The notes beneath the pieces were generated by a model. It worked only from the letters and a program-made list of their open reading frames with translations, was not told the origin of the DNA and ran no database searches. The position numbers and the translations under genes are program-made. Below, in pieces: positions 1-64,000 of a DNA stretch of 64,000 nt. Position 1 is the stretch's first letter. The number at the start of each line of letters is the position of its first letter. Source of the DNA: Myxococcales bacterium (GTDB taxonomy: Bacteria; Myxococcota; Polyangia; Nannocystales; Nannocystaceae); assembly GCA_016793465.1 (NCBI GenBank), contig JAEUJW010000053.1, positions 1-64,000 on the forward strand, read 5' to 3'.

Positions 1-135
1 GGTCGCAGAGTGGTTCTGCAGGTCTTGCTTGTTTGTTCACACTTCGAGCGTCCTCCGACACCGCCGCTTTGCGTCGAGACGTCTCCGCGAGGCTCCTTAC
101 CGAAATTTCACTCGGTGATCGGGCGAAGCTGCTGA

Positions 136-735
136 TCCTGCTGCCCGCTCTCCCGCACCGAATCCGGGACGGATCGGCCTGTTCCCCTGCATCTAATTCA
201 GGACGTCACACTCAGCCTCGAGTGTCCCCTCGTCGGCACCGAGGAGCGGACACGCCGGGCGTTTGATGTCTACTCCGCCGAGCTGGTCCGCGACGGCGAG
301 ACGATCTGTGCCGCCGCCGAGGTGTACTTCGTCCGCGTCGACGACCCCGGTGTCGATCATGCTCGCGCCGCAGCCGCGATCGGCAGCGAGTTCCTCGTGA
401 AAGTGTGCCGTGAGGCGCTCGACCGTCGCGGCTTCTTGCGTGAATACGTCGAGCAGGTTTTCGCGGATGCGTTGACCGAGGTCTTCGTTCTCGATCGAAT
501 TCAGATCCACAATCCCGATGCCGACAAGCCTGTCCTTCGAGGCCTGTTCGCCCAGGCGATCTTCAGCACCCTGTCGCGCGGCATTAACATCTTGTTCGTC
601 AGCACCACGCCGGGCGAGCTGACATTTTGGCACGACACGATCGGCGCTCGGCCGGTCGGCGACTTCGTCGTCGCCTCTGGCGCGCGTCGTCTGCCGACCT
701 ACCCCCAGCTCTCCCCGACCACCGCGAAGGACCGG
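136..735 (+). pseudogene. degraded or 5'-truncated ORF, unknown function
   Basis: The frame is open from just after a stop at 133-135 and reads through to about 840. Between 180 and 735 the third codon positions are strongly G/C, so it was almost certainly coding. There is no ATG; the first plausible start is a GTG at 322, well inside the coding signal. The part before it (VPLHLIQDVTLSLECPL and following) looks like the strands of a hotdog-type domain. The part around 480-660 (RGLFAQ, then FWHDTIGARPVGDF) loosely resembles an acetyltransferase core. Neither assignment is firm. After about 840 the translation loses coding character until the next fragment at 1089. Bases 1-135 hold only a short frame-3 ORF from 33 that could be the same gene before a frameshift. 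I read the whole stretch as gene debris. Confidence 0.4.
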
Positions 736-923
736 CCGGTCATCTCCGCCGCGGCTCCGTCTTCTCGGCAAGCCGCGAGAGTCGAACTGACCGCCTCGAC
801 CCCCCGGTATGAGCCCCAACAACCGACCTTCTACCTGTCTGGAAAGACAGACCGCGCGCGGTTGCTTCCCCGGACTGGTATGGTCTGGCGGGACCTCACG
901 GACCCCGACCGGCCGACTGGCAG

Positions 924-951
924 GGGGACCGATGCCTGGCGGTCGGTCCCC
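924..951. terminator. GC-rich hairpin in non-coding stretch
   Basis: A 9-bp perfect stem (GGGGACCGA at 924-932, TCGGTCCCC at 943-951) with a 10-base loop lies between two gene remnants. A smaller CTGTCT/AGACAG hairpin is at 835-850. There is no T-tract, so a terminator role is only a guess. Confidence 0.25.
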
Positions 952-1088
952 ACAGGAGACCAGGGCCTGGTTGAGCAGACGCCGGCTTGCGCGGGGACGC
1001 GATCTCCCTGGTCGGCACAACTTTGGTTCAGATCTGGTTCGTTTTCCCGGCGCGGCGGATCAAAGTGCCGTATACGCAGGAATTAGGC

Positions 1089-1742
1089 CCGTTTGAGGGC
1101 CCTATAGCCGTTATCGACAACGACGGCCACGCCGACATCGTCGTCACCTCGAACAGCTACTCGAGCCTGACCTGCCCCGCCGAGATGATGAAGACCCAGG
1201 GCCTGCGCGTGTTCGGCGACGCCACCAACCAGTGGGTCCGCACCCGCCGGGTGTGGAACCAACACGCCTACCACGTGACCAACATCGAGGAGGACGGCAG
1301 CGTGCCGGCGATCGAGGCGTCCAACTGGACGGTGCCCCGCCTCAACAACTTCCGCCAGAACGTCCAGCCCGAGGGCGAGTTCTCGGCCCCCGACCTCGTC
1401 GCCGGCATCTACACCGAGTGCTTCGACGGTCTGCGGGCCTACGCCCGCGTGCGCAACATCGGCCAGGCCGCCGTGCCCGCCGGCGTCAACGTCGGCTTCT
1501 ACGAGGGCGACCCGGCCCAGGGCGGCGCGAAGATCGGCTCCGGCGTGACGACCAAGATCCTCTACCCCGCGGAGTCGCAGGAGGTGCTGCTCGAGCTGCC
1601 GCAGATCCCCCAGGCGTTCGTCGACGGCACCCAGCCGCTCGTCGTCGTCGTCGACGACGGCATGCCCGACCACCCCTGGCAGGAGTGCCGCACCGACAAC
1701 AACAAGACCGTCGGCGACCCCGCCTGCAAGGTCATCGGCTGA
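1089..1742 (+). pseudogene. 3' fragment of FG-GAP/VCBS repeat surface protein with CARDB domain
   Basis: The first residues (GPIAVIDNDGHADIVV) are the end of an FG-GAP/VCBS repeat blade, the Ca-binding DxDxDG-type loop of beta-propeller surface proteins. A conserved stretch around RVWNQHAYHVTNI follows. A CARDB/Ig-like adhesion domain begins near SAPDLVAG, containing AYARVRNIG and VGFYEGDP. The gene ends at a TGA with an intact C-terminus. Upstream of 1089 the propeller homology stops abruptly and the frame continues into unrelated sequence as far as a GTG at 987. Complete members of this type carry a signal peptide and many more blades. It therefore looks 5'-truncated, probably by the event that placed the debris at 1-1088. 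A product from the 987 start would have no signal peptide. Confidence 0.6.
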
Positions 1743-1885
1743 GCGCTCGCCCGGCGACGCGGCGGACGCCGCGGGACGAACGACGAGCCGCGCCCGTCGT
1801 CGAACAGCGCGACGCCCCGCGCGCCCGCTGGCAGGGCCGCGGCCCGAAGGCGCTCGAGCTGCGCCGGCTCGCGCGCGCCTCGTGA

Positions 1886-1891
1886 TACCCT
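1886..1891 (+). promoter_or_regulatory. -10-like TACCCT, 7 bases before GTG
   Basis: TACCCT lies 7 bases before the GTG at 1899 and no Shine-Dalgarno sequence is present. This fits a leaderless transcript. Confidence 0.5.
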
Positions 1892-1898
1892 CCCGGCC

Positions 1899-2450
1899 GT
1901 GCGCATCGTCGTCGACCGCCTGTGGGACGGCAGCCCGGCCGCGCCGGAGGAGCGCGTCGACCTCGAGCTGCGCGCCGTCGCCGACGGCGACCTGCACATC
2001 GCCGTCGACGCCCCGTTCCACGGCGACCCGCCGCCGCCGTCGCCGCCCGGCCCGACCCCGGGGCTGTGGAACCACGAGGTCGTCGAGCTCTTCCTCTACG
2101 GCGACGCCGACCGCTACCTCGAGGTCGAGCTCGGCCCGCACGGGCACCACCTCGTGCTCGCGCTGCACGGCGTGCGCAACGTGGTCCGCGAGGGCCTGGC
2201 GATCGCGTTCCGGCGCGCGCTCGCGGGGACGCGCTGGCGCGGCGACGCCGTCGTGCCCGCCGCGCTGCTGCCCGTGCGCCCCGCCCGCTGCAACGCCCAC
2301 GCGATCCACGGCGTCGCCGCGGCCCGCCGCTACCTGTCCGCGATCGCTGCCGGCGGCGCGCGCCCCGACTTCCACCGCCCCGAGGCCTCGGCCGCCCTCG
2401 AGCCCGCCCTCCTGGACGCCCTCCGGCGCGCCCGCCCCGCGAACGCGTGA
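1899..2450 (+). CDS. UPF0462 (C4orf33-like) family protein
   Basis: A 183-residue soluble protein matching the UPF0462/C4orf33 family, which has a carbohydrate-binding-module-9-like beta-sandwich. Family hallmarks visible are PPPSPPGPTPGLWNHEVVELF (cut to its core: PGLWNHEVVELF, about residues 53-64), YLEVELGPHGHHLV, GVRNVV, and the C-terminal NAHAIHG plus PDFHRPE. The molecular role of the family is not established; ligand binding is inferred from the fold. Start: a GTG at 1899 preceded by a -10-like TACCCT rather than a ribosome site. It stands alone, 81 bases before the channel gene in the same direction. No signal peptide is visible. Confidence 0.75.
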   Translation: MRIVVDRLWDGSPAAPEERVDLELRAVADGDLHIAVDAPFHGDPPPPSPPGPTPGLWNHEVVELFLYGDADRYLEVELGPHGHHLVLALHGVRNVVREGLAIAFRRALAGTRWRGDAVVPAALLPVRPARCNAHAIHGVAAARRYLSAIAAGGARPDFHRPEASAALEPALLDALRRARPANA

Positions 2451-2517
2451 CGCCGCGGCTCGCCGCGTCCGGCCTCCCCGGCCATCGCGGGCGCTTTCCG
2501 GCCTGGACCGACGGCGT

Positions 2518-2523
2518 TAGAGT
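2518..2523 (+). promoter_or_regulatory. -10-like TAGAGT, 8 bases before ATG
   Basis: TAGAGT is followed by 8 bases and then the ATG at 2532. There is no Shine-Dalgarno sequence. Leaderless-type promoter. Confidence 0.5.
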
Positions 2524-2531
2524 GCGGGTCG

Positions 2532-3359
2532 ATGCCCACGGCGAACGAGACAGGCGACGGCGCGACGGTCCCGCGGCGGGTGGTCTGGGACGTGTTCATG
2601 GCCGGGCTGGCCCTGGTCAGCCTGGTCCCGGTGATCTGGGTCGAGCTGTCCGACCTCGAGTTCTCCGACCCGCGCTTCCAGGTCGCCGCGGCGATCGACA
2701 TGGTCATCGTCCTGATCTTCGCCGGCGACTGGATCGTCGAGCTGCGCCGCGCCCCGAAGAAGAGCGCCTGGCTGCACGAGCACTGGTACGAGCTGCTCGG
2801 CATGATGCCGCTGTACCTCGAGGGCATCGCCGTGCTGCGGGCCATGCAGGTGCTGCGCCTGGCCCGCGTGCTGCGCCTGCTGCGGGCCTTCACCGCCCTG
2901 CGCCGCCTGCGGACCCTGCGCGTGCTCGACGTGCTGATCAACCGCCACAAGATGCTGCACACCACCACCGTCACGGCGGTGGTGGTGGTCGCGCTCGCGA
3001 CCGTGGTGTGGGCGCTCGAGAAGGGCACCAACCCGGCCTTCGACGAGTTCGGCGACGCCCTGTGGTGGGCCATCGTCACCACCACGACGGTCGGCTACGG
3101 CGACATCACCCCCCAGACCGGCCTCGCGCGGGTGGTCGCGACCGCGCTGATGCTGATGGGCATCGGCCTGATCGCCGCGCTCGCCTCGAGCTGCAGCGCG
3201 GCCCTCATCGTCACCGAGAACGAGGAGCAGCGCGGCAGCCTCGACCTCGCCGGCCAGCTCGAGCGCCTGACCGCGCTGTTCGAGCGCGGCAACCTCACCG
3301 CCGCGGAGTTCGCCGCGGCCAAGCAGCGCGTGCTCGCCGAGCCGCCGCCGCCGCCGTGA
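2532..3359 (+). CDS. six-TM voltage-gated-type potassium channel with SHOCT tail
   Basis: A 275-residue ion-channel protein of the Kv/Kch type. Hydrophobic segments lie at about 20-37, 51-70, 86-105, 143-162 and 198-220. An S4-like helix at 103-132 carries an arginine roughly every third residue. The pore loop has the selectivity filter TTVGYGD at 185-191, which in this family conducts K+ selectively across the inner membrane. After the last helix, residues 240-270 (LERLTALFERGNLTAAEF) look like a SHOCT motif, a short C-terminal oligomerisation helix pair. The tail ends in a run of prolines. It is shorter than eukaryotic Kv channels and lacks a T1 or RCK/TrkA-N domain, so gating is probably by voltage alone. 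The paired downstream gene is on the opposite strand and converges. Confidence 0.85.
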   Translation: MPTANETGDGATVPRRVVWDVFMAGLALVSLVPVIWVELSDLEFSDPRFQVAAAIDMVIVLIFAGDWIVELRRAPKKSAWLHEHWYELLGMMPLYLEGIAVLRAMQVLRLARVLRLLRAFTALRRLRTLRVLDVLINRHKMLHTTTVTAVVVVALATVVWALEKGTNPAFDEFGDALWWAIVTTTTVGYGDITPQTGLARVVATALMLMGIGLIAALASSCSAALIVTENEEQRGSLDLAGQLERLTALFERGNLTAAEFAAAKQRVLAEPPPPP

Positions 3360-3368
3360 GCCGCCGCG

Positions 3369-3770
3369 TCACTTGGTCTTGGCGTTCGAGATCATCAGCA
3401 GCACCAGCAGCACCAGCGCCGGGATCGCGTACGGGATCACCACGATGCCGCCGAACTCGAAGTTCTTCCAGCCGAGCAGCACCTCGGCGACGACGATCGA
3501 GGCCGCCACCAGGGTGGCCCCGATGTACTCGGGCCAGTCGGCCTCGAGCTTCAGGCCGACATAGAACAGCAGCCCGCCCGCGCCGGCGCCGATGGCCGGC
3601 ACGGCCCACGACGGCAGCCCCGCGATCGTGTCGATGCCCTTCTGGGCCAGCTCCGGGTTGTTGACCGCGAAGTTCACGATCACCGCCCCCAGCACCAGCA
3701 TCGTCCCCACGATCAGGTAGGTCCACTTGCGACCCTTGTACTGCCGCAGCTCTTTGTCGACGTGTCCCAT
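3369..3770 (-). CDS. small four-TM membrane protein, unknown function
   Basis: A 133-residue protein. A short charged N-terminus (MGHVDKELRQYKGRKW) precedes four hydrophobic segments at about 17-36, 48-70, 78-99 and 107-129, and the tail is NAKTK. I recognise no family. It is convergent with the channel gene, with 9 bases between stops. A TAGCGT hexamer 9 bases before the ATG (on the minus strand, forward 3780-3785) suggests a leaderless transcript. Confidence 0.7.
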   Translation of the reverse strand: MGHVDKELRQYKGRKWTYLIVGTMLVLGAVIVNFAVNNPELAQKGIDTIAGLPSWAVPAIGAGAGGLLFYVGLKLEADWPEYIGATLVAASIVVAEVLLGWKNFEFGGIVVIPYAIPALVLLVLLMISNAKTK

Positions 3771-4075
3771 GACCCGCCCACGCTACGCGTCCGGCCACCG
3801 CGAAACCAGCGTCCCTACGGGGCGATCTCCGCGCTCCGGCCCGGCCCGTCGCGCGGCCGTGCTCGCGGAACGCCGTCAACCACGCCGACCCCCGCCGCCG
3901 ACCGGCCGAGGCCTGCTCGCCCCCGCCCCGTACCGGCTCGCCGCGCCCCCCGGCCCGTCGGAACGCCATCGGAAATCTTCGCGGCCGCCCTTGCGGGCCG
4001 CAAACACCCGCGGGTAGAGTGGGACCTCTCCTTTTGTTGGACTAACTGGCACTGTCACCCACGGAGCCCACTCGC
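3771..4075. other. intergenic region between divergent genes
   Basis: About 305 bases without a supported gene. It contains the minus-strand -10-like TAGCGT (forward 3780-3785). Near its right end is the motif TGGCACTGTCACCC (4047-4060), which also occurs before the lipoprotein gene at 44169. ORFs reading through it are shadows without start signals. Confidence 0.5.
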
Positions 4076-4918
4076 ATGCTTCGCCGCACCTTCCGCCCCC
4101 TCCTCGGTCTCACCCTCTTCACCCTCCCGTTCGCCGTACCCGCATGTTTCGAGCCGAAGCAGGGCGGAGGCAACGTCGCCGAAGGCGGCGACGAAGTCGG
4201 CGACGACGACGACGACGGTGGCGAGGACGTCGGCGACGACGGCAACGGCAGCTACGGCGACGACGGCCAGCTGCCCCTGCCCGGCGACGACGGCAACGTC
4301 CCCGGCGACGACGGCAACGTCCCCGGCGACGACGGCAACGTGCCCGGCGACGACGGCAACGTCCCCGGCGACACCGGCGAGGACGACGGCGGCACCTACG
4401 GCGACGAGGGCGACCCCTGCCAGGTCCAGTTCCAGGACTGCCTCGCCAACAACAACGACCCCATCGTCTGCGAGAAGCTGTTCGACCTGTGCAACGGCGG
4501 CGGCGACGACGGCCAGCCCGACCCCGGCGACGACGGCGGCGAGGGCCAGCCCGACCCGACCGCCGAGGGCGGCGACGACGGCAAGCCCGACCCCGGCGAC
4601 GACGGCGGCGACGGCGGTGAGGTCGGCGGCGACGCCGGCGACGTCGGCTACGAGAGCGGCGGCGACCCCACGGCCGAGGGCGGCGAGGTCGGCGACCCGA
4701 CGGCCGAGGGCGGCGACGAGGGCCAGCCCCCTCCCGGCGAGGGTGACGGCGGCGACGACGGCATCCCGCCCGACCCGACCGGCAACGGCGAGGGCGACGG
4801 CGGCGAGGGCGACAGCGGCTACCCCGGCGGCGAGTGCCAGCTCGCGTTCGACGAGTGCATCAACGCCAACCTGCCGCTCGAGCTCTGCCTCGAAGAGTTC
4901 AACAGCTGCGGCGGCTGA
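4076..4918 (+). CDS. Gly/Asp-rich low-complexity lipoprotein
   Basis: A 280-residue secreted lipoprotein. The signal peptide ends in a lipobox (FAVPAC, Cys about 23). The mature protein is mostly glycine and acidic residues, including four tandem copies of a 7-residue unit GDDGNVP encoded by 21-bp repeats at 4283-4366, and further GGDDGxPDPGDDGG blocks. Two short Cys-containing motifs interrupt it: CQVQFQDCLANN near residue 120 and CQLAFDECINAN near the C-terminus. Each has the form C-x-x-x-F-x-x-C followed by a second Cys pair, which looks like a repeated disulphide helix-hairpin. The acidic spacer may bind Ca2+ or act as a flexible surface tether (inference). No homologous family is recognised. 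Repeat number is likely to vary between strains. Confidence 0.7.
   Translation: MLRRTFRPLLGLTLFTLPFAVPACFEPKQGGGNVAEGGDEVGDDDDDGGEDVGDDGNGSYGDDGQLPLPGDDGNVPGDDGNVPGDDGNVPGDDGNVPGDTGEDDGGTYGDEGDPCQVQFQDCLANNNDPIVCEKLFDLCNGGGDDGQPDPGDDGGEGQPDPTAEGGDDGKPDPGDDGGDGGEVGGDAGDVGYESGGDPTAEGGEVGDPTAEGGDEGQPPPGEGDGGDDGIPPDPTGNGEGDGGEGDSGYPGGECQLAFDECINANLPLELCLEEFNSCGG
4283..4366 (+). repeat. 21-bp in-frame tandem repeat (4 copies)
   Basis: The unit encodes GDDGNVP and lies inside the lipoprotein gene. Copies differ only at silent positions. Confidence 0.8.
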
Positions 4919-5004
4919 GCCCTGAAGGGCCCCCACCCCGCGACGCCGTCGACCCCCCGGTCGGCGGCGTTCGTGTTTGTGGCGCGTGACTCCGCGCGGT
5001 CGGT

Positions 5005-5010
5005 TAACAT
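5005..5010 (+). promoter_or_regulatory. -10-like TAACAT, 6 bases before ATG
   Basis: TAACAT, then cgccgc, then the ATG at 5017. No Shine-Dalgarno sequence. Confidence 0.5.
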
Positions 5011-5016
5011 CGCCGC

Positions 5017-6144
5017 ATGAAGGTCAGCAGCCAGTTCGACGGCGGCAACATCGAGGTCGTCGACATCCACGACCCCGGCGACGCCCACCTCCGCATCCGC
5101 CACGACAGCCACAGCGACTTCCTGCAGTGGTTCAACTTCCGCGTCAGCGACGTGCGCGGCGCGCCCCTGGTCCTCCACCTCGACAACGCCGGCCAGACCT
5201 CCTACCCCGCGGGCTGGCAGGACTACGCCGCCGTCGCCACCTACGACCGCCAAACGTTCTTCCGCGTGCCGACCCGCTACGACGGCACCCGCCTGACCAT
5301 CCGCCACACGCCCGCGCGCGACGCCGTCTACTACAGCTACTTCGCGCCCTACTCGCACGAGCGCCACCAGGACCTGGTGGCCCGCTGCCAGGCGGTCGAC
5401 GGCGTGCGCCACACGCTGCTCGGCTCGACCCTCGACGGTCGCGACCTCGACCTCCTGACCATCGGCGAGCCGGCGAAGGGCCTGCGCACCTGCTGGATCA
5501 TCGCCCGCCAGCACCCCGGCGAGACCATGGCCGAGTGGCTCGTCGACGGCCTGCTCGCCCGCCTGCTCGACCCCGAGGACCCGGTCGCCCGCGCGCTGCG
5601 CCGCAAGGCCGTGTTCCACGTGGTCCCCAACATGAACCCCGACGGCAGCTTCCGCGGCAACCTGCGCGTCAACGCGGCCGGCGCCAACCTCAACCGCGAG
5701 TGGCTGACCCCCACGCGCGAGCGCAGCCCCGAGGTCCTGCTGGTGCGCGACCACATGGAGGCCACCGGCGTCGACTTCTGCCTCGACGTGCACGGCGACG
5801 AGGGCCTGCCCTACAACTTCATCGCCGGCCCCGACGGCGTGCCCTCGCTCAGCGCGCGCCAGAGCGAGCTGCAGGCCGCCTACGAGGCCGCGCTCGCCCG
5901 CATCAGCCCCGACTTCCAGACCACCCACGGCTACGACCCCGTCGGCCCCGGTGAGGCCAACATGACGATGGCCACCAACTGGATCGCCGACCGCTTCGGC
6001 TGCCTGTCGATGACCCTCGAGCAGCCGTTCAAGGACACCGCCGACGCGCCGCTGCCGGCGGTCGGCTGGTCGCCCGAGCGCTGCCGCAAGCTCGGCCACG
6101 CCAACCTGGACGCCCTGCTCGAGGTCGTCGACCGCCTGCGCTGA
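5017..6144 (+). CDS. M14-family zinc carboxypeptidase (cytosolic carboxypeptidase-like)
   Basis: A 375-residue peptidase of the M14 family, in the subgroup with an N-terminal beta-sandwich (about 1-125) before the catalytic domain, as in cytosolic carboxypeptidases. Zinc ligands are visible as H166-P-G-E169 (RQHPGETMAEW) and H259 (DVHGDE). The substrate-carboxylate Arg/Asn region is NMNPDGSFRGNLRVN followed by NLNREW. The catalytic Glu is E335 in TLEQPFKD. No signal peptide is seen, so it should act in the cytoplasm, removing C-terminal residues from peptides or protein tails. The start at ATG 5017 has a TAACAT hexamer 6 bases ahead instead of an SD. The last 43 bases of the gene are duplicated just downstream. 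Confidence 0.85.
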   Translation: MKVSSQFDGGNIEVVDIHDPGDAHLRIRHDSHSDFLQWFNFRVSDVRGAPLVLHLDNAGQTSYPAGWQDYAAVATYDRQTFFRVPTRYDGTRLTIRHTPARDAVYYSYFAPYSHERHQDLVARCQAVDGVRHTLLGSTLDGRDLDLLTIGEPAKGLRTCWIIARQHPGETMAEWLVDGLLARLLDPEDPVARALRRKAVFHVVPNMNPDGSFRGNLRVNAAGANLNREWLTPTRERSPEVLLVRDHMEATGVDFCLDVHGDEGLPYNFIAGPDGVPSLSARQSELQAAYEAALARISPDFQTTHGYDPVGPGEANMTMATNWIADRFGCLSMTLEQPFKDTADAPLPAVGWSPERCRKLGHANLDALLEVVDRLR

Positions 6145-6297
6145 CCCGCCCGCGCGGACCCGGCGCGACGGCGTCCCGCACGCTGCGCGTCGCGGTCCTC
6201 ACCAACCTCGACGCCCTGCTCGAGGTCGTCGACCGCCTGCGCTGACCCGCCCGCGCTGACTCGGCGCGACCGCACGCTGCGCGTCGCGGTCCTCACT
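6101..6297. repeat. tandem duplication of a gene 3' end (about 100-bp unit)
   Basis: Sequence from 6101 (ccaacctgga...) through the stop codon and downstream spacer recurs from 6202 with few differences, including a second in-phase copy of the last codons and TGA. Copy two ends at the stop of the convergent gene at 6293. Confidence 0.85.
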
Positions 6298-6934
6298 GAC
6301 AGGCGGCGTAGATGCCGTCGCTCGAGCACGTCTGCCCGTACTGGTCGTCGCACAGCGCGTCCTCGAGGCACACGTAATGGGCGATGAACGCCGCCTCGCA
6401 GGCCGCCTTATCGGGCGCGTTCGCCTCGAACTCCGCGTAGTCAGCGTCCAGCTCGAGCTCGCACGCGCCGGCGTTCGGCCACGGGTTGAAGGCGAAGCAG
6501 AACGTGTAGCGCGCGCAGTACACGTCGATCGCCTCGTCGATCGTGGCCGGCACGTCACCCGTCGCGTCGCTCGTCGCGTCGCTCGTCGCGTCGCTCGTCG
6601 CGTCGCTCGTCGACCCGCTCGACCCGCTCGCGGTCTCGGTCGCCGAGTTCGTCTCGCCGCCGGGATCCCCCGTGGGCCCGCCGCTGCTGCCGCTGCTGCC
6701 GTCCGTGCCGGTCGGACCGGCGCCGGTCGACGTCGACCCGCTCACGAGGCCGCCGCTGGTGCCGTCCGCGGTGCCGCCGGTGACGTCGCCGCTGTCGGTC
6801 GGCCCCGGCGTGGCGTCGGGCTCCCCGCCGCTCGGCTCGGGCGCGGAGGTGACGGTCAGACCGCCGAGGTTCGGACCATTGTCGGTGCAGCCGGCGACGA
6901 CACCGGCGACGATCATGAGCGCGGCCCACTTCAT
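6293..6934 (-). CDS. secreted lipoprotein with Ser/Thr/Gly linker and Cys-rich tail
   Basis: A 213-residue lipoprotein. I chose the ATG at 6934 because it is preceded by GGAGG at the right distance and opens a clean signal peptide (MKWAALMIVAGVVAGC). The Cys at residue 16 is the lipidation site. A long Thr/Ser/Gly/Pro linker follows (about 17-130), ending in a 12-bp repeat encoding SDAT four times. The C-terminal 80 residues hold six cysteines (YCARYTFCFAF, CELELD, AACEAAF, VCLEDALCDD, CSSDGIYAACQ), probably a small disulphide-bonded domain. The same architecture recurs in many genes of this window. Function unknown; it should sit on the cell surface. It is convergent with the peptidase gene across the 100-bp duplication. 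Confidence 0.75.
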   Translation of the reverse strand: MKWAALMIVAGVVAGCTDNGPNLGGLTVTSAPEPSGGEPDATPGPTDSGDVTGGTADGTSGGLVSGSTSTGAGPTGTDGSSGSSGGPTGDPGGETNSATETASGSSGSTSDATSDATSDATSDATGDVPATIDEAIDVYCARYTFCFAFNPWPNAGACELELDADYAEFEANAPDKAACEAAFIAHYVCLEDALCDDQYGQTCSSDGIYAACQ

Positions 6935-7026
6935 ACGATCCTCCGCTGACGCTGAACACGCCATCGTCGCACCCCGGACCGGGGGCTGTCATCCGCACGG
7001 GTGTACAGGAAACCGGCGGCCGCCCA

Positions 7027-7566
7027 TCAGCGGTACGGCCCCGCCGGCGCCTGCATGGCCGCCTCGATGCGCCCGAGCTCGTTCAAGATCGCCGCGAGCC
7101 GCACGTCCAGGTCCGGCCGCCCGGGGCTGCGCAGGTGCAGGCGTTCGAACGCCCCGTGCTCGGCCTCCATGGCCGCTCGGATCGGCGCCGCCGAGGCGCC
7201 CATCGCCTCCATCGCCTGGCGCTCGTGGTCCGGCAGCCCGGCGATCATGCGCAACCACTCGTCGAGCGCCCGCGTCGTCTCGAGCAGCGCCGCGTCGATC
7301 GCCTGCCCGTCGTCCTCGGTGCGCGCCAGGTCGACCTGCATGTACTCGCGGATGGCCCGCAGCGGGCTCTCCAGGCTGATCCGCAGGGTCCGGGTCTCGC
7401 GGGCCACCAGCGCCAGCGCGCCGCTCAGGTGCGACAGCTGCAGCGGCTGCTCGCTGCGGCCCTCGAGGTAGCGCTGCGCCTCGCGCCCGGCGCGGACCAG
7501 GCGATAGAAGCCGAACCCGGTCAGCAGCGCCACCATCGACACGATGAAGATCTCGACCCAGCCCAT
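7027..7566 (-). CDS. single-TM protein, unknown function
   Basis: A 179-residue protein with an N-terminal membrane helix (WVEIFIVSMVALLTGFGFY, about 3-21) followed by a mostly helical cytoplasmic part of about 155 residues with few prolines, likely coiled. The start is either ATG 7566 or the GTG two codons upstream. The long upstream extension of the frame lacks hydrophobic or conserved content. No family recognised. It is transcribed divergently from the rubredoxin gene over a 272-base gap in which I see no other gene. Confidence 0.6.
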   Translation of the reverse strand: MGWVEIFIVSMVALLTGFGFYRLVRAGREAQRYLEGRSEQPLQLSHLSGALALVARETRTLRISLESPLRAIREYMQVDLARTEDDGQAIDAALLETTRALDEWLRMIAGLPDHERQAMEAMGASAAPIRAAMEAEHGAFERLHLRSPGRPDLDVRLAAILNELGRIEAAMQAPAGPYR

Positions 7567-7823
7567 GCTCACCCGCCGACCCGCAGCGCCGACGCCGTCG
7601 GTCGCGCCGACCAGGTCGACATCGCCCGCGTCCCCGCGCCGGCGGGCCCGCGCGCGCGGCCCCCCGGGACGGCGGTGACGGAGGTCGTGGCGTCGACCAT
7701 GCCCGGCCATCATAACCGCGACCGCGGTCGCCTCGAAGCCCCGCCACGAACGCCGTGCGTCGGCCTCGCCCGCCCGAACCCCGCGGCCCAAAAGCCGCCG
7801 TGGCAGCGGCTCGGCCGGGCGTG

Positions 7824-7829
7824 TACCCT
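7824..7829 (+). promoter_or_regulatory. -10-like TACCCT, 9 bases before ATG
   Basis: The TACCCT to ATG 7839 spacing fits a leaderless rubredoxin mRNA. Confidence 0.45.
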
Positions 7830-7838
7830 GGCGGGGCC

Positions 7839-8012
7839 ATGGCCCGCCCGCGTCGCTACCGCTGCACCCTCTGCGAACACATCTACGACCCCGCGGAGGG
7901 CGATCCCAGCAACGACGTGCCGCCCGGCACCCCGTTCGAGAGCCTGCCCGACGACTGGTTCTGCCCCGACTGCGGCGCCCGCAAGGAAGACTTCGAACCG
8001 CTAGACGACTGA
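7839..8012 (+). CDS. rubredoxin
   Basis: A 57-residue rubredoxin, a small cytoplasmic electron carrier with one Fe held by four cysteines. Both Cys pairs are present: [12 protein letters not shown] and [13 protein letters not shown], together with the usual [24 protein letters not shown] core. Length is standard for the family. The ATG at 7839 is preferred over the upstream GTG-like start of the longer frame, because family members begin directly before the first Cys motif and a TACCCT hexamer lies 9 bases before this ATG. The hybrid kinase follows 40 bases downstream on the same strand, so they may be co-transcribed. Confidence 0.92.
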
Positions 8013-8051
8013 CCCGCCGACCCATGGCCCACCTCACCGACGGAGTACGCC

Positions 8052-10910
<2,859 letters not shown>

Positions 10911-10956
10911 CGCCGCGCCCGCCGCCGGCGATCGTGCGCTATCCTCCGCCCGCGCG

Positions 10957-12033
10957 ATGCCTGCCCCCACGCCCACCGCCCACCGCCCCCCCGAGCGCGC
11001 AGAGATGAAGGTCTGCGGCGTGAACGCCTGCCAGGCCGTGGCCGCCCGCCGCCCCGACGACGTGCGCCGCGTCTACATCCACGAGTCGCTGCTGCCCAGC
11101 TTCGGCGCGTTCCTGAAGCGCTGCGCCGCCGCCCGCATCGCCTACCACGTGGTCGACCACGCCGAGCTCGAGCGCATCACCCAGTCGACCCACCACGAGG
11201 GCGTGTGCTTCATCGCCCGCGAGGCCCGCACGCCCGCGCTGCACGAGCTGCTGTCCGGCGACGGCCCGCGCTGCCTGGTCTACCTCGACGGCGTGCAGAA
11301 CCCGCACAACCTCGGCGCGATCGTCCGCGTGTGCGCGCACTTCGGCGCCGCCGCCGTGCTCGCGGCCGGCAGCGACAGCGCCAACTCGACGGCCATGCTG
11401 CGCACCGCCGAGGGCGGCAGCGAGTGGACGCCGGTCATCCCGGTCGAGCCCGGCCCGCGCCCCCTCGCCACCCTCAAGGCCGCCGGCTTCCGCGTGCTCA
11501 CCACCGCCGCCCGCGGCGGCCGCGACCTCTACTCGGCCCCGCTCCCGCGCCGCGTCGTGCTCCTGCTCGGCTCGGAGACCCACGGCGTCTCGCCCGCCCT
11601 CCAGCAGGCCGCCGACGAGGCCGTCCGCATCCCCGGCACCGGCAACCTCGACAGTTTAAATGTGGCCTGCGCCTGCTCGGTGCTGCTCGGCGAGTACTGG
11701 CGCACGAGCGGCGGCGAAGCGGACGAGTTCGTCGCGCGGCCCCGCGAGCCCCGCGACGCCCGCCCCCACGCGCCCGTCGAGCGGCCCCGCAACGATCGCA
11801 ACGAGCCCCGCGACGCCCGCCCGCACGAGCGCGGCGCTCGCCGCGAGCCCCGCGACGCCCGCCCGCACGAGCGCGACGATCGTGGTCCCCACGACCGCCC
11901 GCACGAGCGCGGCGCTCGTGGTCCCCACGACGCCCGCGCGCCCCGCGACGAACCCCGCGCCCAGCGCCCCCGGGCCGAGCGCGACGACCGCCCCCGCCAC
12001 CCCGCGCCCGCGCGGGCCCGCCGCCCCGGATGA
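10957..12033 (+). CDS. TrmH/SpoU-family RNA 2'-O-methyltransferase with Arg-rich tail
   Basis: A 358-residue SAM-dependent SPOUT methyltransferase resembling RlmB/TrmH, which methylate the 2'-OH of a ribose in rRNA or tRNA. It has an N-terminal substrate-binding domain (about 15-85), then motif 1 (LDGVQNPHNLGAIVRVC), motif 2 (LLLGSETHGVS) and motif 3 (IPGTGNLDSLNVACACSVLLGEYW), which form the knotted SAM site. From about residue 250 the protein runs into a 110-residue tail made of repeats rich in Arg, Pro, Asp and His (ARPHERGARREPRDARPHE type). This is far longer than in E. coli RlmB and is probably an RNA-binding extension. The motif-3 codons include the rare pair TTA AAT. Its stop overlaps the start of the next gene by ATGA. 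Confidence 0.85.
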   Translation: MPAPTPTAHRPPERAEMKVCGVNACQAVAARRPDDVRRVYIHESLLPSFGAFLKRCAAARIAYHVVDHAELERITQSTHHEGVCFIAREARTPALHELLSGDGPRCLVYLDGVQNPHNLGAIVRVCAHFGAAAVLAAGSDSANSTAMLRTAEGGSEWTPVIPVEPGPRPLATLKAAGFRVLTTAARGGRDLYSAPLPRRVVLLLGSETHGVSPALQQAADEAVRIPGTGNLDSLNVACACSVLLGEYWRTSGGEADEFVARPREPRDARPHAPVERPRNDRNEPRDARPHERGARREPRDARPHERDDRGPHDRPHERGARGPHDARAPRDEPRAQRPRAERDDRPRHPAPARARRPG

Positions 12034-12692
12034 GCATGCAAGGGCACCCCGTCCTCACCGACGAGCTGCTCGCCGCGGCCCTCCCCCCCGATCCGAAGCC
12101 TGACCTTTCGGCCAGGTCCCCGCGGTTCTTCCGCCGCCCACTGTTCGAGGCCCTGACCCGCGCCCACCCGGCCTCGCCGTACGTCCTCCACCTGCCGCTC
12201 GTCGCCCTCGCGCTGTGGCTCGCGCGCCCGCTCCCGCCGGCCGCGCTCGTCGCCCTCGTGCTCGCCGGCGCCCTCGTGTGGACCTTCATCGAGTACTGGC
12301 TGCACCGCGGGTTCTTCCACATGCGGGCCGACACGCCCGCGCGCCGGGTCACCTCGTACATCGTGCACCGCCACCACCACCACGCCCCCGCCGACCCCGA
12401 CCGCATCGCCGCCACCCCGCTCTACAGCCTCGGCCTGCTCGCCCTGCTGTTCGCGGTCTACACGCTCGCCGGCCCGCACGCCCGCTTCGCCCTGCTGGCC
12501 GGCACCGCGCTCGGTTACCTCGCCTACGAGCTGCTGCACTGGCGCCTGCACCACCCCGCCCCGCGCGCCGACCCCCGATTATTAACGGCGCTGCGTCGCC
12601 ACCACCTGCGGCACCACCACGGCGACGGCCGCAGCAACTTCGGCATCTCGAGCCCGCTGTGGGACCTCGTGCTCCGCACCTACCGCGCGTGA
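12030..12692 (+). CDS. fatty acid hydroxylase / sterol desaturase superfamily membrane enzyme
   Basis: A 220-residue integral membrane di-iron oxygenase of the fatty-acid-hydroxylase superfamily, close to the fatty acid 2-hydroxylase (Scs7/FA2H) type. The histidine clusters that bind two irons are all present: HRGFFH (about 92-97), HRHHHHA, HWRLHH, and RRHHLRHHHGD near the C-terminus. Hydrophobic segments at about 50-85 and 130-165 surround them. It should insert a hydroxyl on a lipid acyl chain, consistent with the hydroxy-fatty acids of myxobacterial sphingolipids and LPS (inference). It overlaps the methyltransferase gene by four bases, so the two are translationally coupled; a second in-frame ATG is two codons in. 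It contains a TTA TTA codon pair unlike its surroundings. Confidence 0.82.
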   Translation: MSMQGHPVLTDELLAAALPPDPKPDLSARSPRFFRRPLFEALTRAHPASPYVLHLPLVALALWLARPLPPAALVALVLAGALVWTFIEYWLHRGFFHMRADTPARRVTSYIVHRHHHHAPADPDRIAATPLYSLGLLALLFAVYTLAGPHARFALLAGTALGYLAYELLHWRLHHPAPRADPRLLTALRRHHLRHHHGDGRSNFGISSPLWDLVLRTYRA

Positions 12693-12700
12693 CGCCGGCG

Positions 12701-13348
12701 TCAGCGCGGCGCCGAGGTGATGTCGCAGCCGCGGAAGATCCAGGCCCTCTCGCCGGTGATGGTGATGTTCGCCAGCGTCGAGGCCGGATCGTGGACGAAC
12801 ACCAGCGTCGCCCGCCGGTCGGTGCTGACCGAGTACACGGTGGACCCGTCGCTCGCCGAGATGGTCTGGACCCCGTCGACGCTGCTGCCCGCGACCTCGC
12901 ACTCGACGTGGTAGCGCCGCGCCGGGTCGGCGCGGAACGACAGCTGCACGTACGGGTTGGCCCCCGGCTGCTCGGGCCGCCTGCGCATCTGCGCCTGGTC
13001 GAACAGCGGCAGCACCTCGAGCGGCGCCGCGTTGGCGACGAACGTCAGGTACGTGTCGTCGTTGACGTACGGCGCGCGCACCCCCAGGTGCACCGGGCCG
13101 ACCAGCGCCTCGGGCGTGGTCTTCATCATCGCCGCCTTCTCCGCCTGCGTCTGGCGGCGGATCGCCGCGAAGTCGGCGTAGTCTCGCTTCGGCGGCGCCG
13201 CCACCTCCGGCGCGCCCGCCTTCTGCTGCTGCACCCACACGGGATCGAGGAGCTGCTTCTTGGGGATCTTGTGGATGTTCGGCTCGGCCGCGGCAGCGGT
13301 CGCGCCGAGCGCGGCGACGGTGACGACGAGGATCGCAGGACGGAGCAT
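12701..13348 (-). CDS. secreted protein of unknown function
   Basis: A 215-residue protein with a Sec signal peptide (MLRPAILVVTVAALGATAAAA, cleavage near residue 21). The mature part starts with a Pro/Lys/Gln-rich segment and continues as a beta-rich domain (SFRADPARRYHVECEVAG, TVYSVSTDRRATLVFVHDP, ANITITGERAWIFRGCDI). Its two Cys, in VECEVAG and RGCDIT, may pair. The beta domain resembles small jelly-roll folds, but I recognise no family. TACCGT lies 6 bases before the ATG on the minus strand (forward 13355-13360), so it is probably leaderless. It is convergent with the hydroxylase (8 bases between stops) and lies downstream of the NtrC-type regulator on the same strand. Confidence 0.65.
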   Translation of the reverse strand: MLRPAILVVTVAALGATAAAAEPNIHKIPKKQLLDPVWVQQQKAGAPEVAAPPKRDYADFAAIRRQTQAEKAAMMKTTPEALVGPVHLGVRAPYVNDDTYLTFVANAAPLEVLPLFDQAQMRRRPEQPGANPYVQLSFRADPARRYHVECEVAGSSVDGVQTISASDGSTVYSVSTDRRATLVFVHDPASTLANITITGERAWIFRGCDITSAPR

Positions 13349-13416
13349 CCGCCGACGGTAACCGATGGGTCGGCTTCAGGTCCGCGCGCGGGCGTGGAGA
13401 CAAGCGCGCGCGCGGC

Positions 13417-14793
13417 TCACTCGCGTGGTTCGTCCTCGGGCGCCGACAGCAGGCGGCTCAGCGTCTTCACGTCGATGCCGAGGCGCCGGGCCGCGTGGGC
13501 GCGGATGCCGTCGACCTGCTCGAGCACCCAGGCCGCGTAGCGCCGCTGGATCTCCCGCATCGGCAGGATCTCGTCGAACGCCGGCGGCCCGCCGGCGGGC
13601 GGCTCCCGCAGGTTGCGCGGCAGGTCGCCGACCTCGACCGTCTCGCCGTGCCCGAGCAGCACCAGGCGCTCGATCGTGTGCGCCAGCTCGCGCACGTTGC
13701 CCGGCCAGCGGTGGACCAGCAGCCGCTCGAGCGCCGGCCGCGACAGCGCGCGCACCGGGCTGTCGGGGTAGCGCGCCTGCGCCGTGGCCAGGAACCGCTC
13801 GACGAGCTCGGGGATGTCGCCGGCCCGCTCGCGCAGCGGCGGCAGCTCGAGCACCACGAGGTTGAGGCGGTACAGCAGGTCCTCGCGGAACTTGCCCTCG
13901 CGGACCGCGAGCTCGAGGTCGCGGTTGGTCGCCGCCAGCACGCGCACGTCGATCGGCCGCTCCTTGGTCCCGCCGATCGGGCGGATGGTCCGGCGCTCGA
14001 GCACGTGCAGCAGCTTGGCCTGCAGCGGCAGCGCCATCTCGCCGATCTCGTCGAGCAGGATGCTGCCGCCGTTGGCCGCCATGAACAGCCCCGGCGAGCC
14101 CAGCGTGGCCCCCGAGAACGCCCCGCGCACGTGGCCGAACAGCTCGCTCTCCAGCAGGTTCTCCGGCAGCGCCGCGCAGTTGAGGGTCACCAGCGGCGCC
14201 GACGAGCGCCCGCTGCGCTCGTGCAGGCTGGCGGCGACCAGGCTCTTGCCGGTCCCGGTCTCGCCGGTGATCAGCACCGGCGCGCTCGTGCCGGCGACCC
14301 GGTCGATCACGCGGAACAGCTCCTGCATCGCCGCCGAGCGCCCGTACAGCCCCGGCGGCGCCGGCTGGATGCGCAGCGCGTGGCGCAGCGCGGCGGCCTC
14401 GCGGCGCAGGCGCGCGTCCTCGTAGGCGCGGCGCACGAAGATCACCAGCTCGTCGAGGCGAAACGGCTTCGACAGGTAATGGAACGCCCCGCGCCGCACC
14501 GCCTCGATCGCGGTGTCGACCGCGCTGTAGGCGGTCATCACGATCACCGGCAGCTCGGGGTGGAGCTCGCGCGCCTGCCCGAGCAGCGTCAGCCCGTCGG
14601 CCCCGGCCATGCGCAGGTCGGTGACCATCACGTCCGGGCTCTCCTCGCCGAGGTGGCCGAGCGCCGCCTCGGCCGAGCGCGCCGTGATCACCTCGAAGCC
14701 CTGCTCGCCGAGGCCCTCGGCCAGCGTCTCGAGCATGTCGATGTCGTCGTCAACCAGCAGCAGCCGGGTCTTGTGCTTCGGGAGTGACATCAT
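13417..14793 (-). CDS. sigma-54-dependent NtrC-family response regulator with GAFSGA motif
   Basis: A 458-residue bacterial enhancer-binding protein. The N-terminal receiver has the acidic pair in LLLVDDDID and phospho-acceptor D59 (VMVTDLRM). The central AAA+ domain has Walker A GETGTGKS (177-184) and Walker B SILLDEIGEM. The sigma-54 contact loop is GAFSGA (224-229) where the family consensus is GAFTGA. The C-terminal Fis-type DNA-binding helix region ends RRLGIDVKTLSRLL. When phosphorylated it should remodel sigma-54 RNA polymerase at -24/-12 promoters. It overlaps the sensor kinase gene by about 44 bases and forms a two-component operon with it. I chose the first of two adjacent ATGs because the longer frame lacks receiver-like sequence. 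Confidence 0.9.
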   Translation of the reverse strand: MMSLPKHKTRLLLVDDDIDMLETLAEGLGEQGFEVITARSAEAALGHLGEESPDVMVTDLRMAGADGLTLLGQARELHPELPVIVMTAYSAVDTAIEAVRRGAFHYLSKPFRLDELVIFVRRAYEDARLRREAAALRHALRIQPAPPGLYGRSAAMQELFRVIDRVAGTSAPVLITGETGTGKSLVAASLHERSGRSSAPLVTLNCAALPENLLESELFGHVRGAFSGATLGSPGLFMAANGGSILLDEIGEMALPLQAKLLHVLERRTIRPIGGTKERPIDVRVLAATNRDLELAVREGKFREDLLYRLNLVVLELPPLRERAGDIPELVERFLATAQARYPDSPVRALSRPALERLLVHRWPGNVRELAHTIERLVLLGHGETVEVGDLPRNLREPPAGGPPAFDEILPMREIQRRYAAWVLEQVDGIRAHAARRLGIDVKTLSRLLSAPEDEPRE

Positions 14794-16213
14794 GATCGTC
14801 GTCCGGGGCCGCGTCGGCCGGTAACCGTAACATGGCGCACGTCCCACCCCCGGGGCGCGCGCGCAGCGAGAGCTCGCCGCGGTGCATCTTGGCGACCTCG
14901 CTGGCGATCGCCAGGCCGAGGCCGGTGCCGTGCTCCGCCTTGGTGCTGAAGAACGGCTGGATGCGGGCCAGCAGCACCGGGTCGACGCCCGACCCGCGGT
15001 CGCTGACCGTGATGGTCAGCATGCGGCCCTCCATGCCCGCCGTCAGCTCGACCGTCGAGCCCGCGCGCGAGGCCTCGCAGGCGTTGATGAGCAGGTTGGT
15101 CAGCGAGTGCTCGAGCAGCCGCGCGTCGCCGTGGATCCACACCGCCTCGTCGCCGGCCGCGACCGTCAGCGCCACCCCGGCGGCGTCGAAGCGGTGCATC
15201 ACCCGCGCGGCCGCGTCGCGCAGCACCGACGCCGCCGAGAAGCGCTCGCGCAGCGGCGCCGCCCCGCGGGCCAGCGCCAGGAACCGCCGCGCCTGCTCGC
15301 GGATGCGGGCAACCTGCTCGCCGATCGCCCGCGCCCCGCGCCGGGCCCGCTCGTCCTCGGCCGAGTTCTCGAGCTGCTCCGCGCGCATGGCGATCACCCC
15401 GAGCGGCGTCGACAGCTCGTGGGCGATGCCCGCCGCGAACGTCAGCATGGTCGCCGCCCGGCCCTCGCGGGCCAGCTGCGACTCCTGCTGCGCGCGCAGG
15501 GTCTCGCGGGCCAGGGCCTGCTCGAGCGCCCGCTCCTGCCGCTGCGTGCGCAGCAGCGCCAGCCCGAAGCCGACGATCACCAGGCTGACCAGGCCGACGA
15601 TCACGATCATGCGGGCGTCGCGCCGCAGCTCGCGTTCGGCCTCGCGCCGGATCGAGCTGACGACCGCCAGCGTCCACGCCCCGAAGCGGCCGGCGTCGAT
15701 CGGCGCCAGCCCGGCGATCGCCAGGTCCTCCGGCAGCCCGAGGCGGGCCGCCTCCTCGGCGTCGAGCCACGTGCGCGGCTCGCCCTGCTCGGCCGCCGCG
15801 ACCAGGCTGGGCAGGTCGACCGGCGCCCCGTCGATCGTGCGCGCGACGCCCGAGTTCGTCGGCCACAGCAGCAGGCGGTGCTCGCCGCCCGGCGTGAACG
15901 CGTCGCCGACGATGAACCGGCGCGGCTCGACGGTGATCGAGCCGTCGCCGAAGCGCCACACCCCGCGCTCGACCCGGGCCAGGGCGACCGGCGGCCCCCC
16001 GCGGTCGAGCCCGGCGAACCCGAGGTGGACCTCCTCCGCGACGGCCTCGGCCAGCATGTGGTGCTCGAGCCCGATCTCGCGGTGGACGTTGCTGGCGATC
16101 GAGCGCTCGTCCATCACCCCGAGCGTCGCGATCCCGCCGATCGCCAGCACCATCGCCAGCACCAGCAGCGCGGCCCGGCGGCGACGGGAGCGGTGGGAGG
16201 TCGACGCGTCCAT
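14750..16213 (-). CDS. membrane sensor histidine kinase, partner of the NtrC-type regulator
   Basis: A 487-residue kinase. TM helices at about 13-33 and 202-221 bracket an extracytoplasmic sensor domain of about 165 residues with no recognised fold. A short coiled linker leads to the HisKA domain with H265 in AAGIAHELSTPLG, then the HATPase domain with NLLINACEA, SDRGSGVD, FFSTK and GTGLGLAIA. The H-box and ATPase features match the NtrB/ZraS group, which usually pairs with sigma-54 regulators; the overlapping downstream gene supports that pairing. The start is the ATG at 16213 directly before MDASTSHRSRRRR, giving a positive-inside N-terminus; the longer frame upstream looks non-coding. It is divergent from the receptor-kinase gene across a region with a paired operator-like repeat. 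Confidence 0.88.
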   Translation of the reverse strand: MDASTSHRSRRRRAALLVLAMVLAIGGIATLGVMDERSIASNVHREIGLEHHMLAEAVAEEVHLGFAGLDRGGPPVALARVERGVWRFGDGSITVEPRRFIVGDAFTPGGEHRLLLWPTNSGVARTIDGAPVDLPSLVAAAEQGEPRTWLDAEEAARLGLPEDLAIAGLAPIDAGRFGAWTLAVVSSIRREAERELRRDARMIVIVGLVSLVIVGFGLALLRTQRQERALEQALARETLRAQQESQLAREGRAATMLTFAAGIAHELSTPLGVIAMRAEQLENSAEDERARRGARAIGEQVARIREQARRFLALARGAAPLRERFSAASVLRDAAARVMHRFDAAGVALTVAAGDEAVWIHGDARLLEHSLTNLLINACEASRAGSTVELTAGMEGRMLTITVSDRGSGVDPVLLARIQPFFSTKAEHGTGLGLAIASEVAKMHRGELSLRARPGGGTCAMLRLPADAAPDDDHDVTPEAQDPAAAG

Positions 16214-16282
16214 CCGCCGCGAGAGAAGCACGCATCGCGCCAGCTGGTAAATCCATACGCTTTCGATACCGGCCCTCGATGT

Positions 16283-16315
16283 CCGGGGAATTTTTCCGAG
16301 GCCCCGGGGAATTTT
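16283..16315. promoter_or_regulatory. paired 12-bp direct repeat, 21-bp spacing, in divergent promoter region
   Basis: CCGGGGAATTTT occurs at 16283-16294 and again at 16304-16315, exactly two helical turns apart, between two divergently transcribed signalling genes. A TAAAT stretch lies beside it at 16249-16253. It looks like a double binding site for one regulator. Confidence 0.5.
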
Positions 16316-16472
16316 AGGGGCCCGCCGCGCCTCGGCTCGCGCTCGCCGACCGCCGCGACGACGCTGCCGCGACGGCAGGACGGCGCGCCCGGGGCCCCGC
16401 GCGGTGAGCGCGCTTTTGCCCGATCCGCGGGCTATGCACCGGCCTCCGGGTTCGTGCAACACTCGCCGCGAG

Positions 16473-19337
16473 ATGGGTGTGACAGCGGAGCGCGACGATC
16501 CCCGCCTCGGCGTCGTCCTCCGCGACCGCTACCGCATCGAGGGCGTCATCGGCAGCGGCGGCATGGCCACCGTCTACCTCGCCGTCCACCGCAACGGCAA
16601 CCGCGTGGCCCTGAAGATGCTGCACCCGCAGCTCAGCGGCCCCGGCATCCACCGCGAGCGGTTCGTCCGCGAGTCCTACGTCGCCAACTCCCTCGACCAC
16701 CCCGGCACCGTGCGCGTGCTCGACGACGACGTGTCCGAGGACGGCTGCCCGTTCCTCGTCATGGAGCTGCTGCACGGCGAGACCCTCGAGGCCCGCTACC
16801 GCCGCCTCGGCCGCCTCGAGCCCCGCGAGGTCCTCGCCCTCGGCCACGCCCTCTGCGACGTGCTCGTGCGGGCCCACGCGCTCGGCGTGGTCCACCGCGA
16901 CCTGAAGCCCGACAACATCTTCCTGACCGGCCGCGGCGAGCTGAAGGTCCTCGACTTCGGCATCGCCCAGGTCCGCCAGGACGGCCGCAGCTCGGGCACC
17001 CGCACCGGCCACCTCATGGGCACGCCGGCCTACATGCCGCCCGAGCAGGCGCTCGGCCGCCGCCACGCGATCGACGGCCGCACCGACCTGTGGTCGCTCG
17101 GCGCCACCCTGTTCGCCCTGCTCGCCGGTCGCTCGGTCCACCACGCCGACACCCCCGAGGAGTCGGTGGTCCGCTCGGCCACCGAGCCCGCCCCGCCGCT
17201 CGCCTCGGTCGCGCCCGACGTGCCCGCGCCGATCGCCGCGGTCGTCGACCGCGCCCTCGCCTTCGCCCCCGAGCAGCGCTGGCCCGACGCCGCCGCCATG
17301 CAGACCGCCCTCGCCGCCGCTCACCGCGAGGTCTACGGCGCCGGCATCGACACCGCCCAGCTGCCCCGCGGCCCGAGCTCGACCGTCACCCAGCCGATCC
17401 GCCCGCCCGGCGCCGTGGCCACCTTCGCCGCCGCCACCCTCGCCTCCGACCCCGGCCGCGCCCTCACCGTGTCGGGCGCCGAGCACACGCTCGCCGGCGA
17501 CGACGACGAGGACGAGGACGAGGAGCACGAGAACGACGAACACGACGAGCACGACCCCGAGCCGTTCGCCGACGGCCCCGCGCGCGGCCCGACCTCCGGC
17601 TCCGGCCGCCGCGCCCTCTCCGACCCGAACCTCGGCTCCGGCCGCCGCGCCCTCTCCGACCCGAACCTCGGCTCCGGCCGCCGCGCCACCGACCCGACCC
17701 TCGGGTTCGCCGTCCGCCCCCGCGAGGCGAGCCGTGAGCACCCCGCGCCCGCGCCCGACGACATCCACACCGTCGTCGACGCCCCGCTGCCGCCCGCGCT
17801 CGCCGCCTCGCCGCCGCCGATCACCCGCCCGCAGCCCGCCGCCTCGCGCCGGCGCAGGCGCTCGCTCGCGGCGCTCGCCGCCCTCGCCGCCCTCGGCGTG
17901 GCCGCCGCGTTCGCGGCCGGGGCCCGCGACGGCGGCGACGCGTGCACGAGCAACGCCATGTGCGCCGGCGACACCCCGTCGATCTGCCGCAAGGACCTCG
18001 GCCGCTGCGTCCCCCTGCTGACCGACGGCTGCCGCCTGATCGCCGAGCCCGAGGCCGTCGCCCGCGACGACACCTTCTGGTTCGGCGCCATGTACCCCGA
18101 GCGCGAGACGTCCTCGACGTTCGGCGCCGAGGCGGTGCGCTGGGTCGAGCTGGCCCACCGCGACTTCACCGGCCTCGTCGGCGGCCTGCCCTCGGCCCGC
18201 CCCGGCGTGCGCCCGCGGCCGATCGGCGTGGTCCTCTGCGACGACACCGCCGATCACGAGCGCCTCGCCGCCCACCTCGTCGACGGCGTCGGCGTGCCCG
18301 CGGTGATCGGCTTCGGCCGCAGCAAGGAGGTGCTCGAGCTGGCGACCACCCACTTCGTGCCCAGGGGGGTGCTGGCGCTCGCCTCGAACACCGCGGCCAT
18401 GCTCTCGAGCATCCCGCACCCGCCGGGCGAGGTCCGCCTCGTCCAGCGCATGACCACCAGCGCCGCCATGATCTCCCCGCCGAAGTGCGCCCTGATCCGC
18501 GGCGTGCTCGAGCCGCGCCTGCGCGCCGGGCCGCTCGCGGCCGGCAGCCTGCGCATCGCCGTCGTCGGCACCGCCAACGCCTCGGGCACCAGCCACACCG
18601 ACGCCTTCCACTCGGCCCTGGTCGCCTCGCGGCCCGCGGGCGCCCGCGAGGAGCTGCGCCAGTTCCTGCTGCCCGACTCGAGCACCGCCGACCCGGCGAC
18701 GATCGTGCAGCCGACCGCCGACATCGTGGCCTGGAGCCCGCACATCATCCTCGACGCCGGCGCCCCCCAGATCCTGCTGCCCGCCCTCGAGCGCGGGTTC
18801 GTCGGCGAGGCGCGCCCGCTGTACATCTACGGCGGCGTCGACCGCGAGGCGCTGCACGCCGCCGCGGCCGTGCACCCCGACTTCCACGCCCGCTTCCACC
18901 AGATCGGCACCCGCGACAACCCGACCCTCGACAAGGCCAACGCCCACTACCTCGCGACCTGGGGCGGCGACGCCGACGGCCTGTCGCCCACGCCCTACGA
19001 CGCGTTCTACGTGGTGGCCTACGCCGCCATCGCCGCCGGCGACGGCCCCGTCGACGGGCGCACGCTGGCCCGCGCGATCCGCCGCCTCGTGGGCCCCGGC
19101 GCCCCCGTCGAGATCGGACCCGCGGGTATCTACCCGGCCCTCAAGGTGCTCGCCGCCGGCGGCTCCGTCGACCTCCGCGGCACCCTCACCGACCTCGACT
19201 TCGACCCCGAGACGGGTGACGCCGGCGCCGACTTCGGACTGTCGTGCATCGACCCCACCGACCACAAGCTCCACCAGACCGGCGCCCGCTACGACCCCAC
19301 GCGCGACACCTTCACCGGCCCCGCCCGCTGCCGGTGA
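16473..19337 (+). CDS. Ser/Thr kinase fused to an extracellular periplasmic-binding-type sensor
   Basis: A 954-residue receptor-like kinase. Kinase domain about 10-290: P-loop GSGGMATVY, Lys in VALKML, catalytic D143 in [11 protein letters not shown] in LDFGIA, and APE-like PPEQ. An acidic, Asp/Glu/His-rich linker with a repeated [12 protein letters not shown] unit follows, then a Lys/Arg stop-transfer stretch and one TM helix (about 475-495). The outside part begins with a Cys-rich knob ([17 protein letters not shown]) and continues as a roughly 420-residue type-1 periplasmic-binding-protein/ANF-receptor-like domain ([32 protein letters not shown]). The inferred role is to sense a small ligand outside the inner membrane and phosphorylate cytoplasmic targets. 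ATG 16473 is chosen over the frame's first start because the kinase homology begins just after it. Confidence 0.88.
17591..17690 (+). repeat. 36-bp in-frame repeat in kinase linker (2.5 copies)
   Basis: The unit encodes [12 protein letters not shown] and lies in the juxtamembrane linker between kinase and TM helix. Its serines could be phosphorylation sites (inference). Confidence 0.7.
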
Positions 19338-19344
19338 GACCGGC

Positions 19345-19358
19345 TGTCCCATCGGACA
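19345..19358. repeat. interspersed palindrome TGTCC-N4-GGACA
   Basis: TGTCC-CATC-GGACA lies 8 bases after the kinase stop codon. It is a single copy of a family found repeatedly in the window. Confidence 0.7.
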
Positions 19359-19474
19359 TGCCAGCATATACGCGCTAGCCGAGCCGTAAAATACCGGGCG
19401 CACACCGCCGCGCTTTCACGTCGCGAGCCCGCAATGCGCCGGTTTCTCGCTATCATCGCCGCGGAACCTAACCC

Positions 19475-21253
19475 ATGCGAAAAACTGCCCTACACAGCAT
19501 CGGCCTCGGCCTCGGCCTCGCCCTCATGACGGCCTGCCCCGGCGACCCCGGCGTCGACACCGACGACACCGACTCGTCGACCACCTTCCCCGAGACCACC
19601 AACGAGCCCGACCCCACCACCAACACGCCGTCGACGCCGCCGACCACCGGCGACGACACGACCACGACGTCGACCACGGCCGGCACCGAGACCACCGACC
19701 CGACGACCACGCCGGACCCGTCGACCACCACCACCGGCGAGACGACCAACACCGTCACCGGCACCGATACGGGCACCGACACCGGCACCGACACCGACAC
19801 GACCACCGGCGGCGTCACGACCCTGTGCGAGCGACTCGGCGGGCCGGGCGCGGGCGGCATCAACGACCTCGTGGTCGACTTCGTGGTCAACCACGTGCTG
19901 CTCGACCAGCGCATCAACGGCTACTTCCTCAACGACGACGTCGAGGGCGGCCCGCTGATCCAGAACGTCACCGACCAGCTCGGCGAGGCCGTCGGCTGCG
20001 AGGGCGTGGTCTACATGGGCCTCGACATGCTGACCGCCCACGCGGGCCTCGGCATCTCGGCCCAGGACTTCACCGACTTCGCCGAGGACTTCCAGGCCGC
20101 GCTCGACACCCACCAGGTCGCGCACCCCGACGTCACCGACGACGACAAGGCCGCCATCATGAACACCCTCGCCGCGCTCGCCCCGGAGATCGTCGAGGAC
20201 GCCGACAACAACCTGACCGTCTACCAGCGCGTCGGCCGCAAGCCCAACATCCAGGCGCTCATCGGCGACCCCAACGCCGCCGAGTCGTTCGTCGGCGTGG
20301 TCGCCCAGAACCCGGCGATCAACTCGTTCTTCGCCAACAGCGACTTCGTCCGCCTCAACACCTGTCTGACCCGCCAGGTCGGCGGCCTCGACGGCCCGAT
20401 CAAGTACGGCGCCGAGGTCGACTCGCCCGGGCCCGGCATCGACGAGGGCGTCGCCGCCGACAACAAGTGCCGCGACATGGTCTCGTCCCACGAGAACCTC
20501 ATGGACGCCGACATGACGACGATCACGGTCGAGGACTTCCTCGCCCTCGTGACCGACCTCGTCACCGCCATGAACACCGCCGGCGTGGCCCAGGCCGACC
20601 AGGACATCATCCTAGGCGCGCTCGGCCCGCTGTGCGACCAGATCGTCGTCGGCGCGGCCGAGAAGAACAAGTGCCCGGGCAACGCGGTCGACGTGGTCGC
20701 CGAGGCCGCCAACATCGCCGGCATGGTCGCCGACGACGCCTACAACGGCACGCTCGGCAGCATGCTGTGCACCAACGTCAACGTGGCCGACGACGGCATC
20801 AACTTCGTCAACACCGTCGAGCTCGACTTCGGCGCGGACGCGACCTGGGTCGGCGACCTGACGGTCAAGGTCGTCAGCCCCGGCGGCACCGCCCTGACCG
20901 TGGTCAACCGCCCGACCGCCGACAACGTGGACTACCCCGACAACGGCACCGGCTGCTGCGGCTTCTCGGCCAACCTCAACAAGGCCAACCGGCTGACGTT
21001 CAAGAACGGCGGGGCCAACAACGCCGAGAAGATGGGCATGGGCCTCACGGACGCCCAGACCGTCTGCCTCACCGACATGAAGTGCGAGTACTTCCCCAAC
21101 CCGGCCACCGACGCCAACAGCACCGACTTCGACGACTTCGTCGGCGAGACGGCCGTGGGCGACTGGCAGGTCTGCGTCGGCGACAGCGGCCCGCAGGACT
21201 TCATCACCGTCGACTACGTCGGCCTCAAGATCAACAAGGTCAAGTTCAACTGA
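19475..21253 (+). CDS. lipoprotein with two truncated-haemoglobin domains and a C-terminal P-domain
   Basis: A 592-residue surface lipoprotein. The signal peptide ends ALMTAC (Cys 21), then a Thr/Asp/Pro linker to about residue 112. Residues about 117-240 read as a group-1 truncated haemoglobin: CERLGG, NGYFLNDD, VVYMGLDMLTAHAGLGIS, DFTDFAEDFQAAL. H189 is at the proximal F8 position. Residues about 248-395 repeat the pattern (VYQRVGR, INSFFANSDF, CRDMVSSHENL with H339, EDFLALVTDL, LGPLCDQIV), with an insertion before the second His. Val replaces the usual Tyr at the B10 position in both domains. The last about 170 residues form a proprotein-convertase P-domain-like beta jelly roll (DLTVKVVSPGGTALTVV ... 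GDWQVCVGDSG). Haem binding and an oxygen- or NO-related surface role are inference; a pseudo-globin without haem is the alternative. Confidence 0.72.
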   Translation: MRKTALHSIGLGLGLALMTACPGDPGVDTDDTDSSTTFPETTNEPDPTTNTPSTPPTTGDDTTTTSTTAGTETTDPTTTPDPSTTTTGETTNTVTGTDTGTDTGTDTDTTTGGVTTLCERLGGPGAGGINDLVVDFVVNHVLLDQRINGYFLNDDVEGGPLIQNVTDQLGEAVGCEGVVYMGLDMLTAHAGLGISAQDFTDFAEDFQAALDTHQVAHPDVTDDDKAAIMNTLAALAPEIVEDADNNLTVYQRVGRKPNIQALIGDPNAAESFVGVVAQNPAINSFFANSDFVRLNTCLTRQVGGLDGPIKYGAEVDSPGPGIDEGVAADNKCRDMVSSHENLMDADMTTITVEDFLALVTDLVTAMNTAGVAQADQDIILGALGPLCDQIVVGAAEKNKCPGNAVDVVAEAANIAGMVADDAYNGTLGSMLCTNVNVADDGINFVNTVELDFGADATWVGDLTVKVVSPGGTALTVVNRPTADNVDYPDNGTGCCGFSANLNKANRLTFKNGGANNAEKMGMGLTDAQTVCLTDMKCEYFPNPATDANSTDFDDFVGETAVGDWQVCVGDSGPQDFITVDYVGLKINKVKFN

Positions 21254-21282
21254 CCTGAGCGGGCCCCCGCGCCCCTCCCCGG

Positions 21283-21309
21283 CGGCCCGGACGCGACGCG
21301 CCCGGGCCG
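21283..21309. terminator. GC hairpin between convergent genes
   Basis: An 8-bp stem (CGGCCCGG / CCGGGCCG) with an 11-base loop sits between the ends of two convergent genes. There is no T-run. A possible bidirectional terminator. Confidence 0.35.
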
Positions 21310-21358
21310 TGTTCGTTGGTTGCGCGGGCCGCCCGCGGTCGACACGACCGCCGGCCCG

Positions 21359-22015
21359 TCACCGCACGGCGACGATCCACAGGCTCGGCCCGCCGCGCCG
21401 CGCCGCGTACGACATGTCCGGCTCGACCTTGCGGACGACGAGGGTCGCCGGCCCGGCCGCGAGCTCGACCCCGTCGGGCGCGCCCTCGACCTCGTACTCC
21501 GCCTCGCCCGTCGCGAACACCCACCACGTCGAGCCCTCGGCCTTCGAGCCCGCCGGCGCCGTCGCCTGCCGGAGCGCGCCGGTCAGCGTCTCCTCGGGCC
21601 CGACCGCGAGGATCGGCCCCTCGCCGCGCCGCTCGACCTTCAGGGTGGCCACGCGAAAGTGCGTCGCCGTGACGCGCTGACCCTCGGGCTCCCAGGTCTC
21701 GCCGGTGACCCGCACCGCGCGCCCCTCGAAGCTGCGCAGCCACGCCTGCGGCCGATACGCCACCACCCAGCGCTCGCCGTCGGCCCGCTCGAGCCACACG
21801 CCCTGGAACTTCTTGCCCGACGGCCTGGCGTCGGAGCGCACCACCGCCTCGAACTCCACCGGCGCCTCCTTCGGCGGCTCGCCCCTCGCGTCCGCCGGCG
21901 GGGTCACCGACTCCGTCTTCACCGGCTCCGTCCTCCCCGACTCCGGCCGCGCCGTCGCCGGCGCCGCGCAGCCCGTCAGCACGACCACCGCGAACAACCG
22001 AGTGAGACCGCCCAC
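21359..22015 (-). CDS. lipoprotein of unknown function
   Basis: A 218-residue lipoprotein. The GTG at 22015 begins a signal peptide ending VVLTGC (Cys about 14). It has a TAGGCT hexamer exactly 7 bases ahead (forward 22023-22028), so I prefer it to the longer frame, whose upstream part runs through a repeat array. A Pro/Glu linker is followed by a domain of about 150 residues with three blocks in beta-strand style (FQGVWLERADGERWVVAYR, AVRVTGETWEPEGQRV, WWVFATGEAEYEV). The strand-like AVRVTGETW pattern suggests an OB-like barrel of the kind found in secreted nucleic-acid or sugar-binding proteins, but no family is recognised. Confidence 0.6.
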   Translation of the reverse strand: MGGLTRLFAVVVLTGCAAPATARPESGRTEPVKTESVTPPADARGEPPKEAPVEFEAVVRSDARPSGKKFQGVWLERADGERWVVAYRPQAWLRSFEGRAVRVTGETWEPEGQRVTATHFRVATLKVERRGEGPILAVGPEETLTGALRQATAPAGSKAEGSTWWVFATGEAEYEVEGAPDGVELAAGPATLVVRKVEPDMSYAARRGGPSLWIVAVR

Positions 22016-22022
22016 CCCGCGC

Positions 22023-22028
22023 AGCCTA
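22023..22028 (-). promoter_or_regulatory. -10-like TAGGCT, 7 bases before GTG
   Basis: Read on the minus strand, TAGGCT precedes the GTG at 22015 by 7 bases. Leaderless-type. Confidence 0.5.
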
Positions 22029-22081
22029 TCAACTCCCCGGGCGAGCGAGGACCTCGGACCGGTGCTCCCGTCGATCGCAAC

Positions 22082-22333
22082 GACGAGCGCCCGTGCGCGC
22101 CCGCGGGGGCCACCGCAGAAGCCCTCGAGTGAGCCCGTGCAGGCGCCGCCCCCGAAGCGACGAGCGCCCGTGCACGCCCGCGGGTCGCGAGGGCCGCGGC
22201 TCACGAGCGAGCCCGTGCAGACGCCGCCTCCCGCGGCGACGAACGCCCGTGACTCCTGCGAGTCACGGGCCCTCGAGCGCGCAGACACCGCCCCCGAGAC
22301 GACGAGCGCCCGTGACTCCTGCGAGTCACGGGC
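22082..22333. repeat. imperfect tandem array, 4 units of about 63-79 bp, with hairpins
   Basis: Units begin ACGAGCGCCCGTG (or ACGAACG...) at 22082, 22160, 22239 and 22302. The last two units each contain a perfect 11-bp stem, GCCCGTGACTC, a CTGC loop, then GAGTCACGGGC (22245-22270 and 22308-22333). The array fills the gap between metK and the lipoprotein gene, both on the minus strand. No gene is supported in this stretch. Confidence 0.8.
22308..22333 (-). terminator. probable metK terminator hairpin
   Basis: An 11-bp perfect stem with a 4-base loop starts 28 bases beyond the metK stop on the minus strand. A second identical hairpin follows at 22245-22270. No U-tract, so it may slow or protect the 3' end rather than terminate intrinsically. 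Confidence 0.5.
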
Positions 22334-22360
22334 GCGCGTTCAAACACGGGTCGCGGGGGC

Positions 22361-23515
<1,155 letters not shown>

Positions 23516-23591
23516 GATGTAGGTGGTCTTTCAGGTTTCAGGCCCACGCGGGCCGTGCAGGATCCACGCACCCGGGGGTGCGGCGGGCGCG

Positions 23592-23620
23592 AGCATAGTG
23601 GCCTGCCCCCCGCAGGGCAA
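23592..23620 (-). promoter_or_regulatory. sigma-70-like promoter for metK
   Basis: On the minus strand TTGCCC (forward 23615-23620) and TATGCT (23592-23597) are separated by 17 bases. They leave a leader of about 70 bases before the metK ATG. I see no recognisable SAM riboswitch in that leader. Confidence 0.5.
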
Positions 23621-23647
23621 GCCCCGAAAGCCGGCCTGCGGCGCCTG

Positions 23648-24802
23648 TTAGGGCGTCCCGGCCGGCGGGGCGCGCAGCACGACGCGCACCTGCAGGACGA
23701 CCTCGTCGGTCAACACGCCCGGGTCGGGCAGCTCGACGAACACGTACGGGGCGACCCCCGCCGCGTGCAGCTCGCCGGGCGCCTCGATCGTCACCTCGGC
23801 GCCGCCGACCCCCGGCGCGCCGCAGTCGAGTTCGTCGCTCCCGAGGCAGCTCGGCGCCCGCACCGCCAGGCCGACCTCGGGCCGATCGCTGCGGATCCGC
23901 AGGCTGTCGAGCGGCCCGAGGCCCGCCGGCAGCTCGACCTGCAGCACGCGCTCGCGGGTGCCGCCGCCGGTGCAGCGGTGGCGGTGCGCGTCGCTCTGCG
24001 GCCGGTCGGGGTCGACGCGCAGCGTGCCCGCGCCGGCGCTCAGCTCCAGCGCGACCCGCTCGGGCTCGGCGCAGCTGTCCCCCGCGAGCGCCGTGCAGCG
24101 CCAGCCGTCGTCCTCGGCCCGCGGCGGCATGCACAGCGTCCCACTCGCGCAGCGGCCGAGCGCCGCCGGCATGCACACCTCGTCGGCCGCGAGCACCGGC
24201 GTCATGCCGACCGCGACCACGAAGCCCAGCGGGTCGGGGCCGTCGACCGGCGGGTCCTCGGCCAGCAGCCCCGCGAACTGCTGCGGGTCGGCGCCGATCG
24301 TCAGCACCAGCTCGGTGCCGCCGGCGACGTCGGTGACGGTGGCGATGCCGTCGGCCCCGCAGGCCAGCGGCGAGGCGCCCACGCAGCCCGGCGTCAGCCC
24401 GACCCGCGGCACGAACCCGTTGCCCCGCGCCTCGACGCGCAGGTCGGCCCGCTGCGGCACCATCACCCGCAGGAACCGGTCGGGCCCGCCGCCGCCGCAC
24501 ACCCCGCCCTCCGACGGCAGCTCCTCGTCGCCGCGCAGCGTGCCCGCGAACTGCCCCTGCTTGGCCCGCGGCGCGTCCTCGCAGGTGCGCGCCGGCTCCT
24601 GCGGCCCCGGCGCGGCCGCCGTCTCGCCGCCGCTCGTCGACTCCGCCGCCTCGTCGTCCGCGCCCGCGTCGCCGTCGTCGCCCGGGTCCGCCGGCTCGCC
24701 GCCGCAGCCGAGCGCGCACGCCAGCAGCCACGCGCCGGGTCGACCGGCGGCAGCGAATCGGCGCTGGGATGAACGGCGCAAGACGAGCGCCCAGGATACC
24801 AA
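23648..24802 (-). CDS. secreted Cys-containing protein, probable lipoprotein
   Basis: Up to 384 residues. A hydrophobic segment ends in a lipobox-like ACALGC (Cys about 33), then an Asp/Glu/Gly linker, then about 290 residues of mainly beta sequence with paired cysteines (LTPGCVGASPLACGADG, CMPAALGRCASGTLCMPP, APSCLGSDELDCG). It reads as two or three repeats of a PPC-like beta-sandwich (FLRVMVPQRADLRVEARG; VLQVELPAGLGPLDSLRIRS), each followed by a C-x4-5-L-x-C-G loop. The start is uncertain: TTG 24802 has GGGGGAG too close to it, and a TTG at 24781 gives a more normal signal peptide. Function unknown. Confidence 0.6.
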   Translation of the reverse strand: MVSWALVLRRSSQRRFAAAGRPGAWLLACALGCGGEPADPGDDGDAGADDEAAESTSGGETAAAPGPQEPARTCEDAPRAKQGQFAGTLRGDEELPSEGGVCGGGGPDRFLRVMVPQRADLRVEARGNGFVPRVGLTPGCVGASPLACGADGIATVTDVAGGTELVLTIGADPQQFAGLLAEDPPVDGPDPLGFVVAVGMTPVLAADEVCMPAALGRCASGTLCMPPRAEDDGWRCTALAGDSCAEPERVALELSAGAGTLRVDPDRPQSDAHRHRCTGGGTRERVLQVELPAGLGPLDSLRIRSDRPEVGLAVRAPSCLGSDELDCGAPGVGGAEVTIEAPGELHAAGVAPYVFVELPDPGVLTDEVVLQVRVVLRAPPAGTP

Positions 24803-25010
24803 CTCCCCCGCGGCCTTTCACGCCGTCGGCCCGGACCGCGATCCGCCGCCGCCGCCGCCCGCGCCCGCGGCCGGAGCCCGCGCGGCGCACCCTCTGCCGC
24901 CCGCCCCGAGGGTGCTGGGGCCCCCAGAGCGCGGCCGATCTCCGCGTCTGCGCCGGCGCCGCAGCGTCGCCGGTCCGCGGCTTTGGTACAGTCCTCACCC
25001 CGCGACGACG

Positions 25011-26111
25011 ATGAACGCCTGGACCCGCCACCTCCGCCCTGCGCTCGCGGGCCTCGCGGCCTACGACTTCCCGAACCCCGGCGGCGCCGTCCGCCTCGAC
25101 GCCAACGAGTGCCCCGAGCCCTGGCCGCCCGAGCTGCTGGCCGAGCTCGCCGGACGCGTCCGCGGCCTCGCCCTCCAGCGCTACCCCGACCCCGGCGGCC
25201 ACGGCCTGCGCCGCCTGATCGCCGAGCGCCACGGCGTCGACCCGGCGCAGGTGATCCTCGGCAACGGCAGCGACGAGATCATCCAGCTGCTGCTCATCGC
25301 CCTCGCCGGGCGCCCGAGCGAGCCGAGCTTCGTCGTGCTGCCGACCCCGACCTTCGTGATGTACGGCCACACCGCGCGCTGCCTCGGCGTCGGCGTGCTC
25401 GAGGTCCCGCTGACCGACGATCTCCAGCTCGACGAGTCGGTCATGCACGAGGCCCTCGGGGTGGCCAACGGCGCGGCGCTGTGCTTCCTCGCCCGCCCCA
25501 ACAACCCGACCAGCAGCCTGTGGGACGCCGGCGTGATCGAGCGCCTGATCGCCGGCTTCCCCGGCACCATGTTCGTGATCGACGAGGCCTACACCCGCTA
25601 CGCCCCCGGCACCTCGCTGTGGCGCGTCGACCGTCCGGCCAACGTCACCTTCATGAACACGCTCTCGAAGATCGGCCTGGCCGGCCTGCGCGTCGGCTGG
25701 TGCATCGCCCCGCCCGCGCTCGCCCGCGCCGCCGACACCGTGCGCCACCCGTACAACGTCTCGACCGTCAGCCTCGCCCTCGCCGAGGCCGTGCTCCGCG
25801 ACTACCCCGACGTCCAGCAGTCGCTCGTCGACCGCACCCTCGTCGGCCGCGAGCGCCTGCTCGGCATCCTCCGCCGCATCCCCGGCGTCCACGTGTTCCC
25901 GGCCCACGCCAACTTCGCCCTCGCGCGCCTGCCCGCGGCCGACGACGCCCCCCGCCTCACCGACGACCTGCGCGCCCGCGGCATCCTCATCCGCAACATG
26001 GCCGCCAACCCGCGCCTGTCCGGCTGCGTGCGCGTCAGCGTCGGCACCTCCGCCGAGCTCGACCGCCTCGAGCAGGCCCTCGCCGACATCTTCCCCGCCG
26101 CCGCGTCCTGA
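25011..26111 (+). CDS. hisC: histidinol-phosphate aminotransferase
   Basis: A 366-residue PLP-dependent aminotransferase of fold type I. HisC converts imidazole-acetol phosphate to histidinol phosphate in histidine synthesis. Visible features are LDANECPEPWP (substrate arm), RYPDPGGHGLRRLIAERHG, GNGSDEIIQLLL (cofactor phosphate), ARPNNPTSS, VIDEAYTRYAP, the Schiff-base lysine K220 in TLSKIGLAGLRVGW, and the C-terminal Arg in VRVSVGT. The frame is open far upstream, but homology starts at ATG 25011, so the preceding 1 kb is a shadow of the opposite gene. No other his genes are nearby, so a broader aromatic or histidinol role is possible. A run of palindromic repeats follows directly. Confidence 0.88.
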   Translation: MNAWTRHLRPALAGLAAYDFPNPGGAVRLDANECPEPWPPELLAELAGRVRGLALQRYPDPGGHGLRRLIAERHGVDPAQVILGNGSDEIIQLLLIALAGRPSEPSFVVLPTPTFVMYGHTARCLGVGVLEVPLTDDLQLDESVMHEALGVANGAALCFLARPNNPTSSLWDAGVIERLIAGFPGTMFVIDEAYTRYAPGTSLWRVDRPANVTFMNTLSKIGLAGLRVGWCIAPPALARAADTVRHPYNVSTVSLALAEAVLRDYPDVQQSLVDRTLVGRERLLGILRRIPGVHVFPAHANFALARLPAADDAPRLTDDLRARGILIRNMAANPRLSGCVRVSVGTSAELDRLEQALADIFPAAAS

Positions 26112-26116
26112 CCCGA

Positions 26117-26275
26117 CCTGCCCCGAGGGACAGGCGCGCGGCCCCCGGGACCACCCGTCGCCCCGCCCCGAGGGACAGGCGCGCGGCCCCCGGGACCACC
26201 CGTCGCCCCGCCCGGGACCTGCCCCGAGGGACAGGCGCGCGGCCGCGGCCGTCGAAACCACTTGTCGCCCCGCCC
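26117..26275. repeat. array of interspersed palindromes (3 copies)
   Basis: Three copies of a unit with core CCTGCCCCGAGGGACAGG or CCGAGGGACAGG followed by CGCGCGG and a GGGACCACCCGTCG-type tail. Two units are near-identical and about 45 bases apart; the third has drifted. They fill the gap between hisC and the next kinase gene. Confidence 0.8.
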
Positions 26276-26298
26276 GCGAGCGTGGACGATCGCCGGCG

Positions 26299-29175
<2,877 letters not shown>

Positions 29176-29195
29176 CCGCCGCCGCTCCGGGCCCC

Positions 29196-29210
29196 TACCC
29201 TGGCCCGATG
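29196..29210 (+). promoter_or_regulatory. orphan leaderless-type start (TACCCT - 6 bases - ATG)
   Basis: TACCCT at 29196-29201 and ATG at 29208 look just like the gene starts elsewhere in the window. The frame beyond runs antisense into the next gene and shows no coding character. It may be the remains of a lost gene. Confidence 0.25.
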
Positions 29211-29236
29211 CCCCGCGTGACCTTCGCCGCCTCGCC

Positions 29237-29875
29237 TCACGACCGCAGCCACCAGATCAGCACCACCAGCGCCGCCAGCACCGCCGGCACGACCCAGCCC
29301 GGGCGCCCGCGCGGGCCGCCGGCCCGCTGCGCGCCCTCCGACCTGTCCCTGAGGACAGCCCCCTCGCGGCCCGGCGGCGGCGGCCGGCTGTCGCGCGCCA
29401 CCTGCTCGAGGAACGCCACGAAGCTGCCCGCCGCCGGCTCGACCTTGCCCCGCTCCTCGGCGGGCACGAACAGCACCGGGCAGTCGTCGCCGCGCGGCGC
29501 GTCGAGCTCGAGCACGTAGCAGCCGTCGGCCGCCAGCGCGCACACCAGCCAGCGCGGCGCCCAGCCGCGGGCCTCGCGGTGCAGGTCGGTCAGCTCCTCG
29601 ACCAGCGGGGCCGCGGCGATCGACGTCGGCCGGGTGCCCAGCCGCAGCCCCGCCGCCACGAAGTCGTGGCTGCTGTGGGCCGCCAGGAACTCGCGGTACG
29701 CCGGCGTCAGCGGGAAGCGCCGCCCGAGCCGCGTCAGCGTCGGCATGTCGAGGCTGATGTGGATCACCGGCGCGTCCGGGTCGCGCTCGTCGTCGTCGTC
29801 GCCGACCGGCCGCGGCAGGGCCCTGACCGCGGCGGCCACCGCGTCCGCCGCCCGCGCGACCGCCGACCCGCTCAT
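29237..29875 (-). CDS. SUKH/SMI1-KNR4-like protein with C-terminal TM anchor
   Basis: A 212-residue protein. The middle (about 35-160) resembles the SMI1/KNR4 (SUKH) fold: TPAYREFLAAHSSHDFVAAG, APRWLVCALAADGCYVLELD, and FVAFLEQVARD near the end. A charged Pro/Arg linker leads to a single terminal hydrophobic helix (WVVPAVLAALVVLIWWLRS), so it is tail-anchored with the domain in the cytoplasm. SUKH proteins often act as immunity or regulatory partners, but no toxin gene is adjacent. Its ATG overlaps the stop of the upstream GST-like gene, implying one operon. An interspersed palindrome (CTGTCC-CTGA-GGACAG, 29343-29358) lies inside the reading frame. Confidence 0.55.
   Translation of the reverse strand: MSGSAVARAADAVAAAVRALPRPVGDDDDERDPDAPVIHISLDMPTLTRLGRRFPLTPAYREFLAAHSSHDFVAAGLRLGTRPTSIAAAPLVEELTDLHREARGWAPRWLVCALAADGCYVLELDAPRGDDCPVLFVPAEERGKVEPAAGSFVAFLEQVARDSRPPPPGREGAVLRDRSEGAQRAGGPRGRPGWVVPAVLAALVVLIWWLRS
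29343..29358. repeat. interspersed palindrome within SUKH-like gene
   Basis: CTGTCC-CTGA-GGACAG inside the coding region near the TM end of the gene at 29237-29875. Confidence 0.7.
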
Positions 29876-30600
29876 GTCGGTCGGCTGCTCCCCGGCGGAT
29901 GGTCGCCGAAGTAGCGCGCGTGCATGCGCTCGGTGTAGGCCACGAGGTTGGCGTGGCCGGCCATGCGCCGCTTCAGCGGGTGCTCGGCCGGGTGCAGCAG
30001 CACCGCCGAGGTCAGCGCGAACAGGCTGCAGTCGAACGACGTCGGCGCGTCGCCCAGCAGGTAGTCCCGGTCGCCGAGCAGCGTCGCCGCGGCGTCGGTG
30101 TCCTCGCCCGCGCGGCGGTAGATGTCGTCGCGGTGGTGACGCCCGAGCCCGTGGTGATGCAGCTCCTTGCGCACCTGCCTGCGCAGCACCTGGTTGAGCA
30201 GGACGCCGCCGACCACCGGCGGCAGCAGCTTGCGGAAGAACTCGGCGGTGTACCTCCAGCCGTCCTCCTCGATCCAGCGCGCGTACACCACGGCCCAGTA
30301 GAGGTGCTCCTCGAGCGTGCGGCGCACCATCAGCCCGAGCGCCGCCTGCTCCGCCGTCAGGCCGCCGTCGGTCGGGTCGCCGTACTTGGCCTTCAGGTAG
30401 TCGATGATGTCGCTCGAGTCGGGCACGAAGCGGCCGTCGTCCTCGATCCACGGGATCTTGCCCTTGGGGTTTTTGCGCGGGTCGCCCCCGCGGGTCCTGT
30501 ACGGCAGCCCGACCATCCGGAGGTAAGTCTCGACCTTGGTCCCGAACGGGCTCACGCACGGGACCCGACCGATCGCCGGCGGCTGAAACAGGACGATCAC
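29872..30600 (-). CDS. glutathione S-transferase-like protein (FAXC/metaxin type)
   Basis: A 242-residue cytoplasmic protein with an N-terminal thioredoxin-like GST domain (about 1-80: SPFGTKVETYLRMVGLPY, NPKGKIPWIEDDG, DSSDIIDYLKAKYGD) and an all-helical C-terminal domain. The EEHLYWAVVYARWIEEDGW helix and the GDAPTSFDCSLFALTSA segment match the FAXC/metaxin branch rather than classical detoxifying GSTs. The start is a GTG at 30600 with a TATGCC hexamer 6 bases before it; the frame's longer extension is antisense to the next gene. Probable glutathione-dependent or protein-interaction role; substrate unknown. Confidence 0.75.
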   Translation of the reverse strand: MIVLFQPPAIGRVPCVSPFGTKVETYLRMVGLPYRTRGGDPRKNPKGKIPWIEDDGRFVPDSSDIIDYLKAKYGDPTDGGLTAEQAALGLMVRRTLEEHLYWAVVYARWIEEDGWRYTAEFFRKLLPPVVGGVLLNQVLRRQVRKELHHHGLGRHHRDDIYRRAGEDTDAAATLLGDRDYLLGDAPTSFDCSLFALTSAVLLHPAEHPLKRRMAGHANLVAYTERMHARYFGDHPPGSSRPT

Positions 30601-30674
30601 GGGGGCGGCATAGACCCGCGCCCCGCGCCGCGTCAAGCGAAGAAGCGCCCGCAGGCCCGCCGCGACGGCGATGG

Positions 30675-30726
30675 CGACGCTACCAGAGGCCGGGCTGCCG
30701 CCGCGGCCCGGCCTCTGGTAGCGTCG
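30675..30726. promoter_or_regulatory. 21-bp perfect inverted repeat over the promoter/start region
   Basis: Arms 30675-30695 and 30706-30726 are exact complements with a 10-base loop. The right arm contains TAGCGT (30719-30724), the -10-like element for the gene starting at 30734. It could be an operator for a dimeric repressor or a cruciform. Confidence 0.65.
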
Positions 30727-30733
30727 GGCGGCC

Positions 30734-31750
30734 ATGACGTCGCTGTTCCAGTTCTCTCCGTCCGCGTCGCAGGCGGTCCTCCGCGCCCTGAAGACCGTGG
30801 CGATGGCCGACGGCAAGTTCGCCGTCAAGGAGCACGCGATGCTGGTCTCGTCCGCCGAGCTGCTCGGCCTCGGCGCCGACGACGTCGAGCGCGCCGCGCC
30901 GATCGGCGCCGACGACCTCGCCGCCGCCCTGCCCGACGCCGTCACCCGCACGCTCGCGCTCAAGGCCTGCCTGGTGATGGGCATCGTCGACGGCCAGATC
31001 TCGCCGGAGGAGTGGAAGATCCTGTCCGACTTCCGCACCGCCCTCGGCATCGACGAGGCCGACCTCCAGACCTTCCACGGCCTCGTCAACGACCACCGCC
31101 AGCTGACCCGCTTCCAGTACGAGCGCCACCTCAACGCGCCCCCGCGCAAGGGCACGCTGTACGCCAGCGAGGGCTGGCAGGGCGTGCTGCAGTTCTTCGC
31201 CGAGGACATCCCGTTCGCCCACCTCACCGCCGCCCGCGAGAACGCCGAGCTCGCCCACCGCTACCGCCAGATCGCCGCCCTGCCCGAGGGCACCCTCGGC
31301 CACGCCCTCTACCGCCACTACCGCGAGCGCGAGTTCGCCTTCGCCGGCGAGCCCGGCGGCGTGCCCGAGGCGCTGGTCCACCACGACATCATCCACATCC
31401 TGTCCGGCTACGACACCGACTTCGACGGCGAGCTGCAGACCCTGGCCTTCACCGCCGGCATGCGCCGCGAGGACCCGTTCGCCGCGCTGTTCCTGGTGCT
31501 GCTGCAGTTCACCGCCGGCTACAAGGTCACCCCGTCGGGCGCCCTGGCCTCGCCGCGCACCCTGTTCGACCCCGACAAGGTGCTCCGCGCGCTCCAGCGC
31601 GGCCGCCGCACGGTCATCGACTTCTCCGGCAAGCGCGACTTCTGGGACGTCATGGACCACACGATCGCCAGCCTGCGCGCGCACTACGGCGTGCCGTCGC
31701 TGACCGCCCACTCGGGCGCCATGCCGGCCGCGACCCCGCGCGCCGACTGA
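30734..31750 (+). CDS. TerB-like / Coq4-like fusion protein
   Basis: A 338-residue protein with two recognisable parts. Residues about 10-120 resemble the TerB helical domain (KTVAMADGKFAVKEHAMLV ... VDGQISPEEWKIL), which in tellurite-resistance proteins binds metal through acidic residues. Residues about 130-310 resemble Coq4, with the metal signature H-D-x-x-H-x11-E in HHDIIHILSGYDTDFDGE. Coq4 in eukaryotes holds the ubiquinone-synthesis complex together and binds a lipid and a divalent metal. No quinone genes are nearby. The start at ATG 30734 sits 9 bases after a TAGCGT hexamer that lies inside a 21-bp inverted repeat. The fusion suggests a metal- and lipid-binding cytoplasmic protein (inference). 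Confidence 0.78.
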   Translation: MTSLFQFSPSASQAVLRALKTVAMADGKFAVKEHAMLVSSAELLGLGADDVERAAPIGADDLAAALPDAVTRTLALKACLVMGIVDGQISPEEWKILSDFRTALGIDEADLQTFHGLVNDHRQLTRFQYERHLNAPPRKGTLYASEGWQGVLQFFAEDIPFAHLTAARENAELAHRYRQIAALPEGTLGHALYRHYREREFAFAGEPGGVPEALVHHDIIHILSGYDTDFDGELQTLAFTAGMRREDPFAALFLVLLQFTAGYKVTPSGALASPRTLFDPDKVLRALQRGRRTVIDFSGKRDFWDVMDHTIASLRAHYGVPSLTAHSGAMPAATPRAD

Positions 31751-32122
31751 CCTGTCCTCCCGGACATCCCACGCCCGAGGCCCGCGCCCGCCCGAGTCCT
31801 CCGCCGACCTGTCCTCTCGGACATCCCACGGCCGAGACCCGCCCGAGTCCTCCGCCGACCTGTCCTTTCGGACATCCCACGGCCGAGGCCCGCGCCCGCG
31901 CCCGTCCTCCGCCGACCTGTCCTCCCGGACATCCCACGGCCGAGGCCCGCGCCCGCCGCCAACCTGACCTTTCGGACATCCCATCCGTCGGCCGAGGCCC
32001 GCCCCGCCGAGCCGCGGCCGGCCTCGCGCCCCGCCCCGGCTCCAGGTGAACCGCCCCCGGACCACTTGACGCCCGCATGCCCGCCTTGCAAAACTAACAA
32101 ATCAGGCGCCAACCTGCCTCCC
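31751..32122. repeat. array of five TGTCC-N4-GGACA palindromes
   Basis: Palindrome cores start at 31753, 31810, 31861, 31918 and 31965, spaced 47-57 bases. Each is followed by TCCCACGGCCGAG-type sequence. Loops differ (TCCC, TCTC, TTTC, TCCC, TTTC), so stems are conserved while loops drift. The array begins at the stop codon of the upstream gene. The rest of the gap (about 31985-32122) holds only the leader of the next gene, including the A-rich AAAACTAACAAATCA. Confidence 0.85.
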
Positions 32123-33634
32123 ATGTCGACCTCCCGCCGCACCGTGCTCCGCACGCTCGCCGCCGCCGGCGCGGGCGGGCTCGCCGGCGCCGGCCTGCCG
32201 CGGGCCGCCCGCGCCGCCTGGGGCGAGGTCCCGAAGCAGCACGCGGGCAGCATGCTGCCCGCCGAGCTGCAGGTCCGCCGCGTGCTCGAGGTCTCGATGT
32301 TCGGCGGCATGAACGCGTTCGACGCCTTCCACTGCGTGCCCGCGTGGGGCGAGCACGACGGCGCCTACCTGCACGCGTTCCCGGTCGCCGAGCGCCTCGC
32401 CGCCTGCGGCGGCCCGTCCGAGGTCACCCGCCCGTTCGCCGAGGGCCCCGACGGCCTCGTGCACCTCGGCCCGTGGACCTGGCCGCTGTGGTCGCGCCCC
32501 GACATCCTCGCGCGCACCCGCGTAGTCGTGACGCGCCACGACCAGCAGCCCCACGAGACCGCGATCCCCCTGACCTTCACCGGCCACCGCGTCGGCCGCC
32601 CCGCGCTCGCCGGCGCCGGCGCGGCCGTCCAGCGCAAGTTCTCCGAGGACCCGCGGACCGCCCGCGTGGTGCCCCACGCCGCCGTGGTCCAGCCCGGCGA
32701 CCTCGTGCGCCTCGACAACTACCGCGCCGCGCTCGCGGTCGGCCTCCACCCCGCGTCGGCCCGCCCGCTCGAGGTCATCCTCCGCGCGTTCAACCCGATC
32801 GGCAGCGACAAGCCGGGCCCCACGCTCGACCTCCACACCCTGCTCGCCCGCCCCGCCACCGCCGACCGCCGCGCCGCCCACGACGCCCTGCTCGCCGACG
32901 CCCGCGCCCGCTTCGCCGCCGACCTCGACCACCAGGCCCCCGCGGCCTGGGTCGACCTCGTCGCCGCCGAGTCCGCCCGCGAGCACAGCGACGCGCTCGC
33001 CGAGCTGCTCCCGAAGTCCCTGTTCCACCCCGACGAGACCGCCGTCTGCGGCGAGTCGCTAAATTCGATGTCCCGCCAGGGCGCCCGCGTCGCCGCCCAC
33101 CTGCTGACCGACCCGCACGACCCGCTGCGCTACGTGCAGTGGATCGACGGAGCCCTGGTCGCCGCCCCCGACGGCGGCCACGACACCCACCGCGACCACC
33201 TCGAGATCACCGCGATCAACGTCCCCCACGTGCTCGCCTGCCTCGCCGACATCATCAATAACGCCGACGCCGACGAGCACGACCCGCGCAAGCTCGACCT
33301 CGACGACACCCTCGTGGTGCTCTCGACCGAGTTCGGCCGCAGCCCGACCCGCCAGGCCCCGCTGCACACCGGCCTCAACCACTGGCCCCACGCCTACGCG
33401 ACCGTGCTGATCGGCGGCCCCGTCACGGCCCCCGCGGTGGTCGGCCGCATCGACCCCACGAGCGGCCTCGCCACCGACTTCGCCGGCCCCGCCGAGCTCC
33501 GCGCCGCCGTCGCCCTCGCCCTGGGGATCTACCCGTTCGACCGCGGCGGCCTCGACCTCCACGACATGACCGCCGGCACCGACCCCGACGCCGCCCTCCG
33601 CGACCTCACCACCCGCATCCTGGGCGCCCCATGA
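32123..33634 (+). CDS. DUF1501 family secreted protein
   Basis: A 503-residue protein of the DUF1501 family, an alkaline-phosphatase/sulfatase-superfamily-like group. The N-terminus is a twin-arginine (Tat) signal: SRRTVLRTLAAAGAGGLAGAG, cleaved after AARA. Family features seen are LEVSMFGGMNAFDAFH near the start of the domain, WIDGALVAAPDGGHDTH, LSTEFGRSPTRQAPLHTG, and LNHWPHAYATVLIGG. Tat export means it folds before leaving the cytoplasm. In other bacteria DUF1501 genes are commonly followed by a large haem-containing partner; here the next gene overlaps by ATGA and has a CxxCH motif, which fits. It contains rare codon pairs CTA AAT and AAT AAC. I chose ATG 32123 because it directly opens the Tat signal. 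Confidence 0.82.
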   Translation: MSTSRRTVLRTLAAAGAGGLAGAGLPRAARAAWGEVPKQHAGSMLPAELQVRRVLEVSMFGGMNAFDAFHCVPAWGEHDGAYLHAFPVAERLAACGGPSEVTRPFAEGPDGLVHLGPWTWPLWSRPDILARTRVVVTRHDQQPHETAIPLTFTGHRVGRPALAGAGAAVQRKFSEDPRTARVVPHAAVVQPGDLVRLDNYRAALAVGLHPASARPLEVILRAFNPIGSDKPGPTLDLHTLLARPATADRRAAHDALLADARARFAADLDHQAPAAWVDLVAAESAREHSDALAELLPKSLFHPDETAVCGESLNSMSRQGARVAAHLLTDPHDPLRYVQWIDGALVAAPDGGHDTHRDHLEITAINVPHVLACLADIINNADADEHDPRKLDLDDTLVVLSTEFGRSPTRQAPLHTGLNHWPHAYATVLIGGPVTAPAVVGRIDPTSGLATDFAGPAELRAAVALALGIYPFDRGGLDLHDMTAGTDPDAALRDLTTRILGAP

Positions 33635-35766
33635 ATTTTTTAATTTTTAATCGGTGGCCTCCCGCGCACGGCAGCGTACCTGCCCCGCAGGACATGTGCG
33701 CGACGAGCCCGCAGGCCGCCCCGATGCCCCGCGATCGACCTGTCCCGCAGGACATGTGCGCTGTCCCGCAGGACATGTGCGCCACGAGCCCGCAGGCCGC
33801 CCCCGCGCCCCGCGATCGACCTGCCCCGCAGGACAGGCGCAGTCGACCTGTCCTCGGGGCCAGCCTCGCCGCGCTCGTCGCCGTCGCCTGCGCGCCCGAC
33901 GACGCCGACGCGCCCGCGCTGCCGCGCCCGCAGGCCGCCCCGGTCTGCCCCGGCGACAGCCTCACGTTCGTCCAGCGCGCCCTGCCCGTCCTCCAGGGCC
34001 GGCGCCCCCGCGGCGTCCGCGAGGTCCGCCTGCTCGCCGACATCGTCGACCAGCTCGACGCCCTCGGCGCCGACGGCCGCGCCCTCGTCGCCCGCGGCCT
34101 CGCCCGCGGCCCGCTGTACGAGCGCCGCTGGACCCACTTCCTCGTCGACCACCTCGGCGTGCTGCGCAGCGGCGACCGCCACGCCCCGAGCTGCTGGGGC
34201 CCGCGCACCCTCGACGCCCCCGCCGAGCTCGCCGCGCACGTCCGCGACCATGGCCCCGAGGACATGTCCCGCTGGACCGGCTGGACCATGTCCGACCTGC
34301 TGTCCGGCGCCCTCGCGCTCGACGACGTGCGCCCCGCGCTGCACGCCCACCTGGTCTCTCGCCTGCAGAACCCGCTGCGCGGCGCCAACGTCGACGACCG
34401 CGAGCTCGAGGCCCTGCGCCGCAGCGAGCTCGCCGTCGGCTTCGAGGTCCGCCTGCTCGGCCGCCACCGCGAGTGCCTGACCTGCCACGCCGACGACGCC
34501 TCGGTCACCGACGCCGCCGACCCCGCGCTCGACCGCTTCTGGCCGCTCGCCGCGGGCCTCGACGCCGCGGTGTTCGGCGACCTGCCCGCCGTCGGCCCGG
34601 CCCAGGACGCCGCCTTCCGCGTCAGCGGCGTGCTGGACGGCCCGCTCGCGCCGTGGGGCATCGCCCGCGAGTGCGTCACCCTCAGCCCCGGCCGCGGCGG
34701 CAACCTCGTCGACGAGCCCGGGTTCTTCGCCGGCCCGCTGCCCGACGACGCCAACATCCTCGACCTCGACGCCCGCCTGCGCGTCGGCCTCGCCGAACTC
34801 GACGACCTCACCACCGCCGCCGAGGACCCGCCCCGCGCCCTCGCCGCGATGATCGCCGCCCACCTCGCCGACGGCGTGTGGACCGAGGCCGCCGGCGCCC
34901 CGCTGACCCTCGCCCACGGCCACCCGCGCAGCGCCGCCGCCCGCGACGCGCTCGCCGAGCTGACGACCGCGCTCGTCGAGCACGACTGGTCGCTGCGGGA
35001 GCTCGTGGTCGCCGCCGTCACCCACCCCGCGCTCGACCTCGCCGCCCCGTCCGCCTGCGCCGCCGAGCTGCCGCCCCTGTTCGACCCCTGGCGCCCGAAC
35101 AACCACGCCGCCGACCTCGTGCACCGCCCCGGCCCCTGGCTGCTGCTCGACGGCGCCCACGAGGCGCTCGGCTGGCCGCTCGCCCACGCGTTCCCGACGC
35201 CGCAGGTCTACCCCGACGAGATCCTGCTGAGCCGCCTCGGCGTGGCCCTCGCCGAGGTCGAGCCGGCCGCGCGCAGCACCGACCTGGTGGCCCAGCTGGC
35301 CTGGGAGGCCCGCTACGCGCCCGCCGTCGACCCCGGGCTCGGCCCGCCCGCGACCGGCCCCGACTGGATCTCCCGCCTGCTCGCGACCTCACCCCCGTCC
35401 GACGCGACGCTCGCCGACCTCGCGATCACGATCGCCGACCGCGTGCTCGCCGAACCCGACCTGTCCCGGGGGCAAGCCGACGCCCTCGCCGCCCTGCTGT
35501 CCGCCCCGCTCGCCACCCCGCTCGCCGAGCTCGACGACGCCACCCGCGAACGGCACGCCCGCGCCCTCGCCGGCGCCCTCCTCACCACCCCGCAGTTCCA
35601 GCTCCACGGCCGCCCCGCGCCGCATCAGCACGGCGCCCCCCGCTGGCTCACCCCCGACTCGACCACCCGCGCCCTCTGCGAGTCCCACGCCGCCCTGCTC
35701 GCCCCGCAGTTCGACATCACCTGCAGCGAGCAAGCCGCGACCGTGACGCGAGCAAGCAAAAATTAA
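33631..35766 (+). CDS. large lipoprotein with one c-type haem motif, N-terminus built from repeats
   Basis: Up to 711 residues. A lipobox (LAALVAVAC) lies at about residue 87, far too deep for a signal peptide starting at ATG 33631. The first 80 residues are encoded by copies of the interspersed palindrome (APQDMCATSPQAAP type). An in-frame ATG at 33775, inside a repeat copy (GGACATG), would give a normal 39-residue signal peptide and is a likely true start. The mature protein has one CxxCH haem motif (RECLTCHADD) and stretches such as YERRWTHFLVDHLGVLRSGDRH. It resembles the haem-bearing partners of DUF1501 proteins, but I cannot name its family. The gene is bracketed by very A/T-rich sequence (ATTTTTTAATTTTTAAT at its 5' end, AAAAATTAAATTC at its 3' end). 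Confidence 0.65.
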   Translation: MNFLIFNRWPPAHGSVPAPQDMCATSPQAAPMPRDRPVPQDMCAVPQDMCATSPQAAPAPRDRPAPQDRRSRPVLGASLAALVAVACAPDDADAPALPRPQAAPVCPGDSLTFVQRALPVLQGRRPRGVREVRLLADIVDQLDALGADGRALVARGLARGPLYERRWTHFLVDHLGVLRSGDRHAPSCWGPRTLDAPAELAAHVRDHGPEDMSRWTGWTMSDLLSGALALDDVRPALHAHLVSRLQNPLRGANVDDRELEALRRSELAVGFEVRLLGRHRECLTCHADDASVTDAADPALDRFWPLAAGLDAAVFGDLPAVGPAQDAAFRVSGVLDGPLAPWGIARECVTLSPGRGGNLVDEPGFFAGPLPDDANILDLDARLRVGLAELDDLTTAAEDPPRALAAMIAAHLADGVWTEAAGAPLTLAHGHPRSAAARDALAELTTALVEHDWSLRELVVAAVTHPALDLAAPSACAAELPPLFDPWRPNNHAADLVHRPGPWLLLDGAHEALGWPLAHAFPTPQVYPDEILLSRLGVALAEVEPAARSTDLVAQLAWEARYAPAVDPGLGPPATGPDWISRLLATSPPSDATLADLAITIADRVLAEPDLSRGQADALAALLSAPLATPLAELDDATRERHARALAGALLTTPQFQLHGRPAPHQHGAPRWLTPDSTTRALCESHAALLAPQFDITCSEQAATVTRASKN
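33681..33862 (+). repeat. five palindromes within the 5' end of a gene
   Basis: Cores start at 33681 (TGCCC-CGCA-GGACA), 33741, 33762, 33832 and 33849 (the last degenerate). Between them the segment GCGACGAGCCCGCAGGCCGCC recurs nearly unchanged. They are read in frame as PQDMCATSPQAAP-like units. Confidence 0.85.
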
Positions 35767-35799
35767 ATTCAGTCAAAATTATTAAACCGGGGTCACAGC

Positions 35800-36113
35800 G
35801 GCACGTACTGGGAACAGGAAGTCGACCTTCTGACAGCCGTCGCCCGGCGCCGGCCCCGTCTCGGTCTCCCCGCTCGGCACGTCGGCGCCGACGAGCGCGG
35901 ACTCTGATCTGAGGCGAGCAACGGCTCGGGCCGACGCGTCTCGGCGCTCGCGTCCGCGTGCTCGCTCGCCCCCGAGGTCACGCCGATCGGCGCACTGGCA
36001 CTCTTCGCCGGGCTCGTTGCCGACGTTACACCCGTGGTCGACCCCCGTTTGTCCCTCACACCGCTGAAGCGTTGTTCATCGACCAACCGACGCCGGAGAA
36101 CCCCAACGAGCAC
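35800..36113 (-). pseudogene. remnant of a vWA-type lipoprotein N-terminus
   Basis: On the minus strand the translation shows a Ser/Ala/Glu linker (VTSGASEHADASAE). After a one-base shift near 35900 it continues as GADVPSGETETGPAPGDG and CQKVDFLF. CQKVDFLFVIDNSGSM is how many myxobacterial von Willebrand factor A lipoproteins begin, but here the sequence breaks off right after DFLF, at the edge of the A/T-rich boundary near 35800. With the frameshift and truncation it cannot make a product. It lies in the 487-base gap before the next gene; nothing else is supported there except a promoter near 36206. Confidence 0.45.
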
Positions 36114-36205
36114 GTCCGAGAGCGGGCTCCAACCTCACCACCGGGGCGCGCCTGCGAACCCAGGACGCCTCCCGCCCCGACTCCTCGCCGAAATTCCCGT
36201 GGCTC

Positions 36206-36235
36206 TTGACACATTTCTGAATATAGAAGTATCTT
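36206..36235 (+). promoter_or_regulatory. sigma-70-like promoter
   Basis: TTGACA (36206-36211) and TATCTT (36230-36235) are separated by 18 bases, 18 bases ahead of the ATG at 36254. It is a near-consensus -35 and stands out from the rest of the window. Confidence 0.5.
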
Positions 36236-36253
36236 CCTCGGCTGCGTCCTCAT

Positions 36254-37580
36254 ATGAAAATCGAGCAATATGTTACTCTCATCATGGCTCTGTCTCCTCT
36301 CGCCTGTACGAGCGACGATCTCGTCCAGTTGACGACGATGGATGCCCCCCCCTGATGCGACTGATGCGACGACCACTACTGTACCGACGACGGGAGAGCC
36401 CGAAGAAGACCCTTGCCCGGGCATTGACGCCATGTGCATATATAACGACGCTCAGCAAGAAAAGGACAAATATCAATGCGACGGGATCGCCTCTGCCAAG
36501 CTCTCCGCCTATATCGGCCTATCCGTCGACGACGAGGTTGAGTTTGAAGCTTCGCGAAACTTCGGAGCTGAAGACTACAGCGACGCGGCGGTCATCGCGT
36601 GCTGCGATAACGATTATCTGTCTGGATGCCTCGCGGGCGAAAAACCGTCCCCGCAAGGCACTCTCTGCGTGCAAGACTGCGCCCAGCAAGCATGCCTGAA
36701 GATCACCGCCGAAGCACTCGCGTTCGTCAACACCCTTCCAATGGTGAGTCAAGCCTGGAAGCAGGCCATAGAGATTGTTAGCTACCTCAACGAGCACACG
36801 AACGACTGCCGCGATGCCATCCTCAACGGCAACCTATGCGAGGAGCTGCATCCAGGGAACTGCGATCATCCCTACGCGAAATTCGGCGTGTACGAGCTCC
36901 CCGACATGGCGGATTGGCCGGATTTCGAAGATGTTCGGATCGAAGTAGAGTGTGAGATCAACAACTGGCACCTGGACCCCGACAATGGACCTGCGGACGC
37001 ATGCAAAGGGGTGCAATCGAACAACAACGACCCCTTCCCTGATCCCCTTACCGAGGATCCGCTGATCGAATACGAGGCCGACCCCATATCCGGTACCTTC
37101 TCCACGCTAGTAGGGACCACCTTCGTCTTCAAGGCATTCAGCGGATCCAACATCCGATTCCGTCAGGCTCCGTCGTGCACCGCGACGGAGTGCGCGTTCC
37201 GGCTCGACGAGATGAACCTCGCAATCTCCAACTTGGAGCTAGGAGATGTCGATCTCGTTGGCATTCAAGCCGTCCTGCTGACTGCGAGCGACGGGTCGAT
37301 CTCCGGCTCCACGGTGATCTTTGAGGAAGGTGCGGTCAAGCTGAGCGTCTCGGGCCGGGTCGCTAGCTCGACCTACCCCGCCATCGACGACCAATCGTTC
37401 TCCTGGATCGTCGTCAACAGCGCACCGCTGACGCTCACGGTCACCACACCGACCTCCGCGACGCCGACCTTCACATTCTCGGCCGGCATGTTCAATGTAG
37501 GAGAGCAGTTCGATCCTTCCGCCCCCACGGAGTTCTATCTGTTCTCCTCAAGCGGTGCGGCATATGAGCCTGCTTCATGA
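36254..37580 (+). CDS. lipoprotein gene, out of frame at an 8-C tract
   Basis: ATG 36254 begins a good lipoprotein signal (MKIEQYVTLIMALSPLAC), but the frame ends after 33 codons in a TGA just beyond a run of eight C (36345-36352). The long ORF that follows, from 36342, is in another frame. One C fewer would join them into a 441-residue lipoprotein: signal, short Asp/Thr linker (DATDATTTTVPTTGEPEEDP), then a domain with Cys pairs (CPGIDAMC, CCDNDYLSGCLAG, CVQDCAQQAC) and a C-terminal beta domain (SFSWIVVNSAPLTLTVTTP). No family recognised. Composition is clearly less GC-rich than neighbours. Either the tract is phase-variable, the gene is newly dead, or a base was miscalled. The next gene overlaps its end. 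Confidence 0.6.
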
Positions 37581-38674
37581 ACTCAGCTCCGGACAACGCA
37601 TCGTCGGCCACGCTCCTCGCACTCGCCCTGCTGGGCGGTGGCAGCTGTGGCGACGCTTCCGGAAATCTCCCCCCGGTCGTCTGGGGGGATGAACATTATC
37701 TTTATGCCACGGATGTCGAGGAGCCCGTGTGCGCGGCAACCTTGAGGCGCCAGGGAGAATTCGCTGCCGGGCTCGCGGACGTACTGTTCGGACCGCCAGA
37801 TCCGCCGCGCAAGTTCATCTATTACGTCCTCGACGAGCGCAGTTTCCTGGACGCCGCGTGCCCGGACGGATCGGGGTGTTACACGTCTGGGCGGATCTTC
37901 AGCCGCGAACCCCTCCATCTCCATGAGATCGTCCATGCCGTGAACGACCTCTCCATCGGCGCATCGCATCCGTTCTTTGGCGAGGGGATCGCAGAGGTCT
38001 TTCGCGATCGGTACCTCGGCCCGCAGGAGATTCGATCGAGCTTGGGCGAGGGGCTCCAGTCCGCCGCAGAGAAACTCCCGGACGATCAATATGTACGGGC
38101 CGGCCATTTTATGGCGTACATTCTCGACACATACGGCGAGACGACCACGCTCGATCTGCTCACGCAGACCCGGCCGGGACAGACGGGCGCTCAACTGGAG
38201 GACATCTTGGCCGACGTGACCGGCCTCCCGTACGAGCAACTGGCCGCAGACTACGCCGCGTACCCGTTATGCAACAATCGGAGCTACCGGTGGCCGATCA
38301 CGGAGTGCGCATCTGCTCCACCGCCGTGGAGCGAGTGTCAGCTCGAGATCTCTGTAGACGTGGACTGCACGGTCTCGGACGCCTTGGGCCCGCGTGAGGA
38401 CGAGGTGTGGATCACGCGAACGCTCGCTATCCCTGACAATGGCGTCTACGGGTTTTCCACCTTCGGAGACACCGCGACGCAGGCCTACGTAGAGCTGGGG
38501 CGATGCACTGTCGGCTGTAAACAAGGGGGGAGCTACGTCCGCTTCGAACTCGAAGAGGAACAGGATCTCGCACTCGAAGCGGGGCAGTATTACCTATCCT
38601 TCGTACGTGGTTCGAGCGAACCCGGTACGCTCGGCGTTCGCGTCTTGCGCCACGGCCCGACCTGCGGGCCATAG
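37577..38674 (+). CDS. putative lipoprotein zinc metalloprotease (HEXXH)
   Basis: A 365-residue protein. The N-terminus ALALLGGGSC looks like a lipobox (Cys about 24), though the preceding region lacks positive charges. A gluzincin-type signature is present: H116-E-I-V-H120 in LHEIVHAVND, followed about 15 residues later by GEGIAEVF, whose Glu could be the third zinc ligand. The C-terminal part (about 255-360) looks like a PPC-type beta-sandwich (LAIPDNGVYGFSTFGDTATQAYVEL ... GQYYLSFVRG), common after secreted peptidase domains. It overlaps the previous gene by ATGA and shares its lower GC, so the two travel as a unit. Substrate unknown; surface or periplasmic action is inferred. Confidence 0.68.
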   Translation: MNSAPDNASSATLLALALLGGGSCGDASGNLPPVVWGDEHYLYATDVEEPVCAATLRRQGEFAAGLADVLFGPPDPPRKFIYYVLDERSFLDAACPDGSGCYTSGRIFSREPLHLHEIVHAVNDLSIGASHPFFGEGIAEVFRDRYLGPQEIRSSLGEGLQSAAEKLPDDQYVRAGHFMAYILDTYGETTTLDLLTQTRPGQTGAQLEDILADVTGLPYEQLAADYAAYPLCNNRSYRWPITECASAPPPWSECQLEISVDVDCTVSDALGPREDEVWITRTLAIPDNGVYGFSTFGDTATQAYVELGRCTVGCKQGGSYVRFELEEEQDLALEAGQYYLSFVRGSSEPGTLGVRVLRHGPTCGP

Positions 38675-38874
38675 ACGCGCGGAGGTTGCGGTTCCTGGAC
38701 GAGCTGCGCGTCGGCGGAGCGCCGCCCCTCGTGTTGGACGGCCGCTCCTACGCCCGCGAGTCGAGCGCCTACGCCGGCTTCGATGGTGTGATGGTTCGAG
38801 TTGAAGCGCGCATCGCAGCCTTATCGCACGAGCGGGCCGGCGCCGTCCCGACCCGCGTGCTAGCCTCGCCGGTC
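38675..38874. other. intergenic region
   Basis: About 200 bases with no supported gene. It marks the return from the lower-GC island to typical composition. An in-frame extension of the next gene runs through it but has no start signal or membrane character. Confidence 0.4.
38861..38866 (+). promoter_or_regulatory. -10-like TAGCCT, 8 bases before ATG
   Basis: TAGCCT to ATG 38875 spacing of 8 bases without an SD sequence. It decides the start over the longer frame. Confidence 0.5.
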
Positions 38875-39636
38875 ATGAGTCGTGCATCTCGCAGCGCCGA
38901 ACGGGCCATCCGCCGGGTCCAGGTCACCCGCCGGGCCCGCGCCGCCCTCGGGTGGAGCATCGTCGCCACCGTCCTGCTGCCGCGGATCCCCGTCCTGAGC
39001 GCCCTGTGGCTGCCGCTCCTGTGGCTGTCGACGGTCGCCCACGAGCTGGGTCACGGCGTCACCGCCCTCGCCACCGGCGGATCTTTCACGCACTTCGTCA
39101 TCCACCCCGACGGCTCGGGCACCGCCTACTTCAGCATGCAGGCCGGCGACCTCGCGGGGGCGCTGGTCGCCGCCGGCGGCCTCGTCGGGCCGGCCATCGT
39201 CGCCGCCCTGTGGTTCGTGCTCGGCCACCGCCCGCTCGGCGCCCGCCTCGGCCTCGCCCTGTTCGGCGCCGCGTTCGTCGCCGCCGCGGCGCTCGTCGCC
39301 GACCCCGGCTTCACGCAGATCTACCTCGGCTCGCTCGGCGGCCTCGCCCTGCTCGCGGCCATGCTCCTGTCCGCCGGCTGGGCCCAGGGCACGCTGGTGT
39401 TCCTCGCCGTCCAGCTCGCCCTCTCGGTCTACACCCGCAGCGACTACCTGTTCACCGAGGTCGCCCTGCCGTCCGGCGCCCCCTCCGACGTCGCCGTCAT
39501 CGCCCGCCACCTCGGCGGCCCCTACTGGGCCTGGGGCCTCGCCTGCGGGCTGTTCTCCGCGCTCGTGCTGGTGCTCGGCCTGCGCTGGTACCTGCGCGGC
39601 GACACCCGCGTCGCGCTCGGCGATCTCCGCCGGTAG
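38875..39636 (+). CDS. M50B-like membrane metalloprotease
   Basis: A 253-residue polytopic membrane protein with the zinc site H56-E-L-G-H60 (STVAHELGHGV) at the end of the second hydrophobic segment, as in the M50B-like family. About six hydrophobic segments are visible (about 22-42, 45-65, 85-108, 118-140, 145-160, 205-225). Intramembrane cleavage or a house-keeping peptidase role is inferred from the motif; the second metal-ligand Asp of classic S2P is not obvious. The N-terminus is strongly basic (SRASRSAERAIRRVQVTRRAR). The start is set by the -10-like TAGCCT 8 bases upstream. Confidence 0.75.
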   Translation: MSRASRSAERAIRRVQVTRRARAALGWSIVATVLLPRIPVLSALWLPLLWLSTVAHELGHGVTALATGGSFTHFVIHPDGSGTAYFSMQAGDLAGALVAAGGLVGPAIVAALWFVLGHRPLGARLGLALFGAAFVAAAALVADPGFTQIYLGSLGGLALLAAMLLSAGWAQGTLVFLAVQLALSVYTRSDYLFTEVALPSGAPSDVAVIARHLGGPYWAWGLACGLFSALVLVLGLRWYLRGDTRVALGDLRR

Positions 39637-39659
39637 CGCTCTCCGTCGCTCGATCCGTG

Positions 39660-39758
39660 CCCTGCGAACCGCCGAGCTCCGCGACCAGGAGACCGTGCGA
39701 ACGCGGCAGGGGCCCGGCCGGCGGGTAACTTGGTCGCGGAGCTCGACGATTCGCAGGG
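39660..39758. repeat. 28-bp inverted repeat (large hairpin)
   Basis: Arms 39660-39687 and 39731-39758 are complementary with only two mismatches, separated by 43 bases. It follows the M50 gene stop and abuts the 36-bp tandem array. It could be a terminator or a small non-autonomous element. Confidence 0.75.
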
Positions 39759-39952
39759 CCACGCACAGCCACCGTCGACCACGAACACCGTCGACCACGA
39801 ACGGCCACCGTCGACCACGAACACCGTCGACCACGAACGGCCATCGTCGACCACGAACACCGTCGGCCACGCACAGCCACCATCGACCACGAACACCGTC
39901 GGCCACGCACAGCCACCGTCGACCACGAACACCGTCGACCACGAACGGCCAT
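39759..39952. repeat. 36-bp tandem repeat array (about 5 units)
   Basis: The unit is built of two similar halves around CACCGTCGACCACGAA. About half the halves are replaced by a variant containing CCACGCACAGCC. It fills the gap between convergent genes (39637-39971, no gene supported). 36 is a multiple of 3, so several frames stay open, but none has a start signal. Confidence 0.85.
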
Positions 39953-39971
39953 CCGCGACGATCCGCCGCGC

Positions 39972-40856
39972 TCACGTCGTGAGGGCGACCGCGAGGGCGC
40001 GCTCGCCGGCCGCCAGCCAGGTCGGGTCGCGGTGCTCGTGGGCCCAGGCCAGCGTCGCCAGCGCGTGCAGGGCCACGTGCACGTGCAAGCGGCCCTGCTC
40101 GCCGGCGTCGAGCTCGCGGCCGTAGCCGGCGAGCAGCGCCTCCTCGCGCGCGCGGTGCTCGGGGCGCAGCGTCGCCGTCAGCTTGGCGAAGTCGGCGACG
40201 GGGTCGTCGAGCCGCGCGTGTTCGAAGTCGACGACGACCAGCGCCGTCACCCGCGTGCGCACGCCGCCGGCGATCGGCCCGCGGCACAGCCAGTTGTGGG
40301 CGTCGAAGTCGCGGTGGCACGGCGCCCGCGTCGCGCTCGCGAAGCGCCCGGGGATCTCCGCCGCCAGCGCCCGCAGCCGCCGCAGTTCCTCGGCGGCGAG
40401 GCGCCGCTCGACCCGCCCGAGCCAGGCCGCGAACCGCCGCGCCACCGCCTCCGCCAGCGCCAGCGGATCGCCGTCGGCCTCGGCGATCGCGTGCAGCCGC
40501 CGCAGGAACCGCCCCGCGCGCCAGTGGGCCTCGCTCGCCGCCGCCTCGCTCGCCGCCCCCAGCGCCGCGCCCGCGGCCACGCTCAACACCAGCGTGCGCG
40601 TGGCCGGGAACGCCGCCAGCAACGCTGCTGTCTCTTCGGCCAGGTGTGGGGCCCACGCCGCGTACGCGTGGTGCTCCTGCGCGAACGCCCGCGCCCCCGC
40701 CGATCGCTTGACGATGACCCCCGCCCCCGCGGCCCCCGTGACCTGCCAGACCGCGTGTCCGCCGTCCGTCCGCGCGGTCGTCACGCGCCGCCACGCGGGG
40801 TCCTCGCCCAGCCGCTCGCGCAGCCAGGCGTGCAGCGGCGGGTCGTCGGGCGCCAT
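39972..40856 (-). CDS. aminoglycoside-phosphotransferase-like (APH/choline kinase) protein
   Basis: A 294-residue cytoplasmic protein with the APH fold. The nucleotide Lys is in GVIVKRSAG, the catalytic loop is CHRDFDAHNWLC, and the metal-binding VVDFEHARLDDPVADFAKL corresponds to the DFG-equivalent. Such enzymes phosphorylate small hydroxylated substrates such as aminoglycosides, choline, homoserine or sugars; the substrate cannot be told from sequence. The start is ATG 40856 (a GTG directly precedes it). TAACAC lies 10 bases upstream, a weak leaderless-type signal. It is divergent from the FGE-like lipoprotein gene, 76 bases away. Confidence 0.8.
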   Translation of the reverse strand: MAPDDPPLHAWLRERLGEDPAWRRVTTARTDGGHAVWQVTGAAGAGVIVKRSAGARAFAQEHHAYAAWAPHLAEETAALLAAFPATRTLVLSVAAGAALGAASEAAASEAHWRAGRFLRRLHAIAEADGDPLALAEAVARRFAAWLGRVERRLAAEELRRLRALAAEIPGRFASATRAPCHRDFDAHNWLCRGPIAGGVRTRVTALVVVDFEHARLDDPVADFAKLTATLRPEHRAREEALLAGYGRELDAGEQGRLHVHVALHALATLAWAHEHRDPTWLAAGERALAVALTT

Positions 40857-40932
40857 CACGGCCCCCGTGTTACCTCGTCGTGCGCCCGCGCGTGAAGCCG
40901 ATCGCTCGCCCGGCCCGTGGTATAGGTGCGCC

Positions 40933-42006
40933 GTGCGTCCGACCACCCTCCTGTGCGCGAGCCTCGGCCTCGCCGCGTGCACCCGCGGCCCCGAGCCCGT
41001 GCCCGCAGCCACCGCGGCCCCCACCACCCCGGCGCCCGCCCCGGCGCCCGCCCCCGCGCCCGAGCCCGCCCCCGTGGCCGCCGCGCCCGCGCCTGCGCCC
41101 GCCCCCGAGCCCGCGCCGCCGCCCGGCCCCGAGCTGCCCGTCGCGCCCGACGGCACCCGGGCCGTCGCCTGCCTCGACCCGCCGCCCGCCGGCGTCGCCT
41201 GCATCCCCGGCGGCCCGTTCATCCGCGGCTCGGACACCGGCCCCAAGCACAGCCGCCCGCAGGCCACCGTGTGGCTGCAGACTTTCTACATGGACCTGCA
41301 GGAGGTCACCTACTCCGAGTACAAGGCCTGCGAGAAGGACGGCAAGTGCGGCAAGGCCGGCCCGCTGTACAACGACTTCAACCGCCCGCGCCAGCCGATC
41401 AGCGGGATCAGCTGGTACAACGCCGTCGAGTTCTGCAAGGCCCAGGGCAAGCACCTGCCGACCGAGGCCCAGTGGGAGAAGGCCGCCCGCGGCCCCGACG
41501 GCAAGACCCACCCGTGGGGCGACGAGCCCGCCACCTGCGAGCGCGCAGTAATTAAAGACAAGACCGGCCGCAGCTGCGGCACCCCCAAGAAGGGCAGCCA
41601 GGCCGACAAGGGCCGCACCTACGAGATCGGCTCGCGCCCGCCCTATCAATACGGCCTCCACGACATGTCCGGCAACTCGTGGGAGTGGGTCGCCGACTGG
41701 ATGAGCGACAGCTACGAGGCCTGCGGCAAGGACTGCGAGGGCGTCGACCCGCTGGGCCCGTGCGCCGGCGCCGAGCCGTGCAAGGGCCACTCCGAGAAGA
41801 TCGTGCGCGGCGGCTCCTGGTACTGGGACGCCAAGCACGCGACGGCGCTCTACCGCCGCCCGCACTTCCCCAAGAACCAGCCGTTTCACCACTTCGGCTT
41901 CCGCTGCGCCGCCAGCGTGGCCGAGGCCGAGCAATTATTAAAGACTCCGGCACTCTACGCCCCGCCCCCCAACCCAAGCGTCGCGCCGCCCGCAAAGACC
42001 CCATGA
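40933..42006 (+). CDS. FGE/SUMF1-domain lipoprotein
   Basis: A 357-residue lipoprotein. GTG 40933 opens a signal ending LGLAAC (Cys about 16), with TATAGG 6 bases ahead of the GTG. An Ala/Pro/Glu linker (PAPAPAPEPAP) reaches about residue 75. The rest is a formylglycine-generating-enzyme/sulfatase-modifying-factor (C-type-lectin-like) domain: IPGGPFIRGSD, EVTYSEYKAC, ISWYNAVEFCKAQGKHLPTEAQWEKAARG, YGLHDMSGNSWEWVADW, RGGSWYWD and FGFRCA. FGE enzymes convert a Cys or Ser of sulfatases to formylglycine, but many lipoprotein forms in myxobacteria lack that activity, so a structural role is possible. It overlaps trpS by ATGA. Two codon clusters (GTA ATT AAA; CAA TTA TTA AAG) are unlike the rest. 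Confidence 0.82.
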   Translation: MRPTTLLCASLGLAACTRGPEPVPAATAAPTTPAPAPAPAPAPEPAPVAAAPAPAPAPEPAPPPGPELPVAPDGTRAVACLDPPPAGVACIPGGPFIRGSDTGPKHSRPQATVWLQTFYMDLQEVTYSEYKACEKDGKCGKAGPLYNDFNRPRQPISGISWYNAVEFCKAQGKHLPTEAQWEKAARGPDGKTHPWGDEPATCERAVIKDKTGRSCGTPKKGSQADKGRTYEIGSRPPYQYGLHDMSGNSWEWVADWMSDSYEACGKDCEGVDPLGPCAGAEPCKGHSEKIVRGGSWYWDAKHATALYRRPHFPKNQPFHHFGFRCAASVAEAEQLLKTPALYAPPPNPSVAPPAKTP

Positions 42007-43028
42007 CCGCCGCCGCTCCAGCCGCCACCCCGCGGGTGCTCTCGGGTATCCAGCCCAACGGCGCCCTCCACCTCGGAAACTACTTCGGCGCGATCCGCCA
42101 GCACATCGCCCTGCAGGACACCTACCCCGGGCAGGCGCTCTACTTCATCGCCGACTACCACGCGCTGACGACCATCCACGACGCCGAGACCCTGCGCGGC
42201 CACGTCTTCGACGTCGCCCTCACCTACCTCGCCCTCGGCCTCGACCCCGCGCGCACCCTGCTGTTCCGCCAGTCGGAGATCCCCGAGGTCCCCGAGCTCA
42301 CCTGGCTGCTGACGACCGTCACCGGCATGGGCCTGCTCGAGCGCGCCCACGCCTACAAGGACAAGACGGCGCACGGCATCACCCCGAGCGTCGGCCTGTT
42401 CCTCTACCCGGTTTTGATGGCCGCCGACATCCTCGCCTACGACGCGACCCTCGTGCCCGTCGGCAAGGACCAGGTCCAGCACATCGAGATGGCCCAGGAC
42501 ATGGTCACCCACTTCAACGAGGCGTATGCCGGCGGCGCCCCGGTGCTCGTGCGCCCCGAGCCGATCGTGAACCCGAAGGTCGCGGTGGTCCCCGGCCTCG
42601 ACGGCCGCAAGATGAGCAAGAGCTACGACAACACCCTGCCGATCTTCGAGACCGGCAAGAAATTGCGCAAGGCCGTCGGCCAGGTCGTCACCGACTCGAC
42701 CCCGCTCGGCCAGCCGCTGCCGTTCGAGACCTGCAACGTGGTCAGCCTGCTGCGCCTCCTGTGCGACGACGCCGAGATGGCGCAGCTCGAGACGTGGTAC
42801 CGCGCCGGCGCGCGCGACGGCCAGCCGTTCGGCTACGGCCACGCCAAGATGCTGCTCGCCGACAAGATCGACGCCCACTTCGCCGTCGCCAGAGCCCGCC
42901 GCGAGCGCCTCCTGACCCCCGAGGGCCGCCAGGAGATCGAGGCGTTCCTCGCCCGCTCCGCCCGGGCCGCCCGCGCGCTCGCCCAGGAGACGCTGGCCCG
43001 CTGCCGCCGCGCCTGCGGCCTGCGCTGA
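42003..43028 (+). CDS. trpS: tryptophanyl-tRNA synthetase
   Basis: A 341-residue class Ic aminoacyl-tRNA synthetase charging tRNA-Trp. The HIGH-equivalent is HLGN (residues 23-26, in GALHLGNYFG) and the KMSKS signature is at 203-207 (DGRKMSKSYDN). Tryptophan-site sequences FIADYHALTT and VGKDQVQHIEMA are present. Length matches bacterial TrpS. Its ATG overlaps the stop of the FGE-like gene, so translation may be coupled, an odd pairing for an essential enzyme. The GNAT gene follows one base after its stop. Confidence 0.96.
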   Translation: MTAAAPAATPRVLSGIQPNGALHLGNYFGAIRQHIALQDTYPGQALYFIADYHALTTIHDAETLRGHVFDVALTYLALGLDPARTLLFRQSEIPEVPELTWLLTTVTGMGLLERAHAYKDKTAHGITPSVGLFLYPVLMAADILAYDATLVPVGKDQVQHIEMAQDMVTHFNEAYAGGAPVLVRPEPIVNPKVAVVPGLDGRKMSKSYDNTLPIFETGKKLRKAVGQVVTDSTPLGQPLPFETCNVVSLLRLLCDDAEMAQLETWYRAGARDGQPFGYGHAKMLLADKIDAHFAVARARRERLLTPEGRQEIEAFLARSARAARALAQETLARCRRACGLR

Positions 43029-43029
43029 C

Positions 43030-44127
43030 ATGCCCCGCGTCGTCCCGGCGACCGGCTTCGACCTCGCGGCCCTCGCCCCGCTCGCCGAGGCCATCTTCGC
43101 CGGGGCGGACAACGCCTGTCCCCCGGGACAGGTCGTTCCGACCTGGCCCGGAGCACAGGCTGGAGCGTTCGATCACCCGGACCAGGCGACCTGGCCCGGA
43201 GCACAGGCCGACTCGTTCGCCCACCCGGGTCAGGCGACCTGGCCCGGAGCACAGGCCGACTCGTTCGCTCAGCCGGGCCCCGCGACCTGGCCCGGAGCAC
43301 AGGCCGACTCGTTCGCTCAGCCGGGCCCCGCGACCTGGCCCGGAGGACAGGCCGACTCGTTCGCCCGCCCGGGCCGGGCCGACGCGCGGGCCGCCCTGCT
43401 CGGGACACCGCGGCGCGAGCCGGGGTGGTTCGCCCGCAAGCTCGCGCGCGAGGCCGTCGACCCGCGGCTCTCGGCCCTGGTCCTCGGGACAGGCGACGAG
43501 CCGGTCGGCTACATGCTGGTCGGCGCCGGTGATGCCGGCACCGGCGTGGCCCACGGCGCCGGCCTCGGCCTGCTGCCGGCCTGGCGCGGGCGGGGCCTCG
43601 GGCCCGCGCTCGTCGAGGCCAACTGCCGGCGCCTCGCCGCCGCGGGGATCTCCGCCGTCCGCCTGCTCGCCGACCCCGACCACCGCGGCTTCTACCGCCG
43701 CCACGGCTTCGACGAGCTCGCCGAATTGCAGACCCTGGGGGCGCCCGGCGCGGGGGCGGCCGACCTCGATCTCACGGCCGCCGCGCACGCGAGGCGCCCG
43801 TGGCCCCTGCCCGGCACCACCCACGCGGCCTGGTCCGCGGGCACGTGGGAGCGCACCCCGAGCGCCCGCGCCGCGACCCTGCGCCTCGGAGACCACGCCG
43901 CGGCCCACGTCTCGCGCGAGGGCCGGGCCGTGCTCGTGCACCGCCTCGCCGTCGCCGCCGACGAGCACCTGCACGCGGCCCTGCGACGTCTCCGCGGCAG
44001 CTTCTCGGCCGCCACGCCGGTGCTGCTCCACGGCTGCACGCCCGTGAGTCCCGTCACCGCCTTATGCCACGCCGACGGCTGGCACCTCCTCCAGCGCGCC
44101 CACGTGATGCAGCGGCGCTTCTGGTAA
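43030..44127 (+). CDS. GNAT-like N-acetyltransferase interrupted by an in-frame repeat block
   Basis: A 365-residue protein. A GNAT acetyl-CoA site is visible (AGLGLLPAWRGRGLGPALVEA, about 175-195; then FYRRHGFDEL), followed by a second half with a similar fold (EGRAVLVHRLAVAADEHL). The N-terminal 28 residues lead straight into five 16-residue repeats (ATWPGAQADSFAQPGP type, about 36-116) that break the region expected to form the first strand and helix of the fold. The repeats carry degenerate copies of the window's interspersed palindrome. It starts one base after trpS, so it is probably in that operon. Activity with the insertion is uncertain. Confidence 0.68.
   Translation: MPRVVPATGFDLAALAPLAEAIFAGADNACPPGQVVPTWPGAQAGAFDHPDQATWPGAQADSFAHPGQATWPGAQADSFAQPGPATWPGAQADSFAQPGPATWPGGQADSFARPGRADARAALLGTPRREPGWFARKLAREAVDPRLSALVLGTGDEPVGYMLVGAGDAGTGVAHGAGLGLLPAWRGRGLGPALVEANCRRLAAAGISAVRLLADPDHRGFYRRHGFDELAELQTLGAPGAGAADLDLTAAAHARRPWPLPGTTHAAWSAGTWERTPSARAATLRLGDHAAAHVSREGRAVLVHRLAVAADEHLHAALRRLRGSFSAATPVLLHGCTPVSPVTALCHADGWHLLQRAHVMQRRFW
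43115..43378 (+). repeat. palindrome plus five 48-bp in-frame repeats
   Basis: A perfect 18-bp palindrome CCTGTCCCCCGGGACAGG (43115-43132) is followed by five 48-bp units, each with ACCTGGCCCGGAGCACAGG or GGACAGG, a decayed palindrome. All are in frame with the GNAT gene. Confidence 0.85.
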
Positions 44128-44130
44128 TCC

Positions 44131-44168
44131 TTGGCACCGTCACCCCTGATCTCGGAGAAGAGTGGTCC
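44131..44168 (+). promoter_or_regulatory. shared upstream motif and Shine-Dalgarno of lipoprotein gene
   Basis: TTGGCACCGTCACCCC (44131-44146) shares TGGCACyGTCACC with 4047-4060, upstream of another lipoprotein gene. GGAGAAG precedes the ATG at 44169 at a workable distance for ribosome binding. Confidence 0.35.
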
Positions 44169-45056
44169 ATGAACTTCAAGCTTGATCGCAGCGCCCTGGT
44201 GTTGGTCTCGTTCGTCGCCCTCGCGGCCTGTCGCGGGGAGGACCCGGGCGACGGCTCCGGCGGCTCGAGCTCCGGCGGCGCCGACACCTCGTCCTCCGGC
44301 GACGGCGAGACCTCGGTGACCGTGCCGACCAGCACCGACGCGAGCACCGGCACCACCGACCCGACCACCGGCGGCGCCGACACCAGCACCACCGCGCCCG
44401 AGACCACCACCAACAGCTTCATCACCACCAACAGCACCACCGACGACCCGACCAACGAGGGCCCGCTGCCCAACGGCTCGGAGTGCGCGAGCGACGACGA
44501 CTGCGAGTCGATGAACTGCTACGTCATCCCGATGCTGATCAGCGTGTGCGCCGAGTGCAACGAGGATCAGGACTGCGTCGACGCCGGCACCGGCATGTCG
44601 TGCTCGATCGACATCGCCACCATGAACATCGCCTGCGCCCCCGGCGAGCAGGGCGACAACTGCGAGAGCGACGCCGCCTGCGTCCCGCCGCTGGTCTGCG
44701 CCCCCGTGGTCGACACCGGCGGCCTCGCCCCGACGTCGACCTGCGGCCAGTGCGCCGACTCGTCCGACTGCGACATGGGCCAGCTGTGCGCCCCGGTGAT
44801 CGAGGGCGTGCTCGGCGGCTCCAACCAGTGCGTCGACCCCATGTCGGTCGCCAACAACGCGCTGTGCCCGACCGGCAACGAGGGCGACATGGCCTGCATG
44901 TCCGGCTTCTGCGAGGACGTCGACCTGTTCGGGTTCTTCCAGGTGCCCGTGTGCGGCGAGTGCTCGACCGACGCCGACTGCCCGATGGGCGAGACCTGCA
45001 TGCCCGGCTCGCTCGACATGGGCACCTTCAGCTTCATCGGCACCACCTGCGGATGA
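44169..45056 (+). CDS. Cys-rich repeat surface lipoprotein (first of a pair)
   Basis: A 295-residue lipoprotein. The signal ends VALAAC (Cys about 18), then a Ser/Thr/Asp linker to about residue 98. Next is a Cys-rich domain with a repeating C-x-S-D-x-D-C pattern: CASDDDCESMNC, CAECNEDQDCVDAG, CESDAACVPPLVC, CGQCADSSDCDMGQLC, CGECSTDADCPMGETC. These are the short disulphide knots typical of myxobacterial surface lipoproteins, sometimes likened to Notch/EGF modules. There is no catalytic motif; adhesion or a structural role is the usual assumption. Its stop overlaps the start of a paralogue sharing the same domain order, so the two form a co-translated pair. Confidence 0.75.
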   Translation: MNFKLDRSALVLVSFVALAACRGEDPGDGSGGSSSGGADTSSSGDGETSVTVPTSTDASTGTTDPTTGGADTSTTAPETTTNSFITTNSTTDDPTNEGPLPNGSECASDDDCESMNCYVIPMLISVCAECNEDQDCVDAGTGMSCSIDIATMNIACAPGEQGDNCESDAACVPPLVCAPVVDTGGLAPTSTCGQCADSSDCDMGQLCAPVIEGVLGGSNQCVDPMSVANNALCPTGNEGDMACMSGFCEDVDLFGFFQVPVCGECSTDADCPMGETCMPGSLDMGTFSFIGTTCG

Positions 45057-45994
45057 ACCGCGCCCGCCGCCGTCACGCGGCGACCGCCCTGTGCGCGTCA
45101 CCGCTCGTCACCCTCGTGTTCGCCCTCGCCTGCGGGGACGACAAGGGCGTCAGCACCACCCAGCTGACGACCATCGCCGAGTCGACCAAGCCGCCGTCCG
45201 AGCCCGACGCGACCCCGACGTCGGCCGGCCCCGACGCGACCGACACCGGCGACACCTCGTCGTCGACAGCCTCGACCACGCCCCCGCCGACGTCGAGCGA
45301 CTCCACCGGCCCCGTCGACCCGTCGACGTCGTCGACCGCTCCGACGAGCGACTCCGACGACTCGAGCAGCTTCATCACCACCGCCACCAGCCCGACCAAC
45401 CCCGGCGGCGCCGCCAACGGCTCGCAGTGCGGCAGCGACGACGAGTGCCAGTCGGGGCACTGCTTCATCGCCAACCTGGTCGGCGCCTTCTGCTCCGAGT
45501 GCGCCGAGGACCAGGACTGCGTCGACGCCGGCGCCGGCATCTCCTGCTCACCCGACCCCGACCTCGGCTACGCCGCCTGCGCCCCGGGCGAGCTCGGCAA
45601 CTTCTGTATGAGCGAGGCCGCCTGCATGCCCGCCCTGTTCTGCACCCCGCCGATCGACGGCGGCGGCCTGACCCCGAACACCTGCGGCGAGTGCGTCGAC
45701 GCCGGCGACTGCGGCGGCGGTCAGCTGTGCAGCCCCGTCATCCCCGGCGACGGCAGCTTCGGCCAGACCGAGTGCGTCGCCCCCGGCTCGCTGCCGAACG
45801 ACGCGCCCTGCCCGCTCGACGCGCAGGACGGCGACGCCGCCTGCTCGTCCGGCCACTGCGGCGACGTCAGCGTCATGGGCGTGTTCCTCGTCCCGGTGTG
45901 CGGCGAGTGCGAGGCCGACGGCGACTGCCCGAACGGCTTCACCTGCACCCCGGGCGGCTTCAACGGCGCCTTCGTCGGCGCCGTCTGCGAGTAG
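45053..45994 (+). CDS. Cys-rich repeat surface lipoprotein (second of a pair)
   Basis: A 313-residue paralogue of the preceding gene. The signal is MNRARRRH... ending VFALAC (Cys about 27), then a Ser/Thr/Pro linker and the same series of Cys knots in the same order (CGSDDECQSGHC, CSECAEDQDCVDAG, CMSEAACMPALFC, CGECVDAGDCGGGQLC, CGECEADGDCPNGFTC). The two copies are well conserved in the knots and divergent in the linker, as expected of an old tandem duplication. ATGA overlap with the first copy. Probably a surface pair; partner unknown. Confidence 0.75.
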   Translation: MNRARRRHAATALCASPLVTLVFALACGDDKGVSTTQLTTIAESTKPPSEPDATPTSAGPDATDTGDTSSSTASTTPPPTSSDSTGPVDPSTSSTAPTSDSDDSSSFITTATSPTNPGGAANGSQCGSDDECQSGHCFIANLVGAFCSECAEDQDCVDAGAGISCSPDPDLGYAACAPGELGNFCMSEAACMPALFCTPPIDGGGLTPNTCGECVDAGDCGGGQLCSPVIPGDGSFGQTECVAPGSLPNDAPCPLDAQDGDAACSSGHCGDVSVMGVFLVPVCGECEADGDCPNGFTCTPGGFNGAFVGAVCE

Positions 45995-46046
45995 CACGGC
46001 ACTTTCTCCTTGGCCCCCGCGGGACCGGCGGCGATACTGCCCGCCC

Positions 46047-46820
46047 ATGTCACGCATCGCCAAGTCCGAAGTCCAGGCAGCATTCGAGTGGGCGGCCGCC
46101 CAGATCACCGAGGCCGGCGGCCGCGACGGCATCACCAGCCGCGCCGAGATCCGCCGCAAGATCGGCGAGCTCACCGGCGCCGAGCGTGACCTCGTCGACT
46201 TCTTCTACCGCTTCATCGTCCGCCAGGACCAAAACCCCAGCGAGCGCGTGACCCGGACCGACATCGACAGGGCCCTCGGCAGCGCCGCCGCCATGGTCGC
46301 CGCCGCCGACAAGGACCACAACGGCCTGTCCGCCGGCGAGATCGCCACGCTCCCGCCGCTCGCCCGCCTCGCCGTCAAGGTCGCCCGCCAGCGCCAGCGC
46401 AGCGGCGAGGACCTGTCCAACCACTACGAGGCCCTCGCCTTCAGCCTGGTGTTCGACGACTACGGCACCGAGCTGACCAACGAGCGCTTCCTCAGCTTCC
46501 ACGTGCCCGCCCAGCTCGACTCGCTGACCCCCCACGCCTTCCGCGAGGCCCTGAAGCTCGACCAGGACGACCCGAAGACCCGCATCTCCCGCAGCGAGCC
46601 CGCCGGCGAGTTCTTCCACCGCCTCATCGACCACCACACCCCCGGCCAGACCGCCCAGGCCGTCGCCCTCGCCCAGGCCATGCAGTCGACCCTCGCCGAC
46701 CTCCGCGTCTACATCATCGGCGACGACCCCGCCGGCGGCCCCATGCACGCCGTGTACATCGCCGGCCTCGCCCCCGACGGCAGCGTCGCCGGCCTGCGCA
46801 CCCGCGTGCAGTGGAGCTGA
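46047..46820 (+). CDS. EF-hand-like protein of unknown function
   Basis: A 257-residue, probably cytoplasmic, protein. Residues about 88-100 (DKDHNGLSAGEI) fit the start of an EF-hand Ca-binding loop (D-x-D-x-N-G), but the final Glu is one position early, so binding is uncertain. The rest is helical at first (SEVQAAFEWAAAQITEAGG, AEIRRKIGELTGAERDLVDFF) and ends in a beta-like domain (LADLRVYIIGDD, MHAVYIAGLAPDGSVAGLRT). No family recognised. GATACT lies 8 bases before the ATG, a weak leaderless-type signal. The last codons are duplicated immediately after the stop. Confidence 0.6.
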   Translation: MSRIAKSEVQAAFEWAAAQITEAGGRDGITSRAEIRRKIGELTGAERDLVDFFYRFIVRQDQNPSERVTRTDIDRALGSAAAMVAAADKDHNGLSAGEIATLPPLARLAVKVARQRQRSGEDLSNHYEALAFSLVFDDYGTELTNERFLSFHVPAQLDSLTPHAFREALKLDQDDPKTRISRSEPAGEFFHRLIDHHTPGQTAQAVALAQAMQSTLADLRVYIIGDDPAGGPMHAVYIAGLAPDGSVAGLRTRVQWS

Positions 46821-46851
46821 GCCGCGCACCCGCGTGCAGTGGAGCTGAGCC
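46796..46851 (+). repeat. 28-bp tandem duplication spanning a stop codon
   Basis: 46796-46823 and 46824-46851 are identical, so the final codons and TGA of the upstream gene appear twice. The rest of the gap to 47068 holds no supported gene. Confidence 0.85.
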
Positions 46852-47068
46852 GCGCCCCCGCGCCCGACGGCGACGCGCCCACCGCGGGCCCGTCGCCGCC
46901 GCCGTTTTAACCGCACGCGCTCGTCGCACCCGTCTCACGCGCGACCGTCACGCTCCGCACGTCGTTCTCACCCCGCGCCACGCGCCTCGTCCTCCTCTAC
47001 TGCATGCAGCGCCAGGCCGTCAGGCGCGGCTCACAGGCTCTTGTCGCCGCCGCCCCCCGTCGGTAGGC

Positions 47069-48154
47069 TTGCCCATCGTCGCCTCCCTACAACTGGCGTT
47101 CGACCCGACGCCCGCCTCCGTCGAGGACCTCGCCGAGCACCTGCCCGCGAGCGCTCGCACGGCCATCGCGTGGTTCCCGCCGGCGTTGCGCGTCGCCTTC
47201 ATCGATCCGCTCCGTACCGCCCCCAGGGGCCGCTTCCGTGAGGTCCTCGAGCAGACCGCCATTCCCGCGGTCCAGCTGCTCTTGCGGTTCCTCGCCAACC
47301 TCGGCGGCGTGTCTCAGGCCCTCATCGATCAATCGTTCCACAACGTCTATCACGATCACGAGCGCGAGCGCGTCCGCCACGAGCACATCGCCCGCCGGCT
47401 CGAGCCGGTCGACATCGACGCCTCCGATGCCCTGCGCGCGGCCTACGAATGGCTGCGCGTCGTCCTCACGGCCACCACCTTCGGCCTGCCCGACGAGCTC
47501 GTTCACGACCACGACGCGGCCGACGTGAACCAGGTCAACGAACACGAGATGCGTCGGAACTTGTCCGGCGAGGCCGGCACCTTCCTCCGCGGCATGCTCC
47601 TCACCATCGGCGCCGTCGACCTCGTGCTCGAGGATCAGCCGATCCCGGCGAACATCTCCGAGTGGTGCCACCAGGCGCTCGTCGAGATGCAGTCCAGCGC
47701 GAGCTCATTGCGCGCACGCGGCGTGATGCTCCCGTCCGACGTGACGATCCCCGGGTTCACGGCCGAGGAGTGGCGAGCCCGCCGCAGGACGCGCGACGCC
47801 GCGGCGCACGCCGGCTCCCGGCTGTTCCGCTTGCTCCCCCGCGGCGGCCTGTGCCCGCCGGACATCCTCCGGCGCATCGTCGAGGAGCTTCACCCGCAGG
47901 AGATCTGGCTGTTCGGGAGCCGCGCCCGCGGCACCGCGCGAGACGACAGCGACTGGGACCTCCTCGTCGTCCTCCCGGACGCCGAATCTCCGCCACCCGA
48001 CCGACACGAGGTGTTTCATCGCCTCCAAGACCTGGCCCGTAAGCGCGTCGACATCACCGTGATGCGCCGTCGTGACTTCGAAGCGAATCGCCACGCCCTC
48101 GGCTCCTTGCCGCAGATCGTCACGTCCGAAGGGTACATGGTCCATGGCCGCTGA
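47069..48154 (+). CDS. large MNT-domain nucleotidyltransferase (HEPN partner)
   Basis: About 361 residues. The C-terminal 110 form a minimal nucleotidyltransferase (MNT) domain with the signature GSRARGTARDDSDWD (G-S-x9-D-x-D), as in the MntA antitoxins that AMPylate HEPN toxins. The N-terminal 250 residues are an all-helical region without a recognised family (LEQTAIPAVQLLLRFLANLGG ...), absent from ordinary MntA of about 100-140 residues. The start is uncertain: TTG 47069 is the first start-like codon in the coding region, but it overlaps a TAGGCT hexamer (47064-47069) that would place a leaderless start a few codons in. The HEPN gene overlaps its end by 11 bases. Codon use is less GC-extreme than neighbours, hinting at acquisition. 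Confidence 0.72.
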   Translation: MPIVASLQLAFDPTPASVEDLAEHLPASARTAIAWFPPALRVAFIDPLRTAPRGRFREVLEQTAIPAVQLLLRFLANLGGVSQALIDQSFHNVYHDHERERVRHEHIARRLEPVDIDASDALRAAYEWLRVVLTATTFGLPDELVHDHDAADVNQVNEHEMRRNLSGEAGTFLRGMLLTIGAVDLVLEDQPIPANISEWCHQALVEMQSSASSLRARGVMLPSDVTIPGFTAEEWRARRRTRDAAAHAGSRLFRLLPRGGLCPPDILRRIVEELHPQEIWLFGSRARGTARDDSDWDLLVVLPDAESPPPDRHEVFHRLQDLARKRVDITVMRRRDFEANRHALGSLPQIVTSEGYMVHGR

Positions 48155-48587
48155 ACCGCGCCCCAACCCGGTCGTGATCGACGCCTATCTCGCGGACGTA
48201 CGAACCGACCCCGAGGCGTTCGACGCCCTGTTCGCCATCAAGAACCGGATGGCGGTGTATCACCTGCAGCAGGCCGCCGAGAAGCTCGTGAAGGCCGTTC
48301 GCCTGGGTCGAGGCCTGCTACCGACCAAAGAGCACGCGCTCGCCATCCTGATCGAGGGCCCCGACTCCGCCAGGAGCGAGCCCCGCCCGCTCCCCGAAAA
48401 CGACCCCTGGCGACCGCTTCTCGCCCCGCTCTACTGGCTGACCTCCTACGCGACCGCCTTCCGTTATCCGACCGAGGGCGACCGACGAAGTCCTGGTCCG
48501 GACCACCGCACACTCACGGAAACCCGCCGTACGCTCGAGGAGCTGCTGCTGCGCGCCCGCGACGAGCTGCTCACAGTCCCGCAATAA
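48144..48587 (+). CDS. HEPN-domain protein (toxin-like partner)
   Basis: A 147-residue helical HEPN-domain protein. The characteristic first helix FAIKNRMAVYHLQQAAEKLVKAV is visible (about 33-55; residues shown span the Arg...His and AAEK core), followed by LLPTKEHALAIL and a C-terminal SYATAFRYPTEGDRRSP segment typical of the group. HEPN domains are often RNases toxic to the cell and are paired with MNT antitoxins; here it overlaps the MNT gene by 11 bases in the usual order. The classic R-x4-6-H motif is not clear: the nearest is R-x7-H before AILIEG. Toxicity is therefore inferred from context. ATG 48144 is the first start giving the full first helix. Confidence 0.75.
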   Translation: MAAEPRPNPVVIDAYLADVRTDPEAFDALFAIKNRMAVYHLQQAAEKLVKAVRLGRGLLPTKEHALAILIEGPDSARSEPRPLPENDPWRPLLAPLYWLTSYATAFRYPTEGDRRSPGPDHRTLTETRRTLEELLLRARDELLTVPQ

Positions 48588-48654
48588 GAGCCGTGGTACG
48601 GACCACAAGGCCACCCACGGAGAGCACCAGCTCGACCTCCGCGCCCGCGCCCGC

Positions 48655-49719
48655 CTACGGCGCCGGCGTCGCCGCGAGCCGGTCCAGCGGCACCACCGCT
48701 CCGTCCGCCGCGCCGCGCCGGCGCTCCCACGCGAACAACACCGCCCCGTTCACATCTTTAAAAGTGACGCGCAGCCGGTCCGCGTCGAGCTCGACCAGCG
48801 CGTAGCCGTAGCGGCTCTGCCCGTACAGCTCGCCCTCCGCCGCGCACGCCGGCAGCCCGGCCGCGCCGCTCCGCGGGTCGGCGCACTCGTCCTGCGGCCG
48901 CAGCTTGCCCGCCGCCCCCGACGTCAGCGCCGCCACCTTGCGCGACGCGTCGACGGCCCCCGCGTACACCCCGAACTGCAGGAAGTGGGCGTGCCCGTTG
49001 AGCCACAAGTCCGGGTCGCGCCCGAGCCTGCGCGCCACCTTCTCGCCGTGGCGCTGCCCGTGCTTGTCGCCGTACGTGCGCCACACGTGGTGCGCCGCCA
49101 TCAGCAGCCAGCCGTCGCCCCGCATCTCCGCCCTCAGCTGGCCCGCCAGCCCGCCAGCGAGCGCCCGGTTGGTGTCGAGCACCACGACCTTCGCCACCCC
49201 GAGGTCCATCACGAAGTTGCGCTCGGGGAACACGATCTTCCCGGGGTGCAGCCTGGCGTACTCGAGGTAGCAGGTCTCCGCCGCCGGATAGCCGCGGCGG
49301 TGGTGCACGTCGTGGTTGCCGAGCGCCAGCACCAGCTTGCTGTCGACGCCCGCCTGCAGCCCGCCGACGTGCTCGTCGAGCGTGCGCCTGGCCGCGTCGG
49401 TGAGCCTGCCGTCGGGGCACACCGGCCCGAGCTCGTAGACCAGGTCGCCGAGGTCGAGCACCGCGTCGGCCCGCTCCGCCTTGATCGCCGCGCGCAGCGC
49501 GGCGCGGCAGCCGATCGTGATCTCCGGCTGCTCGTCCGCCGTCGCGGCCGGCTCGCACGTCTTCACCTCCGCGTCGACCACCCCCGTGTCGCCGAGCACC
49601 ACCAGCCGCACCGCGGCCGGGCTCGCCGGCTGCACCCGCTCGGTCGCCGGCAGGGCCGCCTGCGCCGCGCAGCCCGCGAACATCACCAGCAAGACACTCG
49701 AGATCGCCGCCCCGCGCAT
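48655..49719 (-). CDS. calcineurin-like metallophosphoesterase lipoprotein
   Basis: A 354-residue lipoprotein phosphoesterase. ATG 49719 opens a signal ending LVMFAGC (Cys about 13). The catalytic domain shows all five metallophosphoesterase motifs: VVLGDTGVV, LDLGDLVYELG, LALGNHDVHH, LMAAHHVWR and LWLNGHAHFLQ, which together bind two metal ions. The pattern is nearest to purple-acid-phosphatase-like enzymes acting on phosphomonoesters or nucleotides outside the inner membrane. A late segment VTFKDVNG is encoded with the A/T codons TTT AAA GAT. Minus strand, with DUF99 upstream on the same strand 40 bases away, so possibly one operon. Confidence 0.83.
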   Translation of the reverse strand: MRGAAISSVLLVMFAGCAAQAALPATERVQPASPAAVRLVVLGDTGVVDAEVKTCEPAATADEQPEITIGCRAALRAAIKAERADAVLDLGDLVYELGPVCPDGRLTDAARRTLDEHVGGLQAGVDSKLVLALGNHDVHHRRGYPAAETCYLEYARLHPGKIVFPERNFVMDLGVAKVVVLDTNRALAGGLAGQLRAEMRGDGWLLMAAHHVWRTYGDKHGQRHGEKVARRLGRDPDLWLNGHAHFLQFGVYAGAVDASRKVAALTSGAAGKLRPQDECADPRSGAAGLPACAAEGELYGQSRYGYALVELDADRLRVTFKDVNGAVLFAWERRRGAADGAVVPLDRLAATPAP

Positions 49720-49758
49720 GCGGCGAGCCTTACCACGATCCGAGCGCACAAACCTCCG

Positions 49759-50322
49759 TCACGCCCGCCCGCGGCTCGCTCCGTCGCCGATCCCCCCGGC
49801 GATCAGGTGGGCCAGCCGCAGCGCCTCCGGCAGGTTGCCGTGGCTCCGCGTGGTCCGCAGCAGCGCCGCCGCCTCTTTGATGTCGAGCCCCGCGCGCTGC
49901 ACGAACAGCCCCTCGCACGCCTCCATCGGCCCGGCCTTGCGGATGAGCCCCCACTTCCGCGGCCCGCCGCGCACCCGCTCGCGCAGCGCCGCCTCGATCG
50001 CCGCCATGCGCGGCGCCTTGCGGGCGACCACCAGCACCGGCACGCCGAGCGCCGCGTGCAGCCCGTGGATGTCGACCACGTTGAACCCGCCGACGGCGAT
50101 CCCCTGCAGCAGCACCGCCTGCACGTGCTCCACGAACGGCGACCCCTGCAGCAGCGCCGCCATGCGCCGGGTCGCGTCGGCGCCGTCGCGCCGGATCTTG
50201 CCGACGATCACGCCGTCCATCCGCGCCTGCGTGCACACCACCCCGACCAGCGGGATGTCGCCGCGGTGCGTCCGCACGAACGGTGCGTCGTCGAAGCCGA
50301 CCACGTTCGCCAGCCGCCGCAT
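49759..50322 (-). CDS. DUF99 (UPF0215) family protein
   Basis: A 187-residue protein of the DUF99 family, otherwise best known from archaea. Features: VVGFDDAPF at the start (about 7-15), GDIPLVGVVCTQARMDGVIVG, VLLQGIAVGGFNVVD, VPVLVVARKAPR and the C-terminal PEALRLAHLIAGG. The fold has been likened to an RNase H-like or endonuclease V-like core (GFDDA, GxNVVD acidic positions), but the function is unknown. The start is ambiguous between ATG 50322 and ATG 50334; I took the one next to the conserved FDDAPF. A palindromic AGTGTTATCACT (50350-50361) lies in the divergent gap to the next gene. Confidence 0.72.
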   Translation of the reverse strand: MRRLANVVGFDDAPFVRTHRGDIPLVGVVCTQARMDGVIVGKIRRDGADATRRMAALLQGSPFVEHVQAVLLQGIAVGGFNVVDIHGLHAALGVPVLVVARKAPRMAAIEAALRERVRGGPRKWGLIRKAGPMEACEGLFVQRAGLDIKEAAALLRTTRSHGNLPEALRLAHLIAGGIGDGASRGRA

Positions 50323-50412
50323 GCCGCCCACCATGCCACAGCGGCCCGCCGGAGTGTTATCACTGCCGGCGTCCGCCCTCACCCTCATCGTCACCCACCC
50401 GCGAGGAGCCCC

Positions 50413-51264
50413 ATGGTTGAAGTCGACGTGTTCTGGGCCTACGGCATCGGCGCCGGCTGTGCTGTCGCCGCCGGCGCCCCGCTCGCCCGCGCGAGCGAGC
50501 CGCTGTCCACCCCCTACTTCACGCGCACGCTGCTGCTGCTCGCGCTCGTGTGGGCGCCGACCGGCCTGCTGCTCCTGCTGCGCCACCCGAGCTGGGAGAC
50601 CATGCAGGTCGCCGACTCGTTCGCCGAGATCCCCCACTGGCTGGTCCTCGGCTTCGGCCTCACCAACGTCACCCAGGGCATCGTCGGCTTCTGGGTCGCC
50701 GCGCGCCTGCTCGCCGCCGGGCGCACCTACGCCGCCCACCTCAACTGGATGCTCGGCTACTTCGGCATGTTCTTCATCCTGCTCTACGGCTGGGACGGCC
50801 GCGGCTACGATCGCTTCCTCTACGACCGCGACATGTTCGGCGGCCTGGCCTGGACCCCCGGCGCCGGCCTGCAACCCGGCGCCGGCCTGCACTTCCTGCA
50901 CAGCAGCGTCGCCATGACGCTCTACCTCGACGGCGCCTACCTGCTGCCGTTCCTGCTCGGCACCTTCGGCCTGTGGCAGCGCGCCGAGGCCTCGCGCACC
51001 GGCGGCCCCGCCCGCAGCGTGCTCGGCTGGGCCGGCGTCCACCTCGCGATGATCTTCGGCTGTGCCCTCACCGCCGCCGCCGCCTGCGCCCTCACCGTCC
51101 ACCACCTCCACGACACCTTTAATAGTTTCGGCGTCCCGCTCGCCTGGCCCCTCGGCTACGTGCTCGGCCTCCCCCTCGCCCTCGCCGCCCAGTGGCTCGC
51201 GCTCTACGCCCCCGGCCGCCCGCTCCACCGCCTCCTCGTCGCCACCCTCGGCCTGCGCGCCTGA
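50413..51264 (+). CDS. polytopic membrane protein, unknown function
   Basis: A 283-residue protein with about seven hydrophobic segments (about 8-25, 36-55, 76-98, 108-122, 160-185, 200-225, 245-265). Aromatic/charged loops include LYGWDGRGYDRFLYDRDMF and HHLHDTFNSFG, which are probably functional sites. No family recognised. Start: ATG 50413 with GCGAGGAGC at a good ribosome-binding distance, one of the few clear Shine-Dalgarno sequences in the window. A FNSF stretch is encoded TTT AAT AGT TTC, contrasting with its neighbours. After its stop, 51265-51354 reads as the tail of some protein (GFSRRAPFTALVRTRLGD) and is perhaps a small remnant. Confidence 0.65.
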   Translation: MVEVDVFWAYGIGAGCAVAAGAPLARASEPLSTPYFTRTLLLLALVWAPTGLLLLLRHPSWETMQVADSFAEIPHWLVLGFGLTNVTQGIVGFWVAARLLAAGRTYAAHLNWMLGYFGMFFILLYGWDGRGYDRFLYDRDMFGGLAWTPGAGLQPGAGLHFLHSSVAMTLYLDGAYLLPFLLGTFGLWQRAEASRTGGPARSVLGWAGVHLAMIFGCALTAAAACALTVHHLHDTFNSFGVPLAWPLGYVLGLPLALAAQWLALYAPGRPLHRLLVATLGLRA

Positions 51265-51357
51265 CGCTGCGCCACGGCTTCTCCCGCCGCGCCCCGTTCA
51301 CCGCCCTCGTGCGCACCCGGCTCGGCGACGGCTTCGCGCACCTGTTCGACTGAGCCC

Positions 51358-51774
51358 TCACGCCTCCGCGCACAGCGCGAGGGCCTCGTGCTCGTCCTTG
51401 CACATCGACAGGTTGCGGACCCCGCTGTTCTTCAGCAGCAGCTTGGCGACCCCGTTGAGGATGAAGTTGCCGCCGGTGAACACCGCGACGCGGCGCAGCC
51501 GGTCCTCGGGCGCGAACAGCCGGCGCAGGGCCTCGCGGCACTGCTTGCCGGGCGGGCGCGCGGACGTGAGGTCGAGGATCATCGTGTAGCTGTCGAGGCC
51601 GGCGGTGATGCGCCCGAGCTTGTCGGCGAACACGCCGATCTGGAACGGGCTCGGCACGGGCACCTCGCGGTACATGACCACCCCGGGGCGGAGCACGTAG
51701 AGGCGGGACTCGATCGCCGCGATCTCCTGGGGGCTGCTGTCGGGGCCGTACGCTTTGGCTTCGATCGGGAGCAT
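51358..51774 (-). CDS. SpoIIAA/STAS-like single-domain protein
   Basis: A 138-residue single-domain protein resembling SpoIIAA-like/STAS domains (IESRLYVLRPGVVMYREVPVPSPFQ, ITAGLDSYTMILDL, RRVAVFTGGNFILNG; each given in part). The same domain, at clear sequence similarity (EPGVVRYHEVPVPSAF, TAGLDAYALVVDL), forms the C-terminus of the Ser/Thr kinase at 53268. A shared role in kinase-controlled partner switching is likely. Start: ATG 51774 with GAGAGGAA nine bases ahead. Its upstream side carries a 67-bp palindrome shared with the divergent methyltransferase gene. Confidence 0.75.
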   Translation of the reverse strand: MLPIEAKAYGPDSSPQEIAAIESRLYVLRPGVVMYREVPVPSPFQIGVFADKLGRITAGLDSYTMILDLTSARPPGKQCREALRRLFAPEDRLRRVAVFTGGNFILNGVAKLLLKNSGVRNLSMCKDEHEALALCAEA

Positions 51775-51799
51775 GTCGTGGTTCCTCTCGTTCGTCGGC

Positions 51800-51866
51800 A
51801 ATTCCCGGCGCGCCAGAAAGGTTCACGGCGAAGTTCGCGGTGAACCTTTCTCCCGCGCCGGGAATT
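51800..51866. promoter_or_regulatory. 67-bp near-perfect palindrome between divergent genes
   Basis: Arms 51800-51826 and 51840-51866 pair with two mismatches. The centre, with CGAA/TTCG flanking G51833, also pairs, leaving three unpaired positions overall. Core half-site: AATTCCCGGCGCG, then GAAAGGTTCAC. It sits between the starts of two divergent genes and is well placed as an operator or cruciform. Confidence 0.75.
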
Positions 51867-51888
51867 ACCGGCTCCGAGGAGCACGACG

Positions 51889-52596
51889 ATGGACTACACC
51901 AAGATCTGGGACGACTACTGGCAGGACAGCGCGGACGCGCTCGACCAGGTGTTCTGGGACAGCCCGCCCGAGCAGGCGGTGCGCGACGACCTGCGGCGGC
52001 TGGGCGCCCACCTCGACGCGGCGCTGCCCGTGATCGACGTCGGCTGCGGCCACGGCACCCAGACCCGCGAGCTCGCGGCCCGCTTCGCCCGCGTCGTCGG
52101 CGTCGACGTCTCGCCCGCGGGCCTGGCGATCGCCCGCGCCGTCAACCCGGCCGACAACCTCGAGTACGAGACCCTCGACGTCCTCGACGCCGACGCGTGC
52201 GCGCGGCTCCACGCCCGGCTCGGCGACGCCAACGTGTACATGCGCACCGTGCTCCACCAGCTCGCGCCCGACGAGCGGACCCGGGCCACCGCCGGGCTCG
52301 CGACCCTGCTCGGCGCGCGCGGGCGGGCCCTGGTCGCCGAGCTCTCGCCCGCGGCCGAGGCCTACTTCGAGTACCTGTTCGCCGAGTACGGCGGGCCGCC
52401 GCCCGGGCTCTCGCGCGTGCTGCGGCACGGCATCCGCCCGGCGGCGCTGCAGCTCGGCGACCTCGCGCGGGCGTTCGCCGCCCACGGGCTCGCCGCGCTC
52501 GCGCAGGACAAGAGCGCCGTGCGCACGACCCTGACGCTGCCCGGCGGCCACGCGGCCATGGTGCCGATGGACGTCGCCGTGTTCGCCCGGGTCTAG
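51889..52596 (+). CDS. class I SAM-dependent methyltransferase
   Basis: A 235-residue cytoplasmic Rossmann methyltransferase. Motif I is LPVIDVGCGHGTQTREL (about 47-63), motif II VVGVDVS, and motif III/post-I TLDVLDAD. Length and layout fit small-molecule methyltransferases; the substrate is unknown. ATG 51889 has CCGAGGAGC upstream. It is divergent from the SpoIIAA-like gene across the palindrome, and convergent with the sigma-factor gene, overlapping by four bases at their stops. Confidence 0.8.
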   Translation: MDYTKIWDDYWQDSADALDQVFWDSPPEQAVRDDLRRLGAHLDAALPVIDVGCGHGTQTRELAARFARVVGVDVSPAGLAIARAVNPADNLEYETLDVLDADACARLHARLGDANVYMRTVLHQLAPDERTRATAGLATLLGARGRALVAELSPAAEAYFEYLFAEYGGPPPGLSRVLRHGIRPAALQLGDLARAFAAHGLAALAQDKSAVRTTLTLPGGHAAMVPMDVAVFARV

Positions 52597-53213
52597 CCGT
52601 CGTCGCGGCCCGCGTGCCCGGCGAGCTCGCGGGCCCAGCGGTCGAGCCCGTCGACGGTCGAGGCGCGCAGCGCCGGGTCGTCCGCGAGCGCCGCGATGTG
52701 CTCGCGCAGCAGCCGCTTGGCCCGCGACAGCCGGCTCTTGATCGTGCCCGGCGGCACCCCGAGCACGGCCGCGACGTCGTCTTGCCGCAGGTCCTCCCAG
52801 TAGTGCAGCTCGATCGTCCACTGCAGCTCGAACGGCAGCCGGCGCAGCGCGCGGAGCAGCAGGCGCCGCTCGTCGCGGGCCGCCAGCGCCCGGCTCGGCC
52901 CCAGCGCGCTGTCGGCGGCCAGCACCGCGTCGTCGAGCGCGGCCGGCTCGGGCTTGCGCCCGCGGCGGCGCAGGTCGTGGAGCAGCGTGTTGCGGGCGAC
53001 CCCGAGGAGGTAGGCGCGGAACGCCAGGCCCGCGGGCACGCGGTCGCGGGCCTGCACGCAGGCCGTCAGCGTCTGCTGCGTGATGTCGGCGACGTCCGGG
53101 CACTTGCCGGCGAAGAACCGCGACAGCGCCGCGATGTGCCGGCGGACCAGCGCGCCGCCGGCTCCGGCGTCGCCGTCGCGCCAGCGGGCCAGCAGCTCGG
53201 CGTCGTCGTCCAC
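52593..53213 (-). CDS. ECF-type sigma-70 factor
   Basis: A 206-residue ECF sigma factor. Region 2 at about 25-90 (FFAGKCPDVADITQQTLTACVQ, FRAYLLGVARNTLLHDLRRR) contains the core-binding and -10-recognition helices; region 4 (about 115-175: LPFELQWTIELHYWEDLRQDDVAAVLGVPPGTIKSRLSRAKRLL, in part) recognises -35 DNA. No extra C-terminal domain. The start is GTG 53213 with TACACT 7 bases ahead. It is divergent from the Ser/Thr kinase gene with only 54 bases between starts, a layout typical of a sigma factor controlled by the kinase or its SpoIIAA-like domain (inference). Confidence 0.87.
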   Translation of the reverse strand: MDDDAELLARWRDGDAGAGGALVRRHIAALSRFFAGKCPDVADITQQTLTACVQARDRVPAGLAFRAYLLGVARNTLLHDLRRRGRKPEPAALDDAVLAADSALGPSRALAARDERRLLLRALRRLPFELQWTIELHYWEDLRQDDVAAVLGVPPGTIKSRLSRAKRLLREHIAALADDPALRASTVDGLDRWARELAGHAGRDDG

Positions 53214-53220
53214 CGGCGCG

Positions 53221-53226
53221 AGTGTA
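53221..53226 (-). promoter_or_regulatory. -10-like TACACT, 7 bases before GTG
   Basis: Read on the minus strand; forward bases 53221-53226. Faces the TACCCT element of the kinase gene in the same 54-base gap. Confidence 0.5.
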
Positions 53227-53254
53227 CCACGTGACCCTCCGCGACCGGCTTTGT

Positions 53255-53260
53255 TACCCT
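53255..53260 (+). promoter_or_regulatory. -10-like TACCCT, 7 bases before GTG
   Basis: TACCCT to GTG 53268 spacing of 7 bases, no SD sequence. Confidence 0.5.
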
Positions 53261-53267
53261 GGCCGCG

Positions 53268-54638
53268 GTGGCGCCCCTCCTCGACCCGCTGGCCGCGACG
53301 CTGTCCCACGCGCTCGTCGGGCTCGGCGCGACCGACACGCTCGGCGCCGCGGTGCTGCTGGCGGAGATCGAGCGGCGCCTGTTCGGCGCCCCGGCGTCGG
53401 TGCAGCTCGGCCACTACCACCTGCTGCGCCCGATCGGCGCCGGCGGCTTCGGCACGATCTACGCCGCCCACGACCCCCGGCTCGAGCGCACCGTCGCCGT
53501 CAAGCTGCTCCACCGCGAGCGCGCCGCCCGCGACGCCGACGCCCTGCTGCGCGAGGCCCGGGCCATGGCCCGCCTGTCTCACCCGCACGTCGTCACCGTG
53601 CACGACATCGGCACCTACAACCTGCCCGGCCACGAGCAGTCGGGCCTGTTCGTGGTCATGGAGCTGATCGACGGCGAGTCGCTGCAGCAGTGGCTGGCCG
53701 CCGAGCCGCGCACCTGGCCGGCGATCCTCGAGGTGTTCCTGGCCGCCGGGCGCGGCCTGGCGGCGGCCCACGGCATCGGCCTGGTCCACCGCGACTTCAA
53801 GCCGAGCAACGTGCTGCGCGGGCGCGACGGCAGCGTGCGCGTCGCCGACTTCGGCCTCGCCGGCGCGCACGACGAGCTGCGGAGCGCCCTCGGCGAGGCC
53901 GGGCGCGTGACCGGCACCCCGGCCTACATGGCGCCCGAGCTGTTCGCCGGGGCCGCCCCGGCCGGCCCGTCCGCCGATCAGTTCGCGTTCTGCGTGGCCC
54001 TGTTCGAGGCGCTGTACGCCCGCCAGCCGTTCCCGGTCACCAGCCTCGGCGAGCGCCTGGCCGCGATCGCGGCCGGCGCGGTCACACCTGTCCCGGAGGA
54101 CAGCCCCGTGCCGACCTGGCTGCGCGACGCGCTGCTGCGCGGGCTGGCGGCCGAGCCCGGGCGCCGCTTCCCCGGCCTCCCCGAGCTGCTGCGCGCGCTC
54201 GACCCGGCGGCCGCGCACACGGTCGGCGACGTGGCCGCGATCCGGGCGAGGATCCACCTGCTCGAGCCCGGCGTGGTCCGCTACCACGAGGTCCCGGTCC
54301 CGAGCGCGTTCACCGTCGCGGTCATGCGCGCCGAGCTCTCGCGGCTGACCGCCGGGCTCGACGCCTACGCCCTCGTCGTCGACCTCGGCGAGGCCAACAT
54401 GCCCGGCCCCGAGGTCCGCCAGGAGCTGCTGCGCATGTTCTCCGACCCCGCCGTCCGCCACGTCGGCGTGCTCGCCGGCGGCGACCCGGTCAAGACCTTC
54501 ACCGCGACGCTCGTCGTCGGCCACGCGGTCCCGCGCGAGCGCTTCACGGTCCACGAGGGCCCCGCCGAGGCGCTCGCCGCCTGCCGCGCCGCGCTCGCGC
54601 GCCGACCTCAGCAGTCGTTCGGCGAGCAGAACACGTAG
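53268..54638 (+). CDS. Ser/Thr kinase with C-terminal SpoIIAA/STAS-like domain
   Basis: A 456-residue soluble kinase. Kinase domain about 45-320: GAGGFGTIY, VAVKLL, HRDFKPSN with catalytic D176, VADFGLA, APELFAG. No TM helix. Residues about 330-450 are a SpoIIAA-like domain close to the protein at 51358. It faces an ECF sigma gene 54 bases away. By analogy with SpoIIAB/SpoIIAA systems the domain may be the switch, but here it is fused to a kinase of the eukaryotic type, not the GHKL type. A TGTCC-CGGA-GGACA palindrome (54089-54102) lies inside the kinase coding region. The 3' end overlaps the convergent lipoprotein gene by 31 bases. Confidence 0.85.
   Translation: MAPLLDPLAATLSHALVGLGATDTLGAAVLLAEIERRLFGAPASVQLGHYHLLRPIGAGGFGTIYAAHDPRLERTVAVKLLHRERAARDADALLREARAMARLSHPHVVTVHDIGTYNLPGHEQSGLFVVMELIDGESLQQWLAAEPRTWPAILEVFLAAGRGLAAAHGIGLVHRDFKPSNVLRGRDGSVRVADFGLAGAHDELRSALGEAGRVTGTPAYMAPELFAGAAPAGPSADQFAFCVALFEALYARQPFPVTSLGERLAAIAAGAVTPVPEDSPVPTWLRDALLRGLAAEPGRRFPGLPELLRALDPAAAHTVGDVAAIRARIHLLEPGVVRYHEVPVPSAFTVAVMRAELSRLTAGLDAYALVVDLGEANMPGPEVRQELLRMFSDPAVRHVGVLAGGDPVKTFTATLVVGHAVPRERFTVHEGPAEALAACRAALARRPQQSFGEQNT
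54089..54102. repeat. interspersed palindrome within kinase gene
   Basis: TGTCC-CGGA-GGACA read in frame inside the kinase domain region of the gene at 53268. Confidence 0.7.
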
Positions 54639-56188
54639 CCCTGCAGGTTGACCAGGTTGTTGGCGTCGTTCCAGTTGCCCTGCAGGCCGCAGCCGTCCTG
54701 GCGGCGGTAGATGCGGTACAGCGTGTTGTTGTCGCCGTTCGGCTCGAAGTTGACGCAGCCGACGTCGCCGTTGCCGTTGTCGGTCATCCAGAAGCTGCAG
54801 GGCGCGCCCTTGCACACGCCCTGCCACTCGCCGATGCCCTGGGCGCCGTTGTACTTGGGGAACACGTTGACGAGGTTGGCCGCGTGCCCGCCGTTCCAGT
54901 CGAAGAACGCCTGCGCGTGCGGCTTGGTGCGGGTCACGATCACCTCCATGCCGACGGCCGCGCACTTGCTCGCGTAGGCGGTCTGGTTGCCGACGAGGTT
55001 GGGGTCGTCGAAGCGGATCCACGTGTACCCGCAGGCGTCGGCGTCCATCTCGCAGTGGACCTGCAGCGGGCCGATCGGGCCGCCGCCGTCGGGGTCGACC
55101 ACGTAGTCGCCGTCGGGCGTGGCCGGCGCGGCCTGCTTGATGTCGTTGCAGCTCTTCGGGTAGGCGCACACGCCCCCGCTGCAGATCGCGTTGGCGCAGT
55201 CGCCCGAGTCGTCGCACGCGTCGCCGAGCGTGCACTTGTCGCAGTCCGGGCCGCCGCAGTCGACGTCGCTCTCGCCGCCGTTCTTCGCGCCGTCGCTGCA
55301 GGTCGGCGCCTCGCAGGCCGCCGTGCAGGTGTCGGTCTCGTCGGCGTTGCCGTCGTCGCAGGCCTCGACGCCCGCCTGCACGAAGCCGTCGCCGCACGTC
55401 GCCTCGGCGCAGCTCGACAGGCACGCGTCGGTGTCGATCATGTTGTTGTCGTCGCACGCCTCCGGCGCCTGCAGGATGCCGTCGCCGCAGCTGGCCGGCG
55501 CGCACCCGTTGGTGCACGCGTCGTCGTCGACCGCGTTGCCGTCGTCGCAGGTCTCGCCCGGGCCCACGAACCCGTCGCCGCACGCCGCCGCCTTGCAGCC
55601 CGCCACGCACGTGTCGCCGTCGTCGGCGTTGGCGTCGTCGCAGTCCTCGACCCCCGCCTGCACCAGCCCGTCGCCGCACACCGCCGCCGCGCACTGCAGC
55701 GTGCAGGCCGCGTCGTCGGCGTTGGCCGGGCCCTCGTCGCAGCCCTCGACCCCCGCCTGCACCAGCCCGTCGCCGCAGCTCGCCGGCTGGCACGCGCTCG
55801 TGCACGCGCCGTCGTCGGCGTTGTCCGGGCCCGCGTCGCAGCCCTCGCCCGGGTCGAGCACGCCGTCGCCGCAGGCCGCCGGCGGCTCGCTCGTCGCCTC
55901 GGTCGTCTCACCCGTCGTCGACGGGTCGCTCGTCGGCCCCGAGGTCGTCGGGTCGACCGCCGTCGTCTCGCTGCCCGTGTCCGTGCCCGAGATGCTGCCG
56001 CCGCCGGTCGGCGGGTCCCCCGTGGTGTCGTCGGCCGTCGTCGCCTCCGTCGCCGTCACGCTCGTCGGCATCGTCGACGTCGTCATCGTCGACGTCTGCG
56101 CCGTCGCCTCGCCCGCCCCGTCGTCGCTGCCGCAGCCGACCGTCGCCGCGCACAGCAAACCCCACGCCAAACCCAGCCCGATCCGCAT
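54608..56188 (-). CDS. DUF4215-type Cys-rich repeat lipoprotein with fibrinogen-like C-terminal domain
   Basis: A 526-residue surface lipoprotein. Signal ends CAATVGC (Cys about 19), then a Thr/Ser linker to about 105. Eight or so repeats follow of the pattern CGDGxVQxGVExCDDGNxxxxDxCTxxC, the myxobacterial DUF4215 repeat. The C-terminal about 190 residues (SCNDIKQA, GPIGPLQVHCEMDADACGYTWIRF, CVNFEPNGDNNTLYRIYRR) resemble the fibrinogen-type fold with its conserved CxxxKxxxPxxxDGxYxxDP opening. Probably adhesive or a structural surface protein. TGGAGG before the ATG suggests a normal ribosome site. It overlaps two neighbours at its 3' end (the kinase) but has a free 5' side. Confidence 0.8.
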   Translation of the reverse strand: MRIGLGLAWGLLCAATVGCGSDDGAGEATAQTSTMTTSTMPTSVTATEATTADDTTGDPPTGGGSISGTDTGSETTAVDPTTSGPTSDPSTTGETTEATSEPPAACGDGVLDPGEGCDAGPDNADDGACTSACQPASCGDGLVQAGVEGCDEGPANADDAACTLQCAAAVCGDGLVQAGVEDCDDANADDGDTCVAGCKAAACGDGFVGPGETCDDGNAVDDDACTNGCAPASCGDGILQAPEACDDNNMIDTDACLSSCAEATCGDGFVQAGVEACDDGNADETDTCTAACEAPTCSDGAKNGGESDVDCGGPDCDKCTLGDACDDSGDCANAICSGGVCAYPKSCNDIKQAAPATPDGDYVVDPDGGGPIGPLQVHCEMDADACGYTWIRFDDPNLVGNQTAYASKCAAVGMEVIVTRTKPHAQAFFDWNGGHAANLVNVFPKYNGAQGIGEWQGVCKGAPCSFWMTDNGNGDVGCVNFEPNGDNNTLYRIYRRQDGCGLQGNWNDANNLVNLQGYVFCSPNDC

Positions 56189-56508
56189 CCCAACCCGCCT
56201 CCATTCCCGACTCTGCCAGTCGCGCCGGGCAGCGTCAACGCGACGCGAGACCGCGGCGAGGCGACGTGACGTCCGCCGCCGCGTGTACGCAGGAGCCGCC
56301 GCCCCCCCGCATCCGCGTTCGCGTCGTCACGCGCCGCGACCCGGCCCACCGGCCCGGTCCACAGCGCCCGGCCCGGAGCCGCCAATCTCCCCCGGAGAGT
56401 CGCCGAATGCCGGTCCCACGCCACCTTCAAAAATTAAAAAAAGTCGTCGCGGCGCCTGTCGATCCGCCCCGCCCCCGTTCGACGTGTCCTCAGAACGGAG
56501 CCACCGAC
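56189..56508. other. intergenic region between divergent genes
   Basis: About 320 bases without a supported gene. It contains a conspicuous A/T run CAAAAATTAAAAAAAG (56427-56442) in otherwise GC-rich DNA, about 70 bases before the DGPF gene start. This may be an UP-element-like promoter feature or a binding site for an A/T-preferring protein. An ORF reading through it is only an extension of the next gene. Confidence 0.5.
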
Positions 56509-56910
56509 ATGCGTTTCATGATGATCGTCAAGGGTAACCACGAGTCCGAGGCCGGGGTCATGCCGAGCAAGGAGCTGGTCGAGACCATGACCCGCTACAA
56601 CGACGAGCTGGTCAAGTCCGGCGTGCTGCTGGCCGCCGACGGCCTGCACCCGACCTCGCGGGGTTTTAAGAAGAAGTTCGTCGACGGCAAGCCGACGATC
56701 GTCGACGGCCCGTTCAGCGAGGCCAAGGAGATCGTCGCCGGCTACTGGATCCTGCAGGTCAAGTCGCGCGACGAGATGCTCGCCTGGGCCATGCGCTGCC
56801 CGGCCGAGGTCGAGGTGCGCCAGATCTTCGAGAACTGCGAGTTCCCCGACGAGCTGCGCGAGGCCTCCGCCGGCTGCAGCCCCGAGGGCGCCCGCCGCGC
56901 CCAGGCCTGA
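56509..56910 (+). CDS. DGPF (YCII-related) domain protein
   Basis: A 133-residue cytoplasmic protein of the YCII-related/DGPF family: MRFMMIVKGNHESEAG, NDELVKSGVLLAADGL, TIVDGPFSEAKEIVAGYWIL and WAMRCPAEVEVRQIFE. Biochemical role unknown; dimeric ferredoxin-like fold. DGPF genes are typically linked to ECF42-type sigma factors, and the next gene is one, 46 bases downstream. Start at ATG 56509, with CGGAG about 8 bases ahead. GFKKKF uses TTT AAG, slightly A/T-rich for the gene. Confidence 0.85.
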   Translation: MRFMMIVKGNHESEAGVMPSKELVETMTRYNDELVKSGVLLAADGLHPTSRGFKKKFVDGKPTIVDGPFSEAKEIVAGYWILQVKSRDEMLAWAMRCPAEVEVRQIFENCEFPDELREASAGCSPEGARRAQA

Positions 56911-56942
56911 TCCGGCGCTACCACCCGCCGCGGATCGCGGCG

Positions 56943-56948
56943 TATGAT
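56943..56948 (+). promoter_or_regulatory. -10-like TATGAT, 8 bases before GTG
   Basis: TATGAT to GTG 56957, 8 bases apart; a good -10 match. Suggests the sigma factor is also transcribed separately from the DGPF gene. Confidence 0.5.
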
Positions 56949-56956
56949 CCGCGGCC

Positions 56957-58255
56957 GTGACCGCGACCGCCGCGCACCGCACGATCACCGCCGTGTGGAA
57001 GATCGAGCAGCCGCGCCTGATCGCCGGCCTCACCCGCATCGTCCGCGACGTCGGCGTCGCCGAGGAGCTCGCCGGGGACGCCCTCGTCGTCGCCCTCGAG
57101 AGGTGGCCGCACGACGGCATCCCCGAGCGCCCCGGCGCCTGGCTGATGGCCACCGCCAAGCACCGCGCGATCGACCGCCTGCGCCGCAGCAAGCTGATCG
57201 CCCGCAAGCACGACGAGCTCGGCCAGCTCGCCGAGCTCGCCCCCGCGACCCCCGACCTCGACGACGCGCTCGACGACGACGTCAGCGACGACCTGCTGCG
57301 CCTGGTGTTCACCGCCTGCCACCCGGTGCTCACGCCCGACGCCCGCGTCGCCCTCACCCTGCGCCTGCTCGGCGGCCTCACCACCGAGGAGATCGCCCGC
57401 GCCTTCCTCGTGCCCGAGCCGACCGTGGCCCAGCGCATCGTCCGCGCCAAGCGCACGCTCGCCGACGCCGCCGTGCCCTTCGAGGTGCCCCGCGGCGCCG
57501 AGCGCGGCGCCCGCCTGACCTCCGTGCTAGAGGTGCTCTACCTCGTGTTCAACGAGGGCTACACCGCCACCTCCGGCGACGACTGGCTGCGCCCCGCGCT
57601 GTGCGACGACGCCATCCGCCTGGCCCGCGTGCTCGTCGGCCTCGTGCCGGACGAGCCCGAGGTCCACGGCCTGCTCGCCCTCATGGAGCTGCAGGCCTCC
57701 CGCGCCCGCGCCCGCGTCGACGCCCGCGGCGCCCCCGTGCTGCTGCTCGAGCAGAACCGCGGCCTGTGGGACCGCGTGCTGATCGGCCGCGGCCTCGCGG
57801 CCCTCGCCCGCGCCCGCGAGCTCGGCGGCGAGGACGGCCCCTACGCCCTCCAGGCCGCGCTCGCCGCCTGCCACGCCGGGGCCCCCACCGCCGCCGACAC
57901 CGACTGGCCGCGCATCGTGCACCTCTACGAGCGCCTGGCCCGCGTCGCCCCCTCACCGATCGTCGCGCTCAACCACGCGGTCGCCGTCGGCATGGCCTTC
58001 GGGCCAGGCGCCGGCCTCGCCGCCGTCGACGACCTGCGCGGCGAGCCCGCCCTGCGCCACTACCACCTGCTGCCGAGCGTGCGCGGCGACCTGCTCGCCC
58101 GCCTCGGCCGCGACGACGAGGCCCGCCGCGAGTTCGAACGCGCCGCCGACCTCACCCGCAACACCCGCGAGCGCGCCCTCCTGCGGGCCCGCGCCGCCGC
58201 CTGCGCTCACCCGGCGAGCGGCGGCAGCGGCCCGCAGAACAGCTCCTCCTCGTAG
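56957..58255 (+). CDS. ECF42-like sigma factor with long TPR-like C-terminus
   Basis: A 432-residue ECF sigma factor. Region 2 (about 10-75: RIVRDVGVAEELAGDALVVALERW, GAWLMATAKHRAIDRLRR) and region 4 (about 110-165: TTEEIARAFLVPEPTVAQRIVRAK) are followed by about 240 residues of helical repeats (VLEVLYLVFNEGY, LALMELQASRARARVDARG, ALNHAVAVGMAFG), as in group ECF42. In that group the C-terminal extension replaces an anti-sigma factor in controlling activity. The DGPF gene 46 bases upstream fits the usual ECF42 neighbourhood. GTG start with TATGAT 8 bases ahead. The 3' end overlaps the convergent gene by 49 bases, so the last 16 codons may be dispensable. Confidence 0.86.
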   Translation: MTATAAHRTITAVWKIEQPRLIAGLTRIVRDVGVAEELAGDALVVALERWPHDGIPERPGAWLMATAKHRAIDRLRRSKLIARKHDELGQLAELAPATPDLDDALDDDVSDDLLRLVFTACHPVLTPDARVALTLRLLGGLTTEEIARAFLVPEPTVAQRIVRAKRTLADAAVPFEVPRGAERGARLTSVLEVLYLVFNEGYTATSGDDWLRPALCDDAIRLARVLVGLVPDEPEVHGLLALMELQASRARARVDARGAPVLLLEQNRGLWDRVLIGRGLAALARARELGGEDGPYALQAALAACHAGAPTAADTDWPRIVHLYERLARVAPSPIVALNHAVAVGMAFGPGAGLAAVDDLRGEPALRHYHLLPSVRGDLLARLGRDDEARREFERAADLTRNTRERALLRARAAACAHPASGGSGPQNSSSS

Positions 58256-59634
58256 AAGTAGCCGAGGAACGCGGGCCCGCCCTGCGGGTCGGCGACCAGC
58301 GCCGCCAGCGGGTTGGCCGCGTGCCCGGCCTTGCACAGCGCGCGCGCCAGCACGAACTCCCGCAGCGCCCGCGCGTCGGCGACGATGCCCGCGTTGACCG
58401 CCCCCGGCCCGCCGTCGAAGCGCAGCAGCGTCTGCATCGCGCCCATGCCCGGCACCGTGATCGCCTCGCCGCCTGCGGACCACCGCCCGCCCTGCGCGCC
58501 GAGGTCCTCGCTCGCCAGCGCCGCGCCGATCGCCACCAGCCGCGCGCGCGCCTCGGCCAGGTCCGCCGCGGCGAAGCGCCGCCGCCGCGGCGTGCACACG
58601 TCGTCGAGCGCCGCGTGCACCTCGGTCAACGTGCCGAGGCGATCGGCCAGCGTCAGCCACCCGCGGTCGAGCCGCGCGCTCGCCGACTCGGCCGCCGCCT
58701 GCGCCAGCCGCCGCAGCTCCGCCGGCACGTCGCGCCCGACCTGCGCCGCGCACCCGCTCGCCGCCGCGAACCCCGGAGCCGCCGCCGCGATCTTCACCCC
58801 GCCCGCGAGCACCACCCGCGGCGTGCCCGCGCACTCGCCATCGGCGTCCGCCGCGCACCGCCCGAGGCTCGCCACGTCGGCCGCGTACGCCCGCCGACAC
58901 GCCTCCGCCGGCCCGCTCCGCGGCGCCGCCAGCCCGTTCGCCAGCGCCGGCAAGAACGCCCGCAGCTCCTCGCGGTACAGCCGCGCCAGCAGCCCGTCCG
59001 CGTGGTCGAGGAACGGCGCCAGCCGGGCCAGCCCGAGCTCCTGCCCGTCCGCCAGCGCCCGCATGGCCGCGTCGCACGAGCCCACGCTGCTCGACGCCAG
59101 CGCCTGCCAGCGCGGCAGGTCGACCGCGACGTCGTCGAGCGCCAGCGTCGGTCCGCCCACCTTCACCTGCAGCGCCGCCGCGTAGCGCGGCCGCCCGCTC
59201 GCCGCCGGCGTGGTCCGCCTCGGCGCGCGCAGCTCGGCCTCCGGCCCGGCCAGCGCCGCCAGCTCCGCGTGCGTGCGCTCGACCACCCGCGTGCCCGGCG
59301 ACAGCGCCGCGACCAGCGCCGCCGCCCGCAGCTCCCACGTCTCCCCCGCCAGCCGCGGACCCAGGGCCACTGTCACTTGCGGATGCCGGGCCAGCGCCGC
59401 CGCCAGCCCGCTCACGTCGCCGGCCGCCAGCATCGGCGGCGTCCACTCGACCGCGAGGCTCGGCATGTCGAGCCCCCGCGTCGGCGGCGGCGGCCCCCCC
59501 GGGAGCTCGCCCGCGCGGCCCTCCGGGGCCCGCCGCGACGCGCCGATCTTCGGCCCGCACGCGCCCGCGAGCGCCGCCAGCCCGATCACGGAGCCAAGCA
59601 GTACGCCGCGTGCACGAGGTCGGATCGGGGCCAT
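58207..59634 (-). CDS. secreted lipoprotein of unknown function
   Basis: A 475-residue lipoprotein. Signal ends LAALAGAC (Cys about 26). A short Pro/Gly/Arg linker precedes a long mostly helical body with few hydrophobic stretches (WELRAAALVAALSPGTRVV, LYREELRAFLPALANGL, SARLDRGWLTLADRLG). Scattered Cys occur in pairs (SCDAAMRALADG, CRRAYAADVASLGRCAADADGEC). No family recognised. A TAGGAT hexamer lies 12 bases before the ATG on the minus strand, slightly far for the leaderless pattern. It converges on the sigma gene with a 49-base overlap. Confidence 0.55.
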   Translation of the reverse strand: MAPIRPRARGVLLGSVIGLAALAGACGPKIGASRRAPEGRAGELPGGPPPPTRGLDMPSLAVEWTPPMLAAGDVSGLAAALARHPQVTVALGPRLAGETWELRAAALVAALSPGTRVVERTHAELAALAGPEAELRAPRRTTPAASGRPRYAAALQVKVGGPTLALDDVAVDLPRWQALASSSVGSCDAAMRALADGQELGLARLAPFLDHADGLLARLYREELRAFLPALANGLAAPRSGPAEACRRAYAADVASLGRCAADADGECAGTPRVVLAGGVKIAAAAPGFAAASGCAAQVGRDVPAELRRLAQAAAESASARLDRGWLTLADRLGTLTEVHAALDDVCTPRRRRFAAADLAEARARLVAIGAALASEDLGAQGGRWSAGGEAITVPGMGAMQTLLRFDGGPGAVNAGIVADARALREFVLARALCKAGHAANPLAALVADPQGGPAFLGYFYEEELFCGPLPPLAG

Positions 59635-59767
59635 CGCCGGACCGCGATCCTACGGCGCCCGGGCCCGCTTCGGGGTGGTTCGAACCATCGGCATACATCA
59701 CGCCGATCGCCGACGAGGATCCCGTGAACTCGGTTTCGCGCCCGCCTGCACGCCCCGCGACCCGGTG

Positions 59768-59773
59768 TATACT
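59768..59773 (+). promoter_or_regulatory. -10-like TATACT, 8 bases before GTG
   Basis: TATACT, then ggggcgcc, then the GTG at 59782. The clearest leaderless-type start in the window. Confidence 0.6.
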
Positions 59774-59781
59774 GGGGCGCC

Positions 59782-61641
59782 GTGTCGTTGGATCTTGCCG
59801 TTAATCCTGTCCGTCCTGCGGCTCCGATCACCCGTGGCGCGCTCGTCCGCCGCGGCTGCTCGCTGGCCCTCGCCGGCGGCCTCCTGGTCGCCCCGCAGGT
59901 CGCCGCCGCCGCCGACGACCTCCTGATCGAGGTCCACTTCAAGCCGGTGCCCAACGTCCAGATCGCCATCTGGCTCGAGGACAAGGACGGCCACCACGTC
60001 CAGGACGTGCTCGTCACCCAGGCCACCGGCAAGCTCGGCATCGGCAACCGCCCTGGCATCTGGAACTTCGTCGGCTCGTGGCGCGCGCCCTACGGCCCGC
60101 GCAAGTCGGTCCTGCCGATCTGGGCCAACCGCCGCGGCAAGCAGTACCCGAAGCTCGTGTTCTTCGACGACGACCCCGGCGACGACCAGTCGCTCGGCTG
60201 GCACGAGAACACCAGCTCGGCCGAGAACTACTTCTGTCGCCCGCTCACACAGGGCGAGCACGACGTCATCTCGGTCGACACCATGACCTGCCCGTCGCCC
60301 AACGTGTTCCAGACCGACAAGGGCCACTTCGACGGCAACAACACCAGCCCGTACCCGCCGCGCAACGACATCCTCATGGCCGAGTTCGGCACCGACTCGA
60401 TGGACGTCGGCAAGTTCGCCGACCTCAACGACCTCGACGCCGTGACCGCCGCCACCCCGGTCGGCAACACGCCCGAGTACGTGACGGCCATGATCCCGCC
60501 CGAGGTCGCCGCCAACGGCCCGCTCACCGCCTTCATCGAGGTCTCGCTCGAGCGCGACGAGAACGCCGACTTCCAGTTCGACCGCCAGAACGACCACTTC
60601 GTCGACCAGCGCCTGCCCAACTACGGCATCGAGTACCTCGGCCAGCCCAGCGTGATCTACAAGGTGCCGTTCGACCCGCGCGACGAGGGCTTCCTCGGCA
60701 CCTCCGAGTGGGCCGGCTACGGCGACTGGGACGGCGCCTCCGGCACGATCCACCCGCCCGACGCCAAGATCTCCACCAGCGGCGGCAGCGGCGCGGACCG
60801 CCTGCTGAAGTACACCCTCAACGGCGAGACCTTCCGCTTCGGCGTGTACAGCTACGGCGGCGACCCCGTCGACCCCACCGGCGGCGACAGCAGCGACTCC
60901 GGCGCCGACACCACCGGCGGCGACAGCGACCCCACCAACTCGAGCAGCCCCTCCGGCGTCTCCACCATCGGCGACGACGGCGGCGACGGCGGCAACGACA
61001 GCGGCGACGACGGCGGCGGCGGCGGCTGGGGCAAGTGCAGGCCCGCCGAGCTGCCGCCCATCGCCGCCATGCGCCTCGAGTCGGTCGACTTCGACGAGGT
61101 CGCGGTCCACTACACCATCCCCGCCCAGTCCGACCCCGACTTCGAGCTCTACAAGGTCCGCGTGTTCAGCCTCGCCGGCGACACGGCGCTCACCGCCGAC
61201 AACGTCGGCTCCGCCATCGAGCACCCGGTCCCGCTCGACGACGTCCGCCTCGGCGAGGACGCCAGCTTCGGCGTCGACGAGCTGTTCGGCAACTACACCT
61301 ACCAGGTCGGCGTCATGTACGAGGACAAGTGCGGCAACCAGAGCCCGCTCATCACCTCCGGCATCACGACCCCCGCGCAGAAGTTCCAGACCGTCGAGGG
61401 CTTCTGCTTCCTCGCCACCGCCGCCTACGGCGCCAGCTGGTCGGCCCAGGTCCAGTCCCTCCGGTGGTTCCGCGACGCGTACTTGAAGATCTCGCCGATC
61501 GGCCGCGACCTCGTGCGCTTCTACTACTCGTACAGCCCGCCGCTCGCGCGCGTCGTGCACCACCAGCCGATCCTCCGCGGCATGGTCCGCGTCGTGCTCC
61601 AGCCGGTCACCGACGTCGTCCGCGTCGGCCTGGCACCCTGA
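59782..61641 (+). CDS. secreted protein with CFI-box C-terminal sorting domain
   Basis: A 619-residue surface protein. Its N-terminal signal (RRGCSLALAGGLLVAPQVAAA) carries a twin Arg, so Tat or Sec export is possible. Residues about 45-360 are an uncharacterised beta-rich domain beginning DLLIEVHFKPVPNVQIAIWLE, followed by an Asp/Gly/Ser linker (about 365-415) and a fibronectin-like segment. The C-terminal 80 residues (GFCFLATAAYG with C542, then SLRWFRDAYLK, FYYSYSPPLARVV, and LRGMVRVVL) match the CFI-box C-terminal sorting domain of myxobacterial surface proteins. That Cys is thought to be where such proteins are processed or anchored. A second protein with the same tail begins to appear at the window end, across the esterase gene. 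Confidence 0.75.
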   Translation: MSLDLAVNPVRPAAPITRGALVRRGCSLALAGGLLVAPQVAAAADDLLIEVHFKPVPNVQIAIWLEDKDGHHVQDVLVTQATGKLGIGNRPGIWNFVGSWRAPYGPRKSVLPIWANRRGKQYPKLVFFDDDPGDDQSLGWHENTSSAENYFCRPLTQGEHDVISVDTMTCPSPNVFQTDKGHFDGNNTSPYPPRNDILMAEFGTDSMDVGKFADLNDLDAVTAATPVGNTPEYVTAMIPPEVAANGPLTAFIEVSLERDENADFQFDRQNDHFVDQRLPNYGIEYLGQPSVIYKVPFDPRDEGFLGTSEWAGYGDWDGASGTIHPPDAKISTSGGSGADRLLKYTLNGETFRFGVYSYGGDPVDPTGGDSSDSGADTTGGDSDPTNSSSPSGVSTIGDDGGDGGNDSGDDGGGGGWGKCRPAELPPIAAMRLESVDFDEVAVHYTIPAQSDPDFELYKVRVFSLAGDTALTADNVGSAIEHPVPLDDVRLGEDASFGVDELFGNYTYQVGVMYEDKCGNQSPLITSGITTPAQKFQTVEGFCFLATAAYGASWSAQVQSLRWFRDAYLKISPIGRDLVRFYYSYSPPLARVVHHQPILRGMVRVVLQPVTDVVRVGLAP

Positions 61642-61685
61642 GCCCGCCCGCGACGGACGCCCGACACCTCACCCGCGCGGGCGTC

Positions 61686-63794
61686 CTACTCGGGATCGCA
61701 GGCCCCCGAGCAGAAATTCTCGATCTGCCCGTCGACCCGCAAGAAGGCGTCGATCATGTCGCGGATCTTCGGGTTGCGCCGCACCCCCTCGTGCACGTTC
61801 TGCTCGTCGGGCGGCGGGTCCGGCAGCTCGGCGTCGACCCCCGCGGGGTCGGGGTACATGAAGTCGACGACGACCGCGGCCGAGCCGTCGGTGGGCGCCT
61901 CCACCGCGCCGACCCCGTACACGTCCTGGGCCGCCGGCGAGATCAGGTCGAGGCCGATGCTGCGCATCAGCAGGTGGCTGGCGACGTTGGTGACCGAGTG
62001 GTCGCCGATCCCGTACGAGAACAAGATCTTGCGCTCCGGGCTGCCCGCGAGCGGCTCCTGCAGCACGTAGGGCGCGTAGGTGACGGGGTCGACGCGGTCC
62101 CAGGTGTGCTGGCTGAGCGCGATGATCTTCTGGATCGTCAGCGGGTCGTCCCCGATCGCCACCTTTAAAATTTCGAACAGGTCGGAGAAGCTGCCGGAGC
62201 GGGTCATCATCAGCGAGTAGGGCCCGCCGCCGACGTCGAGCACGGCCTTCTCGAGGGTGGGCGAGAGCGCCATGATGGACGCGCCGAAGATCGAGCCCTG
62301 GGAGATGCCGTACCAGTACGCGTGGTCGGGGTCGTAGACCAGCGAGTCGAAGGCGGTGACGGCCTCGCTGGCGCTCAGCGAGGTGCGGATCGCGTGCGAC
62401 AGCGTGAGCTGGTTGGCGAAGCCCTGGTGGAGGCGGTCGGTGAAGGTGAACACGCGCGCGGGGTCCTCGAGCATGGTCTCGACCACCGCGCCCTGGTCCT
62501 CGAGGGCCATGCCGGCCCACTCGGTGGAGATCATGGCGACCGCGCGCTCCGTCGAGAAGGCCCGCATCGCGCTCCAGTTGATCTCCTCGCGCTCGCCGAA
62601 GAACCCGTGGCCGAACTGGATGAGCCGCACCGGCTCGAAGCCGGGGCCCGCGGGCCAGGCCGACTTCGGCACCTGGAGCGTGAACTCGAACCACGTGGTG
62701 CCGTTGGGGGCCACCGCGCCGTCGGGGCCGCGGTGCAGCAGCGCCATCGGTTCGTCGGCCTCGAGGTACAGGGGGACCTCGACGCGGCCCTCGACGCGCA
62801 GCGCCATCTCGTCGCTGAAGTCGGGGGTCACCTCGTCGATCATCACGGTCGGCTCCGACTCGTCGAACCACGCCATGAGGTCGTCGCGGATGGCCCGCAT
62901 GTCGCCGGTGTTGCGCGCGTCGGAGCTCGTCGTGAAGTCCCAGGCCAGCTGGAGGCCGTCGGGGTCGACGCCCGCCGCGGCCAGCGGGGCGAAGATGTCG
63001 GCCTCGTAGCGGGCGGCCAGCGGCTCCAGCACCGGGTGGCCGACGACGTCGCCGGCGAGGATGTGGGCGAAGCCCAGCGGCGGCTCCACGCGCGCGCCGC
63101 CCCGATCCACCAGGCCCTGGAACGCGACCACGTAGCGGCGCGAGTTCACCAGCCGCACGTACGGGCGGACGATCAGCGCCTGGTGCGCGGGGTCGTCGGT
63201 CATCGCGTCGAGCTCGACCCAGTGAGGCACCAGCGCGCCGGTCTCGGCGTCGAGCAGGATCGTCGGGCTCGCGGGGTCGAGGGTGGCGTCGCCGTCGTCG
63301 AGGTGGAACGTCAGGTTATCGGTGTCGATGCCCCCGGGGAACAGCGCGAGGATCGGCATGTGGTGCGAGAAGCCGTCGGCCGGGTGGTGCAGCAGGAAGT
63401 CGACCGGCGCGCCCAGCATGCTCTTCGGCACCGCCGCGTCGGTCAGCGTCACGGCCAGGCCGCCGGGCGCGTCGGCGTCGGGCACGAGGAAGAAGTCCGA
63501 CGGGTACGGCAGCAGGCAGTCGTTGGCGTAGGCGATCGGGTTGCAGCCCTCGGGGATGTCGGCCGGCGGCAGCGGCTCGCCGCCGGTGCTCGCGTCCGTG
63601 GTCGCGCCGGTGCTCGGCTCGTCGCTCGTGCCGGTCGTCCCGTCGCCCGCGCCGGTCGTCGGTACCTCCGCGGTCGTCGTGTCCGCCCCCTCGCTCGACC
63701 CGCCGTCGGCGGTCGTCATCGGGGCGTCGCCGCAGCCGGCGAGCAGGGCGAGGGCGACGAGGGAGGTGCGGGCGGGCGACGGCGGAGTCGGCAT
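61686..63794 (-). CDS. alpha/beta-hydrolase-type lipoprotein (esterase/lipase-like)
   Basis: A 702-residue lipoprotein. I chose ATG 63794 because TACGAT lies 10 bases ahead and the signal MPTPPSPARTSLVALALLAGC is clean; ATG 63806 is the alternative. A Thr/Ser/Asp linker reaches about residue 80. The body contains a nucleophile elbow GISQGSIFGAS (G-x-S-x-G; Ser about 502). Strand/loop segments such as LIQFGHGFFGEREEINW and LFSYGIGDHSVTNVASH supply a plausible oxyanion loop and a catalytic His. The architecture resembles extracellular lipases or polymer esterases in myxobacteria, but I cannot name the substrate. A FEILK stretch is encoded GAA ATT TTA AAG. It is convergent with the CFI-box gene. 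Confidence 0.72.
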   Translation of the reverse strand: MPTPPSPARTSLVALALLAGCGDAPMTTADGGSSEGADTTTAEVPTTGAGDGTTGTSDEPSTGATTDASTGGEPLPPADIPEGCNPIAYANDCLLPYPSDFFLVPDADAPGGLAVTLTDAAVPKSMLGAPVDFLLHHPADGFSHHMPILALFPGGIDTDNLTFHLDDGDATLDPASPTILLDAETGALVPHWVELDAMTDDPAHQALIVRPYVRLVNSRRYVVAFQGLVDRGGARVEPPLGFAHILAGDVVGHPVLEPLAARYEADIFAPLAAAGVDPDGLQLAWDFTTSSDARNTGDMRAIRDDLMAWFDESEPTVMIDEVTPDFSDEMALRVEGRVEVPLYLEADEPMALLHRGPDGAVAPNGTTWFEFTLQVPKSAWPAGPGFEPVRLIQFGHGFFGEREEINWSAMRAFSTERAVAMISTEWAGMALEDQGAVVETMLEDPARVFTFTDRLHQGFANQLTLSHAIRTSLSASEAVTAFDSLVYDPDHAYWYGISQGSIFGASIMALSPTLEKAVLDVGGGPYSLMMTRSGSFSDLFEILKVAIGDDPLTIQKIIALSQHTWDRVDPVTYAPYVLQEPLAGSPERKILFSYGIGDHSVTNVASHLLMRSIGLDLISPAAQDVYGVGAVEAPTDGSAAVVVDFMYPDPAGVDAELPDPPPDEQNVHEGVRRNPKIRDMIDAFLRVDGQIENFCSGACDPE

Positions 63795-63873
63795 GATCGC
63801 CGGCATCGTACCAGCGAGCGCGCCGCGTCGTTGCTGCTGCACCGCCCCCGCGCGTGACGTGACGCGGGGGGAG

Positions 63874-64000
63874 CTAGTGGCGGGCCGCGCGGGCCACGTC
63901 GGCGACCGGTTGCAGGACCACACGGACCATCCCGCGGAGCAGCGGCTGGCGGCGCACGATCGCCGCGAGCGGCGGGCTGTACGTGTAATAGAAGCGGACC
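63874..64000 (-). CDS. C-terminus of a second CFI-box surface protein (cut by window end)
   Basis: The last 42 codons before a TAG at 63874: VRFYYTYSPPLAAIV, then RQPLLRGMVRVVLQP and VADVARAARH. They match the end of the protein at 59782 almost residue for residue (FYYSYSPPLARVV, LRGMVRVVLQPVTDV), so two CFI-box genes flank the esterase. The rest of the gene lies beyond the window. Confidence 0.7.
   Translation of the reverse strand, partial: VRFYYTYSPPLAAIVRRQPLLRGMVRVVLQPVADVARAARH

What the first reader, a model, noticed from the sequence alone, without database searches (positions are those of the whole stretch)
19475..21253. Secreted lipoprotein with two tandem truncated-haemoglobin domains and a P-domain
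The mature protein contains two successive group-1 truncated-globin patterns, each with the proximal His (H189, H339) in the expected DM-x-x-(A/S)H context, behind a lipobox and a Thr-rich linker and followed by a P-domain-like beta domain. Truncated globins are normally cytoplasmic, single-domain proteins. A surface-anchored bis-globin is not an architecture I know to be described. Both domains have Val instead of Tyr at the B10 position, so ligand chemistry would differ from known members.
Basis: partly seen in the sequence, partly recalled or inferred. Interest (0 to 1): 0.85.

Follow-up and report, generated by a model that had tools for sequence, protein, structure and literature searches.

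The report
Cell-surface tandem truncated haemoglobin lipoprotein
This gene encodes an exported, probably lipid-anchored bacterial protein with two haemoglobin-like domains in a row; it belongs to a broad family in the Myxococcota with two to six such domains, which I did not find described and whose function is still a guess.

Summary

The protein belongs to a wider family: of 189 related proteins, 161 have two units, 27 have three to six, one fragment has one. In 427 units, F8 is His in 426, B10 is Tyr in one, E14 is Gln in 400; 12 single-domain relatives have Phe at E14 in 12 and Tyr at B10 in 10. An unnamed exported companion gene co-occurs with tandem globins: 29 of 31 tandem genomes, 5 of 346 others.

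Most likely reading: a tethered low-affinity haem globin that buffers or relays O2 outside the cytoplasm (inferred). Haem scavenging and surface redox chemistry are live rivals: TonB receptors lie near two arrays, and three relatives carry CXXCH. Haem binding is unmeasured.

The parts
19475..21253 (+). Gene of the 592-aa bis-globin P-domain lipoprotein (P0001)
   Evidence: 117-protein alignment
19475..19537 (+). Signal peptide and lipobox M18-T-A-C21
   Evidence: regex with hydrophobic-stretch rule; 108 of 118 family members pass
19538..19819 (+). Thr/Asp/Pro-rich tether, residues 22-115 (42 Thr of 94)
19820..20200 (+). Truncated-globin domain 1, residues 116-242
20039..20041 (+). Proximal His189 (F8)
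   Evidence: 117 of 117
20216..20653 (+). Truncated-globin domain 2, residues 248-393
20363..20365 (+). Cys297 (E10), proposed disulphide partner of Cys332
   Evidence: 116 of 116; pairing proposed by analogy with the co-varying pair 164/182 of domain 1
20468..20470 (+). Cys332 (F1), proposed disulphide partner of Cys297
   Evidence: 116 of 116
20489..20491 (+). Proximal His339 (F8)
   Evidence: 116 of 117; the exception is P0089
20663..21247 (+). P-domain (proprotein-convertase type), residues 397-591

Best explanation
An exported lipoprotein tethered to the cell envelope by a flexible Thr-rich linker, carrying two group-1-type truncated-globin domains, each holding one b-type haem through its F8 histidine, plus a C-terminal P-domain. 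The distal pockets are apolar at B10, E7 and E11 with a Gln at E14, so they should bind O2 weakly and release it fast; the protein most likely buffers or relays O2 (possibly NO) outside the cytoplasm, together with a co-inherited exported companion protein. Shown by computation: architecture, folds, conserved proximal His, residues of the distal pocket, family, companion co-occurrence. Inferred: haem binding, disulphide between E10 and F1, lipid anchor and location, O2 as the ligand, joint action with the companion. My separate estimates: architecture 0.95, haem bound 0.8, O2 buffering/relay 0.38.
For: Folds of both halves. In 427 units: F8 His 426, CD1 Phe 426, F4 Met 419, E14 Gln 400, E11 Gln 0, B10 Tyr 1. 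In the window protein B10/E7/E11 are V/L/V and V/L/L. Register set by the profile alignment to M. tuberculosis HbN (wild-type row 5ab8): E11 Gln faces Leu, E14 Phe faces Gln. Control: 12 single-domain relatives of the same phylum have Tyr B10 in 10, Gln E11 in 10, Phe E14 in 12. Hydrophobic B10/E7/E11 is linked in print to low O2 affinity suited to transport and storage (PMC11904497 section 4; PMC4720485 passages). Lipobox 108 of 118. Cys164/Cys182: 84 both, 32 neither, 0 single of 116. Arrays of up to six units multiply sites per anchor, as in extracellular multi-domain invertebrate globins (PMC4503718 passages).
Against: No direct evidence of haem or O2. The Cys pair changed only twice on the tree, so its covariation is two events, and the 32 units of loci L120-L133 have no Cys at E10 or F1. 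No O2-related conserved neighbour was recognised; neighbourhoods differ between paralogue groups, and most neighbours were not identified. Three relatives carry a CXXCH stretch, which fits redox chemistry better than O2 storage. TonB-dependent receptors lie near the array in two loci, L116 and L117, which fits haem uptake. Gln at E14 may be a polar distal contact, which would weaken the 'apolar pocket' reading.
Confidence: 0.4

Rival explanations
1. Haem scavenger or store: the tandem globins catch haem released from lysed prey at the cell surface and pass it on; the companion protein takes part in hand-over.
For: Exported, multi-site, in a phylum rich in predators (recalled); companion exported protein co-inherited; a TonB-dependent receptor gene lies in the same neighbourhood in L116 and L117, a few genes away from the array; known surface lipoproteins serve haem uptake in other bacteria (PMC7857515 passages).
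Against: TonB receptors were found in only these 2 of the 20 loci L114-L133, and are separated from the array by other genes on both strands; neighbours were not all identified, so others may exist. Conserved proximal His and CD1 Phe and the proposed Cys clasp fit a resident haem better than a transferable one (inference).
Confidence: 0.22
2. Surface redox enzyme: the globin irons turn over NO, nitrite or peroxide, with electrons from a cytochrome c.
For: P0155, P0156 and P0165, 3 of 189 array proteins, carry two globin units followed by a CXXCH stretch with a downstream MP. M. tuberculosis HbN, a single-domain trHb1, has NO dioxygenase activity (PMC3493545, start of abstract).
Against: Tyr B10 with Gln E7/E11, linked to enzymatic O2 chemistry (PMC11904497 section 4), is missing: Tyr B10 in 1 and Gln E11 in 0 of 427 units. 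No CXXCH in the window protein. No Pfam cytochrome match in the three fusions.
Confidence: 0.2
3. Gas or redox sensor that signals through an envelope partner such as the upstream Ser/Thr kinase (16404-19337) or the companion protein.
For: A kinase gene lies 137 bp upstream on the same strand; a kinase also lies directly upstream in six relatives of another paralogue group.
Against: The window kinase shares only its kinase domain with those neighbours; its C-terminal part has no match among them. Kinases are abundant in this lineage (recalled).
Confidence: 0.12
4. Haem-free globin fold used as a structural or binding module.
For: Pfam cut-off not reached; usual distal-side residues replaced.
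Against: F8 His in 426, CD1 Phe in 426 and F4 Met in 419 of 427 units: residues that contact haem in known globins are kept.
Confidence: 0.06

Closest known systems
Group-1 (N) truncated haemoglobin, subgroup TrHbN-2, e.g. Shewanella benthica SbHbN (PDB 8tls, 8ugz)
   Different: SbHbN is a single domain; here two exported tethered domains, Gln at E14, Val at B10, Cys at E10 and F1 of domain 2, P-domain
M. tuberculosis HbN (PDB 1idr)
   Same: clear homology of the unit profile A3 (E 6.5e-21)
   Different: HbN has Tyr B10, Gln E11, Phe E14 and is a single domain
Extracellular multi-domain invertebrate haemoglobins (Artemia, Daphnia, Barbatia, Branchipolynoe)
   Same: works-like only: exported covalent arrays of globins (PMC4503718 passages)
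   Different: separate origin and 3/3 globins (recalled), not lipid-anchored (recalled)
Latex clearing protein Lcp
   Same: extracellular bacterial globin-fold b-haem protein (PMC5522427 abstract and passages)
   Different: single 3/3 globin core with caps and a Lys distal ligand; rubber oxygenase
Proprotein-convertase P-domain (PF01483)
   Same: fold match and Pfam score above cut-off
   Different: no protease domain in this protein

Membership tests
Truncated haemoglobin, group 1 (N) | 2-on-2 globin fold | tested here: met
   best matches of both halves are group-1 trHb, 116 of 116 and 115 of 116 target residues aligned
Truncated haemoglobin, group 1 (N) | Proximal His at F8 | tested here: met
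   H189 117/117, H339 116/117; 426/427 units
Truncated haemoglobin, group 1 (N) | Pfam Bac_globin (PF01152) at gathering score | tested here: not met
   15.6 bits against 21, first half only; relatives P0119 and P0120 pass at 119.7 and 133.6 bits, five stretches each
Truncated haemoglobin, group 1 (N) | Sequence homology to single-domain truncated haemoglobins | tested here: met
   (both halves above 200 shuffles; second half in two weak pieces); unit profile A3 to HbN E 6.5e-21
Truncated haemoglobin, group 1 (N) | Tyr B10 and Phe E14 as in the single-domain controls (Tyr B10 is not general to subgroup 2) | tested here: not met
   B10 V138, V273; E14 Q168, Q301; 1 Tyr at B10 and 6 Phe at E14 in 427 units
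Truncated haemoglobin, group 1 (N) | Binds haem b | not testable with these tools
   needs purified protein
Bacterial lipoprotein | Signal peptide with lipobox and Cys | tested here: met
   MTAC at 18-21; 108 of 118 family members and 49 of 72 other entries (one of the 72 is my cut piece P0122) by regex
Bacterial lipoprotein | Lipidation and outer-surface exposure | not testable with these tools
   no experiment
Proprotein-convertase P-domain | PF01483 at gathering score and matching fold | tested here: met

The most novel reading that the evidence does not exclude
Myxococcota possess a dedicated two-protein envelope system: a lipid-anchored array of two to six haem globins with a re-built distal pocket (aliphatic B10, Gln E14) and a co-inherited exported companion, a bacterial counterpart of the extracellular multi-domain haemoglobins of invertebrates, handling O2 or another gas outside the cytoplasm.
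Probability: 0.4. Interest if true: 0.88.

Novelty: new variant of a known kind. Interest (0 to 1): 0.75.

Why it matters
Truncated haemoglobins are mostly studied as small single-domain proteins (recalled). A widespread family of exported arrays of them, with a consistent change of the distal pocket and a co-inherited partner of unknown function, would be a new place and arrangement for bacterial haem globins, and offers natural variants (2-6 units; P-domain, DUF4394, fasciclin or CXXCH partners) for testing what extracytoplasmic globins do. My searches of the held library listed no paper whose title or shown abstract start describes it; some searches listed only part of their hits (25 of 266, 12 of 34, 10 of 144), one search listed 5 of 6, and most subscription journals are not held. 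PMC4503718 says, citing a 2001 review, that tandem multi-domain globins are known in invertebrates and prokaryotes; the passage does not say which prokaryotes.

Tried and rejected
Conserved operon with the upstream kinase: rejected; only the kinase domain is shared with kinases beside other copies. The context of 20 Nannocystaceae-type loci gave synteny only within each paralogue group. Companion gene: not in the 64-kb window by six-frame HMM search; no Pfam or NCBIfam family (for one member two Pfam rows far below cut-off), homologues unnamed or 'hypothetical'. Neighbours of the companion in Nannocystaceae (symporter-like and tryptophan-synthase-like, named from recall of the sequence) gave no functional hint. 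Sixteen neighbours of arrays were run against Pfam in two calls, a part of all neighbours: two TonB receptors (L116, L117), a radical SAM protein, sortilin/BNR repeats, a methyltransferase, two trypsin-PDZ proteases, a metallo-beta-lactamase fold, a polyketide synthase, a citrate-type transporter, and six without a match; no common theme. A first control set (best Pfam hits, L024-L033) failed: 1 of 10 aligned to the unit HMM, cause not settled (my frame choice did not reverse minus-strand matches; others may be of another trHb group); it was replaced by 12 single-domain sequences picked for short open frames. A nucleotide search of the plasmid collection found nothing. Phylogenetic correction of the companion statistic was not done.

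Rows dropped: P0115 (fragment) before the 117-row alignment; P0093 (frameshifted stretch); P0092, P0093, P0102, P0113 for the tree; P0122 (cut piece). The counts use the 150 globin rows (88 of 91 genomes) and 36 companion rows that were printed; first-look limits (11 and 6 candidates scored per genome) make them lower bounds.

Full report
What was checked. The ORF at 19475-21253 (+) encodes 592 residues with strong third-position GC (0.985). It opens with a signal peptide and the lipobox M18-T-A-C21, then 94 residues with 42 Thr, then the folded part. Pfam gives a P-domain above cut-off (PF01483, 30.8 bits, cut-off 21) but Bac_globin only at 15.6 bits (cut-off 21), and only in the first half. 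By Pfam alone the globin claim would have stayed unproven.

Conserved residues. In 117 homologues His189 is kept in 117 and His339 in 116; the exception is P0089. Where a source gives an organism, it is mostly Nannocystis, Nannocystaceae or Myxococcales; that the window comes from such an organism is an inference from those relatives.

A family of globin arrays. Searching with the relative P0119 (762 aa; Bac_globin 119.7 bits, five stretches) brought in more. A unit HMM counts, in 189 proteins, two units in 161, three in 13, four in 6, five in 7, six in 1 and one in 1 fragment. In 427 units F8 is His in 426, CD1 Phe in 426, F4 Met in 419, E14 Gln in 400 (Phe 6), E11 Gln in 0; B10 is Val 204, Leu 97, Ile 79, Phe 20, Ala 13, Tyr 1, other letters 10, gap 3. 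E10 and F1 are both Cys in 391, neither in 33, one only in 3. A further set of arrays with two or three units (32 units in loci L120-L133) keeps F8 His 32, E14 Gln 31 and aliphatic B10 32, and has no Cys at E10 or F1. Twelve single-domain relatives in the same phylum, by contrast, have Tyr B10 in 10, Gln E11 in 10 and Phe E14 in 12. The register is supported by the profile alignment to M. tuberculosis HbN (E 6.5e-21 for 1idr), where E14 Phe faces the Gln. Topological labels for the family come from this alignment and recalled globin numbering.

Cysteines. In domain 1, Cys164 and Cys182 are both present in 84, both absent in 32, never single (116 rows); on the tree each changed twice, together. 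The window protein lacks the domain-1 pair (N164, G182) and has C297 and C332 in domain 2. A disulphide from helix E to the F region, closing the haem mouth, is a proposal.

Partner modules. Besides the P-domain, 31 of the 120 rows listed carry DUF4394 (PF14339); P0160 has a fasciclin domain, P0125 DUF4399 and five globin units. P0155, P0156 and P0165, 3 of 189 array proteins, end in a stretch with CXXCH and a later MP, which looks like a small cytochrome c; one search gave no Pfam cytochrome row, so this rests on the motif.

Companion gene. Twelve of 20 loci with arrays (L114-L133) also hold, beside the globin gene or about 1.2 kb from it, an exported-looking protein family with no Pfam or NCBIfam assignment. 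In a sample of 377 Myxococcota genomes, 31 show tandem units in the printed rows; 29 of these have the companion, 5 of the other 346 do (Fisher 6e-36, not corrected for relatedness). It lies within 2 kb of a globin unit in 20 genomes, on the same strand in 18. In the family of genome G001 (29 genomes), the companion is in 11, the same 11 that have a full-length match to the window protein; three more genomes (G003, G023, G029) have only partial matches and no companion. In those 11 the companion is beside the globin only in G010, in convergent orientation (contig ends limit some of these loci). It is not in the window, whose genome is not held.

Neighbourhoods. Conserved order is seen within paralogue groups of the Nannocystaceae-type loci, not between them. 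Of 16 neighbours of other arrays run against Pfam, two are TonB-dependent receptors, in L116 and L117, separated from the array by other genes.

How it most likely works. An exported haem protein on a tether whose distal pockets are apolar at the positions that normally hold O2 tightly. Hydrophobic B10/E7/E11 is tied in print to low O2 affinity suited to transport and storage (PMC11904497 section 4), and fast off-rates were computed for highly hydrophobic pockets (PMC4720485 passages). I therefore favour O2 buffering or relay outside the cytoplasm, at about 0.4, above haem scavenging (0.22), surface redox chemistry (0.2), sensing (0.12) and a haem-free role (0.06). The cytochrome-like fusions and the two TonB receptors are the best arguments against my choice.

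Novelty. The domain is a known kind; export behind a lipobox, tandem repetition, the Gln E14 pocket and the co-inherited companion make a new variant. Ten searches of the held open-access library listed no description, some of them as part lists; I saw titles and abstract starts, and for six papers (PMC1457004, PMC4503718, PMC7857515, PMC5522427, PMC4720485, PMC11904497) passages or one section.

Noticed in passing
L114-L133 and 377-genome sample: An unnamed exported-looking protein family (about 230-300 aa) co-occurs with and often sits beside tandem-globin genes.
   Followed up: partly
P0155, P0156, P0165: Bis-globin proteins with a C-terminal CXXCH and later MP, resembling a mono-haem cytochrome c.
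   Followed up: partly
P0134: 776-residue protein with six globin units; also a Protoglobin row at 26.6 bits, cut-off 25.
   Followed up: no
L126:6166-6837, L127:5688-7232, L133:4656-6101: Companion proteins preceded by or fused to a domain that resembles NrfJ-like OB-fold lipoproteins (recalled; no Pfam hit for the L126 and L127 ones).
   Followed up: no
L116:664-3564 and L117:13098-16001: TonB-dependent receptor genes in the neighbourhood of two related globin arrays.
   Followed up: partly
window 16404-19337 (+): Ser/Thr kinase whose C-terminal part reads like a type-I periplasmic binding protein (recalled resemblance; no Pfam row); 137 bp upstream of the globin gene.
   Followed up: partly
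G001, G010, G011, G014-G018, G020: Two or three diverged full-length bis-globin paralogues in several genomes of this family.
   Followed up: partly
P0145 and 30 other rows: Two-unit globin proteins that also carry DUF4394.
   Followed up: no
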